Below, one piece after another: positions 1-46,671 of a DNA stretch of 46,671 nucleotides (positions within the stretch are counted from its first letter, which is position 1; each line of letters starts with the position of its first letter). The DNA comes from Candidatus Woesearchaeota archaeon (GTDB lineage: Archaea > Nanobdellota > Nanobdellia > Woesearchaeales > JACPBO01), in the NCBI GenBank assembly GCA_016180285.1, contig JACPBO010000005.1, positions 1 to 46,671 on the forward strand, in the 5' to 3' direction. The position numbers were made by a program, and so were the translations under genes. Below the pieces are notes generated by a model. That model did no database searches. It was not told where the DNA came from and worked only from the letters and a program-made list of their open reading frames with translations.

Positions 1-1961
1 ATTTCAAAATTCTGGCATTTGACATTGAAACATACAATCCATACGGCAAGAATATCGATATGGAAAAGAATCCGATAATCATGGTGAGCTTTTACGGAAA
101 GGATTTTCAGAAAGTTATAACATGGAGGAGATTCAGGACAGAGGAAAAATACATTGAATTTGTTGACAGCGAGCTTGAGCTGATCGAGCGCTTCAGGGAC
201 ACCATTGAGAGGCACAAGCCGGAGCTTTTAGTGGGCTATTATTCTGACGGGTTTGACCTGCCTTATCTTGAGGCAAGGGCAAGGAAATACAAAATAAAGC
301 TTGACCTCGGCCTTGATCATTCAGGAATCAGGATAACAGCCGGAAGAAAAACACTGGCGCAGATAACCGGGCTGGTTCATCTTGATATTTTTAAATTTGT
401 GCTGAAGGTTATCGGAAGGGCAATGGAAACCGATTATTATGACCTTGACTCTGTTGCAAGCGAGCTGCTCGGAGAGGGAAAAAAGGATGTTGAGCTTGAC
501 AAGCTTGCCGAGGCATGGGACAGGGATCATGAAAAGCTCGAGGAATTCTGCAAATACAACTTAAGGGATTCTTTTTTAACTTACAGCATATGCGAAAAGG
601 TGCTCCCGAATCTTATTGAGCTTGTCAAAATAACAGGCTTTCCTATTTTTGATGTTGAAAGGATGCCTTTTTCTCTTTTGGTTGAAGCTTATCTGATGAA
701 GCAGAGCAGGAATTTCAACGAAATAATAATGAACAAGCCAACTCACGACAATATTATGGAGAGGAGAACTCACAGCTATAAAGGCGGCTTTGTTTACGAG
801 CCGACTCCGGGGCTGTACAGGGACATTGTTGTTTTTGATTACCGCAGCCTTTATCCGACAATAATAAGCAGCCACAATATTGACCCCGGAATGATGGACT
901 GCGACTGCTGCGAGGGAGAAGCCGAGCCAACTCCGACAGAAGGGAATGAGAAAAAACACTGGTTCTGCAAGAACAGGAAAGGATTTATTCCGTCAATAAT
1001 GGAAGACCTGATAACAAGAAGAATGAGAATCAAAGAGATGATAAAAAACAAAGGCAGGCATGTCCTGCTTGATGCCAGGTCTGAGGCATTAAAAGTGCTG
1101 AGCAATGCATTTTACGGCTATCTGGGATTTTTCGGAGCCCGCTGGTACAACATTGAATGCGCTCAGTCTGTGACGGCGTGGGGCCGGTATTACATTCATA
1201 AAGTCATAGATAAAGCAAAAAAAGACGGCTTCAATGTTGTCTACTCTGATACGGATTCCGTGTTTTTGACACTGGCTGGGAAAACAAAGAATGATGCTGA
1301 ACAATTTTCAGAAAGGATAAATGTTGATCTTCCGGGTTTGATGGAGCTTGAGTATGAAGGATATTATCCTGCTGGAATTTTTGTTTCTGCAAAGATGACA
1401 GGGTATGGTGCCAAGAAGAAATATGCATTATTGCCTGAAGACGGTAAAATAAAGATAAAAGGATTTGAAACAGTCAGGAGGAACTGGAGTGTTGTTGCAA
1501 AGGAAACTCAGGAGAATGTCCTCAATATTATTTTGAAAGAGAATAACAGGGAGAAGGCATTCAGTTATGTGCAGGACGTTATAGCTGATTTAAAAGCGAG
1601 GAAAGTTCCTCTTTACAAGGTTGTCATTTATACACAGATGCAGAAGGAAATTAAAGGGTACGATTCAGTTGGCCCGCATGTTGCTGTTGCAAAAAGAATG
1701 GAGCAGAAAGGCATTCCCGTAGGAGCAGGCTCAATGATAAAGTTTGTTGTTGCGAAAAGCAAAGATGGAACGCAAAAGGAATCAATAAGCGAGAGGGCAA
1801 GGCTGCCCGAGGAAGTGACAGAGGAGGGTTATGATCCCGAGTATTACATCAAAAACCAGGTTGTTCCCTCTGTTGAGAAGATCTTTGAAGTTTTAGGATA
1901 CAGAAAAGAGGATTTCTTTGAAAGCAAGGAGCAGCATAAATTGGACAGGTTTTTTAATTGA
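1..1961 (+). CDS. polB: Family B DNA polymerase, 5' end outside window
   Basis: Replicative DNA polymerase with 3'-5' proofreading. The frame is open from base 3, and the exonuclease I motif FDIET is encoded at 18-32, so the true start lies before the window; by comparison with archaeal PolB of about 780 residues, some 130-140 residues are missing. Seen in order: Exo II (SDGFDLPYL), Exo III (YNLRDS), the YKGG linker motif, polymerase motif A DYRSLYPTI (837-863), a Cys pair region like the archaeal palm zinc/disulfide site, motif B (KVLSNAFYGYLGF), and motif C YSDTDS (1242-1259) with both catalytic Asp. The last residues QHKLDRFF (1932-1955) fit the PIP box that binds the PCNA clamp. No intein interrupts motifs A, B or C. 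It converges on the next gene, 21 bases away. The call is very secure; only the N-terminal uracil-reading domain cannot be judged. Confidence 0.97.
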   Translation, partial: FKILAFDIETYNPYGKNIDMEKNPIIMVSFYGKDFQKVITWRRFRTEEKYIEFVDSELELIERFRDTIERHKPELLVGYYSDGFDLPYLEARARKYKIKLDLGLDHSGIRITAGRKTLAQITGLVHLDIFKFVLKVIGRAMETDYYDLDSVASELLGEGKKDVELDKLAEAWDRDHEKLEEFCKYNLRDSFLTYSICEKVLPNLIELVKITGFPIFDVERMPFSLLVEAYLMKQSRNFNEIIMNKPTHDNIMERRTHSYKGGFVYEPTPGLYRDIVVFDYRSLYPTIISSHNIDPGMMDCDCCEGEAEPTPTEGNEKKHWFCKNRKGFIPSIMEDLITRRMRIKEMIKNKGRHVLLDARSEALKVLSNAFYGYLGFFGARWYNIECAQSVTAWGRYYIHKVIDKAKKDGFNVVYSDTDSVFLTLAGKTKNDAEQFSERINVDLPGLMELEYEGYYPAGIFVSAKMTGYGAKKKYALLPEDGKIKIKGFETVRRNWSVVAKETQENVLNIILKENNREKAFSYVQDVIADLKARKVPLYKVVIYTQMQKEIKGYDSVGPHVAVAKRMEQKGIPVGAGSMIKFVVAKSKDGTQKESISERARLPEEVTEEGYDPEYYIKNQVVPSVEKIFEVLGYRKEDFFESKEQHKLDRFFN

Positions 1962-1982
1962 GTTGATTTACTTATTCTTCTA

Positions 1983-2741
1983 TTATTTTTTCAATTCCAT
2001 ATAAAAATTCTTCGCAAACAATATGCTCATTGGCCACGCCACCGCATTGACCAGCATTATCAAAACCATATATATAATATTAGCAGCATACATTGCGCTC
2101 ACAAGAATATTGCCGCCTGCAGTGTATGCTATAATCAGCGTCAGCAATACGCCTAAAATAAGGCCAACCACCATAACTACTGAAGAGATTACAGAAATCA
2201 GCAAAAAGAACAAAAGCAGATAACCAAACACACTCCACCACTTTCCTTTAACCACTTCCTTGCTTTTCTTCATAGACTCTATAATTGCTTTGTTCTCGCC
2301 AACAAGGGCAATAGACGAGAATGCCCAGTAGACTGAAAAAATAATTCCAGGTATGACAAAAAGGATAAACAGCGCTAACAAAGCCAGGCCTTTGACAAGT
2401 GCCAATCCCAAAAATCGCAAATAATATTTCATTCCGCCTTTTACAGCATCATTAAAGCTCATTCTTCCCTTTTTGTTATAAATAAAAAGATAATAAAAGG
2501 CAGTTGTATTAAGCAGAATAACCGCAAGATATGCTACATATAAAATTATAAACAACACCGCAAAAAATACGGATTTGGCAGGCTCGCCAGATTTAAAATA
2601 TGGAGACAAAAATATTAGCGAGTAAAACATCGCTGTAGGAATGATGTATAACAGCAAATATATCAAAGATGCAAGTTTGAAATTATCTCTATATTCATTC
2701 CAAGATTTTTTCAGTAGATTGTAAAAGTCTACTTCTGCCAT
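1983..2741 (-). CDS. Polytopic membrane protein, 252 aa
   Basis: Integral membrane protein with about six hydrophobic segments, starting near residues 20-45, 58-88, 110-140 and 165-245. The central stretch (IPGIIFSVYWAFSSIALV followed by a helix with KKSKEVVKGKWW) resembles the hydrophobic helix plus amphipathic 'kSk...kGk' pattern of DUF975/UPF0259-type membrane proteins, whose function is not known. No catalytic residues are evident. It is convergent with the DNA polymerase gene and has its own start; the following minus-strand promoter region is the 30-base gap before the NAD(P)-binding gene. Function unknown; existence as a gene is well supported by length and typical composition. Confidence 0.8.
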   Translation of the reverse strand: MAEVDFYNLLKKSWNEYRDNFKLASLIYLLLYIIPTAMFYSLIFLSPYFKSGEPAKSVFFAVLFIILYVAYLAVILLNTTAFYYLFIYNKKGRMSFNDAVKGGMKYYLRFLGLALVKGLALLALFILFVIPGIIFSVYWAFSSIALVGENKAIIESMKKSKEVVKGKWWSVFGYLLLFFLLISVISSVVMVVGLILGVLLTLIIAYTAGGNILVSAMYAANIIYMVLIMLVNAVAWPMSILFAKNFYMELKK

Positions 2742-2773
2742 TTAGAGAAAGTAATATGAACGGCTATTTAAGC

Positions 2774-3658
2774 TTAACTGAAAACTTTCCTTATTGCACT
2801 TTCCAAATCCAAAGGCTTTCTCTTAAAAATCTCTTTGATCTTTCTTTCCCTGCAGCACATATCTATCTTCAGGCTCTTTGCAAGCTCTATGGTTTCTTTG
2901 TACGGAGTTTTTGTCAGAAGAGAGATGTAAACTGCAGTCGATGTTATTAAGTAAAACGGCAATAAGATATGCAGCCTTTTCTTGTTCATAGTGTTTTCTA
3001 TTTTTCTTAAAATCTCTTCATAACCGTATTCTTTCCCTACACCGATCTCAATGATTTTATTTGCTGTTTTTTTGTTTTTTAATGAATCGATTAGGTAAAA
3101 TAAAACATCATCTAAGGCAACTGGCTCCATTTTTGTTTCTGCCCATTTTGGGAGAAAAATAATTGGAAAATATTTTGCAGTCAAATACAATGTTCTGAAC
3201 GGAAGGCTTTTCATGCCAATTATCATGCCTGCCCTGAAAATTGTGTATTGAATGCTGTTGTTTATGATTTCGTTTTCAAAAATCCACCTTCCTTTCAAAT
3301 GGCCAGATTCTGCATTCTCCGCAGCCATCAAGCCGCTAATGTAGATTATTCTCTTTACATTGTTCTTTCTGCATGCCTTGACAAGGTTAATAGCAGCTGT
3401 TTTTTCTGTTGAGAGCAAATTTCCCTTGTTTTTTTGAATGCCCATTGTGTGGACAAGGCAGTAAACAACATCTATGTTTTTTGCTGCGGCATACAATGAA
3501 TCCAAATCAAGCAGATCTCCGACAGCAATATCGCATTTTGCCTGCAAACGAGCATTCTTTTTTCTTACAAGGCATCTTATGCTGTGCTTTGTTTTAGACA
3601 GATGTTTCAATAGTTCGCCTCCAAGAAAGCCTGTTGCGCCTGCTATAAGGATGTTCAT
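2774..3658 (-). CDS. NAD(P)-binding atypical SDR protein (NmrA/epimerase-like)
   Basis: Predicted NAD(P)-dependent oxidoreductase or epimerase of the atypical short-chain dehydrogenase group. The N-terminal Rossmann motif GATGFLG is at residues 7-13, followed by the expected strand-helix pattern, an acidic 'GDLLDLDSL' turn typical of NmrA/NDUFA9-like proteins, and 'IIYISGLMA' in the position of the catalytic-Ser strand. A YxxxK catalytic pair is not evident, which suits the non-classical group. Length 294 aa is normal. On the minus strand a TTTAAATT box near 3681-3688 lies about 25-30 bases before the ATG at 3658, so the mRNA may be leaderless. The substrate is unknown. It is divergent from the radical SAM gene at 3735. 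Confidence 0.85.
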   Translation of the reverse strand: MNILIAGATGFLGGELLKHLSKTKHSIRCLVRKKNARLQAKCDIAVGDLLDLDSLYAAAKNIDVVYCLVHTMGIQKNKGNLLSTEKTAAINLVKACRKNNVKRIIYISGLMAAENAESGHLKGRWIFENEIINNSIQYTIFRAGMIIGMKSLPFRTLYLTAKYFPIIFLPKWAETKMEPVALDDVLFYLIDSLKNKKTANKIIEIGVGKEYGYEEILRKIENTMNKKRLHILLPFYLITSTAVYISLLTKTPYKETIELAKSLKIDMCCRERKIKEIFKRKPLDLESAIRKVFS

Positions 3659-3702
3659 GACATAAGATTATTTGAGCTTAATTTAAATTTTTCTAAGTTA
3701 AG

Positions 3703-3710
3703 TTTATATA
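3703..3710 (+). promoter_or_regulatory. TATA box of the radical SAM gene at 3735
   Basis: TTTATATA begins 32 bases before the ATG at 3735, the spacing expected for an archaeal TATA/TBP site driving a leaderless or near-leaderless transcript. No Shine-Dalgarno sequence precedes the ATG. Confidence 0.65.
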
Positions 3711-3734
3711 CAGTTACCTCTTTAATAAAAAAAG

Positions 3735-5171
3735 ATGGAAAAAACAAAAAGCAAAAAAATAATATTTGTAGAGCCCCGCGGGTCAGCTGCAAATGTGTTC
3801 TCGAGCCAGATGACGCTTCCATTGCTCGGCCCGATATACCTTGCAACAATGCTTAAGAATGAAGGCTATGATGCAAGAGTTCACAATGAGAATCTTCTTG
3901 GGAGAGATGTAGCCATGCACGAGCTTGATGCTGATATTTTATGCATTACCGGATTAACATCAACAATCAGCAGAGGCTATGAGATTGCAAAGGATTTCAA
4001 AGCGCTAAATCCAGAGAGAAAAGTAATAATAGGCGGCATACATGCGTCATTCATGAAAGAAGAAGCTGCCAAATATGCTGATAATGTTGTTATCGGGGAA
4101 GGCGAGAATGCAATACTTGATTTGATCAAAAATGGTTCATCAGAAAAATTCATTCATTCCAGCCAGTTAAGCGATTTAAGCAGCTTGCCAATGCCGGATT
4201 TCACAGTCCTTAAAAATTATCAGGGAATGGGCATGACCCCCATAATGACGTCAAGAGGATGCCCATTTGGATGCAATTTTTGCTCTGTGACTGCCCTGTT
4301 CGGCAGAAAGTACAGGACGAACAGCGCCGAGCAGGTCATCAAAGAATTCAGAAACATCAAAACAAAAACCGCATTCTTTTATGATGACAATCTTTGCGCA
4401 GACAGGCAAAGGTCTTATGAAATTTTTAACAGCATTGCAAAAGAGAACCTCGGAATTAAATGGTCAGCTCAGGTAAGATGCGATGCTGCGCAGGACAATA
4501 GGCTGCTTAAAAAAATGGCAGACGCGGGGTGCGACAGGGTTTTTATCGGGTTTGAATCAGTCAATCAAAGGACATTAGATGGATATAAAAAAAATCAATC
4601 CTTGGATGACATTGTGCTCGCAATTAAAAGGTTTCACGAATATGGAATAAAGATTCATGGCATGTTTGTGCTTGGCTCTGACAAGGATGATAAGTCCATA
4701 TTCAACGCTACAAATGACTTTTCAAATGCCCAGGACATAGACTCTGTCCAATACTCGATCCTTACGCCGCTGCCAGGCACTCCTGTTTACAATATGCTTG
4801 CAGCGCAAAAAAGGCTGCTGCACAGGGTATGGGAATATTACGACGGAATGCATGTTGTTTTCAGGCCCAAACTGCTCTCTCCCCTGGAATTGCAGCAGGG
4901 AATAATTGACTCTTACAAAAAGTTTTACACATCAACAAAGCTACTGAAAGGCGCATTAAATTTGTTTTATGACAAAACAATAAACCGCTTTTCTTCTGCC
5001 ATTGGAGGATTGAAAACATATGCTCCAAAAAACTGGGATACAACTCTGCTTGGCAAGGTGATAATAAGCAGATGGCTCAATCTGAACAAGTCTTATTTGG
5101 ATTACCTGAAGCGCATTAAAACTGCTTATGAAGGGAGCAAATTAAACATCATGCCAAAGCATTCCTTATAG
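3735..5171 (+). CDS. B12-binding-domain radical SAM protein
   Basis: Radical SAM enzyme of the cobalamin-binding (BchE/P-methylase-like) class. The first ~130 residues resemble a B12-binding Rossmann domain (LLGPIYLATMLKNEGY, then GGIHASF). The core has the iron-sulfur motif CPFGCNFC with Cys 176, 180 and 183, which binds the [4Fe-4S] cluster that cleaves SAM. 'GFESVNQRTLDGYKK' and 'GIKIHGMFVLG' are typical later strands of the TIM-barrel, and 'LTPLPGTP' closes it. Length 478 aa is usual for the class. The C-terminal 100 residues are less conserved. The substrate cannot be deduced; members include methyltransferases and ring-closing enzymes. It is convergent with the next gene after a 12-base gap. 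Confidence 0.92.
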   Translation: MEKTKSKKIIFVEPRGSAANVFSSQMTLPLLGPIYLATMLKNEGYDARVHNENLLGRDVAMHELDADILCITGLTSTISRGYEIAKDFKALNPERKVIIGGIHASFMKEEAAKYADNVVIGEGENAILDLIKNGSSEKFIHSSQLSDLSSLPMPDFTVLKNYQGMGMTPIMTSRGCPFGCNFCSVTALFGRKYRTNSAEQVIKEFRNIKTKTAFFYDDNLCADRQRSYEIFNSIAKENLGIKWSAQVRCDAAQDNRLLKKMADAGCDRVFIGFESVNQRTLDGYKKNQSLDDIVLAIKRFHEYGIKIHGMFVLGSDKDDKSIFNATNDFSNAQDIDSVQYSILTPLPGTPVYNMLAAQKRLLHRVWEYYDGMHVVFRPKLLSPLELQQGIIDSYKKFYTSTKLLKGALNLFYDKTINRFSSAIGGLKTYAPKNWDTTLLGKVIISRWLNLNKSYLDYLKRIKTAYEGSKLNIMPKHSL

Positions 5172-5183
5172 CGGCTTCTAAAT

Positions 5184-7472
5184 TCATTGGCTTTCTGATG
5201 CATTCAATAAATCTTTTGGCAATAAGTATGGTATACCATAATCGCTGATAAGAAAAGATGAAAAATCGTAATTTACGCCAAATGAATTCAGAAACATTTG
5301 ATGCGCTCGTCTTGTGTATTTGCCCAGTATTTGATTAAAATTCTTTTCAAGCTCCTCAGACATATTTTTTTCAGATATAATTGCAGAAACCTCCTCTTTT
5401 TTTTGTATTATGGGCAGCAAACCCACAAGCTTGCCGTCTCTTGGGTCGCCGGTTGATTCGTACCAGTTAGAATGGAGCAATTCTGAAAATTCATGCGGCA
5501 GGCTTTCAGCATACTTTTCTATTTCCTCTTTATATGATCTCCATAGTTCCTGAAATTCAGGCAATTCTGATTTAAGCGCTGATGAAAGAATCTGGGTATC
5601 AATAATATTGTCAATAAAAGATGTCCTTAATTTTATTTTTCCATCAACATTATCTGTGCAGCAGCTATAAACGCGCATCTCTGTTCTATATTCTGGTTTT
5701 TCCTCCGAAGGACAACAAGGCTCTGCATCATTATTGAGGTTTACGTAGCCCTTGCTCATCAGGCGCGCCATTCTTTTAAGCCTTAGGTTCTTTTCTTCTA
5801 TTTTTATTCTTGATTTAGTGATAATCCGGTGAGGAAATACAATATATCTTACATCCTCTCCAAGTTCGCCTTGTATGGATATATGATATGCCATGTCCTG
5901 TTCTGTGTTAAAGAGCCCCATTTTATACAGGAATGCAATTCCCAGGATTTGACTATGGAATGTTTTTGATGGCCTGAAAGCTGCTTCTACTGTTTCCATG
6001 TACTCTGGCCTTCTTGGAGAATTAATTCCGAAATAACGCAAAGCCTGTTTCCAGGCAAAACTCGTGTTTATCTCCGGCTTGGGCTTCGGAACTTGAATTT
6101 CGCAGCCAACAGGCAGAAGAAATTTTGAATAAAGGGCTTCAATCTCAGCAAGTCTGTCTTCCAATCCGCTTATGCCAAGGTAGTACGCAAGATTTACCGC
6201 GCCCTTTGCACCAACTGACAGCCTTTTGTCCTGCTTTGGCAATTCAAATTCTTTGATAACTGCAAATCTTGCTAAAGGAAAATTATCTTTGTCTTCGTCT
6301 TTTATTGGCCATGATTTGGGGTGTAGAGAATAGGATTTAGCAGAGGCTTCAGGCAGCTTTGAGAGGGCAAGCCATTTTGAGCGCAATATAATATCTTCTT
6401 CAGCAAAAGCCTCTTCAAAATTAAATTGAAGCATTACTTTCGCATACTCGACTAAAAAAGAGCCCAAATCCTTCTTTTTCACATTTAATTCATTTCCGAG
6501 CTCCATGCCCTTGTTGATTATAAAGTTCTTGAAATACCCATAAGGAGCATGTGAAACAACAACCCCTGTTAAAAGTTCTTTTGTACGGTAATCAAATGGA
6601 TCTTGCTCCTTCTTCACCTCAAGGTTTATGATATCGCTTTCTCTTACCGCTGCTGTGAAGATGGAAAGATCAATAGGGTCTTCAAGATTTATCGAAGCCC
6701 TACTTTGCATTTCAAAAGAATCTGGCAAGAGCTGCCTTAAAATTTCATTAAGCTTTATCTTCCATATTTCAGGCTTTGGCGATTTTGCCATTTCCTGCGA
6801 TACAAACATAAAACCGTTATTGAGCAAGTCTAGTGCTTCCGGATAAACATCGCAAGTAGAGTAACCGAATCTAAATATGAGCTCTGATACAGCTTCAGGA
6901 TTTTTACCATAGTTCTGCGCAAGCCACACGGGATTAAGCAAAAATCCAATCCAAGATGGAATAATTGTTTTTTCAGGAAAGCCATAAAAATCTAATAATG
7001 GCCAAATGAGCTCTGTGTTTCTCGAATAGCAAAGGGTTTTAGCAATTTGCTGGGCGTCTGGTGTCTTTAATAGGGGGAGAACTTCAGCTACATGATCGGG
7101 GTATTTATAAGATATGGCCTTTGTTGCTGCTTTTCTCACCTCTGCATCTTCATGCTCTAAATTATTTTTAATATGTGGGAGCAAAACACCATTTTTCGGG
7201 TTATTTGCGTAAGAAAGAGCAGTAAGTATCTTTTGCCTTATTTCTGGTTCTCCAGAAAGGCCAGCAATTATCTTTTCAATAAATTGCTGGTTTTGTATCT
7301 GCTCGTTTATTTTTCTTGCCACGCCCTTTTGCACAAGAAGGTTGTCAATAGTAAAAAATTCAAACAGGTTTTCATCATTAATTTTAGAATAAACTGTTTT
7401 AAGAAGATGATCCTGGCTTTTTTGCTCAAAATGAGACTTTGCCAGCTCTTCAAGTAAATTTTTATTCATCAT
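5184..7472 (-). CDS. Large helical-repeat protein, 762 aa, unknown function
   Basis: I do not recognise this protein as a whole. Residues about 65-165 look like HEAT-type helical repeats (for example EIRQKILTALSYANNPKN, then DAEVRKAATKAISYKY), which usually form protein-binding scaffolds. The rest is soluble, mixed alpha/beta without transmembrane segments or signal peptide. Around residues 585-610 there are two Cys pairs (EPCCP and YSCCTD) that could bind metal. ATG codons at 7472 and 7469 are both possible starts; GGAAG lies just upstream, and a TTTTTTAAA box is about 28 bases upstream. The gene stands alone between a convergent radical SAM gene and a divergent zinc-ribbon gene. Confidence 0.8.
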   Translation of the reverse strand: MMNKNLLEELAKSHFEQKSQDHLLKTVYSKINDENLFEFFTIDNLLVQKGVARKINEQIQNQQFIEKIIAGLSGEPEIRQKILTALSYANNPKNGVLLPHIKNNLEHEDAEVRKAATKAISYKYPDHVAEVLPLLKTPDAQQIAKTLCYSRNTELIWPLLDFYGFPEKTIIPSWIGFLLNPVWLAQNYGKNPEAVSELIFRFGYSTCDVYPEALDLLNNGFMFVSQEMAKSPKPEIWKIKLNEILRQLLPDSFEMQSRASINLEDPIDLSIFTAAVRESDIINLEVKKEQDPFDYRTKELLTGVVVSHAPYGYFKNFIINKGMELGNELNVKKKDLGSFLVEYAKVMLQFNFEEAFAEEDIILRSKWLALSKLPEASAKSYSLHPKSWPIKDEDKDNFPLARFAVIKEFELPKQDKRLSVGAKGAVNLAYYLGISGLEDRLAEIEALYSKFLLPVGCEIQVPKPKPEINTSFAWKQALRYFGINSPRRPEYMETVEAAFRPSKTFHSQILGIAFLYKMGLFNTEQDMAYHISIQGELGEDVRYIVFPHRIITKSRIKIEEKNLRLKRMARLMSKGYVNLNNDAEPCCPSEEKPEYRTEMRVYSCCTDNVDGKIKLRTSFIDNIIDTQILSSALKSELPEFQELWRSYKEEIEKYAESLPHEFSELLHSNWYESTGDPRDGKLVGLLPIIQKKEEVSAIISEKNMSEELEKNFNQILGKYTRRAHQMFLNSFGVNYDFSSFLISDYGIPYLLPKDLLNASESQ

Positions 7473-7540
7473 ACTTCTTCCTTGGAAAATGAAGGCACGT
7501 TTAAAAAAGTATTGTTTTGAATAAGCTGTTTTCCGAAAGT

Positions 7541-7548
7541 TTTATATA
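7541..7548 (+). promoter_or_regulatory. TATA box of the mini zinc-ribbon gene
   Basis: TTTATATA begins 33 bases before the ATG at 7574. This spacing decides the start: it supports initiation at 7574 rather than at the upstream in-frame ATG at 7517, which lies before the promoter. Confidence 0.65.
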
Positions 7549-7573
7549 TGTATTTTACTACAGAGTTAAATTG

Positions 7574-7726
7574 ATGGGGCTGGAATTCAATTTCTTTAAT
7601 AGCGTGGAGCATCTAGAGCCGAAGTGCCCGAAGTGCATGGTTAAGATAGAGTACGGAATAAATACAGAATATGTTGAAGTTAAGAAAGCCCATGTGTGCC
7701 TTAAATGCGGGTTTATTTTAAAATAA
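7574..7726 (+). CDS. Mini zinc-ribbon protein, 50 aa
   Basis: Small protein with two CxxC knuckles (CPKC at residues 17-20 and CLKC at 42-45) separated by a short beta-rich stretch, the layout of a single zinc ribbon. Such proteins in archaea bind nucleic acid or serve as small subunits, but none can be named here. The start at 7574 is chosen because a TATA box sits 33 bases upstream. The downstream 50 bases hold a T-rich stretch with no other gene. It is separate from its neighbours on both sides. Confidence 0.7.
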   Translation: MGLEFNFFNSVEHLEPKCPKCMVKIEYGINTEYVEVKKAHVCLKCGFILK

Positions 7727-7778
7727 ATATTTGTTTTAGGCTAAGGAATCATCATGATTTAGGGTGGGCAATAATTAA

Positions 7779-8336
7779 TTAGCATGATTCTAGTAATTTT
7801 AATGCCTTTTTATACATGGGCTCTGCAATTTTTCTTGCCTTCTTAGAGCTTATTCTGTTATACATCCACTCTATTTTACCTCTAACTTTTTCTTTTCCAA
7901 GAATTGGAGCATCATGCTTAATGTGGCGAAACGAATTAGTTTCAAAATAACTTATACTATCTGCATCCTTGATTAAATTGGATTCTTCATCCCCGCCCTC
8001 TTCATGGTGCCTCACCATATTATAAACTCTTTGGATATTTTTTTCATCATAACCCTCTTTTTTAAGAAAATCAGAAATTAATCTAGCTCCTTCTTCTTGG
8101 TGCTCTTCCAACAAAGCAGGATTATTAAAATCCAGGATCTTGAAAGTTTCCGATGTATTGGTTTTTCTAAATGCTCTTTGAATGTCATGCGAATACGCAG
8201 CTATAAGAACTGCTTCATCAGCATCAGGCTTTAGTTTTTTAACCCAATAAACAGCATTCTCAAAATGCTTAACACTCTTACTAGTAACACATTGCTCGAA
8301 TGACTTATTTACGTAGCTCATTACTTTGTCCAGCAT
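7779..8336 (-). CDS. HD-domain protein, predicted phosphohydrolase
   Basis: Predicted metal-dependent phosphohydrolase of the HD superfamily, 185 aa. Visible motif residues are an early His (VKHFENAVYW), the signature His-Asp pair in LIAAYSHDIQRAF, a HxxEG motif (HQEEGARLISDFL), an HHEEGG segment and a late Asp (IKDADSISYFE); together they match the usual H...HD...H...D order. The substrate is unknown; relatives act on nucleotides or signalling nucleotides. The start at 8336 is preferred over an upstream ATG at 8354, because a minus-strand TATA box at 8359-8367 is about 30 bases from 8336. It is divergent from the gene at 8431, each with its own TATA box. Confidence 0.83.
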   Translation of the reverse strand: MLDKVMSYVNKSFEQCVTSKSVKHFENAVYWVKKLKPDADEAVLIAAYSHDIQRAFRKTNTSETFKILDFNNPALLEEHQEEGARLISDFLKKEGYDEKNIQRVYNMVRHHEEGGDEESNLIKDADSISYFETNSFRHIKHDAPILGKEKVRGKIEWMYNRISSKKARKIAEPMYKKALKLLESC

Positions 8337-8358
8337 GCTAATTAAAATAATCAATTTG

Positions 8359-8408
8359 TATAAATAGTTATTGGTATAAAAACCGGTTTAAACAAAAACG
8401 TTTAAATA
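8359..8408. promoter_or_regulatory. Divergent promoter pair between HD gene and linker protein gene
   Basis: Two TATA boxes face away from each other. TATTTATAC on the minus strand (8359-8367) serves the HD gene starting at 8336; TTTAAATA on the plus strand (8401-8408) serves the gene starting at 8431, 30 bases downstream. Both imply leaderless transcripts. Confidence 0.6.
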
Positions 8409-8430
8409 TCCAAACACTAAAATAAAACCA

Positions 8431-9372
8431 ATGGCTGATGCAAAGCTTGTAAAATACATAAAAGAGCAGCTGAAAAGAGGGTACACAGCAGATCAGGTTA
8501 AAAGCTACCTTCTTAATTACGGCTATAATATAAATTCTGTAAACGAGGCGATTGACCAGGCAGCCAGCAGAAAGGCGAATTTCATGCCGCTGCTGATCAT
8601 AATATCTGTTCTTATTGTAATCGGGCTTGCAGCCTATTTTTTAATAACAACGCTTGAAAAAAAGCCTATTTCCGAGCAGCCTGGCTATATTCCGCCAACG
8701 CAGCCAACTATACCGACAACTCAGCCAACCACAACAACGCAGACAACTACCCCGATAATTCCTCCAACTAAGCCAACTACATTGCCTACAACCACTCCGA
8801 CAACACAGCCGCCAGCAACGCCGACACCCAAGCCAACACCAGGCATTACAATCGAGAAAATAAAAGAGATGGCAAAAAGAAGCCCTGATGATGCTGCAGA
8901 CAACTGCATAAAATTAGAGGATTCAAGGGACATTGATGACTGCTATAAAGCAGTTGCTGAAACAGCCAACAGCAGCGTTTATTGCAGAAAAATAGCTAAA
9001 GTGTTTTCAAAGGATTCCTGCTATGTTACATTTATTTTAATAGGCGACTACAGCATGTGCGGCGATATAACTGATTCTTATTATAAAAACAGCTGTGAAA
9101 CTTTGAAGAAGCTGGAGCTGACGCAGCAGCTTATCGCAGAAAACAGGACAAGCGAGGTTGCGGAGATGTATAATATAACAATAACTGCTTCTAAAAGCAA
9201 GCTTGACAGGATCATAGATTATGTTAACGAAGGCAAAACTAATGAGCAGATTGCAACAACATTGAACGACGAGCTGACTCCTTCTTATAATAATGTTCTG
9301 AACACAATAAGAAATGCAGTTGCTGAAGGAAAAACAAAGGACGAGATAAAAACGATGATTGAGGGCGGTTAA
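8431..9372 (+). CDS. Membrane-anchored protein with Thr/Pro-rich linker, 313 aa
   Basis: Domain order: a short helical domain (residues 1-48, with YIKEQLKRGYTADQVKSYLL), one transmembrane helix (about 50-72), a Thr/Pro linker of about 60 residues (repeated PTTQPTT-like units, about 85-145), then an outside helical region with six Cys (about 150-235), and finally two more helical units (LDRIIDYVNEGKTNEQIA and LNTIRNAVAEGKTKDEIK). The cytoplasmic and the C-terminal helical units share the pattern 'hydrophobic-x-x-G-x-T-x-x-Q/E-I', as in short helix-turn units that mediate oligomerisation. There is no signal peptide, so N-in/C-out topology is inferred. The linker would be a spacer through the surface layer. 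The gene overlaps the 3' end of the ancestral PIN gene by 4 bases. Function unknown. Confidence 0.8.
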   Translation: MADAKLVKYIKEQLKRGYTADQVKSYLLNYGYNINSVNEAIDQAASRKANFMPLLIIISVLIVIGLAAYFLITTLEKKPISEQPGYIPPTQPTIPTTQPTTTTQTTTPIIPPTKPTTLPTTTPTTQPPATPTPKPTPGITIEKIKEMAKRSPDDAADNCIKLEDSRDIDDCYKAVAETANSSVYCRKIAKVFSKDSCYVTFILIGDYSMCGDITDSYYKNSCETLKKLELTQQLIAENRTSEVAEMYNITITASKSKLDRIIDYVNEGKTNEQIATTLNDELTPSYNNVLNTIRNAVAEGKTKDEIKTMIEGG

Positions 9373-9938
9373 GATTCGAGAGAGCCGAACATTTTAACAA
9401 GATCTTCGGTAGAATAAATGATTACTTTCATTTGTTTTTCTTTTAACATTTTATCTTTGCTTCAAATAGGGCATTTTAATTTTAAAGCCAAAGCAAAATA
9501 ATCTGCATCTTGTCAAAAACCACCCATCATAGATGGGTGGCATGTAGTTACGTTCCATCGCATCAGGTGGAGGTGGTTTTTGAGCATGCTCAGAATTTTC
9601 CACATACAAAAAAGGTTGGCTTTCTGCCACCAGTCAAAGACTGGATGGAAAATTCTGACATTTTTATCTGGGCTGATCTTTTCGGCTTCAGTGATATATT
9701 TTGCTGTTTCCTCATTCGGAACTGTCTTTATTTTCTTTTTCAGTATATCCATCAATTCATCGAAATCTTCATTTGTTCTCTCAGTTTTCTCAGATATTGC
9801 TTCTTTATACTTATCGAATTCTTCAAATATGAACTCAGGTGCAAAAAGATGCAAATCTTCTTCAAATATAATCTCTTCTGTTTTTCCTTTCTTAATCAAA
9901 ACAGAAAATAAGATGTTTGCATCAATTACTAAATCCAT
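9369..9938 (-). pseudogene. PIN-domain (VapC-like) toxin gene interrupted by palindromic element and a stop
   Basis: The ATG at 9938 follows the antitoxin stop by one base. The first 92 codons encode a typical PIN start (MDLVIDANILFSVL with the first catalytic Asp, then PEFIFEEFDKY with the conserved Glu) ending in SPDK. At 9660 the frame runs into a 150-bp palindromic element (9511-9660), which ends translation at 9513. Beyond the element the rest of the PIN domain is present from 9510 to 9369: DADYFALALKLKCPI, a TGA, then SKDKMLKEK and IIYSTEDLV. Removing 9511-9660 joins the halves in frame as SPDKKDADYF, including the third catalytic acid. The TGA stands where VapC proteins usually have Trp (CPIW), one base change from TGG. 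The restored protein would be 139 aa, a normal VapC length. As it stands the toxin is inactive. Confidence 0.85.
9511..9660 (-). repeat. Double-hairpin palindromic element, copy 1 (150 bp)
   Basis: Plus-strand structure: TGTC end; long stem TCAAAAACCACC / GGTGGTTTTTGA enclosing an apical hairpin (CCCATC-ATA-GATGGG); central GCATGC; second long stem TCAGAATTTTCC / GGAAAATTCTGA enclosing an apical hairpin (CCAGTC-AAA-GACTGG); GACA end. A 22-base core at 9574-9595 recurs exactly at 35464-35485 and with one change at 42007-42028. It is inserted in the PIN gene without a visible target duplication. Its orientation relative to the host gene is the same as in the other two copies. No transposase is present in the window. 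Confidence 0.9.
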
Positions 9939-9939
9939 C

Positions 9940-10164
9940 TTAGTTGGGGTGCCTTCTCTTTGCAAGATTTCTATTAAGTTCCCCGCCCCATTTCAGGGCA
10001 TCTTCTTCTGTAATTGTGCTTTTTGCTTTAAACTTTTTAATAAACTCCAAATCATTGATTTTTTCATCAAAGGCCTCTCTGGCAACAGCACTCCAGTTTA
10101 TTTCTGCAAATAAGTCCATTTTCTGCTTCAATTCCAGCGGCACCGATAATGTTACATTTACCAT
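9940..10164 (-). CDS. VapB-like ribbon-helix-helix antitoxin, 74 aa
   Basis: Small DNA-binding antitoxin. The N-terminus VNVTLSVPLELKQKMDLFAEINWSAVAREAF fits a ribbon-helix-helix fold: a beta strand followed by two helices. The Trp-Ser-Ala-Val-Ala-Arg helix is typical of archaeal VapB-type antitoxins paired with PIN toxins. The acidic/basic C-terminal tail (about residues 40-74) would wrap the toxin. A Shine-Dalgarno GGAGGG at 10171-10176 lies just before the ATG, and an AT-rich TATA region is at about 10216-10224. The toxin start follows the stop by one base, so the two were an operon; with the toxin broken this is now an orphan antitoxin that may still regulate itself. Confidence 0.85.
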   Translation of the reverse strand: MVNVTLSVPLELKQKMDLFAEINWSAVAREAFDEKINDLEFIKKFKAKSTITEEDALKWGGELNRNLAKRRHPN

Positions 10165-10245
10165 GTTTCCCTCCTAGTGTACTTATTTATTTTATGTGAT
10201 AATATGTATGAATATTTAAATGTTATGGTTTTTAAGCACATTACG

Positions 10246-12474
10246 TTAAGAAAACTTCGGCTCAATAGCTGATCTGTATGTCTTTGAATATTCTTCTATC
10301 TTGCCCAATACCTCCATTTCATCAACACATGGCGGCTTTGGAACTGTTATGATGTACATTTCAAGGTTTTCCTTGTTGTAGAGATTCCATGATCCAATAT
10401 ACCAGCTGCCTGTGTTATTGTTGATGTACAATCCCCCTAATGGAGCAGGCGTTACATTGATATCCCTGTCTGGCACATATTCATCAACTATCCAACAATG
10501 CCAGCCTTCACAGATGTGCTTGCAGTCTTTAGGTATGATAAAACCTTTTTTGTCAAGATATGTTGCTGTAACTTCATATTTTCCCGGAACAAGCCTTATC
10601 TGCTGCGTGTCTGTTGTAACTGTTGCATTGCTGTAATCAACTATCACAACTTGTTGTAATTCCTGGTCAAAGACATCCTGCTTTACCTTGTTTATATTCA
10701 GGATCAGAAGCTCATCTGAGCTGAGCGATTGAGCCTGGCCGATTCCAGTTGCATCTATGAGCTTTTTCTTGACTTCTACATTGAAGGATTTGAATTCATC
10801 CATTTCAACTGTTATGTTGGCCCCTTTATTCGGGAGGGTTGTCAGTAAAACTGCTTTCGGTATAAAGCCATCTTTCTCCAACAATAAGTAGCCGCCATCA
10901 CATACTGGTAATTTTCTTGCCCAAGAGGATTTATTCGTTGTCAGATTGCGCTGCGTTGAATCAAACGGGCATGCTGAATAAGTTCCGCAGCCAAATGTTA
11001 TAGAAACGCCTTCTAATGTCTTGTACGATGAACTGTTATAAGCAATTATTTTTACCTCGCCGCTTATTCTTTGATTTTCATTGCAAAACAATGTTCTCGT
11101 CACGTTACGTGCTGTTACAGTGCGCGTTGTATTTGTGCTTTGGTCAAATACTTCATAAGTTGAGCTTTTATCTGCTTTTATGCCATATTCAACCAGATTA
11201 TAATCGTAAATTCCAATTGTGCCCTTGCCAAGATGCCATTCCAATAAATCCTTGTTGTCCCTTAAATTGCCTTCCAATGCAAACATAAACCTGTATCCTT
11301 TGTTTCTTAGAGCATTTTTGTCAAATATCGTGACAACAACGGGATAGGAAATGTCATAGAAAAATTCATAAGTATTTGTCTGCGTTGTGCCTGTAATTGG
11401 AAAGCTTTGCTTGTCCACTACGGGCTTTAATGGCTGCGGATTAATGTCAAAATAATAGTTCCAGTTTAAATATGAATAATCAACGCTGATGTTCGGGTAT
11501 TTTTGTTTGAATGCATCGAGCAAGAGCGCATTGTAAAGGCCCTGTTCGCCAGGGCTCGTTATCAATGTTGCATTTGCTGTCCCGTTCACCCTGATCAGGT
11601 TTGCATATGGCAAAACATACTGCTGGATTTTATTTTTTACCGAGCTGAAATCCCAAGTTATTGTGTAGGATTTATCATCTCTCCAAAATATTGGAGGCAG
11701 CTTGTTGAAGTCAGCTCCCGAATACGAGCTTATTAAAATCTTTAAAATATTTTCAAGGCTCTGGTTATTCGCCTCATTTATTGCCAGAGAAGCTGCAATT
11801 GTAAATATCTTTCTGAGGTCAATATCCATTTTAGTCTGGAACTGCTTTACCTGCCTTGTTATGTTGTCTTTTGCAATCTCCATCGGATACTCCACATAAA
11901 CAACAAGATTGTCTCTTGCTATTGTTGTCTCTGTTTTCATGCTTTTTAAATTAAAGCTAAAGCCTTGTTTTTTGAAGACATCGAAATCCTGCAGGCAGGA
12001 GTTTAAATTCCTGTTGATGTAGTTGCTCAACTGCAAAGCTACATTATCCAGAGAAGGCGCAAGTGACGAAACAGTGCAGTTAACGCATTTATTATCAGTT
12101 GCCAAATACCACCAGTATGGAACCGGGTTTAGGGAATTGGGTGACAAGCTGACAGCATCTGAGCTTGTTGGATCAGACATCGACTTATCCAAGTCAAGAG
12201 CTACGCCGCTTAAAGTTGAATCAGATGGGTCAATATAGCCGCCATGCTGCCCCAGCTTGGTTAATGCTTCTGCTGCGGTCTTGTCAATGCATGCTTCAAC
12301 ATATTCTTTTATTGGCTGCATCTCAACAGGGACTTTTTCAATTACCCTCTCAGCCTGAACTTGAGATGGGGCTTTAGCCTGCGTGGATATGATATAGATT
12401 AAAACTCCTGCTGCAATAACTAATATGAGCCCGACTATTATAAATGCTGTGATCTGGGCTTTTTTGTTCAGCAT
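10246..12474 (-). CDS. Large surface protein with pilin-like N-terminus, 742 aa
   Basis: Exported protein of unknown function. The N-terminus MLNKKAQITAFIIVGLILVI looks like a class III (type IV pilin-like) signal: a short basic leader, a small residue, Gln, then a 20-residue hydrophobic helix that would stay in the membrane or join a filament. The remaining about 710 residues are outside, with many Asn-X-Ser/Thr sites and scattered Cys (for example KCVNCTV, and FGCGTYSACPF), ending in beta-rich segments with PEGA-like 'GYLLLEKDGFIPK'. An in-frame ATG further upstream is rejected because it lies inside the preceding gene. The start at 12474 overlaps the upstream stop (ATGCTGA), so translation is coupled. 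It is the last gene of the surface operon. Confidence 0.85.
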   Translation of the reverse strand: MLNKKAQITAFIIVGLILVIAAGVLIYIISTQAKAPSQVQAERVIEKVPVEMQPIKEYVEACIDKTAAEALTKLGQHGGYIDPSDSTLSGVALDLDKSMSDPTSSDAVSLSPNSLNPVPYWWYLATDNKCVNCTVSSLAPSLDNVALQLSNYINRNLNSCLQDFDVFKKQGFSFNLKSMKTETTIARDNLVVYVEYPMEIAKDNITRQVKQFQTKMDIDLRKIFTIAASLAINEANNQSLENILKILISSYSGADFNKLPPIFWRDDKSYTITWDFSSVKNKIQQYVLPYANLIRVNGTANATLITSPGEQGLYNALLLDAFKQKYPNISVDYSYLNWNYYFDINPQPLKPVVDKQSFPITGTTQTNTYEFFYDISYPVVVTIFDKNALRNKGYRFMFALEGNLRDNKDLLEWHLGKGTIGIYDYNLVEYGIKADKSSTYEVFDQSTNTTRTVTARNVTRTLFCNENQRISGEVKIIAYNSSSYKTLEGVSITFGCGTYSACPFDSTQRNLTTNKSSWARKLPVCDGGYLLLEKDGFIPKAVLLTTLPNKGANITVEMDEFKSFNVEVKKKLIDATGIGQAQSLSSDELLILNINKVKQDVFDQELQQVVIVDYSNATVTTDTQQIRLVPGKYEVTATYLDKKGFIIPKDCKHICEGWHCWIVDEYVPDRDINVTPAPLGGLYINNNTGSWYIGSWNLYNKENLEMYIITVPKPPCVDEMEVLGKIEEYSKTYRSAIEPKFS

Positions 12475-13277
12475 TTTAATGCCGCCTTTCTTGCGATTAG
12501 TGAAAAGTATATTCTGCTCCATGAGAGATAAAACAGGATGATTAAAATTGCAATAATGATCAGGAAATTCCATCTGCTGGTTGAATATAAAAAGCTGAAA
12601 AGATTCAATAAAATTATGGGGAGGATAATTATAATTGCTAAAGGCAAAAGGAAATAATAAAATTTTGAAATGCCAATCTTAACAGCTTCTTTCATCATTC
12701 CAAATATCTTTTTATCTTTGCTGAAAATTGAATGAAGTATTGCTGTGAAATACAAGAATAAAAGAAGTTCAATGATAATCAAATACGCTGAAATCATGAT
12801 CTTGAATATGAATGCTGTAATAATGATCAGAACCAGCCAAAGCAGATGCCAGATTAAGTCTAATGATAAAAATTTTATAAAAAATGCCCTGTTTAGTTTT
12901 TGCTTTAATATCTTGCTCCACTGAATAGATTTGAATGCTGAAACTGCAAGCACAAGAATTATGAAAAATAAAAACGATGTTGCCAGCGCCTTAAAAAATA
13001 ACTTTACAATAAATTGTATATTAAACAGATCTAAGTCTGTGAAGGAAACGTCCTTGTTCATGCCTGAAGCATAAGAAAGGATTTTTTCAAGCGTAGGGTT
13101 TATGATGCCTGATAAAGAGAGCTCATTGCTTAAAACAACAGAGAGGAGCTTCAAAAGCAAAAGTATGACTATGATCAGGGCTATATCGATCAGAATGTTA
13201 TAGAATAATGTTTTTGGATTTTTAAAGCTCTCTGCAAAAACAGTCTTCTCAAATCTCTTTTTTAATTTTTTTAGCAT
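12468..13277 (-). CDS. Polytopic membrane protein, 269 aa
   Basis: Membrane protein with about six to seven hydrophobic segments (residues about 27-50, 88-115, 135-160, 160-180, 208-232, 237-262) and a basic cytoplasmic N-terminus (MLKKLKKRFEKTVF). A loop of about 35 residues between the first two segments could be outside. I recognise no family. Its position inside the operon of exported proteins, directly before the pilin-like gene with a 7-base overlap, suggests a role in anchoring or assembling those proteins, somewhat as a membrane platform would; that is inference from context only. Confidence 0.8.
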   Translation of the reverse strand: MLKKLKKRFEKTVFAESFKNPKTLFYNILIDIALIIVILLLLKLLSVVLSNELSLSGIINPTLEKILSYASGMNKDVSFTDLDLFNIQFIVKLFFKALATSFLFFIILVLAVSAFKSIQWSKILKQKLNRAFFIKFLSLDLIWHLLWLVLIIITAFIFKIMISAYLIIIELLLFLYFTAILHSIFSKDKKIFGMMKEAVKIGISKFYYFLLPLAIIIILPIILLNLFSFLYSTSRWNFLIIIAILIILFYLSWSRIYFSLIARKAALKC

Positions 13278-13292
13278 TTTTCCTCATATTCG

Positions 13293-13916
13293 TTATCTTC
13301 TTTGTCTATGCATTAATTTATATATTAAAAATATGGCAATAATTATTCCTAAAATAATCAATGCAACAAGGTACCAATTAAACTTTTTCTTTTCTAACTC
13401 TGGTTTTAAAACGTCCTTACAGTCTTGTGGGCAGCTTTCATAGCGCTCATGCGCCTGGCATGTTCCATCGCCGCAAACCTTGGCGAAATAGCCAACATCA
13501 ATTGAAAGCTCCCTTTCATTTTTTGGATTATATATATTGACGACTTTGCCATTGGTTGCATATTTCATTCTTACAATAAAATCAACAATTTCGCGCGTGA
13601 TTGTGCCGCTTATAATTTCGCTGGTATTCAAGTCCACTTCATCACTTACAATTTCCAGCGGAATCTCAAACCGAATTACAGATAATGGTTTGCCTTCAAA
13701 AGAAAGAAGTTCTGCCTTATAGCCGATTCCGGGCTCGATTGCACTGAATCCGCCTGGCCTTACAGAAACGCCATTAAGCGAGAGTTTCCCCTTGTCGTAA
13801 TGCAACTTCAGCTCATAGTATCTATCGCTTGCACTCGCAGGCAATGCAAGAACTATGCCAAGCTGTAATAAGACAAGCATTAGAAAAATCATCAATGCCT
13901 TTGTTTTAGTTTCCAT
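13293..13916 (-). CDS. Secreted type I membrane protein, 207 aa
   Basis: Has an N-terminal signal peptide (hydrophobic about residues 8-25, possible cleavage after ALPASA), a beta-rich outside domain of about 110 residues, a Cys cluster CGDGTCQAHERYESCPQDC at about 146-164, and a C-terminal transmembrane helix (about 180-200) followed by the basic tail MHRQRR. The 'CGDGxC...E....CPxDC' motif is common in archaeal and bacterial secreted proteins and probably forms a disulfide- or metal-stabilised knot next to the membrane. It sits 15 bases before the membrane protein gene and 11 bases after the M64 peptidase gene in the same operon. Function unknown. Confidence 0.83.
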   Translation of the reverse strand: METKTKALMIFLMLVLLQLGIVLALPASASDRYYELKLHYDKGKLSLNGVSVRPGGFSAIEPGIGYKAELLSFEGKPLSVIRFEIPLEIVSDEVDLNTSEIISGTITREIVDFIVRMKYATNGKVVNIYNPKNERELSIDVGYFAKVCGDGTCQAHERYESCPQDCKDVLKPELEKKKFNWYLVALIILGIIIAIFLIYKLMHRQRR

Positions 13917-13927
13917 TTTTTCACCTT

Positions 13928-16423
13928 TTATTGCACTCTCACTACACCAATTTCAGCCAATTTCTTTATTTTCTCCTCATCCGTTCCTGAATAATAGAAG
14001 TGTATATAAGTCTGGGATTTTAGAATATATAATTCACCCCTATATGAGACGCCAGATTCATAGTTTACTCTAAGAGAATTATCACCATATTCATCTCTGC
14101 CCATTATATACTTTGAATTCCAGCGGGATACCTCGTATTCATAGCCGTCCTTTGCCAACTCCCCATGTCTCACATCGATGCTAACCTCTGGAGTAAAAGT
14201 ATAGTAATAGTAAATCTCCTGGTCATTCATTGTCGTTATCCCGCCTGCTTGACCCGCATTTGTTGTTATATCAAAACCGACTTCGGACAAATCTTCTAAT
14301 TCGAAGAGATAGGTCTGCTCGATTGGAAGACAACCGCTATAGCGTAGAGAATTATCAACATTCCATCCTGCACAATCAACTGAGGCATATTCTTCCTGGC
14401 TTGAGGGATAGCAGCACTTAAATATTTTGTTCATGTGATTGATTGAAACAACATTAAATTCATTAGCAGTATATTCGCTGTTCATTAGGCTGTTCTCTGA
14501 AGACCTATAATCCTCGTAAATAGTGCACCCCTTATAGCAGCCTGCTCCTGCTATGCAATTGGCGCCTGCACCATCGCACCACTTGGGGCAGCCTGCAATA
14601 TCGCAGTTCGGGCGATCTTTGGCAGATGCTCTTCCCTCTTCGCTATATTCATCAGCCAAGCCGCCAAATGAATGCCCAAATTCATGGGTTGTAGTTTTTG
14701 GGCCATCTGCTTGCGATATTGCTAACCCGCTATACTGTGCCCAGGATCTATGAGGATAATTTGTCAGAACTATAATTTGGTCATAAAACGGGCACAGAGA
14801 AGCTAATTCAAATGCGTCATTCTCACAGTCCGCATTCCCAAAATCATAGCAAGATGTATCATAGGCTTTATCCACATAGTAAATATTGAACTTTTGTCTA
14901 TTCTGGCTAAAAGGCTCATAGAAAAGAATTGTTTCCGAGTTAGATGGTACATCCGTTGATGCAAAGGTCAAAAGTTGCTCTTCCGAATAGCCATTCGCTA
15001 GAAAAACAACATCTATCTTGCTTTCATGGTCGCCATTTTCAACTACTGTTTTGCAGAGACTGGCGGCTAGAACATTAACGCTGGCTGCATTATCCGCCTC
15101 TGCATTGTTGCTTGCCTTGTCCTGCGCAGTTATATCAATATAATATTGTACCTCTGCTGCGCCTGTTGAGTCCCAAATATTTCCATATATGCCATCATTA
15201 GCTGTACCCTCTCCATGAGTTCCATCATCGTAGAGGCTGACAGTAGCGATATTTGTTTCATCTGGGTTTTGAATATAAGCATTTACTAAACTAACCCCTG
15301 ATGAATCAGCCACTTTAGCTGTTATTGTAAATATCGTACCAGCCAATCCTGAAGCAGAACTTATTTGTATGTCTGTAATTGCTGGTGGCTCAGTATCAGC
15401 TCCAACACAACTTTCATCATTTTGACAAGTTTGGCCAGATGGACATACGCAAATAGAGCATTTATTAGCCAGATTTCCATTATTGCAAAATAAAGGCTTT
15501 GTCACAGAACACTGATTATATGAAGTCCCATCTGTGCAGGTTTGAGTAGGACTTATGCAGCTTTCGTCTGCTTGACAGCTCTGACCAGAAGGACAACTGC
15601 AGCTTGAGCATTTGTTGATTAAATTTCCATTTTCACAATATGTTGGTTGTGTAGATGAACATTGAGAATATGAAGTACCATCTGAACATGTTAATGTTGG
15701 AGTTGCATTTATGCAAGCGCCGTTAGAGCAGCCATTTGAACAATTATAATCAGACCATGTAGCGACATTGCCTTCACAAACTGCTTCTCTTAGCCAGCCA
15801 TCATTAAGCCCTCCGATAATACATCCATCGTTTATTGTATTCACCCCGCCGGTGTAATCAACTCCTGTAGCATTCCCAAACGTATAATAATTCTTTCCAC
15901 CATCAGAATCTGTGCATATTTGTGGAGTGATTGGAGGTTGTGTTGATATAATTGAAACGTTTATTATCTGCATTAGTGAATCTGGAGATTCAATATAGCC
16001 AAGCTGGATAACATCATAACTAATATTTGAATAAAATGCATTAAAACCTGATGCACCTGTTAGCGGAGATGCACTTGCTGTTTGCGTTATGTTATTTTTA
16101 TCTCCTGTTAGTGTGTTTTTAAGCCACACAGAAAATTCCACATTGTTCGTCATTGGCTGGATGTAGTAAGAAACTTCATATAAAGTCGTGTTGTCAGGAA
16201 ATGCTGTTTTTTCCGCCTGCAATGCTACTGTCAGCTGCGACAAGTAAATTTCTGATGTTGCTGAGCCTGTCTGAGCCTCAGCTGTTCCGCCCCATTTGGA
16301 GCATGTTTCAACCTCCCAGCCCTCAACAGCATACCAGTTTGGAATCTCGTAAGTGGAGAATGTCATGGGCATTGCAATTAATAAAAGAATCACGGCCAAT
16401 GCTGCAAGGATTGTTTTTTTCAT
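13928..16423 (-). CDS. Secreted M64-family metallopeptidase with Cys-rich repeats
   Basis: Exported zinc peptidase, 831 aa. Order: signal peptide (residues 1-23); an N-terminal domain of about 210 residues; two near-identical Cys-rich repeats of about 46 residues, each 'CxDGTSYxQC ... CPSGQxCQxDESC'; an Ig-like/'anchor' domain (ITDIQISSASGLAG ... YYIDITAQDKASNNA, about 345-450); then the peptidase. The zinc site is HEFGHSFGGLADEY starting at His 580, the HExGHxxxGLxDEY signature of peptidase family M64, whose founder cleaves IgA. A Cys-rich stretch follows (CDIAGCPKWCDGAGANC) and a C-terminal beta domain. It probably acts at the cell surface on other proteins, perhaps those of its own operon or of a host; the target is unknown. 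Confidence 0.9.
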   Translation of the reverse strand: MKKTILAALAVILLLIAMPMTFSTYEIPNWYAVEGWEVETCSKWGGTAEAQTGSATSEIYLSQLTVALQAEKTAFPDNTTLYEVSYYIQPMTNNVEFSVWLKNTLTGDKNNITQTASASPLTGASGFNAFYSNISYDVIQLGYIESPDSLMQIINVSIISTQPPITPQICTDSDGGKNYYTFGNATGVDYTGGVNTINDGCIIGGLNDGWLREAVCEGNVATWSDYNCSNGCSNGACINATPTLTCSDGTSYSQCSSTQPTYCENGNLINKCSSCSCPSGQSCQADESCISPTQTCTDGTSYNQCSVTKPLFCNNGNLANKCSICVCPSGQTCQNDESCVGADTEPPAITDIQISSASGLAGTIFTITAKVADSSGVSLVNAYIQNPDETNIATVSLYDDGTHGEGTANDGIYGNIWDSTGAAEVQYYIDITAQDKASNNAEADNAASVNVLAASLCKTVVENGDHESKIDVVFLANGYSEEQLLTFASTDVPSNSETILFYEPFSQNRQKFNIYYVDKAYDTSCYDFGNADCENDAFELASLCPFYDQIIVLTNYPHRSWAQYSGLAISQADGPKTTTHEFGHSFGGLADEYSEEGRASAKDRPNCDIAGCPKWCDGAGANCIAGAGCYKGCTIYEDYRSSENSLMNSEYTANEFNVVSINHMNKIFKCCYPSSQEEYASVDCAGWNVDNSLRYSGCLPIEQTYLFELEDLSEVGFDITTNAGQAGGITTMNDQEIYYYYTFTPEVSIDVRHGELAKDGYEYEVSRWNSKYIMGRDEYGDNSLRVNYESGVSYRGELYILKSQTYIHFYYSGTDEEKIKKLAEIGVVRVQ

Positions 16424-16460
16424 TTTCTTTTTTGTTTTTTATTTTGGTTGATGCTTATTA

Positions 16461-19400
16461 TTAACTGCTGCAATAATCCGTCCCTCCAAGGTCTGGATTA
16501 TAGTCATTGAAATTGAAAGGCGAGTCCGATATATCCTCCCAGTCTAATATTGCCAAGGCAACGCCGCTTATGCCACACAATACACTATCAGCATCAGTTG
16601 GTACTACAGGATTGCATTTGAACTCAATCCCACGGCACGCTAGGAAATGCGCAATGCCTAAAATCATGTATGGCAGATTGTTCCATATCAAATCCAGCAA
16701 GTTCTTGAAAAATTCTCCTGCAATTCCATGCAGTTTGTATGACGCGCTTTCAACATACAAACATTCTCTTTCTGAATACGCCAATTCGCAGTTTGTTGTT
16801 GGCAATCCTTGCGCAGCAGCATCCTCAATGCAGCTTCTGTACATGCACTTGATCTGCCTGTCTTTCTTAAGATTGTAGACATAGCCTGGCATGCACAAGC
16901 AAGCCTGAGCATAATGAATGCTTTTGTATGGATCGAAAAGCCATTGGTCTGTTTCAATAGGGTAGTCGATTCTAGCACTATCGCCTGCTTCCCCCCATGC
17001 CTTCAATTTCTCTGTTGTACTACTCGCAACTCCTCTGCCTGTTATTTTTGATATATCGGCTACAGCCGCCATTGCATTAGAAGTATCCTGCTGTAATACT
17101 TTTGCATCATTATTAGGCATATTTAAGCTCGCTTCACCACCCGCACTACTAGTCACGCTAATAGGTTTATCGAAGTCAAATTTAAGGTCACCATAAGGAC
17201 CCTTTTCCAACAAGTCAGACACCGCTTTATACTGTTCAGTGTCCTCATAACTTAAGTCGGTCGTCTTATCACGTACAGCTCCCAATGCTGCTTGTAATCC
17301 GATATTCGACCATGTGCCGAAGTCGCACAATTTGCAAGTGTAGAGCATTCCTATTATTTTGAATGTCATGGCAAAAGGGTTAACAAAACTAAAGCCAGTT
17401 GGCCATATGACTTGTATGAACCCATGATAAACACTAATGGGTGTGCAGACGGCCATCCAAACTTTGGCGAGGGACACCAAACACGGTCCACACCATTCAA
17501 GAGCCCACCAAAGAGCAGCCAAAATCCCCCACACAATTGATTTAATCGCCTGCAATAACTGATCAATTCTCTGCAGCATTCCTGCAATGCCATATATGAT
17601 CCCGAGCCACTTAGTCCATGTCTCCCATTTGCTGATGTCTTTTTCCAGATCGCTGATTTCACTGTTGATGCTGTCAACCTTATCCTGCACGCTCTCATCA
17701 ACTGTTCCAAGCGCATTATTATACAAGGGGATCGAAACTGAAAAGCTTTCAACTTCAGGCTGTGCATAGATCAGATTGCCGTTCCTCATGTTAAGATTCA
17801 GTTTGCAGTCTATGCTTATTGGAGAATCAACATCGCTCAGATCGCCTGAGATCTTAAACACAACATAAGGCTCTGTGGAGAACTCATTCATTACATAAGG
17901 AGCTGCGCCAAGATAGTCAGAAGTGCAGTTTCCAGCATCCACGTCCATTGAAATGATCTCGGCATTCTGCTGCAATGTTAATGTAACAGGAACAAATACA
18001 GTTGCATAAGTCTGCGAAACAATTCTTCTGTCTATGCCAACAGATGGAATTAAAGCTCCAACAGAAGAGCTGACTAATTCAGGAGGAGAAGTTGTATCTG
18101 TAAGCTGGCATATTGTAACATGTGCAGCTGCTGAAGCATCATTGCCGGCAAAATCTTTTGCATAAACATTTACAGTTGTTTCAATTGCAGTTGAGTACAG
18201 GCTTTGAATGATTGCAGAGCAGTTCCATGTGCTGCTGCTTATATTAACGCAGCTTCCAATTACATCGCCTAATGAGCTTATTGGAGAGGCATTGACTGTA
18301 AAAGAAGGCGCAATGCCTGAATTATCCGAAACAGCTGCATAAAATGCAAGCGCATCATTGCTTGTTGCGCAGATTCCGGATGAGCTTATATTGTAAACAT
18401 TTGAAATAACAGGAGCAGTTTTATCAATCTTTACTTTGCCATAGGTTATGCCCTCTGCGCTAGTTCCGGTATTGTCTTTTATGCTGTCAACCCAGAGCTT
18501 CTTCTCCGCTGAATCATCAGCAGCTGAAAAATCAATATCATCCCATGCGCAAGTATACGTTGAAGAGGATGATGAGCAGTTTGTTGCAGCAACAGAAGTC
18601 GCTCCGCCAATATCCTGGAAATTCAGCTTTACATTTTCTTTTTCCAGGCCAGAGCCGCTTTCTGTTATTGTTGCTTTAACTGTTTCTTTGTGCAGGCCAG
18701 ATGCATAACTTATATTGCCATAACTGTGATTAGTCCCAATATAAGTAACTTGAGGAGATGAAGTGTCTGCTGAAAAAGAATAAGCCAATGCTGCGCTTCC
18801 GTTGTTGCCGCTATTGTCATCAGCATAAAAATTTATTGAAACTCCAGATGTTGCATTTATATTTATGCTCTTCCATGTGCAATAATTAATTCCAGAAGAT
18901 AAAGCGCAGCCTCCGCCTGTTGTTGCAGCTGCATAAACAATTGATGCATAGCTTGGATTAAGCTGTGAAAAGCCTGCTCTTACACTATTGGCATTTAATC
19001 CAGTTCCACTGTCAGTTATCTGCACTGAAACATCTGCTGTTATGCCATTTTTGCCGACATAAGTTACAGCTTTTCCATTGCTTAGTATCTGCAAAGAGCT
19101 TATTGCAGGAGCAGAGCTGTCAACTATAAATCCATCGCAAATGAGAGAAGATGCCTGGCCAATATTGTCATAAGCAACAACACATGCCTGAGTTGATCCA
19201 TTGCCATAATTAAACAAGGATGCTGATCTTGAGATTGCTGCTCCATTGCTGCACTCTTTCGTGTTAATTGGGATTGTTTCAATAAGATTTGCTGCATCAT
19301 ACTTGTACAGCTTTATCTCCTTTATCCCGGAGCATTTTCCTGTGCAGCTTGAATCTGCGCATGCTGTATCGGCAGCAGAATAAGTTATGCTGATGTTTGA

Positions 19401-19859
19401 ATTTGCATTTGTTCCGTTCTGCAGGACATCAACAGCTGCTGTTGGCGCAATATTGTCAATAGTTATTGTTGTTGCAGCAGTTATAACTTCGGTTCCAGTG
19501 TCATTATATAAATGAATTGTATAGCTGTAGCTTTTGGCATCTACTGTAAAACTCGTAGATCGATAAGAGCAGTTGAAAGAAGCCCCCATGTTTCTGCAGC
19601 TGCTGAAAACATCGCCAACTCCGAATGTAACCTGAGATGGGACTATGGAGCTGTCGCCGTCAATCTGCGCATCAACATCAACATTTGTCGAGTCTGTTGC
19701 TTTCCTATAGCCCTGAACTCCATTGCTGCCGTAAATTGAATTTACAGCTATTCCGGTTGCAAATACATTTGCGGTGTAGAACGGAAGGGTGAGAATAAGG
19801 AAGATCAGAAGGCTTGCTATGAAAACTATGTAGTTTTTGACATATTTTTTGTTAATCAT
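16461..19859 (-). CDS. Giant surface protein with Ig-like domains and membrane region, 1132 aa
   Basis: N-terminal signal or anchor (residues about 10-34), then about 560 residues of repeated Ig-like beta domains ('...APVISNVYNISSSG...', '...APAISSLQILSNGK...', each with paired Cys). From about residue 690 a coiled stretch (VDSINSEISDLEKDISKWETW) leads into several hydrophobic segments with Cys pairs (WCGPCLVS, CKLCDFG). The C-terminal third has a Cys-rich block (CLCMPGYVYNLKKDRQIKC ... CIEDAAAQGLPTTNC) and another hydrophobic segment. The layout suggests a membrane-embedded base carrying an outside stalk. Its ATG overlaps the stop of the AbrB-like frame by ATGA, so it is the first structural gene of the operon. 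The function is not known; adhesion or partner contact is a guess. Confidence 0.83.
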   Translation of the reverse strand: MINKKYVKNYIVFIASLLIFLILTLPFYTANVFATGIAVNSIYGSNGVQGYRKATDSTNVDVDAQIDGDSSIVPSQVTFGVGDVFSSCRNMGASFNCSYRSTSFTVDAKSYSYTIHLYNDTGTEVITAATTITIDNIAPTAAVDVLQNGTNANSNISITYSAADTACADSSCTGKCSGIKEIKLYKYDAANLIETIPINTKECSNGAAISRSASLFNYGNGSTQACVVAYDNIGQASSLICDGFIVDSSAPAISSLQILSNGKAVTYVGKNGITADVSVQITDSGTGLNANSVRAGFSQLNPSYASIVYAAATTGGGCALSSGINYCTWKSININATSGVSINFYADDNSGNNGSAALAYSFSADTSSPQVTYIGTNHSYGNISYASGLHKETVKATITESGSGLEKENVKLNFQDIGGATSVAATNCSSSSSTYTCAWDDIDFSAADDSAEKKLWVDSIKDNTGTSAEGITYGKVKIDKTAPVISNVYNISSSGICATSNDALAFYAAVSDNSGIAPSFTVNASPISSLGDVIGSCVNISSSTWNCSAIIQSLYSTAIETTVNVYAKDFAGNDASAAAHVTICQLTDTTSPPELVSSSVGALIPSVGIDRRIVSQTYATVFVPVTLTLQQNAEIISMDVDAGNCTSDYLGAAPYVMNEFSTEPYVVFKISGDLSDVDSPISIDCKLNLNMRNGNLIYAQPEVESFSVSIPLYNNALGTVDESVQDKVDSINSEISDLEKDISKWETWTKWLGIIYGIAGMLQRIDQLLQAIKSIVWGILAALWWALEWCGPCLVSLAKVWMAVCTPISVYHGFIQVIWPTGFSFVNPFAMTFKIIGMLYTCKLCDFGTWSNIGLQAALGAVRDKTTDLSYEDTEQYKAVSDLLEKGPYGDLKFDFDKPISVTSSAGGEASLNMPNNDAKVLQQDTSNAMAAVADISKITGRGVASSTTEKLKAWGEAGDSARIDYPIETDQWLFDPYKSIHYAQACLCMPGYVYNLKKDRQIKCMYRSCIEDAAAQGLPTTNCELAYSERECLYVESASYKLHGIAGEFFKNLLDLIWNNLPYMILGIAHFLACRGIEFKCNPVVPTDADSVLCGISGVALAILDWEDISDSPFNFNDYNPDLGGTDYCSS

Positions 19860-20009
19860 TTTTTCAGCTTCCTTATCTTTATCTCCACAGTATCATCTTC
19901 CTTAAGCGAAATATAATCAGAAACATCTTTAGGAATCCAGATAAGAAATCCTCTCCCGGATTTGGCTACTCTTTTTATAAAGCTCAACGGCTCTTGCTCA
20001 GTTGTCATA
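19856..20009 (-). pseudogene. AbrB/MazE-like regulator frame with a one-base frameshift
   Basis: From the ATG at 20009 the frame encodes MTTEQEPLSF and then shifts. In the next frame the sequence continues as KRVAKSGRGFLIWIPKDV with a following Leu-Lys-Glu-Asp-Asp turn and ends KKLKK-like at the TGA 19858-19856; this is a typical swapped-hairpin AbrB/SpoVT DNA-binding domain. Removing one base from the TTTT or AAAAA run near 19972-19984 gives one 50-aa frame. In the AbrB frame a TGA stops it upstream and no ATG, GTG or TTG follows. The ATGA overlap with the giant surface gene argues that this frame was, or is, translated. It may be a real mutation, an assembly error in a homopolymer, or a +1 frameshift. 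Confidence 0.7.
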
Positions 20010-20091
20010 GTTTAGCTATATTTTACTATTTTAAACTTTATTTTATGGTATTTTACTATTTTTAACTATTTTATACTATGACATATATAAA
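20005..20091 (-). promoter_or_regulatory. Repeat-rich operator/promoter of the surface-protein operon
   Basis: Minus-strand TATA box TTTATATA at 20084-20091 and a second TTTAAAAT-like box near 20030. Around them are an 8-bp perfect inverted repeat GTCATAGT (20005-20012) / ACTATGAC (20075-20082), a 14-bp direct repeat TATTTTACTATTTT at 20020-20033 and 20049-20062, and a partial third copy near 20068. Repeats overlapping the probable start site of a gene for an AbrB-like protein fit an autoregulatory operator. Function is inferred; the repeats are seen directly. Confidence 0.6.
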
Positions 20092-20134
20092 CATTTCGTT
20101 TTTTGATGTGTGTAGGGAATAACACCTGCTATCT

Positions 20135-20395
20135 TCAACATTCCAAGAACTCTTCTATTTCTTTCTTTTTGCCAATATTAAGGGAGACATGAAGTTCATG
20201 TGTTTTCTTATACCTGTTTATAAAGCCTGCCTTGTACAGCTCTTCCAATGCATCTTTAACTTCTTTTCTCCCAATAAGATGTTTTGGCATGCCTTTGAAC
20301 AAATTTCTTTCTTCGGTATGTGATGCGCCCCATTTTGGAGGAGAAAAATTCCTTAATTTTCTGATAAAGAATTTCTGCAGTTCCCTTTTTTCCAT
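20135..20395 (-). CDS. Small winged-helix-like protein, 86 aa
   Basis: Basic protein beginning MEKRELQKFFIRKLRNF. The segment about residues 40-75 (HLIGRKEVKDALEELYKAGFINRY followed by a beta hairpin ELHVSLN) has the shape of a winged helix-turn-helix, so DNA or RNA binding is likely. The start is uncertain: ATG codons upstream at 20434 and 20458 extend the frame, but the conserved-looking part begins at 20395. It is divergent from the HTH gene at 20499 and may share its control region. No specific family is recognised. Confidence 0.6.
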   Translation of the reverse strand: MEKRELQKFFIRKLRNFSPPKWGASHTEERNLFKGMPKHLIGRKEVKDALEELYKAGFINRYKKTHELHVSLNIGKKKEIEEFLEC

Positions 20396-20498
20396 GGCCG
20401 TATGCCTTTGAGCTTGCTTATTAATATTGTGCATAATTATGATACAGTGCTGTTTCAAAACGAAACATTTATATACGCGCTGTTATTACCAATATCGC

Positions 20499-20831
20499 AT
20501 GGAAACAACACTATTTGTAAAGTTCCTTGGAGATTCGCCAAAGATCAAAGTACTGGATATGCTAATAACGGGCAGGGGATTGGAATACAGCATATCCGAC
20601 ATCGCAGAGCAGGCCGGAATAGGAAGAGCCACATTTTACAGGATGATGGATGAGCTGTTAAAAAACAAAATAATAGTTGCTGCAAGGAAATTCGGCAATA
20701 TGCAGCTTTACAGGTTAAACCTAAACAATGAATTTGTAAAGTCGCTTCTTGAATTGTATGATCGTGTTATGAAAGTTGCTTCTGATAAGGAAATTGACAG
20801 GCAGAAAAAGCCACTTATGGTTTCAGCATAA
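20499..20831 (+). CDS. Winged-helix transcriptional regulator, 110 aa
   Basis: Small HTH regulator. Residues about 25-75 form a winged helix (YSISDIAEQAGIGRATFYRMMDELLKNKIIV followed by the wing RKFGNMQLYRLN). The C-terminal helix (NEFVKSLLELYDRVMKVAS) probably dimerises. It is a paralogue of the interrupted regulator at 41875-42404: both begin with a Val/Lys-rich strand, have 'GDSPK', and end with 'F...L/I.FY/YD'. A TATA box TTTATATA at 20468-20475 is 31 bases before this ATG, which selects the start over in-frame ATGs at 20427 and 20439. The targets are unknown. Confidence 0.82.
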   Translation: METTLFVKFLGDSPKIKVLDMLITGRGLEYSISDIAEQAGIGRATFYRMMDELLKNKIIVAARKFGNMQLYRLNLNNEFVKSLLELYDRVMKVASDKEIDRQKKPLMVSA

Positions 20832-20844
20832 AAGCCAAAGGTGT

Positions 20845-22317
20845 TTATCCAACAATCTCCCCAACAACGCTTCTGAGCATATGGCCGGTTATTTTCACAG
20901 TATAGAATTTGTTTAATTCAAATCTCCCTTTTATTCCTACAATAAGAGGATAAGTTCCAATTTGCCTTGCAAATGTTGTATTGCCGTCATAGACTTCTGC
21001 TCTTACATCCTTTAAGATTGTTCCTATGGGCACTAGCTTCTGCAGCATTGGAAAATCAATAGTCTGCCTTATCTCATTGCGCCATTTCCAGTAATATTTT
21101 TTGTTCTTTTTCATGAATTTGTTTTTCGCTGTATCGTATAAGTCAGTTCCTTCAAATATTGCAGCCTGCCTTATGTTGATCCTCCTCAGCAGCAATCCTT
21201 CATTCAATATTTTTTTAAGGTAAAACATATTCTTTTCATGCGTTTCTTTTGACTCGCCTTTCAATCCGAATAATAAATTTATTCCGGGCAGAAATTTGGG
21301 CATTCCATTATCGCCTTTTTCAGAGCCGTATTTATTCAGGATCCTTATTGCTTCCAATGCCTGCTCTGCTGCGCAGTTAAGGCAGTTTTCCTCGTAAACA
21401 ACTGGATCAAAGCTTTCGACTCCAAAAGCCGCTACATTGCCTGCTGTGCAGTATCTCGCTATTGCATTTGTTATTTCCCCGCCTTTTTTTGATAATGCCA
21501 TAACAGGATTTACATTATCAATATGCAAAACTTCAATTTTCGGGAATTTTTCCCTTATTTCTTTAAGCAGCTCAATTGCATAAGGATAGCTGTAAAAGCA
21601 GCTTTGCTTCCCTATCCTGAAATACCTGCATCCTAAATCGTAAAATGCCCCAATCTCTGTTATAATGTCTTCCTTGTTTCTGAATTCTAAGGTGTGTTTT
21701 ATAGGCTCTGTGCAGAACGAGCAGCCCTTTTTTCTCGGGCAGCCATGCGATGTTTCGATTTCAATGACTCTTAAATCAGGAATCTGCTTTATTATTTCTG
21801 CTCCTTTAACTGCATATTCCTTTATTTCATCATATTTGAAGTTGAATGGCTCTATTTTGCTGAAAATTTTTAAATCTGTTTTTTCAGAGAATTTTCCGCC
21901 TTCCAGCTGAGTGCCGAAAACTGCCGGTCCTGTGAGGATTTTTTCAAAGCTGTAATCTCTGATTAGACCTGAAACTTCTTTTAAAGTTCCCGGCAATGCA
22001 GAGAGATATTTCCCTGGCGTGTGGACGCCAAGGATTATTATTAATTTCACTGTATTTTCCAGGATATTTTTAATGTTAGCATGGTTTTTTGTCAAATTAT
22101 AAATTTTAATGTTTGTTTTTCTGCTGATTTCTTTTTTCTTTTCATCCAAACTGTAATATTTAAAAAATCTTAGATCGTCTATCGTTATATAGGCCAGATC
22201 AGAACCAGTATTGTTTGAAATAAAATGGCCTGCAATATACCTTGGATAAGTTCCCAAATAAGGCGGAACTCCCAGGCCAGAAGGCTCATCTGTATAGCAG
22301 TCTAAGATTGTTATCAT
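20845..22317 (-). CDS. Radical SAM protein with C-terminal TRAM-like domain, 490 aa
   Basis: Radical SAM enzyme with a less common cluster motif, CPRKKGCSFC (Cys 193, 199 and 202; CX5CX2C instead of CX3CX2C). The N-terminal ~170 residues resemble a degenerate B12-binding-type Rossmann domain with the unusual opening MITILDCYTDEPSGLG. 'FRIGKQSCFYSY' and 'NPVMALSKKGGEITNAIARYC' belong to the barrel. The C-terminal ~55 residues (GRFELNKFYTVKITGHMLRSVVGEIV) look like a TRAM RNA-binding domain, as in methylthiotransferases. Together this suggests RNA or RNA-bound substrate modification; the reaction is not known. It shares a central promoter with the divergent gene at 22369; the start codons are 52 bases apart. 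Confidence 0.88.
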   Translation of the reverse strand: MITILDCYTDEPSGLGVPPYLGTYPRYIAGHFISNNTGSDLAYITIDDLRFFKYYSLDEKKKEISRKTNIKIYNLTKNHANIKNILENTVKLIIILGVHTPGKYLSALPGTLKEVSGLIRDYSFEKILTGPAVFGTQLEGGKFSEKTDLKIFSKIEPFNFKYDEIKEYAVKGAEIIKQIPDLRVIEIETSHGCPRKKGCSFCTEPIKHTLEFRNKEDIITEIGAFYDLGCRYFRIGKQSCFYSYPYAIELLKEIREKFPKIEVLHIDNVNPVMALSKKGGEITNAIARYCTAGNVAAFGVESFDPVVYEENCLNCAAEQALEAIRILNKYGSEKGDNGMPKFLPGINLLFGLKGESKETHEKNMFYLKKILNEGLLLRRINIRQAAIFEGTDLYDTAKNKFMKKNKKYYWKWRNEIRQTIDFPMLQKLVPIGTILKDVRAEVYDGNTTFARQIGTYPLIVGIKGRFELNKFYTVKITGHMLRSVVGEIVG

Positions 22318-22338
22318 GCATCCAGAATAATGGCAAGG

Positions 22339-22350
22339 TTTATAAATATT
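22339..22350. promoter_or_regulatory. Compact bidirectional TATA promoter (22317 / 22369)
   Basis: The near-palindromic TTTATAAATATT lies midway between the minus-strand ATG at 22317 and the plus-strand ATG at 22369, about 26 bases from each. One TBP site could therefore serve both leaderless genes. Two further gene pairs in the window have the same geometry. Confidence 0.6.
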
Positions 22351-22368
22351 TAGTGCTAATATGCGCTT

Positions 22369-22773
22369 ATGATTGATGCGAATGCTGTTAAGATAATTAT
22401 TACAGGAATTGCTGCTTGGTTTATAGCTCAGTTAATCAAAGTAATTATTGCTTCTGTTAAGGAGAAGAAGTTTAAGCCGGAATTTTTCATCGGATTGGGA
22501 GGAATGCCCAGCGCGCATGCTGCATTTGTTTCTGCAATCACAGCAGCAATATATTTATTGCAGGGCGTTTCAGTCCTTTTTGCGGTTTCTCTTGCATTTT
22601 TGATTATTGTATTACGAGATGCAGTTGGAGTCAGAAGAGAAGTCGGAAGGCATGCTGAAATATTGAATAAGCTGAACAAAGCAAAAAAACTTGACGAGAA
22701 AGTCGGGCATAATTTATGGGACGTGTTGGCGGGGATTGCTATTGGGATTGTTGTTGCGGTGATCCTTACTTAA
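22369..22773 (+). CDS. Divergent PAP2-family (DUF212) membrane protein
   Basis: Membrane protein of 134 aa with four hydrophobic segments. It carries GGMPSAHAAFVSA, RDAVGVRREVGRHAE and GHNLWDVLAGIAIG, the three blocks of the divergent PAP2 phosphatase family (YuiD/DUF212). In related enzymes the Ser-Ala-His and late Gly-His elements act on lipid phosphates, so a role in isoprenoid or lipid phosphate turnover is possible. Length and motif order match the family. It is transcribed from the shared promoter at 22339-22350 and converges on the unknown gene at 22785-23462. Confidence 0.9.
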   Translation: MIDANAVKIIITGIAAWFIAQLIKVIIASVKEKKFKPEFFIGLGGMPSAHAAFVSAITAAIYLLQGVSVLFAVSLAFLIIVLRDAVGVRREVGRHAEILNKLNKAKKLDEKVGHNLWDVLAGIAIGIVVAVILT

Positions 22774-22784
22774 CGAATTATGAT

Positions 22785-23462
22785 TTAAGCATTTTTTTGC
22801 TGGTCTCTTTTATGAAGAGCAAACCTTGCAAGAAAAATGCTTGCCATATGCCTAATTTCATTATCAGAAACTGCCTTAGAATATCGCACTAACATCACAG
22901 AATAAGCTTTGGCTTCTTCTTGTATTATATCTGCAAGCCTCTTATAATTCTTTTTCCAAGGCTCTCTTTTGCTCTCCGTTATTACGGCTTCACAATCAAT
23001 ATCTATAAAGTCAATTTCGTCATATTGTCCCATCTTTAAATTAGGAAATTCCATTGTTCGCATATAAAATTCATCTCCTTCTTTTATAAACACCTTCGCA
23101 TTTGGTTTTTCAGGCATGCTCCACATTGTATAATCTGGCTGATTAGAAGTCGTTTCATAAAACTCAAACAATTTTCTTTGCTTCATAGCATCCGTACCGA
23201 TTTTTTTCAGCTCATTCATGCTCCACTCAAGAATAGAAGTTTCGTAGAGTGAAAATTCCTTAGCTTCAGAACAATATTGTATAAAAACTGAACAAACTTT
23301 GTTGCACACTTCCTTAACATCAAACTCCGCCCCATCTAGTATTGTTTTTTCTATACTCTTGGCAGCATCCTTTATTTTTTCTACAGCGTTACACAATCTT
23401 TCAGGGTAACCTGATGTTTTCAATACATTCAATAAGTCCTCTAAAGTTGGTTCATTCTCCAT
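22785..23462 (-). CDS. Unknown soluble protein, 225 aa
   Basis: No family recognised. Mostly helical, acidic, with several Cys in the first 90 residues (LCNAVEKIK, VCNKVCSVF, QYCSEAKEF) and no membrane segment or signal peptide. Residues about 110-165 are more beta-rich (KVFIKEGDEFYMRTMEFPNL). The minus-strand TTTATAAA at about 23495-23502 lies 33 bases before the ATG, and directly upstream is a conserved element also found before the unrelated operon starting at 27311. That shared promoter suggests the two are switched on together. Confidence 0.72.
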   Translation of the reverse strand: MENEPTLEDLLNVLKTSGYPERLCNAVEKIKDAAKSIEKTILDGAEFDVKEVCNKVCSVFIQYCSEAKEFSLYETSILEWSMNELKKIGTDAMKQRKLFEFYETTSNQPDYTMWSMPEKPNAKVFIKEGDEFYMRTMEFPNLKMGQYDEIDFIDIDCEAVITESKREPWKKNYKRLADIIQEEAKAYSVMLVRYSKAVSDNEIRHMASIFLARFALHKRDQQKNA

Positions 23463-23492
23463 TTTAACTATTCGTTTATGGCAATACGTAAT

Positions 23493-23529
23493 CCTTTATA
23501 AATCTTTCTATTTGTTACTACTGTTAAAT
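23493..23529 (-). promoter_or_regulatory. Shared promoter element, copy A
   Basis: Read on the minus strand: ATTTAACAGTAGTAACAAA, two bases, then GAAAGATTTATAAAGG. The first 19 bases match 18 of 19 in copy B (27351-27387), and GAAAGATTTA recurs at nearly the same distance (one-base difference). The second part fits BRE plus TATA; the first part would be an upstream activator site. It serves the gene starting at 23462 and overlaps the last bases of the gene at 23524-23973. Confidence 0.6.
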
Positions 23530-23973
23530 AAAAAACAAAACACCTGCTATCAAAATAAAAACTGCCATTTTCAGAATGTTTTTTACTCTTTCTTTAGTTA
23601 TCAAAGATCCGCTCGGCAATCCATAAAGGAAGATCAAAGACGCTTCCAAAGAGAACAGATTAATGCTTTTTGAGGACAAATAAAAGATTATGGCGAATAT
23701 TGAGTAGATCACCATATCGGCGTATTTCATGGAATTCTTAAAATAAAAAAGCAGTAAAAAAACAGCCAATAGAACAGGCACGATAACAAATATATTTAAT
23801 TCATAGAATTCAAATATAAAGAATAAAATCAAAACAGCCAGAAAATCCTGCATCAATGAGAAATATCTTCTTCCTGCTTTCAGCTCTTCTTTCGCCATGT
23901 TCGCGATTACTGCGCCAGCTATCAGCCCTAAAAAGCTTACGATCAATATTGAAAAATATATTATTGCGTTCAT
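23524..23973 (-). CDS. Small membrane protein, 149 aa
   Basis: Hydrophobic protein with about five membrane segments (residues about 4-24, 42-62, 62-78, 85-105, 130-148) and a short basic loop (KEELKAGRRYF) after the first. No catalytic motif or named family seen. AAGGAG about 8 bases before the ATG at 23973 is a clear ribosome-binding site, and TTTATATG on the minus strand near 24022-24029 is a probable TATA box, so this mRNA has a leader. The gap to the MATE gene (23974-24123) otherwise holds only AT-rich sequence. Confidence 0.77.
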   Translation of the reverse strand: MNAIIYFSILIVSFLGLIAGAVIANMAKEELKAGRRYFSLMQDFLAVLILFFIFEFYELNIFVIVPVLLAVFLLLFYFKNSMKYADMVIYSIFAIIFYLSSKSINLFSLEASLIFLYGLPSGSLITKERVKNILKMAVFILIAGVLFFI

Positions 23974-24123
23974 TTGCTATAACTCCTTTTTTATTCTGTT
24001 GCACATTAATGACTAACTCATATAAATAGTTTTAGTTTTATGCATTGCAGAAAAATTAAGTGTGTAATAGATTACAAAATAATCTTTTTAATTGATTATT
24101 GGTTTATATATTACAGAACCATT

Positions 24124-25470
24124 CTAGAGACTTGCCCTTTTCCAATGCCCTCTGGCGAACAAAAACATATTTGCCAGCCCGCCGTATATTGCTGACATTA
24201 ACATTGCGATCCACACGCCTATCAGGCCGAAGCCGAGCTTTACCGCCATTAAGTATGCAAGAGGGACTGCAAATACAAGCCATGCGCTGATATTTACAAT
24301 CGCAGGCGCAATTACTTTGCCGCTGCCCTGAAATGCGCCGCTCATGACAAACTGAAATCCTTTGAATATGTAGGAAAGCGAGATAATGCGGAAATACCAA
24401 AAGCCGATTTTTATAATTTCAGGGTCGCTTGTAAATATCCTTATCCAGATTCCAGGATTTATAAAAAACAACAATCCGATAAAGAGCATGAAAATGCTTA
24501 TTAGAACAGCGGCAACCCATGCTGTTTTTTCCGCCCGGTATATTTTTTTAGCGCCTATGTTCTGGCCGACCATTGTCAGAACAGCTGTTGTTAAGGCAAT
24601 TGCGGGCATTATCGCTATTGCATCCATTCTGATGCCGATGCCATAGGCGGCTATTGCATAGGTTCCATAAATGCTGACGATTCTCATGAGAAACATGAAT
24701 CCTATGGATGTAAACACGTTGGAAAGCGAACTTGGCACGCCTATTGAAAGAGTTTTCCTTATTATAGAGAAATCAAATTTAAAATCCCTAATGTTAAGCC
24801 TTATAACGCTTCTTTTTTTCAATATATGGCGAAGCAATATGACGCAGCTTATAAACTGCGCGAATACTGTAGCAATGGCAGCTCCGGCAACGCCCATTTC
24901 AGGCAATCCGGCAATGCCAAAAATCAGGAATGGGTCAAGAATAAAGTTAACCATGGTTGTAAAAAACAGCACTTTTGTCGGTGTTTTTGTATCGCCTTCT
25001 GCCCTTAATACTGCGCTTAATGTCATGTATAGGAATGCAAAAACAGACCCGGAAAAAATTATCCTGGCATAAGCCAACGTCATGCTGAATATTTCCGGTG
25101 TTGCGCCGAGCAGCCTGAATAAAGGAACAGCAGAAATTATGCCTGCTGCTGTAATCAAAATTCCAAAAAAAAGCGAAATCAGAATAGAATGCTCAGCGGC
25201 ATTGTCTGCTTCCTTGTTTTTCTTTGCACCGAGATAGCGGGCTACAAGAGATGCTGTGCCTGTTGAAATTCCTGCGCTTAAAGCGATTATTATGAAAAAA
25301 ACAGGAAACACCATTGAAGTGGCAGCAACTCCCAAAGTGCTATATCTCCCAATCCATATCGTATCTACGACATTGTAAAAGGCATTGAGAAGCACTCCGA
25401 TAAAAGCAGGCCAGGCAAGAAAAACAAGAGTTTTCAGGATATTGCCTTTTGTCAGATCGAGCCTGCTCAT
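24124..25470 (-). CDS. MATE-family efflux transporter
   Basis: Twelve-helix multidrug/toxin exporter, 448 aa, normal for the family. The N-terminal half begins MSRLDLTKGNILKTLVFLAWPAF and contains the pattern 'FYNVVDTIWIGRY' typical of MATE helix 1-2; the second half repeats the fold beginning 'TLSIGVPSSLSNVFTSIGFMFL' and 'MDAIAIMPAIALTTAVLTMVGQNIGA'. It would couple export of organic cations to Na+ or H+ entry; substrates cannot be predicted. The ATG overlaps the stop of the dph2 remnant (ATGA), so both are translated from one mRNA. Confidence 0.94.
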   Translation of the reverse strand: MSRLDLTKGNILKTLVFLAWPAFIGVLLNAFYNVVDTIWIGRYSTLGVAATSMVFPVFFIIIALSAGISTGTASLVARYLGAKKNKEADNAAEHSILISLFFGILITAAGIISAVPLFRLLGATPEIFSMTLAYARIIFSGSVFAFLYMTLSAVLRAEGDTKTPTKVLFFTTMVNFILDPFLIFGIAGLPEMGVAGAAIATVFAQFISCVILLRHILKKRSVIRLNIRDFKFDFSIIRKTLSIGVPSSLSNVFTSIGFMFLMRIVSIYGTYAIAAYGIGIRMDAIAIMPAIALTTAVLTMVGQNIGAKKIYRAEKTAWVAAVLISIFMLFIGLLFFINPGIWIRIFTSDPEIIKIGFWYFRIISLSYIFKGFQFVMSGAFQGSGKVIAPAIVNISAWLVFAVPLAYLMAVKLGFGLIGVWIAMLMSAIYGGLANMFLFARGHWKRASL

Positions 25471-25718
25471 CTGAACTTAGAATGCCCCCACTGTATGAGA
25501 AGATCAACCCCCAGCTTTTCAACATGCTCTGGAACATCGCAGGCGCCGAAGCAGGAATTGAGCCAGATCAGTGCCTTTGCCTTTATGTTTTTCTCCACTG
25601 CTTCCTTTATTTCATCTGCCCTCGGCTTCAGGCCGTCTGGCAATTGAATGCAGACTAGCTTTGCTTTCTGCTTTTTTATTTCGGCGATTGCCCTGTCAAG
25701 CTCCAGATCATAATCCAT
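25467..25718 (-). pseudogene. dph2: N-terminal remnant of diphthamide synthase Dph2
   Basis: The 83 aa match only the start of archaeal Dph2: MDYDLELDRAI, 'VCIQLPDGLKPRADEI', then 'CFGACDVPEHVEKLGVDLLIQWGHSK'. The Cys of GACD corresponds to the first of three cysteines that hold the [4Fe-4S] cluster; the other two domains with their cysteines (full proteins are about 330 aa) are absent, as the frame ends right after GHSKFR. Dph2 makes the first step of diphthamide on elongation factor 2. The remnant has a TATA box about 30 bases upstream and an ATGA overlap with the MATE gene, so it may simply be the transcribed leader of that gene. A retained function as a small protein is possible but not shown. 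Confidence 0.75.
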
Positions 25719-25784
25719 GGCAAATAAAGAAATAGGTTTGTTTTTAAAGGTTTTTATTTTTAAGCCAAATGCGCATATTTCGTT

Positions 25785-26252
25785 TTAACTGAAAAATAAT
25801 TTTGGTGTTTTAAATGCGCTCCTTTCTTCATGCACGCTTTTGATTTCAACTTCGCCACACACCAATTCGATTCCGCAATATTCAGCGCATGTGATAATTA
25901 TTTCATTAACTCCATTAATGTAACTAGTTAAAATTTCTGATTTATTTTTTTCCTTGGCTTTTTTGCTAAGCACAATACTGATTGAGCCGCTGTCTTTTGC
26001 ACAAGGATCATAATTAAAAAGATTTATTGTAGCTAATTTATCCTCAAATGCATCAGCTAAGTTAGTTGATGTGGGGCCTCCATATTTTAATTTTAACTCA
26101 TTTTTAATTTTTTCATAAAATTCAGAAATATCTGCACCTTTCTCCAAGTTCAGAGTTATATCTGATTGGCTTTTTTCACTAACTGCTTCATATATTGTTT
26201 TACGCTCATAACAACAAACTACATTGTGCACGGAAAGTTTTTTTCCTTCCAT
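25785..26252 (-). CDS. Unknown protein, 155 aa (last gene of four-gene operon)
   Basis: No family recognised. Soluble, mixed alpha/beta, with Cys at HNVVCCYERK, CAKDSG and a closing 'IITCAEYCGIELVCGEVEIKS'. The pattern of an N-terminal strand, a long helix (ISEFYEKIKNELKLKYG) and alternating strands is that of a compact single domain. The ATG lies two bases after the stop of the preceding gene, so they are co-transcribed. The region 25719-25784 downstream holds only the AT-rich promoter of the dph2 remnant. Function unknown. Confidence 0.72.
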   Translation of the reverse strand: MEGKKLSVHNVVCCYERKTIYEAVSEKSQSDITLNLEKGADISEFYEKIKNELKLKYGGPTSTNLADAFEDKLATINLFNYDPCAKDSGSISIVLSKKAKEKNKSEILTSYINGVNEIIITCAEYCGIELVCGEVEIKSVHEERSAFKTPKLFFS

Positions 26253-26254
26253 TT

Positions 26255-26713
26255 TTATCTCTTTAAGAAATAAAGTTTGTTTTTGCCTTTTGCTTCTCTT
26301 ATTTTTGCGTCTAATAATGATTCTATTGTTGCATCATCAAAATCTGGATAATATGATTTAAGATTTCCAACTATCTCTCCAACATCTTCCTTGAAAGAGT
26401 CTACTTTTAACCATGTTGGATATGGTTCTTGACGTATGATTTTGATAAGGTATGTATTTTTATACAATTTAGTTTTTATATCTATTTCCTCGTCAGTTAC
26501 CCCAAAAAAATAATTGCTCTGTAACTGGCGGTTATGGGAAAAAGAAATACAATTAGGCTTCAAAAATTTATTTTCAAAATTAAATCGCTGAATTAAATTA
26601 AACTTTTCAGATTTAAGTCTTATATCTATTTGGGCAGATCTTCCTTCGAGATCAAGATTTATAGAATACTTGCCTTGAGCATCTTCTCCAGTTGCAGCTA
26701 TATTTTTTATCAT
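26255..26713 (-). CDS. Unknown protein, 152 aa
   Basis: No family recognised. Beta-rich N-terminal half (YSINLDLEGRSAQIDIRLKS ...), then a helical C-terminal part (SLLDAKIREAKGKNKLYFL). No membrane segment, signal peptide or Cys cluster apart from a single Cys (KPNCISFSH). Its ATG shares one base with the stop of the 48-aa gene (TAATG), a sign of translational coupling. It is the third gene of the operon beginning at 27311. Confidence 0.72.
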   Translation of the reverse strand: MIKNIAATGEDAQGKYSINLDLEGRSAQIDIRLKSEKFNLIQRFNFENKFLKPNCISFSHNRQLQSNYFFGVTDEEIDIKTKLYKNTYLIKIIRQEPYPTWLKVDSFKEDVGEIVGNLKSYYPDFDDATIESLLDAKIREAKGKNKLYFLKR

Positions 26714-26859
26714 TATTCCCCTGCAAACAAGTCATCTAATTCGTACTTGCTTACTTTCTTCTTGTTCAGGACGCTCATGACAGGCTTCTTGGACCTGCCT
26801 CCAGTAACTTCGTCGAACATGAAATCTTCATCGTCCTCGAAATCAGATTCTTCTTTCAT
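26713..26859 (-). CDS. Small acidic protein, 48 aa
   Basis: Short gene found between two coupled genes: its ATG (26859-26857) overlaps the previous stop as ATGA, and its TAA overlaps the next ATG as TAATG. The N-terminal 20 residues are very acidic (MKEESDFEDDEDFMFDEVTG), the middle is basic (GRSKKPVMSVLNKKKVSKYE), and it ends DDLFAGE. The charge pattern and short C-terminal hydrophobic-acidic motif look like a peptide that binds a partner. The tight overlaps at both ends are the main evidence that it is real. Confidence 0.65.
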   Translation of the reverse strand: MKEESDFEDDEDFMFDEVTGGRSKKPVMSVLNKKKVSKYELDDLFAGE

Positions 26860-27311
26860 TTTCCTGTTAATCCCTCTAAATCTGGTTTCGGTATTTCAGG
26901 GCCTAAGCCGTAATAAGTTCTGTCTGACCTTACTGAATTTGTTTTAGCCAATGTTTCATTATTCAGATCATAAAGTATTTTTGTCAGCAATTCATGGTTA
27001 TACCCTTTTTTGCCTACTTTTAAGGAATCATCAACTAAACCGAGAGGCGTTTTTGCTGTTTTTCGTTCAACTGAGAAATAATGAATGCCTGTCAATGTTG
27101 TGATCTTCACATACAGATCTTTTTCCTCTTTGTTTTTATAAATTCTATAAGGTAGTGATTGATGTTCAGCTATTCTATCAAGTGTAAGAGCGCTTTGTTT
27201 ACGTACTGCATTAATAGCTACAACTGCCGATACAACAGCAAGTCCAAAGCACGCATATATTAAATGCACTTTTATATTATTAATCCAATCTTTTCTTTCT
27301 TCATCATTCAT
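26856..27311 (-). CDS. Single-span membrane protein, 151 aa (first gene of operon)
   Basis: An N-terminal cytoplasmic stretch (MNDEERKDWINNIKVH), one transmembrane helix (about residues 17-37), then about 110 residues of soluble domain (LYVKITTLTGIHYFSVERK ... ELLTKILYDLNNET). No family recognised. GAGGTGG sits 7 bases before the ATG at 27311 as a strong ribosome-binding site, so the transcript has a leader of about 20 bases from the promoter at 27351-27387. The operon (27311 to 25785) is four genes with overlapping ends. Confidence 0.75.
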   Translation of the reverse strand: MNDEERKDWINNIKVHLIYACFGLAVVSAVVAINAVRKQSALTLDRIAEHQSLPYRIYKNKEEKDLYVKITTLTGIHYFSVERKTAKTPLGLVDDSLKVGKKGYNHELLTKILYDLNNETLAKTNSVRSDRTYYGLGPEIPKPDLEGLTGK

Positions 27312-27350
27312 ATTTTATCCACCTCAACGTAAAAAACAAGGTTAGAGCTA

Positions 27351-27387
27351 GTATTTAAATCTTTCGGTTTTGTCACTACTGTTAAAT
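27351..27387 (-). promoter_or_regulatory. Shared promoter element, copy B
   Basis: Read on the minus strand: ATTTAACAGTAGTGACAAA, three bases, then GAAAGATTTAAATAC. It matches copy A at 23493-23529 in both the 19-base upstream block (one change) and the BRE/TATA block. It lies before the four-gene unknown operon starting at 27311. Confidence 0.6.
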
Positions 27388-27396
27388 TACTATGAA

Positions 27397-27699
27397 CTAA
27401 GATTTATACGGAAATCTCATATATCTCTTGCACTCAAGGCAGTAATAGATCAACTTTCCTCTTTGCAGCCTGATCCTGCAGTTCATGCCTGGCTTAAGAA
27501 AAGAATAGCAGTGCTTGCAGAAGCTCTTTTGCAGCCTTGAGGGCACCTTCAACCTTGACTTCATCGCCAGATTGCGGGCTTTCCTGACGAGATCATTGGC
27601 TTTGCTTTTATTTTTTTTAAAAGCATCTGCCGCTTCCACGAACATCTGCCCGATTTCCTTTATTACTTCTGATCTTGGTTTTTTGTCTTTTTTAGCCAT
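27397..27699 (-). CDS. rnp4: RNase P protein subunit 4 (Rpp21/Rpr2)
   Basis: Protein subunit of archaeal ribonuclease P, which trims 5' leaders from tRNA precursors. The protein is 100 aa with an N-terminal helical part (residues about 8-50) and a C-terminal zinc ribbon with CKHC at 61-64 and CLEC at 88-91, between which is the conserved basic 'MNCRIRLQRGKLIYYC'. Length and both CxxC pairs match the Rpp21 family. The ATG at 27699 and the divergent gene's ATG at 27752 are 53 bases apart and share one AT-rich promoter core. Confidence 0.93.
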   Translation of the reverse strand: MAKKDKKPRSEVIKEIGQMFVEAADAFKKNKSKANDLVRKARNLAMKSRLKVPSRLQKSFCKHCYSFLKPGMNCRIRLQRGKLIYYCLECKRYMRFPYKS

Positions 27700-27721
27700 A
27701 TTGCAGTATAAAACAGAAAAG

Positions 27722-27735
27722 TATTTAATAAATTT
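27722..27735. promoter_or_regulatory. Compact bidirectional TATA promoter (27699 / 27752)
   Basis: TATTTAATAAATTT lies midway between the minus ATG at 27699 and plus ATG at 27752, about 25-29 bases from each. The same 52-53-base geometry is seen at 22339 and 41465. Confidence 0.55.
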
Positions 27736-27751
27736 GCTATTACTCTCACGT

Positions 27752-29005
27752 ATGGGGTTTTTTCAAAGATTGTTTTCTTTCGGAAAGAAGGCTGAGCTCG
27801 AGGAAGTAAGGCTGGAAGAAGCTGAGAATTGGCTAGACCAAAAGATAAGCGAAAGATTTGGTAATTTCAATAATTCGATAATGACCTTATTCTCCGATAT
27901 AAAAAGCAAGAAAGAGGAGCTTAAAACAAATATGACGGAGCTTGAAAAAGCCCAGCTGATGAACCCGAATATTCCTCTAAAGGCAAAAGAAGTGATGGAA
28001 GGCAACAGGGGAGCTTACATAAGAAAGCTGGGATATTTCCTAGAGCAGCTTGCCCTTCCCAATGAAAAGGAGTATGAGAATATCCTGGACTTCAGCAGCA
28101 ATTTTTCAAGCAGCCTGAATGAATTCGGAAAGAACACCTCAAAGAATTTTTATGTTTTAAATGAGTTTTTTGCAACTGATGTGAAGAAAATAGCCCAGAA
28201 TGTAAAGGAATTTGAGCTGATTGTAAATGACTTAAGAAAGCAGGTGGAAAGAGGGCCGATTGGATTTGGCATGATAAAGGGCGAATTGAAGAACATCAAG
28301 GAAAAAATAAAGCTTAAAAAGGAACTGAATGAAAAAATAAAAGCCATTGAAATCGAAATTGAAAATATAAAAAACAAAATAAAAAATACTGAAGAAGAAT
28401 TAAATGCAAAGCAGGAAAATAATGAATTTAGGGCTTATAAAGCGCTTGAAAAGGAAAAAGACAGGATTTCAGCCAGGATAAAAGAGCATAAAGCCAATTT
28501 CCTGAACATATTCGGCACATTTGAAAAGGCGCTTAAGAAATACGAGAGAATGGCAATGGATGAAGCGATTGCGCATGGTTACTTAGCCGACCCCATAAAC
28601 ACATTAATCAAGGATGAAGAATTCAGGGTATTGGAATTATTGGGAAAATTAAGTGAAAATATTGATGGACTAGACCTCAAGGAAGACAAGAAAAAAAGAA
28701 CTTTGGAGCTTATTAAAAAACTAGACAGGGATTTCTTTGAAAAGTTTTTGATTGAGCTTGAGGACCTTGAAAACTCGGCAAAGATGTTTGATGAAAAGAT
28801 AAAAGCAGCAACTGTAATGAAGGAGCATGCCGAATTAAAAGACAAGTTAAATGAATTCCAATATGGGCTGCAGAAATTTCAAAGAGAGCATTCGCTAATG
28901 AGGGAAAAAGAGCAGGATATTGATATCGAGGGGTTTAAGAATTATCTTGAAAGAGAAATAAAAAGGGTCATTGGGCTGGGTGTAAGAGTCGTTCATGAGC
29001 TGTAA
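27752..29005 (+). CDS. Coiled-coil protein, 417 aa
   Basis: No enzyme family recognised. Starts MGFFQRLFSFGKK, an amphipathic basic-hydrophobic stretch that could touch the membrane. Long heptad-like helices run through residues about 130-250 (for example NIKEKIKLKKELNEKIKAIE, with regular Leu/Ile) and again at about 330-400, so an elongated coiled-coil dimer is expected. The start at 27752 is chosen from the promoter; an in-frame extension to 27515 runs through the rnp4 promoter and gene and is rejected. The gene converges with the PLP enzyme gene, overlapping it by 13 bases. A structural or scaffolding role is a guess. Confidence 0.78.
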   Translation: MGFFQRLFSFGKKAELEEVRLEEAENWLDQKISERFGNFNNSIMTLFSDIKSKKEELKTNMTELEKAQLMNPNIPLKAKEVMEGNRGAYIRKLGYFLEQLALPNEKEYENILDFSSNFSSSLNEFGKNTSKNFYVLNEFFATDVKKIAQNVKEFELIVNDLRKQVERGPIGFGMIKGELKNIKEKIKLKKELNEKIKAIEIEIENIKNKIKNTEEELNAKQENNEFRAYKALEKEKDRISARIKEHKANFLNIFGTFEKALKKYERMAMDEAIAHGYLADPINTLIKDEEFRVLELLGKLSENIDGLDLKEDKKKRTLELIKKLDRDFFEKFLIELEDLENSAKMFDEKIKAATVMKEHAELKDKLNEFQYGLQKFQREHSLMREKEQDIDIEGFKNYLEREIKRVIGLGVRVVHEL

Positions 29006-30135
29006 AGCGCGGCTTTTAATTTAGCGATGATGTCTTCGCTGTTTTCTATGCCTGGCGAGAGCCTGAACAGATTGTCCTTGATCCCGATTTCTGCCCTTTG
29101 CTTTTTCGTCAAGTAAGCATGGCTCATTGTAGCCGGGTGCGTTAATAATGATTCAACTCCGCCAAGGGATTCTGCAAGATAAATAGGAGGCGCATTATCT
29201 GCTATGTTTTTTGCGAATTTTTTATAATCTCCTTTGACTTCAAAAGACACAACCCCTCCAAATCCTTTCATCTGCTTTTTTGCAGTTTCATGCCCGGGAT
29301 GAGAAGTTAAGCCAGGATAATAAACTCTTGAAACATCGGCATTCCCGGCTAAAAATTCAGCGATTATCTGGGCGTTTTCGCAGTGCTTCTTCACTCTCAA
29401 TGCAAGGGTTTTTATTCCCCTTATCGTGTTGTAAACATCATAAGGCGATGGCGTTGCTCCAAGTGTTTTGGCGTAAAGCTTAAGATTTTCAGCCAATCCT
29501 TTGTTTCTTGTTACAATAACCCCGCCGACAAGATCATTATGCCCTCCGAGATATTTGCTTGTTGAGTGGATTATTGTTTCCGCGCCATATTCAAAAGGCC
29601 GCAATAAACATGGAGTTGCAAAAGTGTTGTCAACAATAAATGGAACGCCTGCTGAAGATGAAATATCCTTGATTGCTTCCAGATCAACAATCTCGAGCAG
29701 AGGATTAGTCGGAGTTTCTATGAAAATGTATTTTGTATTCTGCTTTATGGCTTTTTTCAGGCTTTTTGTATTGATAGGATCAACAAAGTCAATCTCCAGA
29801 AACTTTGACAGTATGAGGTCGCACAACCTGATTGATCCTGCGTATAGTTTTTTGCTGAAAACAACATGATCCCCTCTGCCCAATGTCTGGAATACGCAGT
29901 TTATTGCAGCAATTCCTGAAGAGAATGCAAATGCATTACTTCCTCCTTCAAGCTCTGCAACTGTCTTTTCCAATGTCTCCCTTGTAGGATTTTGGGTTCT
30001 GCAGTATTCTATCTTTATCGGGTCTTCTATTCCCCTGAACGCGCCGTTCTTTGCGGTTATTATTGGGGTGGCGATTGCGCCTGTCTGCGGATCACAGCCG
30101 CCAGCGCCATGGACTGCAATTGTTTCGATGTTCAT
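28993..30135 (-). CDS. Cys/Met-metabolism PLP enzyme (cystathionine synthase/lyase type)
   Basis: Pyridoxal-phosphate enzyme of the trans-sulfuration family, 380 aa. Seen: substrate-side Tyr/Arg segment 'IEYCRTQNPTRETLEKTVAELEGG', the PLP phosphate loop 'AFSSGIAAINCVF', 'IVDNTFATP', the PLP-binding Lys in 'HSTSKYLGGHNDLVGG', and 'AESLGGVESLLTHPATMSHA'. All catalytic elements of cystathionine gamma-synthase, gamma-lyase and methionine gamma-lyase are present; the sequence alone does not separate them. GGTGAT lies about 7 bases before the ATG at 30135. A long 5' leader holds a Met-rich short ORF, a hairpin and poly-T tracts, which suggests control by attenuation. Confidence 0.93.
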   Translation of the reverse strand: MNIETIAVHGAGGCDPQTGAIATPIITAKNGAFRGIEDPIKIEYCRTQNPTRETLEKTVAELEGGSNAFAFSSGIAAINCVFQTLGRGDHVVFSKKLYAGSIRLCDLILSKFLEIDFVDPINTKSLKKAIKQNTKYIFIETPTNPLLEIVDLEAIKDISSSAGVPFIVDNTFATPCLLRPFEYGAETIIHSTSKYLGGHNDLVGGVIVTRNKGLAENLKLYAKTLGATPSPYDVYNTIRGIKTLALRVKKHCENAQIIAEFLAGNADVSRVYYPGLTSHPGHETAKKQMKGFGGVVSFEVKGDYKKFAKNIADNAPPIYLAESLGGVESLLTHPATMSHAYLTKKQRAEIGIKDNLFRLSPGIENSEDIIAKLKAALYSS

Positions 30136-30173
30136 TTTTTAATCACCTTTGTTAATTTTTATTTTATATTTTG

Positions 30174-30245
30174 AAAAAATAAATTTTGAAGAAAAAAATA
30201 AAAATCATGAAAAAAGATAAAAACAATGAGATGCTTTAACGCATC
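30174..30245 (-). terminator. Leader hairpin and oligo-T tracts before the PLP enzyme gene
   Basis: On the minus strand a small stem GATGC/GCATC (30230-30234 with 30241-30245) overlaps the end of the leader ORF and is followed by five T runs of 5-7 bases (30174-30223). Oligo-T runs are the known archaeal intrinsic termination signal. Their position between a promoter with a short ORF and the gene suggests a regulated terminator; regulation is inferred. Confidence 0.5.
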
Positions 30246-30319
30246 AGCATAAGCATAGAACTATCAAGAGCAGAATGGATCGAATGTATATTTGTTTTTT
30301 TGTTATTAATATTGGTCAT
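30236..30319 (-). CDS. Possible Met-rich leader peptide, 27 aa
   Basis: Short ORF whose last residues are SSMLMLMR: three Met in the last six codons, with the stop codon inside the stem of a hairpin and oligo-T tracts beyond. A TATA region ATTTAAATATTT at 30341-30357 on the minus strand is about 25-35 bases before the ATG at 30319, so the ORF would start a leaderless transcript. The downstream gene acts in Cys/Met metabolism. This is the layout of leader-peptide attenuation. Translation is not proven; a chance ORF of this length is possible. Confidence 0.45.
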   Translation of the reverse strand: MTNINNKKTNIHSIHSALDSSMLMLMR

Positions 30320-30412
30320 AACTGGACTTAGAACTATTCTTATTTAAATATTTAATTGACAGAAATATTCTTATCGGAATAATGACTAAATATTATGAAA
30401 AGAAAAACTTAT

Positions 30413-31639
30413 TTATTTTAGCACATCAATCCCTGGCAAATGCCCTTTATTCTCAAGAAATTCCAATGATGCTCCGCCGCCTGTCGAGACCCATTTTATT
30501 TTTTCTGTCAGGCCGGATTTTGACAATGCCGCCACTGAATCGCCGCCGCCGACAACAGTATAGCCTTTATTTGCCGCAACAGCTTCTGCGATCTCCATTG
30601 TGCCGTTTATAAATGCCTCAACTTCAAAAACACCCATGGGGCCATTCCAGAATATTGTCTTAGCTTTTGCAATCTCTGATTTATACAATGCAATTGTTTT
30701 TTCGCTAATATCAAGGGCATCCTCCCCATCTTTAATTGAGCCAGCGCTGAAATCAACTTTTCCAGAATATGCTGCTTTTTTGTAATCTTTTTCTTCCTTG
30801 CCTTCTTTGATTTTAACTGGAACTATTCCGGTCAACGCATCAATCGGGATGAAAATTTTTTCCCCATATTGCGAATTCAGCAACTGCTTTACCTCTTCAA
30901 CAAAATCTTTCTCAAACTTTGAGCTGCCTATGCCATAGCCCTTTGCTTTAAAGAACGTGTTTGCCATTCCGCCGCCAATCAGGACAGCACCATACATTCT
31001 GGCCAAAAATTTTACAACCCCTATTTTGTCTTTTACCTTGGCGCCGCCAATTATTGCAACAGAGCAGCCTTTCGGCTTTAACAGGGGCTTCAGCATTTCG
31101 ATTTCTTTCATCATTAAATACCCTGCTGCAACCTTTTTGCCCTGTTTCTTCATGATTTCCGCAATGCCCTCTGTTGATGCATGCGCCCTATGCGCAGTTC
31201 CAAATGCGTCGTTTATGTAAATATCAGCCAACTCTGTTAATCTTTCTGCGAATACATAATTATTGGCCTCTTCTTCTGGATGAAATCTTAAATTTTCCAA
31301 TAATACAACATCGCCTTCTTTCATGCCATACACCGTCTTTTTAACATTTTCACCAATGCAATCCGAAGCCATTTTTACAGTCACATTAAGCAGCTCTTCA
31401 AGCTTTTTAGCAACAGGCTTTAAGCTAAATTCTTTCATGACTTTTCCATCAGGCCTTCCTAGATGGCTCATAAGAATTACTTTGCCGCCTCTGCTTCTCA
31501 CATATTTTATTGTTGGCAATGCAGCAACTATTCTGGAATCATCCGTTATATTAGTTCCTTCCATCGGAACATTGAAATCAACTCTTATTATGACCTTCTT
31601 GCCCCTGTAATAATTTTCTAAATCTTCTATTGAAAGCAT
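30413..31639 (-). CDS. pgk: Phosphoglycerate kinase
   Basis: Glycolysis/gluconeogenesis enzyme that interconverts 1,3-bisphosphoglycerate plus ADP and 3-phosphoglycerate plus ATP in the cytoplasm. Seen: N-terminal 'KKVIIRVDFNVPMEG', 'LMSHLGRPDGK', 'LENLRFHPEEEAN', 'AFGTAHRAHAS' and, in the C-terminal nucleotide domain, 'GGAKVKDKIGV', 'FWNGPMGVFEVEAF' and 'VVGGGDSVAAL'. Length 408 aa is normal. The ATG lies one base after the gap stop, so gap and pgk form an operon, ordered gap then pgk, on the minus strand. Confidence 0.97.
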   Translation of the reverse strand: MLSIEDLENYYRGKKVIIRVDFNVPMEGTNITDDSRIVAALPTIKYVRSRGGKVILMSHLGRPDGKVMKEFSLKPVAKKLEELLNVTVKMASDCIGENVKKTVYGMKEGDVVLLENLRFHPEEEANNYVFAERLTELADIYINDAFGTAHRAHASTEGIAEIMKKQGKKVAAGYLMMKEIEMLKPLLKPKGCSVAIIGGAKVKDKIGVVKFLARMYGAVLIGGGMANTFFKAKGYGIGSSKFEKDFVEEVKQLLNSQYGEKIFIPIDALTGIVPVKIKEGKEEKDYKKAAYSGKVDFSAGSIKDGEDALDISEKTIALYKSEIAKAKTIFWNGPMGVFEVEAFINGTMEIAEAVAANKGYTVVGGGDSVAALSKSGLTEKIKWVSTGGGASLEFLENKGHLPGIDVLK

Positions 31640-31640
31640 T

Positions 31641-32633
<993 letters not shown>

Positions 32634-32813
32634 TTAAAACACCCCCTTGTTTTTTAAAGTGAATGAAATAAAATAAACAGCACGGATATTTAAAGTTTTG
32701 GTTTATGTGAAGTGAAGAAGTTTACACTTTCATGTGTATTTTGTTGGTGTAAAGTTGAACTTATACTTAACATTTACAAAAAATATTTAAAATAGCTTTT
32801 CAATGTTATCTCT

Positions 32814-33041
32814 ATGGGCTTCAAAATGGTGGAAATTGTTGGAGAAGACGTATTCAGGAAACTAGAGTGGAGAATTGTTGATCATGAATACAGGTCCTTA
32901 ATACGTGTTTCTTCAGAAAGGATTCATGGCTGCACAGAATGCATCTACCACCTGCCTTCTTATGGAAATATAACAGTAGATGCAAAAAATAGCTTTGAGG
33001 CTATGAGGGGCCTGTGTTCTGCTTTAAAATATATTAAATAG
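32814..33041 (+). CDS. Small unknown protein, 75 aa
   Basis: No family recognised. Compact alpha/beta composition with a Cys pair (HGCTECIYHL, CxxC spaced by Thr-Glu) and one more Cys near the end. ATG codons at 32814 and 32826 are both possible; the TATA-like ATATTTAAAAT near 32783-32793 is about 30 bases before the first. The stop lies inside the 3' end of ppsA on the other strand (8-base convergent overlap). Gene-like codon use supports it, but function is unknown. Confidence 0.6.
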   Translation: MGFKMVEIVGEDVFRKLEWRIVDHEYRSLIRVSSERIHGCTECIYHLPSYGNITVDAKNSFEAMRGLCSALKYIK

Positions 33042-35526
33042 GTCTTGCCTTTTTATTTAGTTGTTTTTCCTTTTCAGAAATCTTCAATATCATCTTCAAA
33101 ACACTGTCGGGGTTTAGAGAAATTGAATCAATGCCGCATTCTACAAGAAACTGCGCAAATTCGGGAAAATCAGATGCTGCTTGCCCGCATATGCCTATTT
33201 TCCTGCCTTTCTCCTTTGCGATCTCGATCACAATGCTAACTAATCTTTTGACTGCTTCATTCCTTTCATCATATATCGAGGAAACCAATTCAGAATCTCT
33301 GTCAAGGCCCAATGTCAGCTGCGTCAGGTCATTAGAGCCAATGCTGAATCCATCGAATATCTCAGAGAATTTTTCAGCCAATATGACATTTGAAGGAATT
33401 TCACACATCACATAAACCTGCAAATGATTTTCTCCCCTTTTCAATCCGTTTTTCTCCATTTCTTTCAGAACTTTTTTTCCTTCTTCTATTGTCCTGCAGA
33501 AAGGAATCATGACTTTTAAATTTGTCAGACCCATTTCATCCCTTACTCTTTTGATTGCCCTGCATTCCAATGCAAATCCGTCTTTATAATTTTCAGAGTA
33601 ATACCTTGATGCGCCTCTCCAGCCGATCATCGGGTTTTCCTCATGCGGCTCAAACTGCTTTCCTCCAATAAGATTCGCATATTCATTTGTCTTGAAATCA
33701 GAAAATCTCAGTATGACGTCTTTCGGATAGAATGCTGCTGCGAGCATTGCTGCTCCTTGCGCAAGCTTGTCTACAAAATAATCTGCCTTGTTTTTGTAAT
33801 TTGATGTAAGCTCTTCTATCATCTGCTTTGCGTCTTCATCTTTAAGTTTTTTAAAATTGAGCAAAGCAAGAGGATGAATTTTAATGTAAGAATTTATTAT
33901 GAACTCCTCTCTTGCCAGGCCAACGCCATCATTAGGGATGAATGAAAGCTCTAAAGCCTGGTCAGGCTCTGCAATGTTCATCATTATTTTTGTTTTTGTT
34001 TTTGGAATTGTTTTGAGGTCAACAACCTTTTTTTTAAAATCCAGCAATCCCTCATATATAAAGCCAATATCACCTTCTGCGCAGCTCGCTGTGATATTCT
34101 GGCCTGTTTTTATTTTTTCAGTTCCGTTGTTTGTGCCGACAATGCACGGAATTCCCAGTTCACGGGAGATGATTGCTGCGTGGCATGTGCGCCCCCCTCT
34201 ATTAGTTACAATCGCAGACGCTATTTTCATTATCGGCTCCCAATCTGGATCTGTCATATCTGTGACTAAAACATCTCCTTGCTTGAACCTTGAGATTTCA
34301 TGGACATTTTTTATCACATTTGCTCTGCCTTGTCCGATCTTTTCTCCAACAGAATGGCCTGTCACAATTATTTTGCCTCTTTTTTTCAGCTCATAAATTT
34401 CATATATGTTCCTGTTTTTCTGGCTCTGCACTGTTTCAGGCCTTGCCTGCACAATGAAAAGCTTGTCTGTTTCGCCGTCCTTTGCCCATTCTATGTCCAT
34501 TGGCTTGTGATGGCCTGCTTTCCTGCTGTAATGGTCCTCAATTACGCAGCCCCATTTTGCCAATGCCAATATTTCCTTGTCTGTCAAAACAAAATTTCTT
34601 CTTTCCTCTTCTGTTGTCGGAACATTCTTTGTTGTCTTATTTCCGCCTTCATAATAAATCATTTTTATCTTTTTCTCGCCAACAGCTTTGCTGATTATTG
34701 CATTACGGCCCTGCTTTAATGTCTGCTTGAAAATGTAATATTCATCGGGATTGACTGCTCCCTGCACAACATTTTCTCCCAATCCGTAAGATGCATTTAT
34801 CAGAACAACATCCCTGAATCCTGTTTCAGTGTCTATTGTAAACATAACCCCTGCTGAAGCCTTGTCGCTTCTGACCATTTTTTGGATTCCAATTGAAAGG
34901 TAAACTTTGAAATGATCGAATTTTTTATCCACTCTGTAGCTTATCGCCCTGTCTGTGAATAAAGAGGCGAAACATTTTTTGCATGCATCTAGCAATTGAG
35001 AATGGCCTCTTATGTTGAGATAAGTTTCCTGCTGGCCTGCAAAGCTTGCATCCGGCAAATCTTCTGCTGTGGCTGATGACCTTACTGCAACATCGCAGTT
35101 CTTGCCGTATTGTTTGCACAGCTTATCGTAAGCTTTTGTTATTGCGCGCTTTAATTCATAAGGAAACTCTGCTGATTTGATTAATTCCCTTGTCTTTTGG
35201 CCTCTTTCTGACAGGTCTTTTATGCTCGTTGTTTTCAGCCCTTTGAAAATTCTTTTTATGTCATCGCCTATTTTTTCTGTTTTCAGGAAATATCTGTAAG
35301 CATAGGCTGTTACTGCAAATCCATTCGGTATATTGATGCCTTTCTTTGTAAGCTGCCTGTACATTTCTCCTAAAGAGGCATTTTTGCCTCCGACAAGCGG
35401 AACATCCTCTATGCCAAGATCATTAAACCACAGAATAAAGGATTTTAACCTGTCAAAAACCTTTGGTTTTTGAGCATGCTCAGAAATCCTTTGAATTTCT
35501 GACATGTTTGAACTATGCTTATCCAA
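33034..35526 (-). CDS. ppsA: Phosphoenolpyruvate synthase with in-frame element insertion near its N-terminus
   Basis: Converts pyruvate, ATP and water to phosphoenolpyruvate, AMP and phosphate; it opens gluconeogenesis. Order: nucleotide-binding domain (LVGGKNASLGEM ... AVRSSATAEDLPDASFAGQQ), phospho-His domain with 'GGRTCHAAIISRELGIPCIVG', and PEP/pyruvate domain ending 'GICGQAASDFPEFAQFLVECGIDSISLNPDS'. 830 aa is slightly longer than the usual ~790. The likely start is TTG at 35526, with GAGGTGG 5 bases upstream. Codons 8-25 come from the 54-bp palindromic element 35451-35504; without it the protein would begin MDKHSSNRLKSFILWFNDLG, close to the usual start of the family. The extension is likely a flexible tail that does not harm catalysis. 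Confidence 0.96.
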   Translation of the reverse strand: MDKHSSNMSEIQRISEHAQKPKVFDRLKSFILWFNDLGIEDVPLVGGKNASLGEMYRQLTKKGINIPNGFAVTAYAYRYFLKTEKIGDDIKRIFKGLKTTSIKDLSERGQKTRELIKSAEFPYELKRAITKAYDKLCKQYGKNCDVAVRSSATAEDLPDASFAGQQETYLNIRGHSQLLDACKKCFASLFTDRAISYRVDKKFDHFKVYLSIGIQKMVRSDKASAGVMFTIDTETGFRDVVLINASYGLGENVVQGAVNPDEYYIFKQTLKQGRNAIISKAVGEKKIKMIYYEGGNKTTKNVPTTEEERRNFVLTDKEILALAKWGCVIEDHYSRKAGHHKPMDIEWAKDGETDKLFIVQARPETVQSQKNRNIYEIYELKKRGKIIVTGHSVGEKIGQGRANVIKNVHEISRFKQGDVLVTDMTDPDWEPIMKIASAIVTNRGGRTCHAAIISRELGIPCIVGTNNGTEKIKTGQNITASCAEGDIGFIYEGLLDFKKKVVDLKTIPKTKTKIMMNIAEPDQALELSFIPNDGVGLAREEFIINSYIKIHPLALLNFKKLKDEDAKQMIEELTSNYKNKADYFVDKLAQGAAMLAAAFYPKDVILRFSDFKTNEYANLIGGKQFEPHEENPMIGWRGASRYYSENYKDGFALECRAIKRVRDEMGLTNLKVMIPFCRTIEEGKKVLKEMEKNGLKRGENHLQVYVMCEIPSNVILAEKFSEIFDGFSIGSNDLTQLTLGLDRDSELVSSIYDERNEAVKRLVSIVIEIAKEKGRKIGICGQAASDFPEFAQFLVECGIDSISLNPDSVLKMILKISEKEKQLNKKARPI
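35451..35504 (-). repeat. Double-hairpin palindromic element, copy 2 (54 bp, minimal)
   Basis: Plus strand: TG, stem TCAAAAACC-TTT-GGTTTTTGA, central GCATGC, stem TCAGAAAT with ATTTCTGA around a 7-base loop, CA. It has the same ends and core as copies 1 and 3 but lacks the large inner loops. It is 18 codons long with no stop in the ppsA frame. The 22-base core at 35464-35485 is identical to copy 1. Confidence 0.85.
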
Positions 35527-35621
35527 AATACCACCTCTTTTAATGAGTATTGTAAAAGGCGTTATTTAAATAGTTTTTGGATTTTGGCTCTTAAGAATTC
35601 ATTCTAGGAAAAATTGAAAGA

Positions 35622-36179
35622 TTAGTGCATATTTTTAATAATTTGTTCTAAACCGCTAGCTATTGTTGGCATTTGGGCAGATAATTCAGTAATGCAATGT
35701 TGCGTACTTATTAAGCATTGCTGTCCTATGTCGCTTGCATTCGCTAAGTAATGTTTTCCTGCATCAATCGCATTTGCCAAGTATTGTTGCCCCAAGTCAA
35801 TATAAGCTGCCATTTTATCTTGATGCTTACTATAACTGCGTAATGCTTGTCTGATTGGCACTACTACTCCTAAACCAAAAGCCTTCAATATATGAATGCC
35901 CCCGCCTATTGCCCAATCAGGATTTTTTCCGATCATCGGTCCTGTTGTAAGATACAAACCAAATTTATCTCCAAAACCCAGAATGCCGCCAAGGTATAAC
36001 CAGATTTCATGCCCCCAAAGGGAAAACAATCCTTGCCCGCCGTTAGCAGAATCTTTATCAGAATTTCCGTTCTTTGCTGCGCCAAGTCCATGCCCGGAAT
36101 CTCCTGATGGCGGGTCGTCACCTAATCCGCCTCCAATAATTGCTCCGATTGCAAAACCATACCATACATTTTCTCCCAT
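35622..36179 (-). CDS. Gly-rich protein with 11-residue repeats, 185 aa
   Basis: No family recognised. The N-terminal part is Gly/Asp/Ser-rich (AIGAIIGGGLGDDPPSGDSG), the middle has hydrophobic segments (LWGHEIWLYLGGILGFG, GVVVPIRQALR) that could insert in a membrane, and the C-terminus holds an 11-residue repeat: DLGQQYLANAI, DAGKHYLANAS, DIGQQCLISTQ. Such 11-mers form long amphipathic helices like those in LEA-type or lipid-binding proteins. AAGGAG about 7 bases before the ATG is a strong ribosome-binding site. The gene stands alone between ppsA and the TrmB regulator. Confidence 0.72.
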   Translation of the reverse strand: MGENVWYGFAIGAIIGGGLGDDPPSGDSGHGLGAAKNGNSDKDSANGGQGLFSLWGHEIWLYLGGILGFGDKFGLYLTTGPMIGKNPDWAIGGGIHILKAFGLGVVVPIRQALRSYSKHQDKMAAYIDLGQQYLANAIDAGKHYLANASDIGQQCLISTQHCITELSAQMPTIASGLEQIIKNMH

Positions 36180-36277
36180 TTTGATCTCCTTAAATTTAAC
36201 AGTTGGATTATATTTTTTAAATCTTTCTAATTTTTAAGACAGATCCGAATCAGAACTAGAATTCATTATGGATGGAG

Positions 36278-37009
36278 TTATTTTATCGTCTTCCAGAGAA
36301 AGTCAAAGTATTTTCTGTAATTGTTTGCAAGAGTTTTATGTTTTATTACAAATGCAATTGGTTTTTCCAGCCACAGAACATTTGCAACATAATCGCCGTA
36401 AATATAAATAACGTTAAGCCCGCTTAATATTCTTGGCAGAACTTTATACTCATAGTATTTTGATTTTGTTATAGGTTTTCTTTTTGCTTCATGAACAAGC
36501 AATAATTTCCAGGTGCACTTTAACTTTTCTCGTTTTTTGTTATATTGCGGCCAAAAATAAGGCAATCTGTCCTGAACATCGCCGGTTGCGCCGATAAATA
36601 AGACTTCTTTGTAATTCAGGCACTCTTTCAGTATTGTTTTAATTCCTTCTGTTCCGCGATAGATCTCAGACTCTATCTCAGCAGGAGCTTCGTTAAAAAG
36701 GGAATTCATTTCAGAAATGGTGTTTTGAATTTCCTGCTTTTGCTCTTCTATCTTTGCTTTTTTCTCATCAAGGTATTTTTCTAAATTCTCGGGATTTTTT
36801 GCCTGAAAGACCCTTATTTTATTTTCAATGACATAACTGACAAGACCTTTCTCAATAAGCTTATTTAAAGCGTCATAAAGGTTTTTTCTGTAAATGCCTG
36901 TATCTTCTACAATCTTGCCGGCAGAAGTTGCTCCAAGAGCCAATAAAGCCAAATAAATCTTTATTTCTGTTTCTGTTAAACCTATTTCCTTCAGTATTTT
37001 TGTGTCCAT
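36278..37009 (-). CDS. TrmB-family transcriptional regulator
   Basis: Sugar- or metabolite-sensing regulator, 243 aa. The N-terminal winged helix (LKEIGLTETEIKIYLALLALGATSAGKIVEDTGIYRKNLYDALNKLIEKGLV) is the TrmB/DUF DNA-binding domain; a coiled helix (about residues 75-105) leads to the C-terminal phospholipase D-like fold (EIYRGTEGIKTILKECLNYKEVLFIGAT) that binds ligand in relatives. The ATG is 28 bases from a TATA box TTTATATA at 37030-37037 on the minus strand. A perfect inverted repeat just upstream (37046-37063) probably lets it repress itself and the divergent four-gene cluster. The closeness to gluconeogenic genes is suggestive but the ligand is unknown. Confidence 0.9.
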   Translation of the reverse strand: MDTKILKEIGLTETEIKIYLALLALGATSAGKIVEDTGIYRKNLYDALNKLIEKGLVSYVIENKIRVFQAKNPENLEKYLDEKKAKIEEQKQEIQNTISEMNSLFNEAPAEIESEIYRGTEGIKTILKECLNYKEVLFIGATGDVQDRLPYFWPQYNKKREKLKCTWKLLLVHEAKRKPITKSKYYEYKVLPRILSGLNVIYIYGDYVANVLWLEKPIAFVIKHKTLANNYRKYFDFLWKTIK

Positions 37010-37045
37010 ACAGAAAGAAAGTTATTCGGATATATAAATTTTGTG

Positions 37046-37063
37046 GTAGTATGAGAATACTAC
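37046..37063. promoter_or_regulatory. Palindromic operator between TrmB gene and unknown cluster
   Basis: Perfect inverted repeat GTAGTAT-GAGA-ATACTAC with 7-bp arms and a 4-base spacer. It sits directly upstream of the TrmB TATA box (37030-37037) and just before a TTAATAAAAT box (37069-37078) for the plus-strand cluster, so one bound dimer could block both promoters. Binding by the TrmB protein is inferred. Confidence 0.65.
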
Positions 37064-37106
37064 AAAGATTAATAAAATCGTCAGTATTCTTTTAAGAGTG
37101 ATTAAA

Positions 37107-37499
37107 ATGGATGAACAAAAGGAAATTTCAGATACTGTTGAAAAATATATGGCTTGTTTTAAACCAAAAGTAAACCTTTTCACAAAAAAAAGAGTTATGA
37201 GAGAAATAACACTGATTTTCAAAGAAAAGATAGAACTAGAATCCGATGTAGATTTTGCCAGCCTAGGTTTTGGTTTTCTATATGATGAGGCACAAAAGAA
37301 CAAAATCAAAGAAAAATTATTAGAACCAAATAAGCTATCAGAGACAGAAAGGCAAATCTACGGGTTTTATGATGGATTAAACAATAATCAAATTAGAAAC
37401 ATATTCTTTATGGCTGATACCACATATATGAAAGGATATGATGTGGGGCACAACATGTTAACGCAAAATTGCACTCATGCAGGAGGTAAAAAATGTTAG
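37107..37499 (+). CDS. Unknown protein, 130 aa
   Basis: No family recognised. Helical soluble protein (MDEQKEISDTVEKYMACF ... KNKIKEKLLEPNKLSETERQIYGFYDGL) with a Cys- and His-containing tail (GHNMLTQNCTHAGGKKC) that might bind metal. The start at 37107 is preferred over the ATG at 37098 because GAGTGAT at 37096-37102 is then a ribosome-binding site four bases upstream. First gene of a plus-strand cluster of four under the TrmB-side operator. Codons are more AT-rich than in ppsA or hyp genes, as may happen in acquired genes. Confidence 0.68.
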   Translation: MDEQKEISDTVEKYMACFKPKVNLFTKKRVMREITLIFKEKIELESDVDFASLGFGFLYDEAQKNKIKEKLLEPNKLSETERQIYGFYDGLNNNQIRNIFFMADTTYMKGYDVGHNMLTQNCTHAGGKKC

Positions 37500-37526
37500 A
37501 AGGAATCTAAAGGCGAATGGGTAAGC

Positions 37527-38036
37527 ATGACTGATAAAAATTGCGATATATGGTCTGAGGAACAGCGTGACTGGATAAACATTCCCATATTTAAAATAGC
37601 TCACAAAGTTAATGATTCTTTAGATAGATTCACTGATTATAGGGTCACATTTGACTCTTCTAAAGGAATAGCTATTTCTAGATTTGAGGTTTTTCCTTAT
37701 GAAGAAGAAACAGTAAAACAACCTAGTTATATGCTTATAAGGGAATACAAGGAGCAATTACTCCCTGGAAATATGAATACTGCTGACAGATGGAAATACT
37801 CTCATGCACATAATCTGTGGTTTAGAGAAACGACGAGTAAGGACTTAGATCAATTCATAGAAAATCTCTTATCGGAAGAGTTTGAAAGGTCAAGAGAAAC
37901 ATCTGAACATGAATTATATAAAGATCCTATCCAGTTTTCCAAAGCAATTGGTGAATTATTGAGGGATATCAGTATTTATAATCGGATGAAATATAATCCC
38001 TATGACCGCTTAAATCTGGAAAGATTGTTTTGGTGA
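37527..38036 (+). CDS. Unknown protein, 169 aa
   Basis: No family recognised. Contains a beta-rich middle (YRVTFDSSKGIAISRFEVFPYEEE) and a helical, charged C-terminal half (LDQFIENLLSEEFERSRET). No membrane segment or signal peptide. It follows the previous gene after 27 bases and precedes the next by 8 bases, so co-transcription is likely. Its 3' end is TGGTGAGGT, which also serves as ribosome-binding site of the next gene. Confidence 0.68.
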   Translation: MTDKNCDIWSEEQRDWINIPIFKIAHKVNDSLDRFTDYRVTFDSSKGIAISRFEVFPYEEETVKQPSYMLIREYKEQLLPGNMNTADRWKYSHAHNLWFRETTSKDLDQFIENLLSEEFERSRETSEHELYKDPIQFSKAIGELLRDISIYNRMKYNPYDRLNLERLFW

Positions 38037-38044
38037 GGTAAAAA

Positions 38045-38644
38045 ATGAAAACCACAGATCTTGAATCAACAATAGAAAAACCAAAAGAACGCAAACTGCG
38101 ATATAATTTTGAAAATAGCCTGACAACAGATGACGGACTAACGAGATATGTGGCTAAAATAAGAGCACATGGTTTTGGCCTATCCGTTGGTGCATATATT
38201 AGTTTAGCAAGATATGATTATACAAAAATACCTAAAAAATCATTGAAGCTTGAATGGACGCCCCTGCCAAAATTATCCATAAAAGAAGAATTAAAAGATG
38301 TTGAAAGAGAGATATGGAAAATAGAAATATGTTCTATTTGTTTCGCTTGGTCATTAACAGATTTTAATAGATATTCTCAAATCGGGCATTACGGGATTGA
38401 GGGCAATACTAATAGGATCTATGAAGAATTACAATCAGAAGCAAGAAGAAAAAATATACTCATTCAAGATAACCTGATCAATCTGCTTACAGTTCCATAT
38501 TTATCGCTTAGAAATGAATTTAAAAAACACATAGAAAAAGAAAGAAGACCGGTTCTTTCCAAAGGCGTCTTAGATGAAAAAGTGCTCTACTCAGATCAAA
38601 TAGATGAGGTGAAATCCTTCCAAAGGTATGTTGATCAAAAGTAG
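38045..38644 (+). CDS. Unknown protein, 199 aa
   Basis: No family recognised. Soluble, with a beta-rich first half (GLTRYVAKIRAHGFGLSVGAYISLARYDY) and helical second half (VEREIWKIEICSICFAWSLTDF, then NRIYEELQSEARRKNILIQ). A single CSIC motif is present. GGTGAGGT five to twelve bases before the ATG is a clear ribosome-binding site. Third gene of the cluster next to the TrmB gene. Confidence 0.68.
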   Translation: MKTTDLESTIEKPKERKLRYNFENSLTTDDGLTRYVAKIRAHGFGLSVGAYISLARYDYTKIPKKSLKLEWTPLPKLSIKEELKDVEREIWKIEICSICFAWSLTDFNRYSQIGHYGIEGNTNRIYEELQSEARRKNILIQDNLINLLTVPYLSLRNEFKKHIEKERRPVLSKGVLDEKVLYSDQIDEVKSFQRYVDQK

Positions 38645-38692
38645 AAAGTGAAATAATTCAAAATATGTATTTGGGAAGAGGAAGTGATTAAA

Positions 38693-39460
38693 ATGTCAGA
38701 AGAATATGCTTTCACATTGAAATTGGATCATAAAACAATAGAAGAAGTTCTTAAATCAATTTTCAGAAACATTCCTCTCGAGAAGTCTGTATTCGAATTG
38801 CATACTGAGCTTTTGTATAAAAGAGATTGTGATGATGAGCTTATTTCTGGAACTGGACTCACGAAATCTTTACAAGACTCTGTTGTTATGTTGCCGCAAA
38901 TTGCACATTACTCTAGGCCTGTTAATTTTGGACAACAAGAAGTTAGCGTACTTGGTCCTTACAGCCTGCTTGGCTCTGAAAATATGAGATACTCATTTAA
39001 TTCGTTTAATCCTTTTTATTTTGTAGCAACAAAAAAGAAGAAAGAAGAACTATCTGAGCGAATCTTTAAACAAGGAGAGCAATTCTTGGAACGACAACAT
39101 CAATTATGGATTACGCCATCAACTCTAGTTATTTATCAAAGTAACTCATATGAATGCAAGACAAGGAAACACTTATTTGGAAAAAGACATGATCTACTGA
39201 TAAAACCAGAGATATATGGATTAGTTGATTGTGAATTTTCTGGTCCTTTTGATGCAAACATTTACATGATAGAGTCTAAAAAAGGCATAATAGACCTTTT
39301 CTTAAATGGCCTTTTGCAGCGTATAGGAAATAATGAAGTAGAAAGAAACAGCTGGTGTATTCTCACCAATGAATCTTTTCCACGAACTGCTGAAAGTTTT
39401 ATTTTAGAGAAAGGCTTCAAAAAAGATACATCGTGTGAGAACAAAATATCCGAAGGATAA
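38693..39460 (+). CDS. Unknown protein, 255 aa
   Basis: No family recognised. Alpha/beta protein with no membrane segments; the middle contains 'PVNFGQQEVSVLGPYSLLGSEN' and the C-terminal part 'LVDCEFSGPFDANIYMIESKKGIIDLFLNGLLQRIGNN' is gene-like and could be a nucleotide- or sugar-binding domain, but I cannot name it. The start at 38693 follows GGAAGTGATT, like the first gene of the cluster (GAGTGATT). Last gene of the cluster; 39461-39573 then holds only the hypA promoter region. Confidence 0.68.
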   Translation: MSEEYAFTLKLDHKTIEEVLKSIFRNIPLEKSVFELHTELLYKRDCDDELISGTGLTKSLQDSVVMLPQIAHYSRPVNFGQQEVSVLGPYSLLGSENMRYSFNSFNPFYFVATKKKKEELSERIFKQGEQFLERQHQLWITPSTLVIYQSNSYECKTRKHLFGKRHDLLIKPEIYGLVDCEFSGPFDANIYMIESKKGIIDLFLNGLLQRIGNNEVERNSWCILTNESFPRTAESFILEKGFKKDTSCENKISEG

Positions 39461-39573
39461 AAAACATTAATCCCATATAGTGCTCCTTCTCCGATTGGCT
39501 GGCACCGATTATCATGCTTTTTTTGCTCTAAAAACAAAAAACTTTAAAAAAAGAGAAGATATTACAGCCTTAA

Positions 39574-39894
39574 ATGCATGAAACCATCATTGCTAACCAG
39601 CTGATCGAGGAAGCCAAGAAGCAGGGCAATGTGAGGAAGATCGTTGTTGAAGTGGGGGAGCTAGCTGACATGCCTGCTGAAGAGCTAGAGGAAACATTAA
39701 AGGCAATGGTGCCATGGGAAGTTGTTATTGTGAAGGCAAAGTCAAAAGTAACCTGTCCATGCGGCTATGAAGGCGATCCAAAGATCATCTCCCAGGAGCA
39801 TGATGCTGTCATTTATGAATGCCCTGAATGCACCCAAGTGCCTGATGTTGCTTACGGCGATGAGATTATTCTGAAAGAGGTTGTTGTGCAATAA
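39574..39894 (+). CDS. hypA: Hydrogenase nickel-insertion protein HypA
   Basis: Nickel metallochaperone for [NiFe] hydrogenase maturation, 106 aa. It begins with the nickel-binding Met-His-Glu (MHE) and has a zinc domain with CPCGYEG and CPEC pairs, spaced as in the family. A TTTAAAAAA box around 39543-39551 lies about 30 bases before the ATG, so the transcript is probably leaderless. Its stop shares a base with the HypC start (TAATG), so hypA-hypC-40097 form an operon upstream of the hydrogenase-related genes. Confidence 0.94.
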   Translation: MHETIIANQLIEEAKKQGNVRKIVVEVGELADMPAEELEETLKAMVPWEVVIVKAKSKVTCPCGYEGDPKIISQEHDAVIYECPECTQVPDVAYGDEIILKEVVVQ

Positions 39895-40100
39895 TGTGCC
39901 TTGCAATACCTGGAAGAATAACTGAAATTGACGGCGAAAAAGCCATTGTTGATTATGGCTCTGAAAAAAGGGAAGCAAGGCTGCTGGATAAAAGCTTTAA
40001 AGTAGGAGACTATGTAATAGTGGGCGGCAAAATAGTTCTTGACAGGATTCCCGAGCAGGAAGCTTTAGAGGCAATAAAAGCCTGGGAATCGCTAAAATGA
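39894..40100 (+). CDS. hypC: Hydrogenase assembly chaperone HypC/HybG
   Basis: Small chaperone (68 aa) that carries the Fe(CN)2CO unit with HypD and holds the large subunit open. It has the essential N-terminal Met-Cys (MCLAIPGRI), where Cys 2 binds iron, and the family's OB-type strands ending 'VGDYVIVGGKIVLDRIPEQEALEAI'. The length is slightly below the usual 75-90 aa. It overlaps the next gene by ATGA, so they are translated together. Confidence 0.93.
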   Translation: MCLAIPGRITEIDGEKAIVDYGSEKREARLLDKSFKVGDYVIVGGKIVLDRIPEQEALEAIKAWESLK

Positions 40101-40570
40101 GGGTTGAAAAGTATTTTTTAAGATACGCTTTTCCGTGCGCTTTTGTAATCAGAGCCAGAGATGAAATTGATGATGCTGCTTATTCTGAGCTTGAAGATGC
40201 TGCTGTCAAAGGCAAGCTCATTGCGAGGGACAAATTGGAGAAGATTTTTCACAGGGCTTTTGCTGAAATCAGCAGGATAGCAAGGGAAAAAGGGAAAAAT
40301 AAGTGGGATCCTTCTGTGATAAGGCATTATTTCCTGAACGAGCACAATAAGATAATTGACAGGAGAGAGGGATCTTACAGGAATTTTCCTCCAGCATTGT
40401 GCGAGCTTTCCAAAGTATTAGTCGGGGAGAGCATTGAAAAGAACAATGATGTGCTTTCTGTGAAAATAAAAGACAAAACAAGAAGGGTGCTGAATCATTT
40501 TGCGCCGGAAGCGAAAGCAGGGGATAAGGTTACAGTGCATTACGGGTATGCGGTTGAGGTTGTGGATTGA
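40097..40570 (+). CDS. HypC-like C-terminal domain protein in hyp operon, 157 aa
   Basis: Unknown N-terminal helical domain (residues 1-100: MRVEKYFLRYAFPCAF ... KIFHRAFAEISRIAREKG) joined to a C-terminal part (about 115-157: DVLSVKIKDKTRRVLNHFAP, then AGDKVTVHYGYAVEVVD) that resembles the last strands of HypC ('GDYVLVHxGFAIE'). It lacks the N-terminal Met-Cys. Translational coupling to hypC supports a role in hydrogenase maturation. It overlaps the convergent EamA gene by 31 bases. The HypC resemblance is by eye and needs a profile comparison. Confidence 0.72.
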   Translation: MRVEKYFLRYAFPCAFVIRARDEIDDAAYSELEDAAVKGKLIARDKLEKIFHRAFAEISRIAREKGKNKWDPSVIRHYFLNEHNKIIDRREGSYRNFPPALCELSKVLVGESIEKNNDVLSVKIKDKTRRVLNHFAPEAKAGDKVTVHYGYAVEVVD

Positions 40571-41442
40571 ATTCTTTTTGATAATAAAATCATTGCAATA
40601 ATCCCAGCCACTAAAAACACTCCTCCGACAACATCATTCACAGTCAAAGCTGCATTCAAAAACAGATAATTAAGCGTGGTTGTTACCGGCGATCCCAGTA
40701 ATAATACTGAAGTTGCCAATGTAACATCTACGTGCTTTAATCCATTATACCAGGCTAATACATACCCTAAAAGGATCAATGATGTTGCTATTATCCACGT
40801 CATCTGCTCAACATTCAAGGATTTCATCAAGAATATTTCTTTTGTTGCAACCAGATAAATCAAAATAAATAAAGATCCGAAAAACATCCTCCCGAATGCA
40901 ACTGTATTGCCGCTCAGCTCCTTCAATACATGCTTTGACAATGTGTTTTCAGCTGCCCAGAACAAGGCCGCGATTAGGATTAATAAATCGCCGTAATTGA
41001 ATGAAAAGGCGCTTATTTTCAGAATTATAAGGTTGCCTATCAATAGCAGCAATGCAGGGATTATAATTTTTTTGCTTAACTTTTCCTTTAAAAAAATAAC
41101 TGCAAAAATTCCAACATAAACAAACATTGTTTTGTGGATCAACGAGCCCATTGCAGAAGATGTCATCTGAAGGCCTCTGAAAAACAATAAAAACGGAACA
41201 GAGCCGCCGATAAGGCCAATTGATGCCAATAACAGCCATTGCTTTTTTGTAAGTTTTTTAAGTTCTTTGAAATTGCCTAATGAAAGGATAACTGCAAATA
41301 AAAACACTGCAACAACTGTATTTTTTGAAAATGTGAAAATATCGGAGTTTATGCCTACTATGCCGAATTTGTTTATGAAAATAGAGAAGCCGCTGATTAT
41401 TGCTGTCAAGAAAACAAGGAGCAGGCCTCTTTTTTCAATCAT
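40540..41442 (-). CDS. EamA/DMT-family transporter
   Basis: Membrane transporter of the drug/metabolite superfamily, 300 aa with about ten helices in two halves of five (first half beginning MIEKRGLLLVFLTAIISGF; second beginning SFNYGDLLILIAALFWAAEN). The repeat 'GSVPFLLFFRGLQMTSSAMGSLI' and 'LGYVLAWYNGLKHVDVTLATSVLLLG' are the conserved EamA helices. The start at 41442 is preferred over upstream in-frame ATGs because the shared TATA box is about 26 bases away. Substrates may be amino acids or metabolites; not predictable. Confidence 0.9.
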   Translation of the reverse strand: MIEKRGLLLVFLTAIISGFSIFINKFGIVGINSDIFTFSKNTVVAVFLFAVILSLGNFKELKKLTKKQWLLLASIGLIGGSVPFLLFFRGLQMTSSAMGSLIHKTMFVYVGIFAVIFLKEKLSKKIIIPALLLLIGNLIILKISAFSFNYGDLLILIAALFWAAENTLSKHVLKELSGNTVAFGRMFFGSLFILIYLVATKEIFLMKSLNVEQMTWIIATSLILLGYVLAWYNGLKHVDVTLATSVLLLGSPVTTTLNYLFLNAALTVNDVVGGVFLVAGIIAMILLSKRIQSTTSTAYP

Positions 41443-41464
41443 ATTATTTTGATAATGCAATGGA

Positions 41465-41477
41465 TTTATATATTTTA
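41465..41477. promoter_or_regulatory. Compact bidirectional TATA promoter (41442 / 41495)
   Basis: TTTATATATTTTA lies between the minus ATG at 41442 and the plus ATG at 41495 (53 bases apart), about 26 bases from each. One site may serve the EamA transporter and the hydrogenase protease gene. Confidence 0.6.
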
Positions 41478-41494
41478 TTGTTTTGGCATAGTAT

Positions 41495-41878
41495 ATGACA
41501 ACAGTTTTATGCTTTGGAAATGAGTTTTTAAAGAAAGACCGCCTTGCTAAAAAAATAGCTGATGAAATAAAGTTAGATGGCTTTGAATTCATCAAAAGCG
41601 ACAATGTCGACGATATCTTGAACTATGCAAATTCTGATGAATTATACATCATGGATGTTGTTGAAAATATTGAAAAAACAATGCTGATAAAAAATATTGA
41701 CGAGCTAAAAAGCAGCAAAATATGCACGCTGCATGATTTTGATCTCGGGTTTTATCTGAAGCTGATGAAGGAGATCGGGAAAATAAAGGAAATACGGATC
41801 ATAGGAATACCGCAGAAAGGGGATGCTGGGGAGATTAAGAAAGAAATAGCTGAGATTTTGAAAAAAGAAAAAGGCTAG
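41495..41878 (+). CDS. hycI: Hydrogenase maturation protease (HycI-like)
   Basis: Nickel-dependent endopeptidase that trims the C-terminus of the hydrogenase large subunit, 127 aa (short but typical for archaeal forms). Seen: 'CFGNEFLKKDRLAKK' with Asp 15, 'LYIMDVVEN' with Asp 54 and 'CTLHDFDLG' with His 80, the three nickel ligands of the family. Its presence matches the large subunit, which keeps a short C-terminal tail after DPCISCSTH. The stop overlaps the stop of the ancestral HTH gene by CTAG. Confidence 0.9.
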   Translation: MTTVLCFGNEFLKKDRLAKKIADEIKLDGFEFIKSDNVDDILNYANSDELYIMDVVENIEKTMLIKNIDELKSSKICTLHDFDLGFYLKLMKEIGKIKEIRIIGIPQKGDAGEIKKEIAEILKKEKG

Positions 41879-42404
41879 ATATTTTTGGCTGAAACTGCTA
41901 CTGCGCCAACTGATGATGCTGAATGATAGCGAACTTCGCTTTCCTCTTCTGTCAAAAACCACCAGTCAGAGACTAGTAGAATGTTACTGCGTTTTACCGC
42001 ATCAGGTGGTTTTTGAGCATGCTCGGAATTTTCATGATTCGTGCAAAAAAAGCGAAGCTTACCACTAGTCACAGACTAGATGGAAAATTCCGACATTTTA
42101 TGGCGTTTTCTCTTCTGACAACAGAATCCACCACAGCCCAATAAAAATCTATAAATTTTGTAACTATTGGATTTTTAAAGTTTAATTTGTACATCTTTGC
42201 CTTTCCAACAATTCTTGTTTGAACGACCATCTTCTTTTCCCTGAACTCCTTAAAGATCCTTTTTAATGTAGTATACCCTACTTCAGAATATCTAGCAATA
42301 TCCTTCATCGAATAGTCATATTCTGAATGCACTATTAAAAAGCTCCATATTCTGTTTTTTGGGCTGTCTCCCTGCTCTTTTAAAAATACTGATTTTGGCA
42401 TCAT
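41875..42404 (-). pseudogene. Winged-helix regulator gene interrupted by palindromic element
   Basis: The ATG at 42404 opens a winged-helix regulator (YDYSMKDIARYSEVGYTTLKRIFKEFREKKMV, then the wing KAKMYKLNFK), a paralogue of the gene at 20499. After 103 codons the frame enters element copy 3 at 42095 and gains CRNFPSSL before a stop at 42071-42069. The rest of the old C-terminus lies beyond the element, from 41949 to 41875 (EEESEVRYHSASSVGAVAVS to a TAG). Removing 41950-42095 joins the halves in frame with no other change. The DNA-binding part is complete, so a truncated 111-aa protein may still work. Confidence 0.82.
41950..42095 (-). repeat. Double-hairpin palindromic element, copy 3 (146 bp)
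   Basis: Plus strand: TGTC, stem TCAAAAACCACC / GGTGGTTTTTGA, central GCATGC, stem TCGGAATTTTC / GAAAATTCCGA, GACA. The second stem has changed A to G on one arm and T to C on the other relative to copy 1, keeping the pair. It also keeps apical hairpins (GTC-AGA-GAC and CTAGTC-ACA-GACTAG) and part of the inner sequence of copy 1 (CACCTGATGCG on the minus strand). Confidence 0.9.
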
Positions 42405-42508
42405 GTAAATGGCAATGATATGCTTGTATTTAAAGGTTTCTATTTTAGACCCTTAAGAGGCCATATTTGGACCACACATTTATATACAAGCAGCATTCTG
42501 CTTGGATA

Positions 42509-42814
42509 ATGGCACAGGTAAAGAGGAGCGAGTATATAAGAATAAGCAGGGATATTGTAAAAAAGCTTTTTGACTTAGGCTGCTTTGGCAAGGGTTCTGT
42601 TTACATTAATGTTTTGAAAACTGCAACGCCTAAAGAAGATTTGGATAAGACAGATAAAGTTCTAGATGCGTTAGTAAGGCAGAACATCTGCTGCAAAAAG
42701 AAGAAAGAGCATGGATGGAAGTATTATCTTAATATGGATCGTTATGACAAGATCAAAGAGATCATCAAGGAAACGGGAGTAAGGTCGATTATACCGGTTT
42801 TGCTGATGCTGTGA
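42509..42814 (+). CDS. Small winged-helix protein, 101 aa
   Basis: Probable DNA-binding protein. Residues about 12-75 have helix-helix-turn-helix-wing shape (ISRDIVKKLFDLGCFGKGSVYINVL, then KTDKVLDALVRQNICCKKKKEHGWKYYLN). Cys residues are present but not in a clear zinc pattern. The start at 42509 is preferred because the TATA box TTTATATA at 42479-42486 is 30 bases away, while an in-frame ATG at 42467 lies before it. Next to the hydrogenase genes, it may regulate them, but this is only suggested by position. Confidence 0.72.
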   Translation: MAQVKRSEYIRISRDIVKKLFDLGCFGKGSVYINVLKTATPKEDLDKTDKVLDALVRQNICCKKKKEHGWKYYLNMDRYDKIKEIIKETGVRSIIPVLLML

Positions 42815-42832
42815 TTGCGGACAAATATGAAA

Positions 42833-44107
42833 TCATTTCTCCCAATTCACTTTTAAGAAATGCGTTGAGCATGAAATGCATGGATCATAAGCTCTAATCA
42901 ATTTTTCAAGCTGCAGCACGATCTCGCTTTCTTTCAAGCTCAAGATCCCGGGCAGGAATGCCTTTATGTCATCCTCCATGTTCCTCAAATTCTGCGATGT
43001 GGGGGTTGTAATGTTGGCTTTCTTTACAAAACCGTTTTCATCAAAAGTATAGTCATGGAACAGCATCCCTCTTGGAGCTTCTGTAATTCCAACGCCTCTG
43101 CCTGCTTTGATTTTTATTTCAGAGCAGCCTTCTTCCTCTAATTCCAGATCCCTTAGAATTTCAATTGCCCTTTCAACACAAAAAAGAAGCTCAATTGCCT
43201 GCGCCACATTATTGCTGAAAGGCGAAAAGCTTGGAATCCTAAATGGAACCATATCCTGAATGTTTTTAGGCAGCTTTTCAAAATTATTGTTAAGCCTTGC
43301 CAAAGCGCCAACCATATAGCTGTTGCCCTCTGCAACAACGAATTCCGATTTTGATCCTTCCTCAAAATATTCCCTGAAATGATTCTGGTAATCTTTAGTT
43401 GGAATGCACATATTGCCTGTGCAGGATATTGCTCCGTCAATAAGGGAATACTTATCAGATTCAAGCGCAAAATATTTTGTTTCCCGCTCAAATGAGGGAT
43501 ATTTCAGATCAGAAAATAATTTAACAGATTCAACTGCATCCTGCTTTATGCTTTCAAGCATTCTGAGCAAAGCATTTACTTCGTTTTTTGGAGGAAGCTT
43601 TGAGAATCCGCCTATTATTGGCGTTATCGGATGCACTTCCCTGCCGCCAATTATTGCAACGATCTCATTTCCTATTTTTTTCATCTTCAAGGCTCTTTCA
43701 ACCTCTTTCGGATGCTTTGAAGCCATCTCGATGGCAGAGTCAAAGCCAAGGTAATCGGGCAGCGAAAGAAAATAAAGGTGCAGTGTGTGATTCTGCAGAT
43801 AAGAGCCCAAAACAAGCAGCTCTCTTAATAATTTTGTCTGCTCGCTGACTTTAACATTGAATGCGTCCTCAACAGCTTTTAAGGATGTTACAAGATGCGA
43901 GGGGGAACAAGTGCCGCAGATCCTTGATGTCAGCACAGGAGCATCCCCGTATTTTCTGTTCTTTATAATGTCTTCAAAAAATCTTGCTCCTTCAAATGTT
44001 TCTATTTTTGCTTTTTCAACCCTGCCATTCTCTATTCTGATATTCAGCTTGGCATGGCCTTCGATCTTTGCAATGTGGTTGAGCTTGATTGTATGATTTG
44101 TTTCCAT
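42833..44107 (-). CDS. hydA: NiFe hydrogenase large (alpha) subunit, group 3b-like
   Basis: Catalytic subunit holding the NiFe site, 424 aa. The two metal motifs are intact: RICGTC (Cys 64 and 67) and DPCISCSTH (Cys 410 and 413), followed by an 8-residue tail FLKVNWEK that the maturation protease would cut after His 416. 'IAKIEGHAKLNIRIENG', 'LHLYFLSLPDYLGF' and 'EAPRGMLFHDYTFDENG' match soluble NAD(P)-linked hydrogenases (sulfhydrogenases) such as those of Thermococcales. The start at 44107 is one base after the delta stop. It probably uses or makes H2 coupled to NAD(P)H with the delta and gamma subunits here. Confidence 0.95.
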   Translation of the reverse strand: METNHTIKLNHIAKIEGHAKLNIRIENGRVEKAKIETFEGARFFEDIIKNRKYGDAPVLTSRICGTCSPSHLVTSLKAVEDAFNVKVSEQTKLLRELLVLGSYLQNHTLHLYFLSLPDYLGFDSAIEMASKHPKEVERALKMKKIGNEIVAIIGGREVHPITPIIGGFSKLPPKNEVNALLRMLESIKQDAVESVKLFSDLKYPSFERETKYFALESDKYSLIDGAISCTGNMCIPTKDYQNHFREYFEEGSKSEFVVAEGNSYMVGALARLNNNFEKLPKNIQDMVPFRIPSFSPFSNNVAQAIELLFCVERAIEILRDLELEEEGCSEIKIKAGRGVGITEAPRGMLFHDYTFDENGFVKKANITTPTSQNLRNMEDDIKAFLPGILSLKESEIVLQLEKLIRAYDPCISCSTHFLKVNWEK

Positions 44108-44108
44108 T

Positions 44109-44873
44109 TTATTTTTTAATATCTTCGTTGAACTTCTTAAACACTTTTGACGTTCCTGCAAATGTCCTGAAATACCTTTTAATGTCCTCTGTTGTCAAGC
44201 CGCACTTTTTAAACTGCTCGATCTCAGCATCAAGATTTGCATCTTCCATTGGCCCGAAGCAGCCATAGCACGGGGTTGAATGCGAAGGGCATAAAGCATT
44301 GCAGCCGGCATATGTTATCGGGCCCATGCAGGGCTCTCCTTTCTGCAGCAAGCAGATATTCTCTTTCTGCCTGCATTCAAAGCACACATTATGTGTTATT
44401 TGTTTTGGCTTTTTTCCAACAACAAGGTCTTTCATTACATTTATGAATTCTTTCTTGTCAATCGGGCAGCCGCGCATGAAATAATCAACCTTAATGAAAG
44501 CATCAATGCCGCGGGCAGCAATTTGCTTCAAGAATAATGGATTCGGAGGCAGAGCTTCAACCTGGTCATGCAAGTCAAGAAAATTCCTTATTGTTGGAAC
44601 CCCGCCGTAAGTTGCGCATGTTCCGAATGCTATTATGAATTTGCTTTTTTCTCTTATTTTAACTGCCTGCTGCTGCTCCTCTTCCGTTGTAATGCAGCCT
44701 TCAATAAGCGCAACATCAAAAGGGCCTTCTTCGTTCTTTTTTTTGATCAGCTCGAAATTAGCTATATTGACTATTTTCATAAGCTCTATCAGGTTATGCT
44801 CCAGATTAAGTATATTCCACATGCAGCCCTGGCAGCTTGTCAGCGCAAATATGCCGATTTTTAGCTTATCCAT
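44109..44873 (-). CDS. hydD: NiFe hydrogenase small (delta) subunit
   Basis: Electron-transfer subunit, 254 aa, carrying iron-sulfur clusters that connect the NiFe site to the gamma subunit. The proximal cluster motif is TSCQGC (Cys 14 and 17) with GTCATYGG and RGCPID; further Cys-rich motifs (VCFECRQKENIC, GEPCMGP, GCNALCPSHSTPCYGC) hold the other clusters. No Tat signal, so it is cytoplasmic, as in group 3. The start at 44873 begins directly MDKLKIGIFALTSCQGC. It is co-transcribed with the alpha gene. Confidence 0.94.
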   Translation of the reverse strand: MDKLKIGIFALTSCQGCMWNILNLEHNLIELMKIVNIANFELIKKKNEEGPFDVALIEGCITTEEEQQQAVKIREKSKFIIAFGTCATYGGVPTIRNFLDLHDQVEALPPNPLFLKQIAARGIDAFIKVDYFMRGCPIDKKEFINVMKDLVVGKKPKQITHNVCFECRQKENICLLQKGEPCMGPITYAGCNALCPSHSTPCYGCFGPMEDANLDAEIEQFKKCGLTTEDIKRYFRTFAGTSKVFKKFNEDIKK

Positions 44874-44874
44874 C

Positions 44875-45873
44875 TCAAGCCTTAACCTCATTTATTTTTT
44901 TGCCTTTCATAAAGCCCCTGATATTTTCAATCGTTGTATCAAGAATTCTTTGCAATGCCTCAATGCTATTAAATGCATTGTGCGGCGTTATAATCACGTT
45001 CTCCCTTTTCAGCAAAGTATGATTCTGTATCACGGTCTTTAATGTTTCAATCGGATAATTCTTTGAAAGAAGCTCACTTTCTTCTTTTACCAGCTGCTCT
45101 TCTTCAAGCACATCCAATCCTGCTCCTGACAATATTCCTTTGTCCAATGCCTTGACTAATGCATCTGTCTCAACTAATCCGCCTCTTGCAGTATTTATTA
45201 AAATAGCGCCTTTTTTTATCAGATGCATATTGCCTTTATTTATCATGTGATGCGTTGCCTTGCTGTAAGGGGCATGCATGCTTATAATATCAGAATTTTT
45301 TAAAAGGTCATTTAATAAGGCATATTTGAAGCCAAACTTTTTGGCCAGCTTTGAATCTCTTCTGACATCATATGCCAGAACATTCATTTCAAAACCATTT
45401 GCGATTCTTATGACATGCTGCCCGATATGGCCTGCTCCTATAACGCCGAGAGTTTTTCCTTTAAGGTCAAATCCCCTCAATCCTTCAAGCGAGAAGTCGC
45501 CCCTTACTGTTTTTTCATACGCCCTGTGTATTTTTCTTGACAATGCCAGAATCAATGCAAATGTGTGCTCTGCAACTGTGTTTTCGCCGTAATAAGGGAC
45601 ATTGGCTACTGCAATTTTCCTTTTTCTGCACTCTTCAACGTCAATGTGGTCGTAGCCGGTTGACCTTGTTGCTATTAATTTTAATTTATTGAATTTGCCT
45701 AACATGCCTTTATTTATTTTTGAATAAATAAAAACAGACAATATATCAAAATCTTTTACTTTGCCAATATTTTTTTCATTTGATTCATCATTGAAAAATA
45801 AAATATTGCCTTTAAGCTTTTTTTTAATATATTCTTTTTCCCAGTCTTCCATTTCAAAAAATGCAATTTTCAT
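44875..45873 (-). CDS. D-2-hydroxyacid dehydrogenase (NAD-binding), inside hydrogenase operon
   Basis: Oxidoreductase of the D-lactate/phosphoglycerate dehydrogenase family, 332 aa. Seen: 'LGVIGAGHIGQHVIRIA' (NAD-binding Rossmann Gly motif), the Arg of 'INTARGGLVETDALVKALDKG', Glu of 'GAGLDVLEEEQ' and catalytic His of 'VIITPHNAFNSIEAL'. The N-terminal domain (ISVFIYSKINKGMLGKF) is also of the family type. It probably reduces a 2-oxoacid such as pyruvate with NADH. It sits between the gamma and delta genes of the hydrogenase with nearly overlapping ends, so the two activities may be coupled through NAD(H). The start ATG at 45873 is preferred over an in-frame TTG at 45882. Confidence 0.92.
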   Translation of the reverse strand: MKIAFFEMEDWEKEYIKKKLKGNILFFNDESNEKNIGKVKDFDILSVFIYSKINKGMLGKFNKLKLIATRSTGYDHIDVEECRKRKIAVANVPYYGENTVAEHTFALILALSRKIHRAYEKTVRGDFSLEGLRGFDLKGKTLGVIGAGHIGQHVIRIANGFEMNVLAYDVRRDSKLAKKFGFKYALLNDLLKNSDIISMHAPYSKATHHMINKGNMHLIKKGAILINTARGGLVETDALVKALDKGILSGAGLDVLEEEQLVKEESELLSKNYPIETLKTVIQNHTLLKRENVIITPHNAFNSIEALQRILDTTIENIRGFMKGKKINEVKA

Positions 45874-45878
45874 TATTC

Positions 45879-46664
45879 TCAATCCTCCAAATTCTTCACA
45901 AAATCATGCCTGAAAACAGGCCCGTCTCTGCAGGCGTAATTGCCTTCTATCATGCAATGCCCGCATTTCCCGATTCCGCAGTGCATCAGCCTTTCAAATG
46001 AAACAAAAATCTGGCTGTCTTTGAAGCCTTGCTTTTCTAACAGCTCAATCACGAATTTTATCATTATTGGCGGGCCGCATGTAATTGCAATCGAGCCTTT
46101 CTTTGGCGGCATTTTTTCAAGCAATGCCGTTACAAGGCCGGCATTGCCTTTCCAGCTGCTTTCCGCCCTGTCAACTGTAAGATAAACATTCATGTGCTTT
46201 TTCCATTTTTCAAGGTCATATTTGAACAATATGTCATCAGGGCTTCTGAAGCCGAGGAAAACATCGACATTTTTGTATTGCTTTCTATTTTTTATTATAA
46301 ACTCAATTACGCCTCTTAATGGCGCTGCTCCTGTTCCGCCGCCTATGACTGTAAGATTCTTTTTTTTCAGAATGTTCATCGGATAGCCGTGGCCATATGG
46401 TCCTCTGACGTAAATAATGTCTCCTTTTTTCAGCTTGTGGATCGCATTAGTTACATTGCCGACATTCCTTACAGCGAGCTCAATATGGTCTTTTGAATAA
46501 GAGCAGAGTGATATGGGGCATTCGCCTATCTTTGGAACATAAACCTCGACAAACTGGCCAGGAAGATGATCTGATCTGAAGTTTATTTTATAAGTGCTTA
46601 TGTCTGCTGTTTCATTTTTAATGCCTAATATTTTCTGTTTTTGAGGAAAGTAGGGGTTGTTCAT
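45879..46664 (-). CDS. hydG: Hydrogenase gamma subunit (FAD/NAD(P), 2Fe-2S)
   Basis: Flavoprotein that passes electrons between hydrogenase and NAD(P), 261 aa, close to the size of sulfhydrogenase gamma subunits. Order: ferredoxin-reductase-type FAD domain (GQFVEVYVPKIGECPISLCSYS, the R/L-x-x-S type), NAD domain (TVIGGGTGAAPLRGV ... TCGPPIMIKFVIELL), then a C-terminal [2Fe-2S] motif (HCGIGKCGHCMIEGNYAC) as in the dihydroorotate dehydrogenase electron subunit family. Expected operon order is beta-gamma-delta-alpha, so a beta gene should lie just beyond the right edge. The ATG is at 46664, seven bases from the edge. Confidence 0.94.
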   Translation of the reverse strand: MNNPYFPQKQKILGIKNETADISTYKINFRSDHLPGQFVEVYVPKIGECPISLCSYSKDHIELAVRNVGNVTNAIHKLKKGDIIYVRGPYGHGYPMNILKKKNLTVIGGGTGAAPLRGVIEFIIKNRKQYKNVDVFLGFRSPDDILFKYDLEKWKKHMNVYLTVDRAESSWKGNAGLVTALLEKMPPKKGSIAITCGPPIMIKFVIELLEKQGFKDSQIFVSFERLMHCGIGKCGHCMIEGNYACRDGPVFRHDFVKNLED

Positions 46665-46671
46665 TTTTTTC

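Follow-up and report, generated by a model that had tools for sequence, protein, structure and literature searches.

A conserved archaeal surface-protein gene cluster with a pilin-like subunit, joined in one Woesearchaeota genome by a fused M64 peptidase

Archaeal type IV pili and archaella are built with a motor ATPase, a platform protein, an A24 prepilin peptidase and class III pilins. The glutamate at position 5 (Glu5) is often absent from true archaeal pilins, and the Sulfolobus bindosome depends on an assembly system of its own, Bas (PMC4471445). Here we describe a surface-protein locus in a draft genome of a Woesearchaeota archaeon (1.33 Mb, 51 contigs). The window, meaning the whole stretch of 46,671 nucleotides that was analysed (G000:C5:1-46671), carries five open reading frames in a run on the minus strand, and our listing recovered all five at the positions given by a first-pass annotation. 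We refer to the genes and their parts as follows.

16461..19859, minus strand: IG, a giant secreted protein of 1132 aa (open reading frame; matches in 46/60 relatives)
13928..16423, minus strand: SM::M64 fusion protein of 831 aa (N-terminus matches free SM, remainder matches relatives' M64 proteins)
15929..16423, minus strand: SM part of the fusion (aa 1-165), a signal peptide and a small domain (matches free SM proteins)
15389..15928, minus strand: linker between SM and M64 (aa 166-345), made up of a TDSDGG segment and Cys-rich repeats (similar segments in M64 proteins of genome G001)
13931..15388, minus strand: M64 metallopeptidase part with a choice-of-anchor X segment at aa 395-420 (matches to PF09471, NF041940 and PDB entries)
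14645..14686, minus strand: zinc-binding motif HEFGHSFGGLADEY, aa 580-593 (PDB comparison)
13293..13916, minus strand: CK, 207 aa with a signal peptide, partner of M64 (open reading frame)
13419-13475, minus strand: CGDGTCQAHERYESCPQDC motif of CK
about 13314-13370, minus strand: single C-terminal span of CK
12468..13277, minus strand: POLY, a membrane protein of 269 aa with six predicted spans (open reading frame; matches in relatives)
10246..12474, minus strand: PIL, a large pilin-like protein of 742 aa (open reading frame, class III signal, predicted fold)
12373..12474, minus strand: N-terminal part of PIL with the class III signal peptide, cleavage predicted after A6, and the hydrophobic helix (56/56 sequences share Q and T)
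10789..11076, minus strand: transthyretin/CnaB-like domain of PIL, aa 467-562 (predicted fold matches)

The gaps between IG and the M64 protein, M64 and CK, and CK and POLY are 37, 11 and 15 nt, and the PIL start codon (ATG 12474) overlaps the POLY stop by 7 nt. This ATG yields MLNKKAQITAFIIVG and the 742-aa protein; a 775-aa open reading frame is its upstream extension. Such tight spacing of the five genes is as expected of one putative transcription unit. Just downstream of the operon, at window positions 9513-10164 on the minus strand, a PIN_2-domain open reading frame and a small upstream open reading frame resemble a toxin-antitoxin pair.

The first-pass annotation had proposed that all five proteins form one apparatus. 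When we read the neighbourhoods of relatives, we found that the order IG-SM-POLY-PIL is conserved in Woesearchaeota (G001, G005, G008, G024, G037 and G014), recurs in many families and is present with an additional PIL in front at L149 and L159. M64 and CK form a separate two-gene module in relatives and are not part of this core. The proposal thus holds for IG, SM, POLY and PIL, and we rejected a single five-part apparatus for M64 and CK. PIL has matches in 56 of 60 genomes, IG in 46, M64 in 34, and POLY and CK in 19 each (own genome included throughout), and nearly all named relatives that we found are Woesearchaeota or Nanoarchaeota. At 80 loci fetched by the PIL motif, IG is the same-strand neighbour of 67 of the 76 full-length PIL genes; four of the nine PIL genes that have no IG neighbour also have no next gene on the contig. 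We also read 20 loci that belong to other orders of the class. In 17 of them the gene directly after PIL encodes a giant secreted protein of 1200-2660 aa, and a six-span gene often comes after that. The matches to the IG base are weak at class level (12-30 bits), so the class-wide claim rests on gene order. IG, POLY and PIL match no Pfam family, a Pfam scan of five large slot proteins also returned no family, and a literature search found no description of the cluster.

The same genome has a second cluster on another contig (G000:C3), in which PIL and IG are followed by a slot protein, POLY and a third PIL. Four small genes lie inside this second cluster (L064:7951-10964), some of them resembling nucleotidyltransferase or AbiE-type genes by eye, and genes of similar sizes occupy the corresponding position in G001. 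In G005, a PIL-IG pair has next to it an 802-aa protein (L071:5610-8018) that looks surface-layer-like, as judged from its N-terminus only.

The M64 assignment of the first-pass annotation was borne out: the protein matches PF09471 (E 9e-9; 35.3 bits against a curated cut-off of 26), its M64 part matches PDB entries 3p1v (E 8.6e-10) and 4df9 (E 2.6e-9), and its zinc motif HEFGHSFGGLADEY is identical. We therefore place it in family M64 as a putative peptidase. What the annotation had overlooked is that this protein begins, over some 165 residues, with a member of a separate family, SM, which in relatives is a free-standing gene of about 165-260 aa that matches just this N-terminal portion. The SM proteins of three genomes (L066:10547-11119, L068:921-1514 and L073:10511-11110) have a Gly/Ser-rich tail with a W-T/D-D-W end; the fusion in the window is without this tail. 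For CK, described earlier as a single-span Cys-knot protein, we see one C-terminal span, and in place of a demonstrable knot only the CGDGxC...CPxDC motif. M64 and CK are adjacent at 10/10 loci (window included), with the CK relative always the next gene after M64. The M64 proteins of L087, L090, L091 and L100 begin with class III-like signals (KAQLT, RAQAS, KGQIN and KAQVT), unlike the M64 protein of the window.

In G001, which belongs to the same genus, the order is IG-SM-POLY-PIL and SM is followed directly by POLY; M64 and CK of that genome lie together on another contig. Identity between the window and G001 is 80-89% for IG, POLY and PIL, 59% for SM, 39% for M64 and 34% for CK. The M64 of G001 is thus no closer to that of the window than is the M64 of G010, a genome from another family, at 45%. 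The simplest history is that an M64-CK cassette recently entered the core operon and was joined in frame to SM. That G001 has lost the pair is less likely, since M64-CK occupies this place in none of the other relatives that we read. The base composition of the insert is unremarkable. The fusion was seen in one draft assembly of 51 contigs and no second sequence carries it, which would fit an assembly error; the SM-M64 junction is in frame, however, with gaps of only 11 and 15 nt at M64-CK and CK-POLY, and a search of the genome at E 1e-3 gave no further match to M64 or TDSDGG, hence no obvious repeat to cause a false join. We consider such an error very improbable.

An operon dedicated to host contact, with the M64 protease acting on a partner cell, would suit a DPANN lineage such as Woesearchaeota, and here M64 has an export signal through SM. 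Likely surface proteins also vary most among related symbionts (PMC6142677). However, this genome has no known host, the core operons that we read in relatives contain no M64, and the core is near-universal and not specific to any lifestyle known here, so that we judge a dedicated device of this kind distinctly unlikely. Host contact via the complex is in itself possible.

PIL has a class III signal (MLNKKA/QITAFIIVG), in that a positively charged leader ending in G/A (or S) precedes the hydrophobic stretch, and its predicted structure has one N-terminal helix (aa 4-34), an alpha/beta region and then beta domains. The motif [KR][GAS]Q is present in 42/42 PIL proteins found without using the motif, followed in nearly all by V/I/L and then T/S. 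In an alignment of 56 sequences that was partly motif-selected, [KR][KR][GAS]Q is present in 56/56, Q+1 and T+3 never vary, and F or Y stands at +5, never an acidic residue (Glu5 in 0/56). The KKAQ motif is conserved more than an ordinary anchor would require. Since Glu5 is often missing from archaeal pilins, its absence in PIL does not exclude filaments. The PIL model, built from the 56 sequences, has a mean pLDDT of 87 and a pTM of 0.59, and the predicted fold of residues 467-562 resembles 5aq0_B (Z 11.5, 1.7 A over 81 residues) and CnaB 8bdw_A (Z 9.9, 2.4 A over 88 residues). All structure matches are taken up by this beta domain, so the N-terminal half, which has no Foldseek or VIA match, was barely probed for a type IV pilin fold, and we make no claim of a new fold for it. 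A Pfam scan of the 56 PIL proteins found no family. A match of the PIL profile to PDB 9wyu (E 2e-4; 'Anti-Parallel Protein 10', apparently a designed protein by name and composition) was treated as chance, and a viral origin was dismissed, there being no PIL relative in IMG/VR.

In IG, a Sec-type N-terminal helix is followed by about seven Ig-like domains (aa 36-710) and a helical, Cys-rich base (aa 720-1132) that contains invariant cysteines. The AF2 model (pLDDT 77, pTM 0.36) shows tandem Ig-like domains and then a low-confidence helical region, and a structure search with it returned tandem Ig/FN3 matches with Z up to 11.2, in agreement with the Ig-like stalk described before. The membrane base attributed to this protein was not upheld: no segment exceeds the transmembrane threshold (maximum 1.55, threshold 1.6), and the region is instead predicted to be helical and Cys-rich, with low model confidence.

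The cluster could also be a general cell-envelope anchor, for example one holding a surface layer, and neither an appendage nor an adhesin. Consistent with such an anchor, the predicted fold of one PIL domain is similar to that of SlaB from the Sulfolobus S layer (8qox_B, Z 10.2, 2.0 A over 85 residues), the cluster is near-universal, with PIL in 108/119 genomes sampled across the phylum, and it often lies beside a methionyl-tRNA-synthetase-like gene (N-termini read by eye). Against it, the SlaB match is to one common beta domain and is tied with pilin and carboxypeptidase domains, and the size range of the giant partner, from about 1000 to more than 2600 aa, would suit adhesins as well. We regard a purely anchoring role as unlikely. 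Near-universality is at least as compatible with a general role in the envelope as with host attachment.

A search for a prepilin peptidase, suggested at the outset as a check on the pilin-like signal, found an A24 enzyme in the same genome (G000:C11:38308-38622) and in 116/119 genomes overall. The platform protein T2SSF was detected in 84/119; because platform and motor were sought with Pfam models, diverged genes could be missed in this count. Among the 35 genomes that lack a detectable platform, 34 have PIL and 34 have A24. In the 60-genome set, 11 genomes have no credible T2SSF match and also no strong T2SSE match (best 5e-18, mostly in proteins of ~760 aa, against 1e-29 or better in nearly all other genomes), and yet matches to both A24 and PIL were obtained in every one of the 11, with one weak match among them. 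The occurrence of PIL and of the peptidase thus does not follow that of the pilus motor, a pattern that falls short of proving motor independence. These counts bear on the alternative that PIL belongs to ordinary type IV pili, as a large minor pilin or a tip subunit, in which case IG would be the tip adhesin and the motor would be encoded elsewhere in the genome. PIL does carry a class III signal, T2SSE and T2SSF homologues are present in the same genome (G000:C4), and in archaea the genes for the motor often lie apart from the pilin sets (PMC4858521). However, the retention of PIL in nearly all platform-less genomes speaks against ordinary pili, as do the size of PIL-family proteins (mostly 600-880 aa), the residue at +5 and the lack of any recognised motor gene among the Pfam-scanned neighbours of the cluster. 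We consider the minor-pilin explanation unlikely.

Taken together, these data slightly favour a reading in which the core IG-SM-POLY-PIL forms one membrane-anchored surface complex, probably not a type IV pilus filament, that has recently received an M64 insertion in this genome. That the four proteins form one complex is suggested by gene order. PIL would enter the membrane via its class III signal and be cut after K-K-A by the A24 peptidase, as the observed motif and enzyme suggest, and would stay anchored by its N-terminal helix with the beta domains outside. IG would be a seven-domain stalk with its Cys-rich helical base at the membrane near PIL and POLY; the domains are predicted and the contacts are suggested by the operon. 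SM would be a small exported component of the complex. The M64-CK cassette would have been inserted between SM and POLY, and the in-frame SM::M64 join, which is seen in the sequence, may deliver an active peptidase to the complex. Its most likely role is that of an anchored stalk in the cell envelope, serving surface structure or adhesion, to which the protease would contribute by processing surface or neighbour proteins locally. Against this reading, SM is just 59% identical to that of G001, and platform and motor are possibly too diverged for Pfam models. More tentatively, and with less confidence than we place in the complex itself, a motor-free, prepilin-peptidase-dependent surface machine of PIL, a giant stalk and a six-span protein may be ancestral to Nanoarchaeota, with a small exported slot that accepts enzyme cassettes such as M64-CK. 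The cluster is carried by most genomes of a large, mostly uncultivated archaeal group, although IG, POLY and PIL belong to no Pfam family, and it offers a concrete starting point for studying how the surface of these cells is made and used. Assembly of the complex without a pilus motor, if it occurs, would explain why the prepilin peptidase is kept in platform-less genomes.

Compared with described systems, PIL is like the subunits of archaeal type IV pili and archaella in its class III signal (K/R, then G/A/S, then Q) and in the presence of an A24 peptidase in the genome; in contrast to those systems, PIL subunits are very large and never acidic at +5, the cluster has no recognised motor or platform, and PIL is kept in genomes that have no detectable platform. 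The class III sugar-binding proteins of the Sulfolobus bindosome are non-pilin surface proteins with class III signals, as PIL probably is; however, we recognised no Bas genes in the present case and detected no solute-binding domain. The window M64 shares its zinc motif and domain match with described M64 peptidases (PF09471; PDB 3p1v and 4df9), but differs from them in being fused to an archaeal surface component, in its Cys-rich repeats and in the single-span partner gene that always adjoins it. PIL residues 467-562 have a predicted fold like that of CnaB/transthyretin-like domains, as in Gram-positive pilins, although we found no sequence relation between the two, and in PIL this is one domain among several.

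What the first reader, a model, noticed from the sequence alone, without database searches (positions are those of the whole stretch)
41950..42095. A new family of double-hairpin palindromic elements with base-pair covariation
Three copies (9511-9660, 35451-35504, 41950-42095) share TGTC/GACA ends, two back-to-back long hairpins around GCATGC, and a 22-base core (one change in copy 3). In the second long stem copy 1 has an A-T pair where copy 3 has G-C, changed on both arms; this keeps the stem while the sequence drifts. Inner loops differ but keep small apical hairpins. Copy 2 is reduced to the bare stems. This is selected or mechanistically required structure, not chance repetition. No matching transposase gene is in the window.
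Basis: seen in the sequence. Interest (0 to 1): 0.85.

Follow-up and report, generated by a model that had tools for sequence, protein, structure and literature searches.

The report
Mobile double-hairpin repeat in Woesearchaeota
The three matching DNA hairpin pairs in this window belong to a previously undescribed family of tiny mobile elements, 52 to about 250 bases long and carrying no gene, that has spread through dozens of Woesearchaeota genomes and appears to insert as single-stranded DNA, although the enzyme that moves it has not been found.

Summary
Each copy is TGTC-hairpin A-GAGCATGCTC-hairpin B-GACA. A covariance model finds about 25 copies in this genome and about 37 in a congener. 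The core motif occurs in 82 of 193 genomes of the order, with almost no control hits, but in only 2 of 172 genomes of other orders. Stems covary with Watson-Crick changes and about 1% G-T. Loops run from about 3 to over 100 nt.
The element is mobile. Between congeners, copies are 90-99% identical in unrelated flanks. Copies interrupt a transposase gene, a PIN-domain gene in the window (copy 1) and other copies, with clean junctions and no target duplication. Insertion is polar: in the congener 27 of 27 oriented copies are followed by T(T/A)T on the hairpin-B side. Neighbouring copies share orientation (63:24), and on a 731-kb contig orientation switches once, not far from cdc6.
This is the behaviour of IS200/IS605 and REPIN elements that insert into lagging-strand ssDNA. 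Membership is not shown: the tag is not GTAG, none of the 50 Y1 loci read carries these ends, and 7 of 17 high-copy genomes, this one included, have no Y1.

The parts
41950..42095 (+). Copy 3, full-length element: hairpin A 41950-42014, core GAGCATGCTC 42015-42024, hairpin B 42025-42095; between convergent ORFs (41495-41878 + and 42069-42404 -, which overlaps its end)
   Evidence: CM 132 bits, E 1.9e-26
42096..42099 (+). TTTT flank of copy 3 on the hairpin-B side (target-derived T-W-T)
9511..9660 (+). Copy 1, full-length element: hairpin A 9511-9581, core 9582-9591, hairpin B 9592-9660; interrupts a PIN_2-domain gene
   Evidence: (CM 144 bits, E 3.5e-29)
9661..9965 (-). N-terminal piece of the interrupted PIN_2 gene (profile positions 1-88 of 133, up to the element border)
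   Evidence: E 7.6e-18
9371..9509 (-). C-terminal piece of the PIN_2 gene on the other side of copy 1, with an internal TGA (weak match to profile positions 94-116)
   Evidence: E 0.052
9661..9664 (+). TTTT flank of copy 1 on the hairpin-B side
35451..35504 (+). Copy 2, minimal form: hairpin A 35451-35471, core 35472-35481, hairpin B 35482-35504; 54 bp, read through as 18 codons of the PEP synthase ORF on the other strand
   Evidence: CM 52 bits, E 1.5e-8
33034..35526 (-). PEP synthase-like ORF (PPDK_N, PEP-utilizers) whose N-terminal extension contains copy 2 in frame

Best explanation
This is a non-autonomous mobile element with two back-to-back hairpins. Shown from sequence: it has exact ends TGTC..GACA; it inserts cleanly with no target-site duplication; the target is polar (TT^TWT on the hairpin-A-first strand, i.e. 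NAWA^ immediately 5' of TGTC-hairpin B on the other strand); and its orientation along a contig is not random. Inferred: on the strand that reads hairpin B first, the element is cut and joined as folded single-stranded DNA. Hairpin B acts as the left end, next to the 5' target, and hairpin A as the right end. Insertion goes into the lagging-strand template at the replication fork, as for IS608/ISDra2 and as proposed for REPINs. The enzyme would be a Y1 HUH (TnpA-type) transposase supplied in trans and often lost afterwards. The recognised parts are the outer 9-12 bp of each stem plus TGTC/GAGCA; the loops are free, and so are shortened, expanded and invaded by further copies.
For: Multiplicity and spread. 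Mobility: elements 90-99% identical between congeners with unrelated flanks; PAN-gene 3' flank occupied in G000, empty in G052. Clean junctions: G061 Y1 gene split as CTTCATT|element|TATTTGTAGG; PIN_2 gene split at the borders of copy 1; nested copies in L002/L011 and L232 compared with uninterrupted paralogues. No TSD: matches of 3-9 nt at chance. Polarity: 27/27 T at +1, 27/27 T at +3, only T/A at +2 on the hairpin-B side in the congener, weak signal on the other side. Orientation: neighbours concordant 63:24 (p 1.7e-5; 33:12 at 20 kb or more, p 0.0012); one switch explains 21 of 24 on the 731-kb contig (permutation p 0.0017); split at cdc6 10:2 against 3:9 (p 0.012). Y1 genes enriched in carriers (41/82 against 28/111, p 5e-4); TnpB not.
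Against: No Y1 in this genome at E<=1 nor in 7 of 17 high-copy genomes. None of the 50 Y1 loci read has these ends nearby (one holds an element as an insertion). The Y1 association is not corrected for phylogeny, and the rarer IS110 is also enriched (16 genomes, p 0.003). Origin position is inferred only from the cdc6 gene; GC skew was uninformative. The best switch point on the large contig (382-420 kb) is not exactly at cdc6 (275 kb). At 5 kb minimum spacing concordance weakens (43:23, p 0.009). The hairpins lie at the very ends, not 10-20 nt inside as in IS608.
Confidence: 0.6

Rival explanations
1. Mobile, but moved by another enzyme that also leaves no duplication (for example an IS110/DEDD recombinase, or an unrecognised nuclease). 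The hairpins are recognised as dsDNA or cruciforms.
For: No TSD. IS110 (PF02371) is found in only 16 genomes but enriched in carriers: 8 of 36 genomes with four or more pattern hits against 8 of 157 (p 0.003). Many carriers lack Y1.
Against: 12 of 17 high-copy genomes, including this one and its congener, lack IS110. Replication-strand-like orientation is not expected of dsDNA recombination.
Confidence: 0.15
2. No dedicated transposase: copies spread and change by DNA-polymerase template switching and hairpin priming at forks, with quasi-palindrome correction keeping the two arms complementary.
For: Stem changes are nearly all Watson-Crick, with about 1% G-T. Tips differ yet stay complementary between paralogous nested copies (L187 and L196). 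A loop is inverted (TAC/GTA) between two otherwise near-identical composites (L189 and L191). Orientation bias fits fork events.
Against: Exact ends, clean junctions and a fixed T-W-T target point to a site-specific cutting enzyme. Hairpin A and B interiors keep their identity and position across genera (461 and 529 same-type matches, 6 swaps).
Confidence: 0.12
3. Functional RNA or terminator/attenuator repeat kept by selection at the RNA level.
For: Mostly intergenic; strong folding; T-run after hairpin B in many copies.
Against: All four gene arrangements are used (convergent 4, divergent 6, tandem 19 of 29). Loops are unconserved and wobble pairs nearly absent. Copies lie inside genes. No Rfam match.
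Confidence: 0.06
4. An ordinary MITE of a DDE transposon.
For: Short, multi-copy, inverted terminal repeats.
Against: No target duplication at any length from 3 to 9 nt; two separate hairpins with independent stems instead of one terminal inverted repeat pair.
Confidence: 0.03

Closest known systems
REPINs / BIMEs (REP doublets mobilised by RAYT, PMC3116915)
   Same: Short non-autonomous pair of inverted hairpins with tetranucleotide tags at the outer ends; mostly intergenic; compensatory stem changes; proposed single-strand, IS200/605-like movement.
   Different: Tag is TGTC, not GTAG/GGAG; each hairpin folds on its own around a GCATGC palindrome; order-restricted archaeal hosts; no adjacent RAYT; loop size ranges from about 3 to over 100 nt; a defined polar insertion target is seen.
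CGTC-tagged REPs (Di Nocera et al. 2013, PMC3733652), including RPE-4/RPE-6 and dRS3
   Same: C/TGTC tag at one end of a hairpin, frequent dimers, some inside genes, and no dedicated transposase known.
   Different: Described from bacteria with 8-9 bp stems, 4-5 nt loops and a CCA tail; here the tag C is paired with the G of GAGC, the tail is GAGCA, and the dimer is fixed with tags outward.
IS200/IS605 family (IS608, ISDra2) and palindrome-associated miniature relatives in haloarchaea (PATEs)
   Same: End hairpins, target immediately 5' of one end, no target duplication, lagging-strand bias.
   Different: No transposase gene inside or beside; hairpins are terminal, not subterminal; mini forms of 52 bp are smaller than known derivatives (own knowledge).
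Mitochondrial double-hairpin elements (Paquin et al. 2000, Allomyces; repetitive hairpin-forming elements of sponges, PMC2800124)
   Same: Two tandem hairpins with variable sequence, mobile, no coding capacity, sometimes inside genes.
   Different: Organellar; no evidence here of common descent; insertion polarity and orientation have not been described for them to my knowledge.

Membership tests
REPIN/REP-RAYT | GTAG/GTGG tetranucleotide 5' of the hairpin foot | tested here: not met
   100 of 100 distinct elements begin TGTC at both outer ends; TGTC was required by the search
REPIN/REP-RAYT | Inverted pair of hairpins as the mobile unit | tested here: met
REPIN/REP-RAYT | Cognate Y1 transposase gene flanked by the same repeat | tested here: not met
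   none in own genome; 50 Y1 loci read in relatives, none with these ends
IS200/IS605 derivative | No target-site duplication and a target 5' of the left end | tested here: met
IS200/IS605 derivative | Orientation bias with replication (lagging strand) | tested here: inconclusive
   concordance p 1.7e-5, cdc6 split p 0.012, but origin not mapped
IS200/IS605 derivative | Ends shared with an autonomous tnpA element | tested here: not met
CGTC-REP superfamily | 8-9 bp stem, 4-5 nt loop, unpaired CGTC/TGTC tag, CCA tail | tested here: not met
   tag C paired, tail GAGCA, loops about 3 to over 100 nt
DDE-transposon MITE | Target-site duplication | tested here: not met
Mitochondrial double-hairpin elements | Common descent with the organellar elements | not testable with these tools
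   architecture only is shared

The most novel reading that the evidence does not exclude
A DPANN-specific class of self-folding ssDNA parasite that no longer depends on a dedicated transposase. It spreads at replication forks through host or transient enzymes, its hairpin tips renewed by strand switching, so that the only heritable information is two stem feet and a target.
Probability: 0.2. Interest if true: 0.8.

Novelty: new variant of a known kind. Interest (0 to 1): 0.62.

Why it matters
Mobile palindromes have been studied mainly in bacteria and mitochondria, and no description in Woesearchaeota was found in the papers searched. If confirmed, this family would provide a natural ssDNA-transposition record in an uncultivated archaeal lineage, a marker of replication direction in fragmented genomes, and a test case for how REP-like elements persist where no transposase is present.

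Tried and rejected
Rfam on the window and on copy 3: nothing. IMG/VR exact pattern, phage and plasmid BLASTN: nothing, so no viral or plasmid carrier found. Gene-bearing (autonomous) version: searched for distant matching arms around single-sided cores and around 50 Y1 loci: none. The Y1 element of the congener (L241 type) has different ends. TnpB association: none. GC skew for the origin: follows gene strand, uninformative. Empty sites by whole-flank comparison of the two congeners: mostly too diverged; only the PAN site was informative. My first orientation lists (17) left out ambiguous copies; the model-based lists (24) replace them. Papers: no prior description in Woesearchaeota or other DPANN found.

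Full report
WHAT IS THERE. Each reads 5'-TGTC-hairpin A-GAGCATGCTC-hairpin B-GACA-3'. The C of TGTC pairs with the G of GAGC in hairpin A, and hairpin B mirrors this, so the element is an inverted pair of hairpin units meeting at a GCATGC palindrome. As ssDNA the copies fold 4 to 7 standard deviations better than shuffles. Hairpin A almost always starts TCAAAAA or TCAAGAA; hairpin B starts TC[A/G]GAA.

HOW MANY AND WHERE. A pattern search finds at least 16 cores in the 1.33-Mb genome. A covariance model built from 20 full-length copies of 14 genomes finds about 25 loci in this genome and about 37 in a congener, G052. Across the order, 82 of 193 genomes carry the 19-nt core pattern, against only a few hits for the reversed control; one genome, G050, holds more than 40 copies. 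In a phylum-wide sample 57 of 199 genomes of the own order but only 2 of 172 genomes of other orders are positive (my count of the rows), one of them (G285) with seven copies of a variant. Named genome records with the full two-hairpin architecture are nearly all Candidatus Woesearchaeota, with single Pacearchaeota and Nanoarchaeota records, so the host is most likely a Woesearchaeote (inference). No copy was found in IMG/VR, phage or plasmid collections or Rfam.

STRUCTURE AND COVARIATION. One hundred distinct elements were collected. Hairpin A spans 19-175 nt and hairpin B 19-98 nt. The outer stems covary: for example hairpin-B pair 12 is T-A, G-C, A-T or C-G in different genomes and is intact in 27 of 27 one-per-genome copies, against 44% after shuffling. 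RNAalifold on 20 copies finds 12 pairs with two-sided changes. Caution: copies were chosen for having at least 7 stem pairs, so percentage paired is biased upward; the variety of pair types is not. G-T pairs make up about 1% of cells over the first ten pairs, which fits DNA-level complementarity better than RNA-level selection (inference). Tips turn over between paralogues: the same nested insertion in L187 and L196 has AAATCCTTTGGATTT in one and AAATCGCTTTGCGATTT in the other, and the loop of a nested hairpin is TAC in L189 and its complement GTA in L191. Full-length interiors are homologous across genera and keep their place: 461 A-to-A and 529 B-to-B matches in the same orientation, 6 swaps.

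MOBILITY. Between G000 and G052 elements are 90-99% identical while flanks are unalignable or about 70-86% identical. The end of the PAN gene carries an element in G000 and none in G052, although the sequence further downstream differs. Clean insertions: in G061 a 52-nt copy splits a Y1 transposase gene, CTTCATT|element|TATTTGTAGG, where the conserved coding sequence needs CTTCATTTATTTGTAGG. Copies nested in other copies (L002, L011, L232) leave the host copy intact on both sides when compared with uninterrupted paralogues such as L233. In the window itself, copy 1 splits a PIN_2 gene: profile positions 1-88 end at base 9661, and the remaining piece, weakly matching positions 94-116 and already carrying a TGA, begins at 9509 just beyond the other border. 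The pieces were searched apart and not joined with the tools. Copy 2 is read through in frame as 18 codons of a PEP synthase N-terminal extension, reminiscent of Rickettsia palindromic elements.

TARGET AND POLARITY. There is no target-site duplication: matches of 3 to 9 nt between the flanks are at chance. The hairpin-B side is followed by T-[T/A]-T: 27 of 27 at +1 and +3 in the congener, 91% and 87% in all 100 (which contains some misoriented copies). The hairpin-A side shows only a weak T preference. The nested and gene-splitting cases show that these T's belong to the target. Read on the other strand, the target NAWA lies immediately 5' of TGTC-hairpin B, as the target lies 5' of the left end in IS200/IS605.

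ORIENTATION. Neighbouring copies on a contig share orientation 63 times and differ 24 times (p 1.7e-5; 33:12 for neighbours 20 kb or more apart, p 0.0012). On the 731-kb contig of G052 one switch explains 21 of 24 copies (permutation p 0.0017); left of cdc6 the ratio is 10:2, right of it 3:9 (p 0.012). If the origin lies at cdc6, the hairpin-B-first strand is the lagging-strand template, as known for IS608 and ISDra2 (PMC6006769). The origin is not mapped and GC skew gave no help, so this is suggestive. Gene context does not explain it: copies sit in convergent, divergent and tandem gaps alike.

THE MISSING ENZYME. Y1 transposases occur in 69 of 193 genomes and are enriched in carriers (41 of 82 against 28 of 111, p 5e-4), IS110 in 16 genomes (also enriched), TnpB not enriched (not corrected for phylogeny). 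But this genome has no Y1 even at E<=1, 7 of 17 high-copy genomes have none, and none of the 50 Y1 loci read has the element's ends. The mobiliser is therefore unidentified.

COMPARISON. It works most like a REPIN (PMC3116915) or a miniature IS200/IS605 derivative, and shares with CGTC-REPs (PMC3733652) a C/TGTC tag and the absence of a dedicated transposase. It fails the GTAG tag, the flanking-RAYT test and the CGTC-REP stem, loop and tail description, so it is not filed as a member of either. Mitochondrial double-hairpin elements are an architectural parallel only. No earlier description was found in the papers searched.

VERDICT. A real, new, lineage-restricted family of mobile double-hairpin elements: mobility close to certain, single-strand lagging-template insertion likely (0.6), enzyme unknown.

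Noticed in passing
L002, L011, L236, L232, L189, L191, L277: A second type of right half exists: TGTC-hairpin-GAGCA (or GATCA) followed by a hairpin with AATT..AATT feet (or CACTC..GATG in L277) instead of TGCTC..GACA. The first half is constant, the second variable.
   Followed up: partly
L189 and L191 (G050), nested hairpin near locus base 1345: Two near-identical 175-nt composites differ by inversion of a 3-nt hairpin loop (TAC against GTA), a flip-flop-like change.
   Followed up: partly
L241, L242, L243, L245, L277, L279 (L244 with ATGATAT): A Woesearchaeota Y1 element (about 200-aa transposase) repeatedly starts right after ATGACAT, resembling the TGACA|T edge of the hairpin element; the enzyme's target and the element's end may be related.
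   Followed up: partly
G285 (another order of the class): Seven copies of a variant whose core ends TCCGAA in a lineage otherwise free of the element: a probable recent horizontal acquisition.
   Followed up: no
L001:120-215: Degraded relic resembling part of an element just upstream of the PAN gene, which also has an intact element 12 bases after its stop.
   Followed up: no
G050:C18, G158:C4, G119, G046 and others: IS110-type recombinases are rare in the order (16 of 193 genomes) but five of those genomes are among the 17 highest-copy carriers.
   Followed up: partly
L019, around 1570-1620: Tandem duplication of the last part of an element and its AT-rich flank (GTGGAAAATTTTTGACATTTTTATATATAAA twice).
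   Followed up: no
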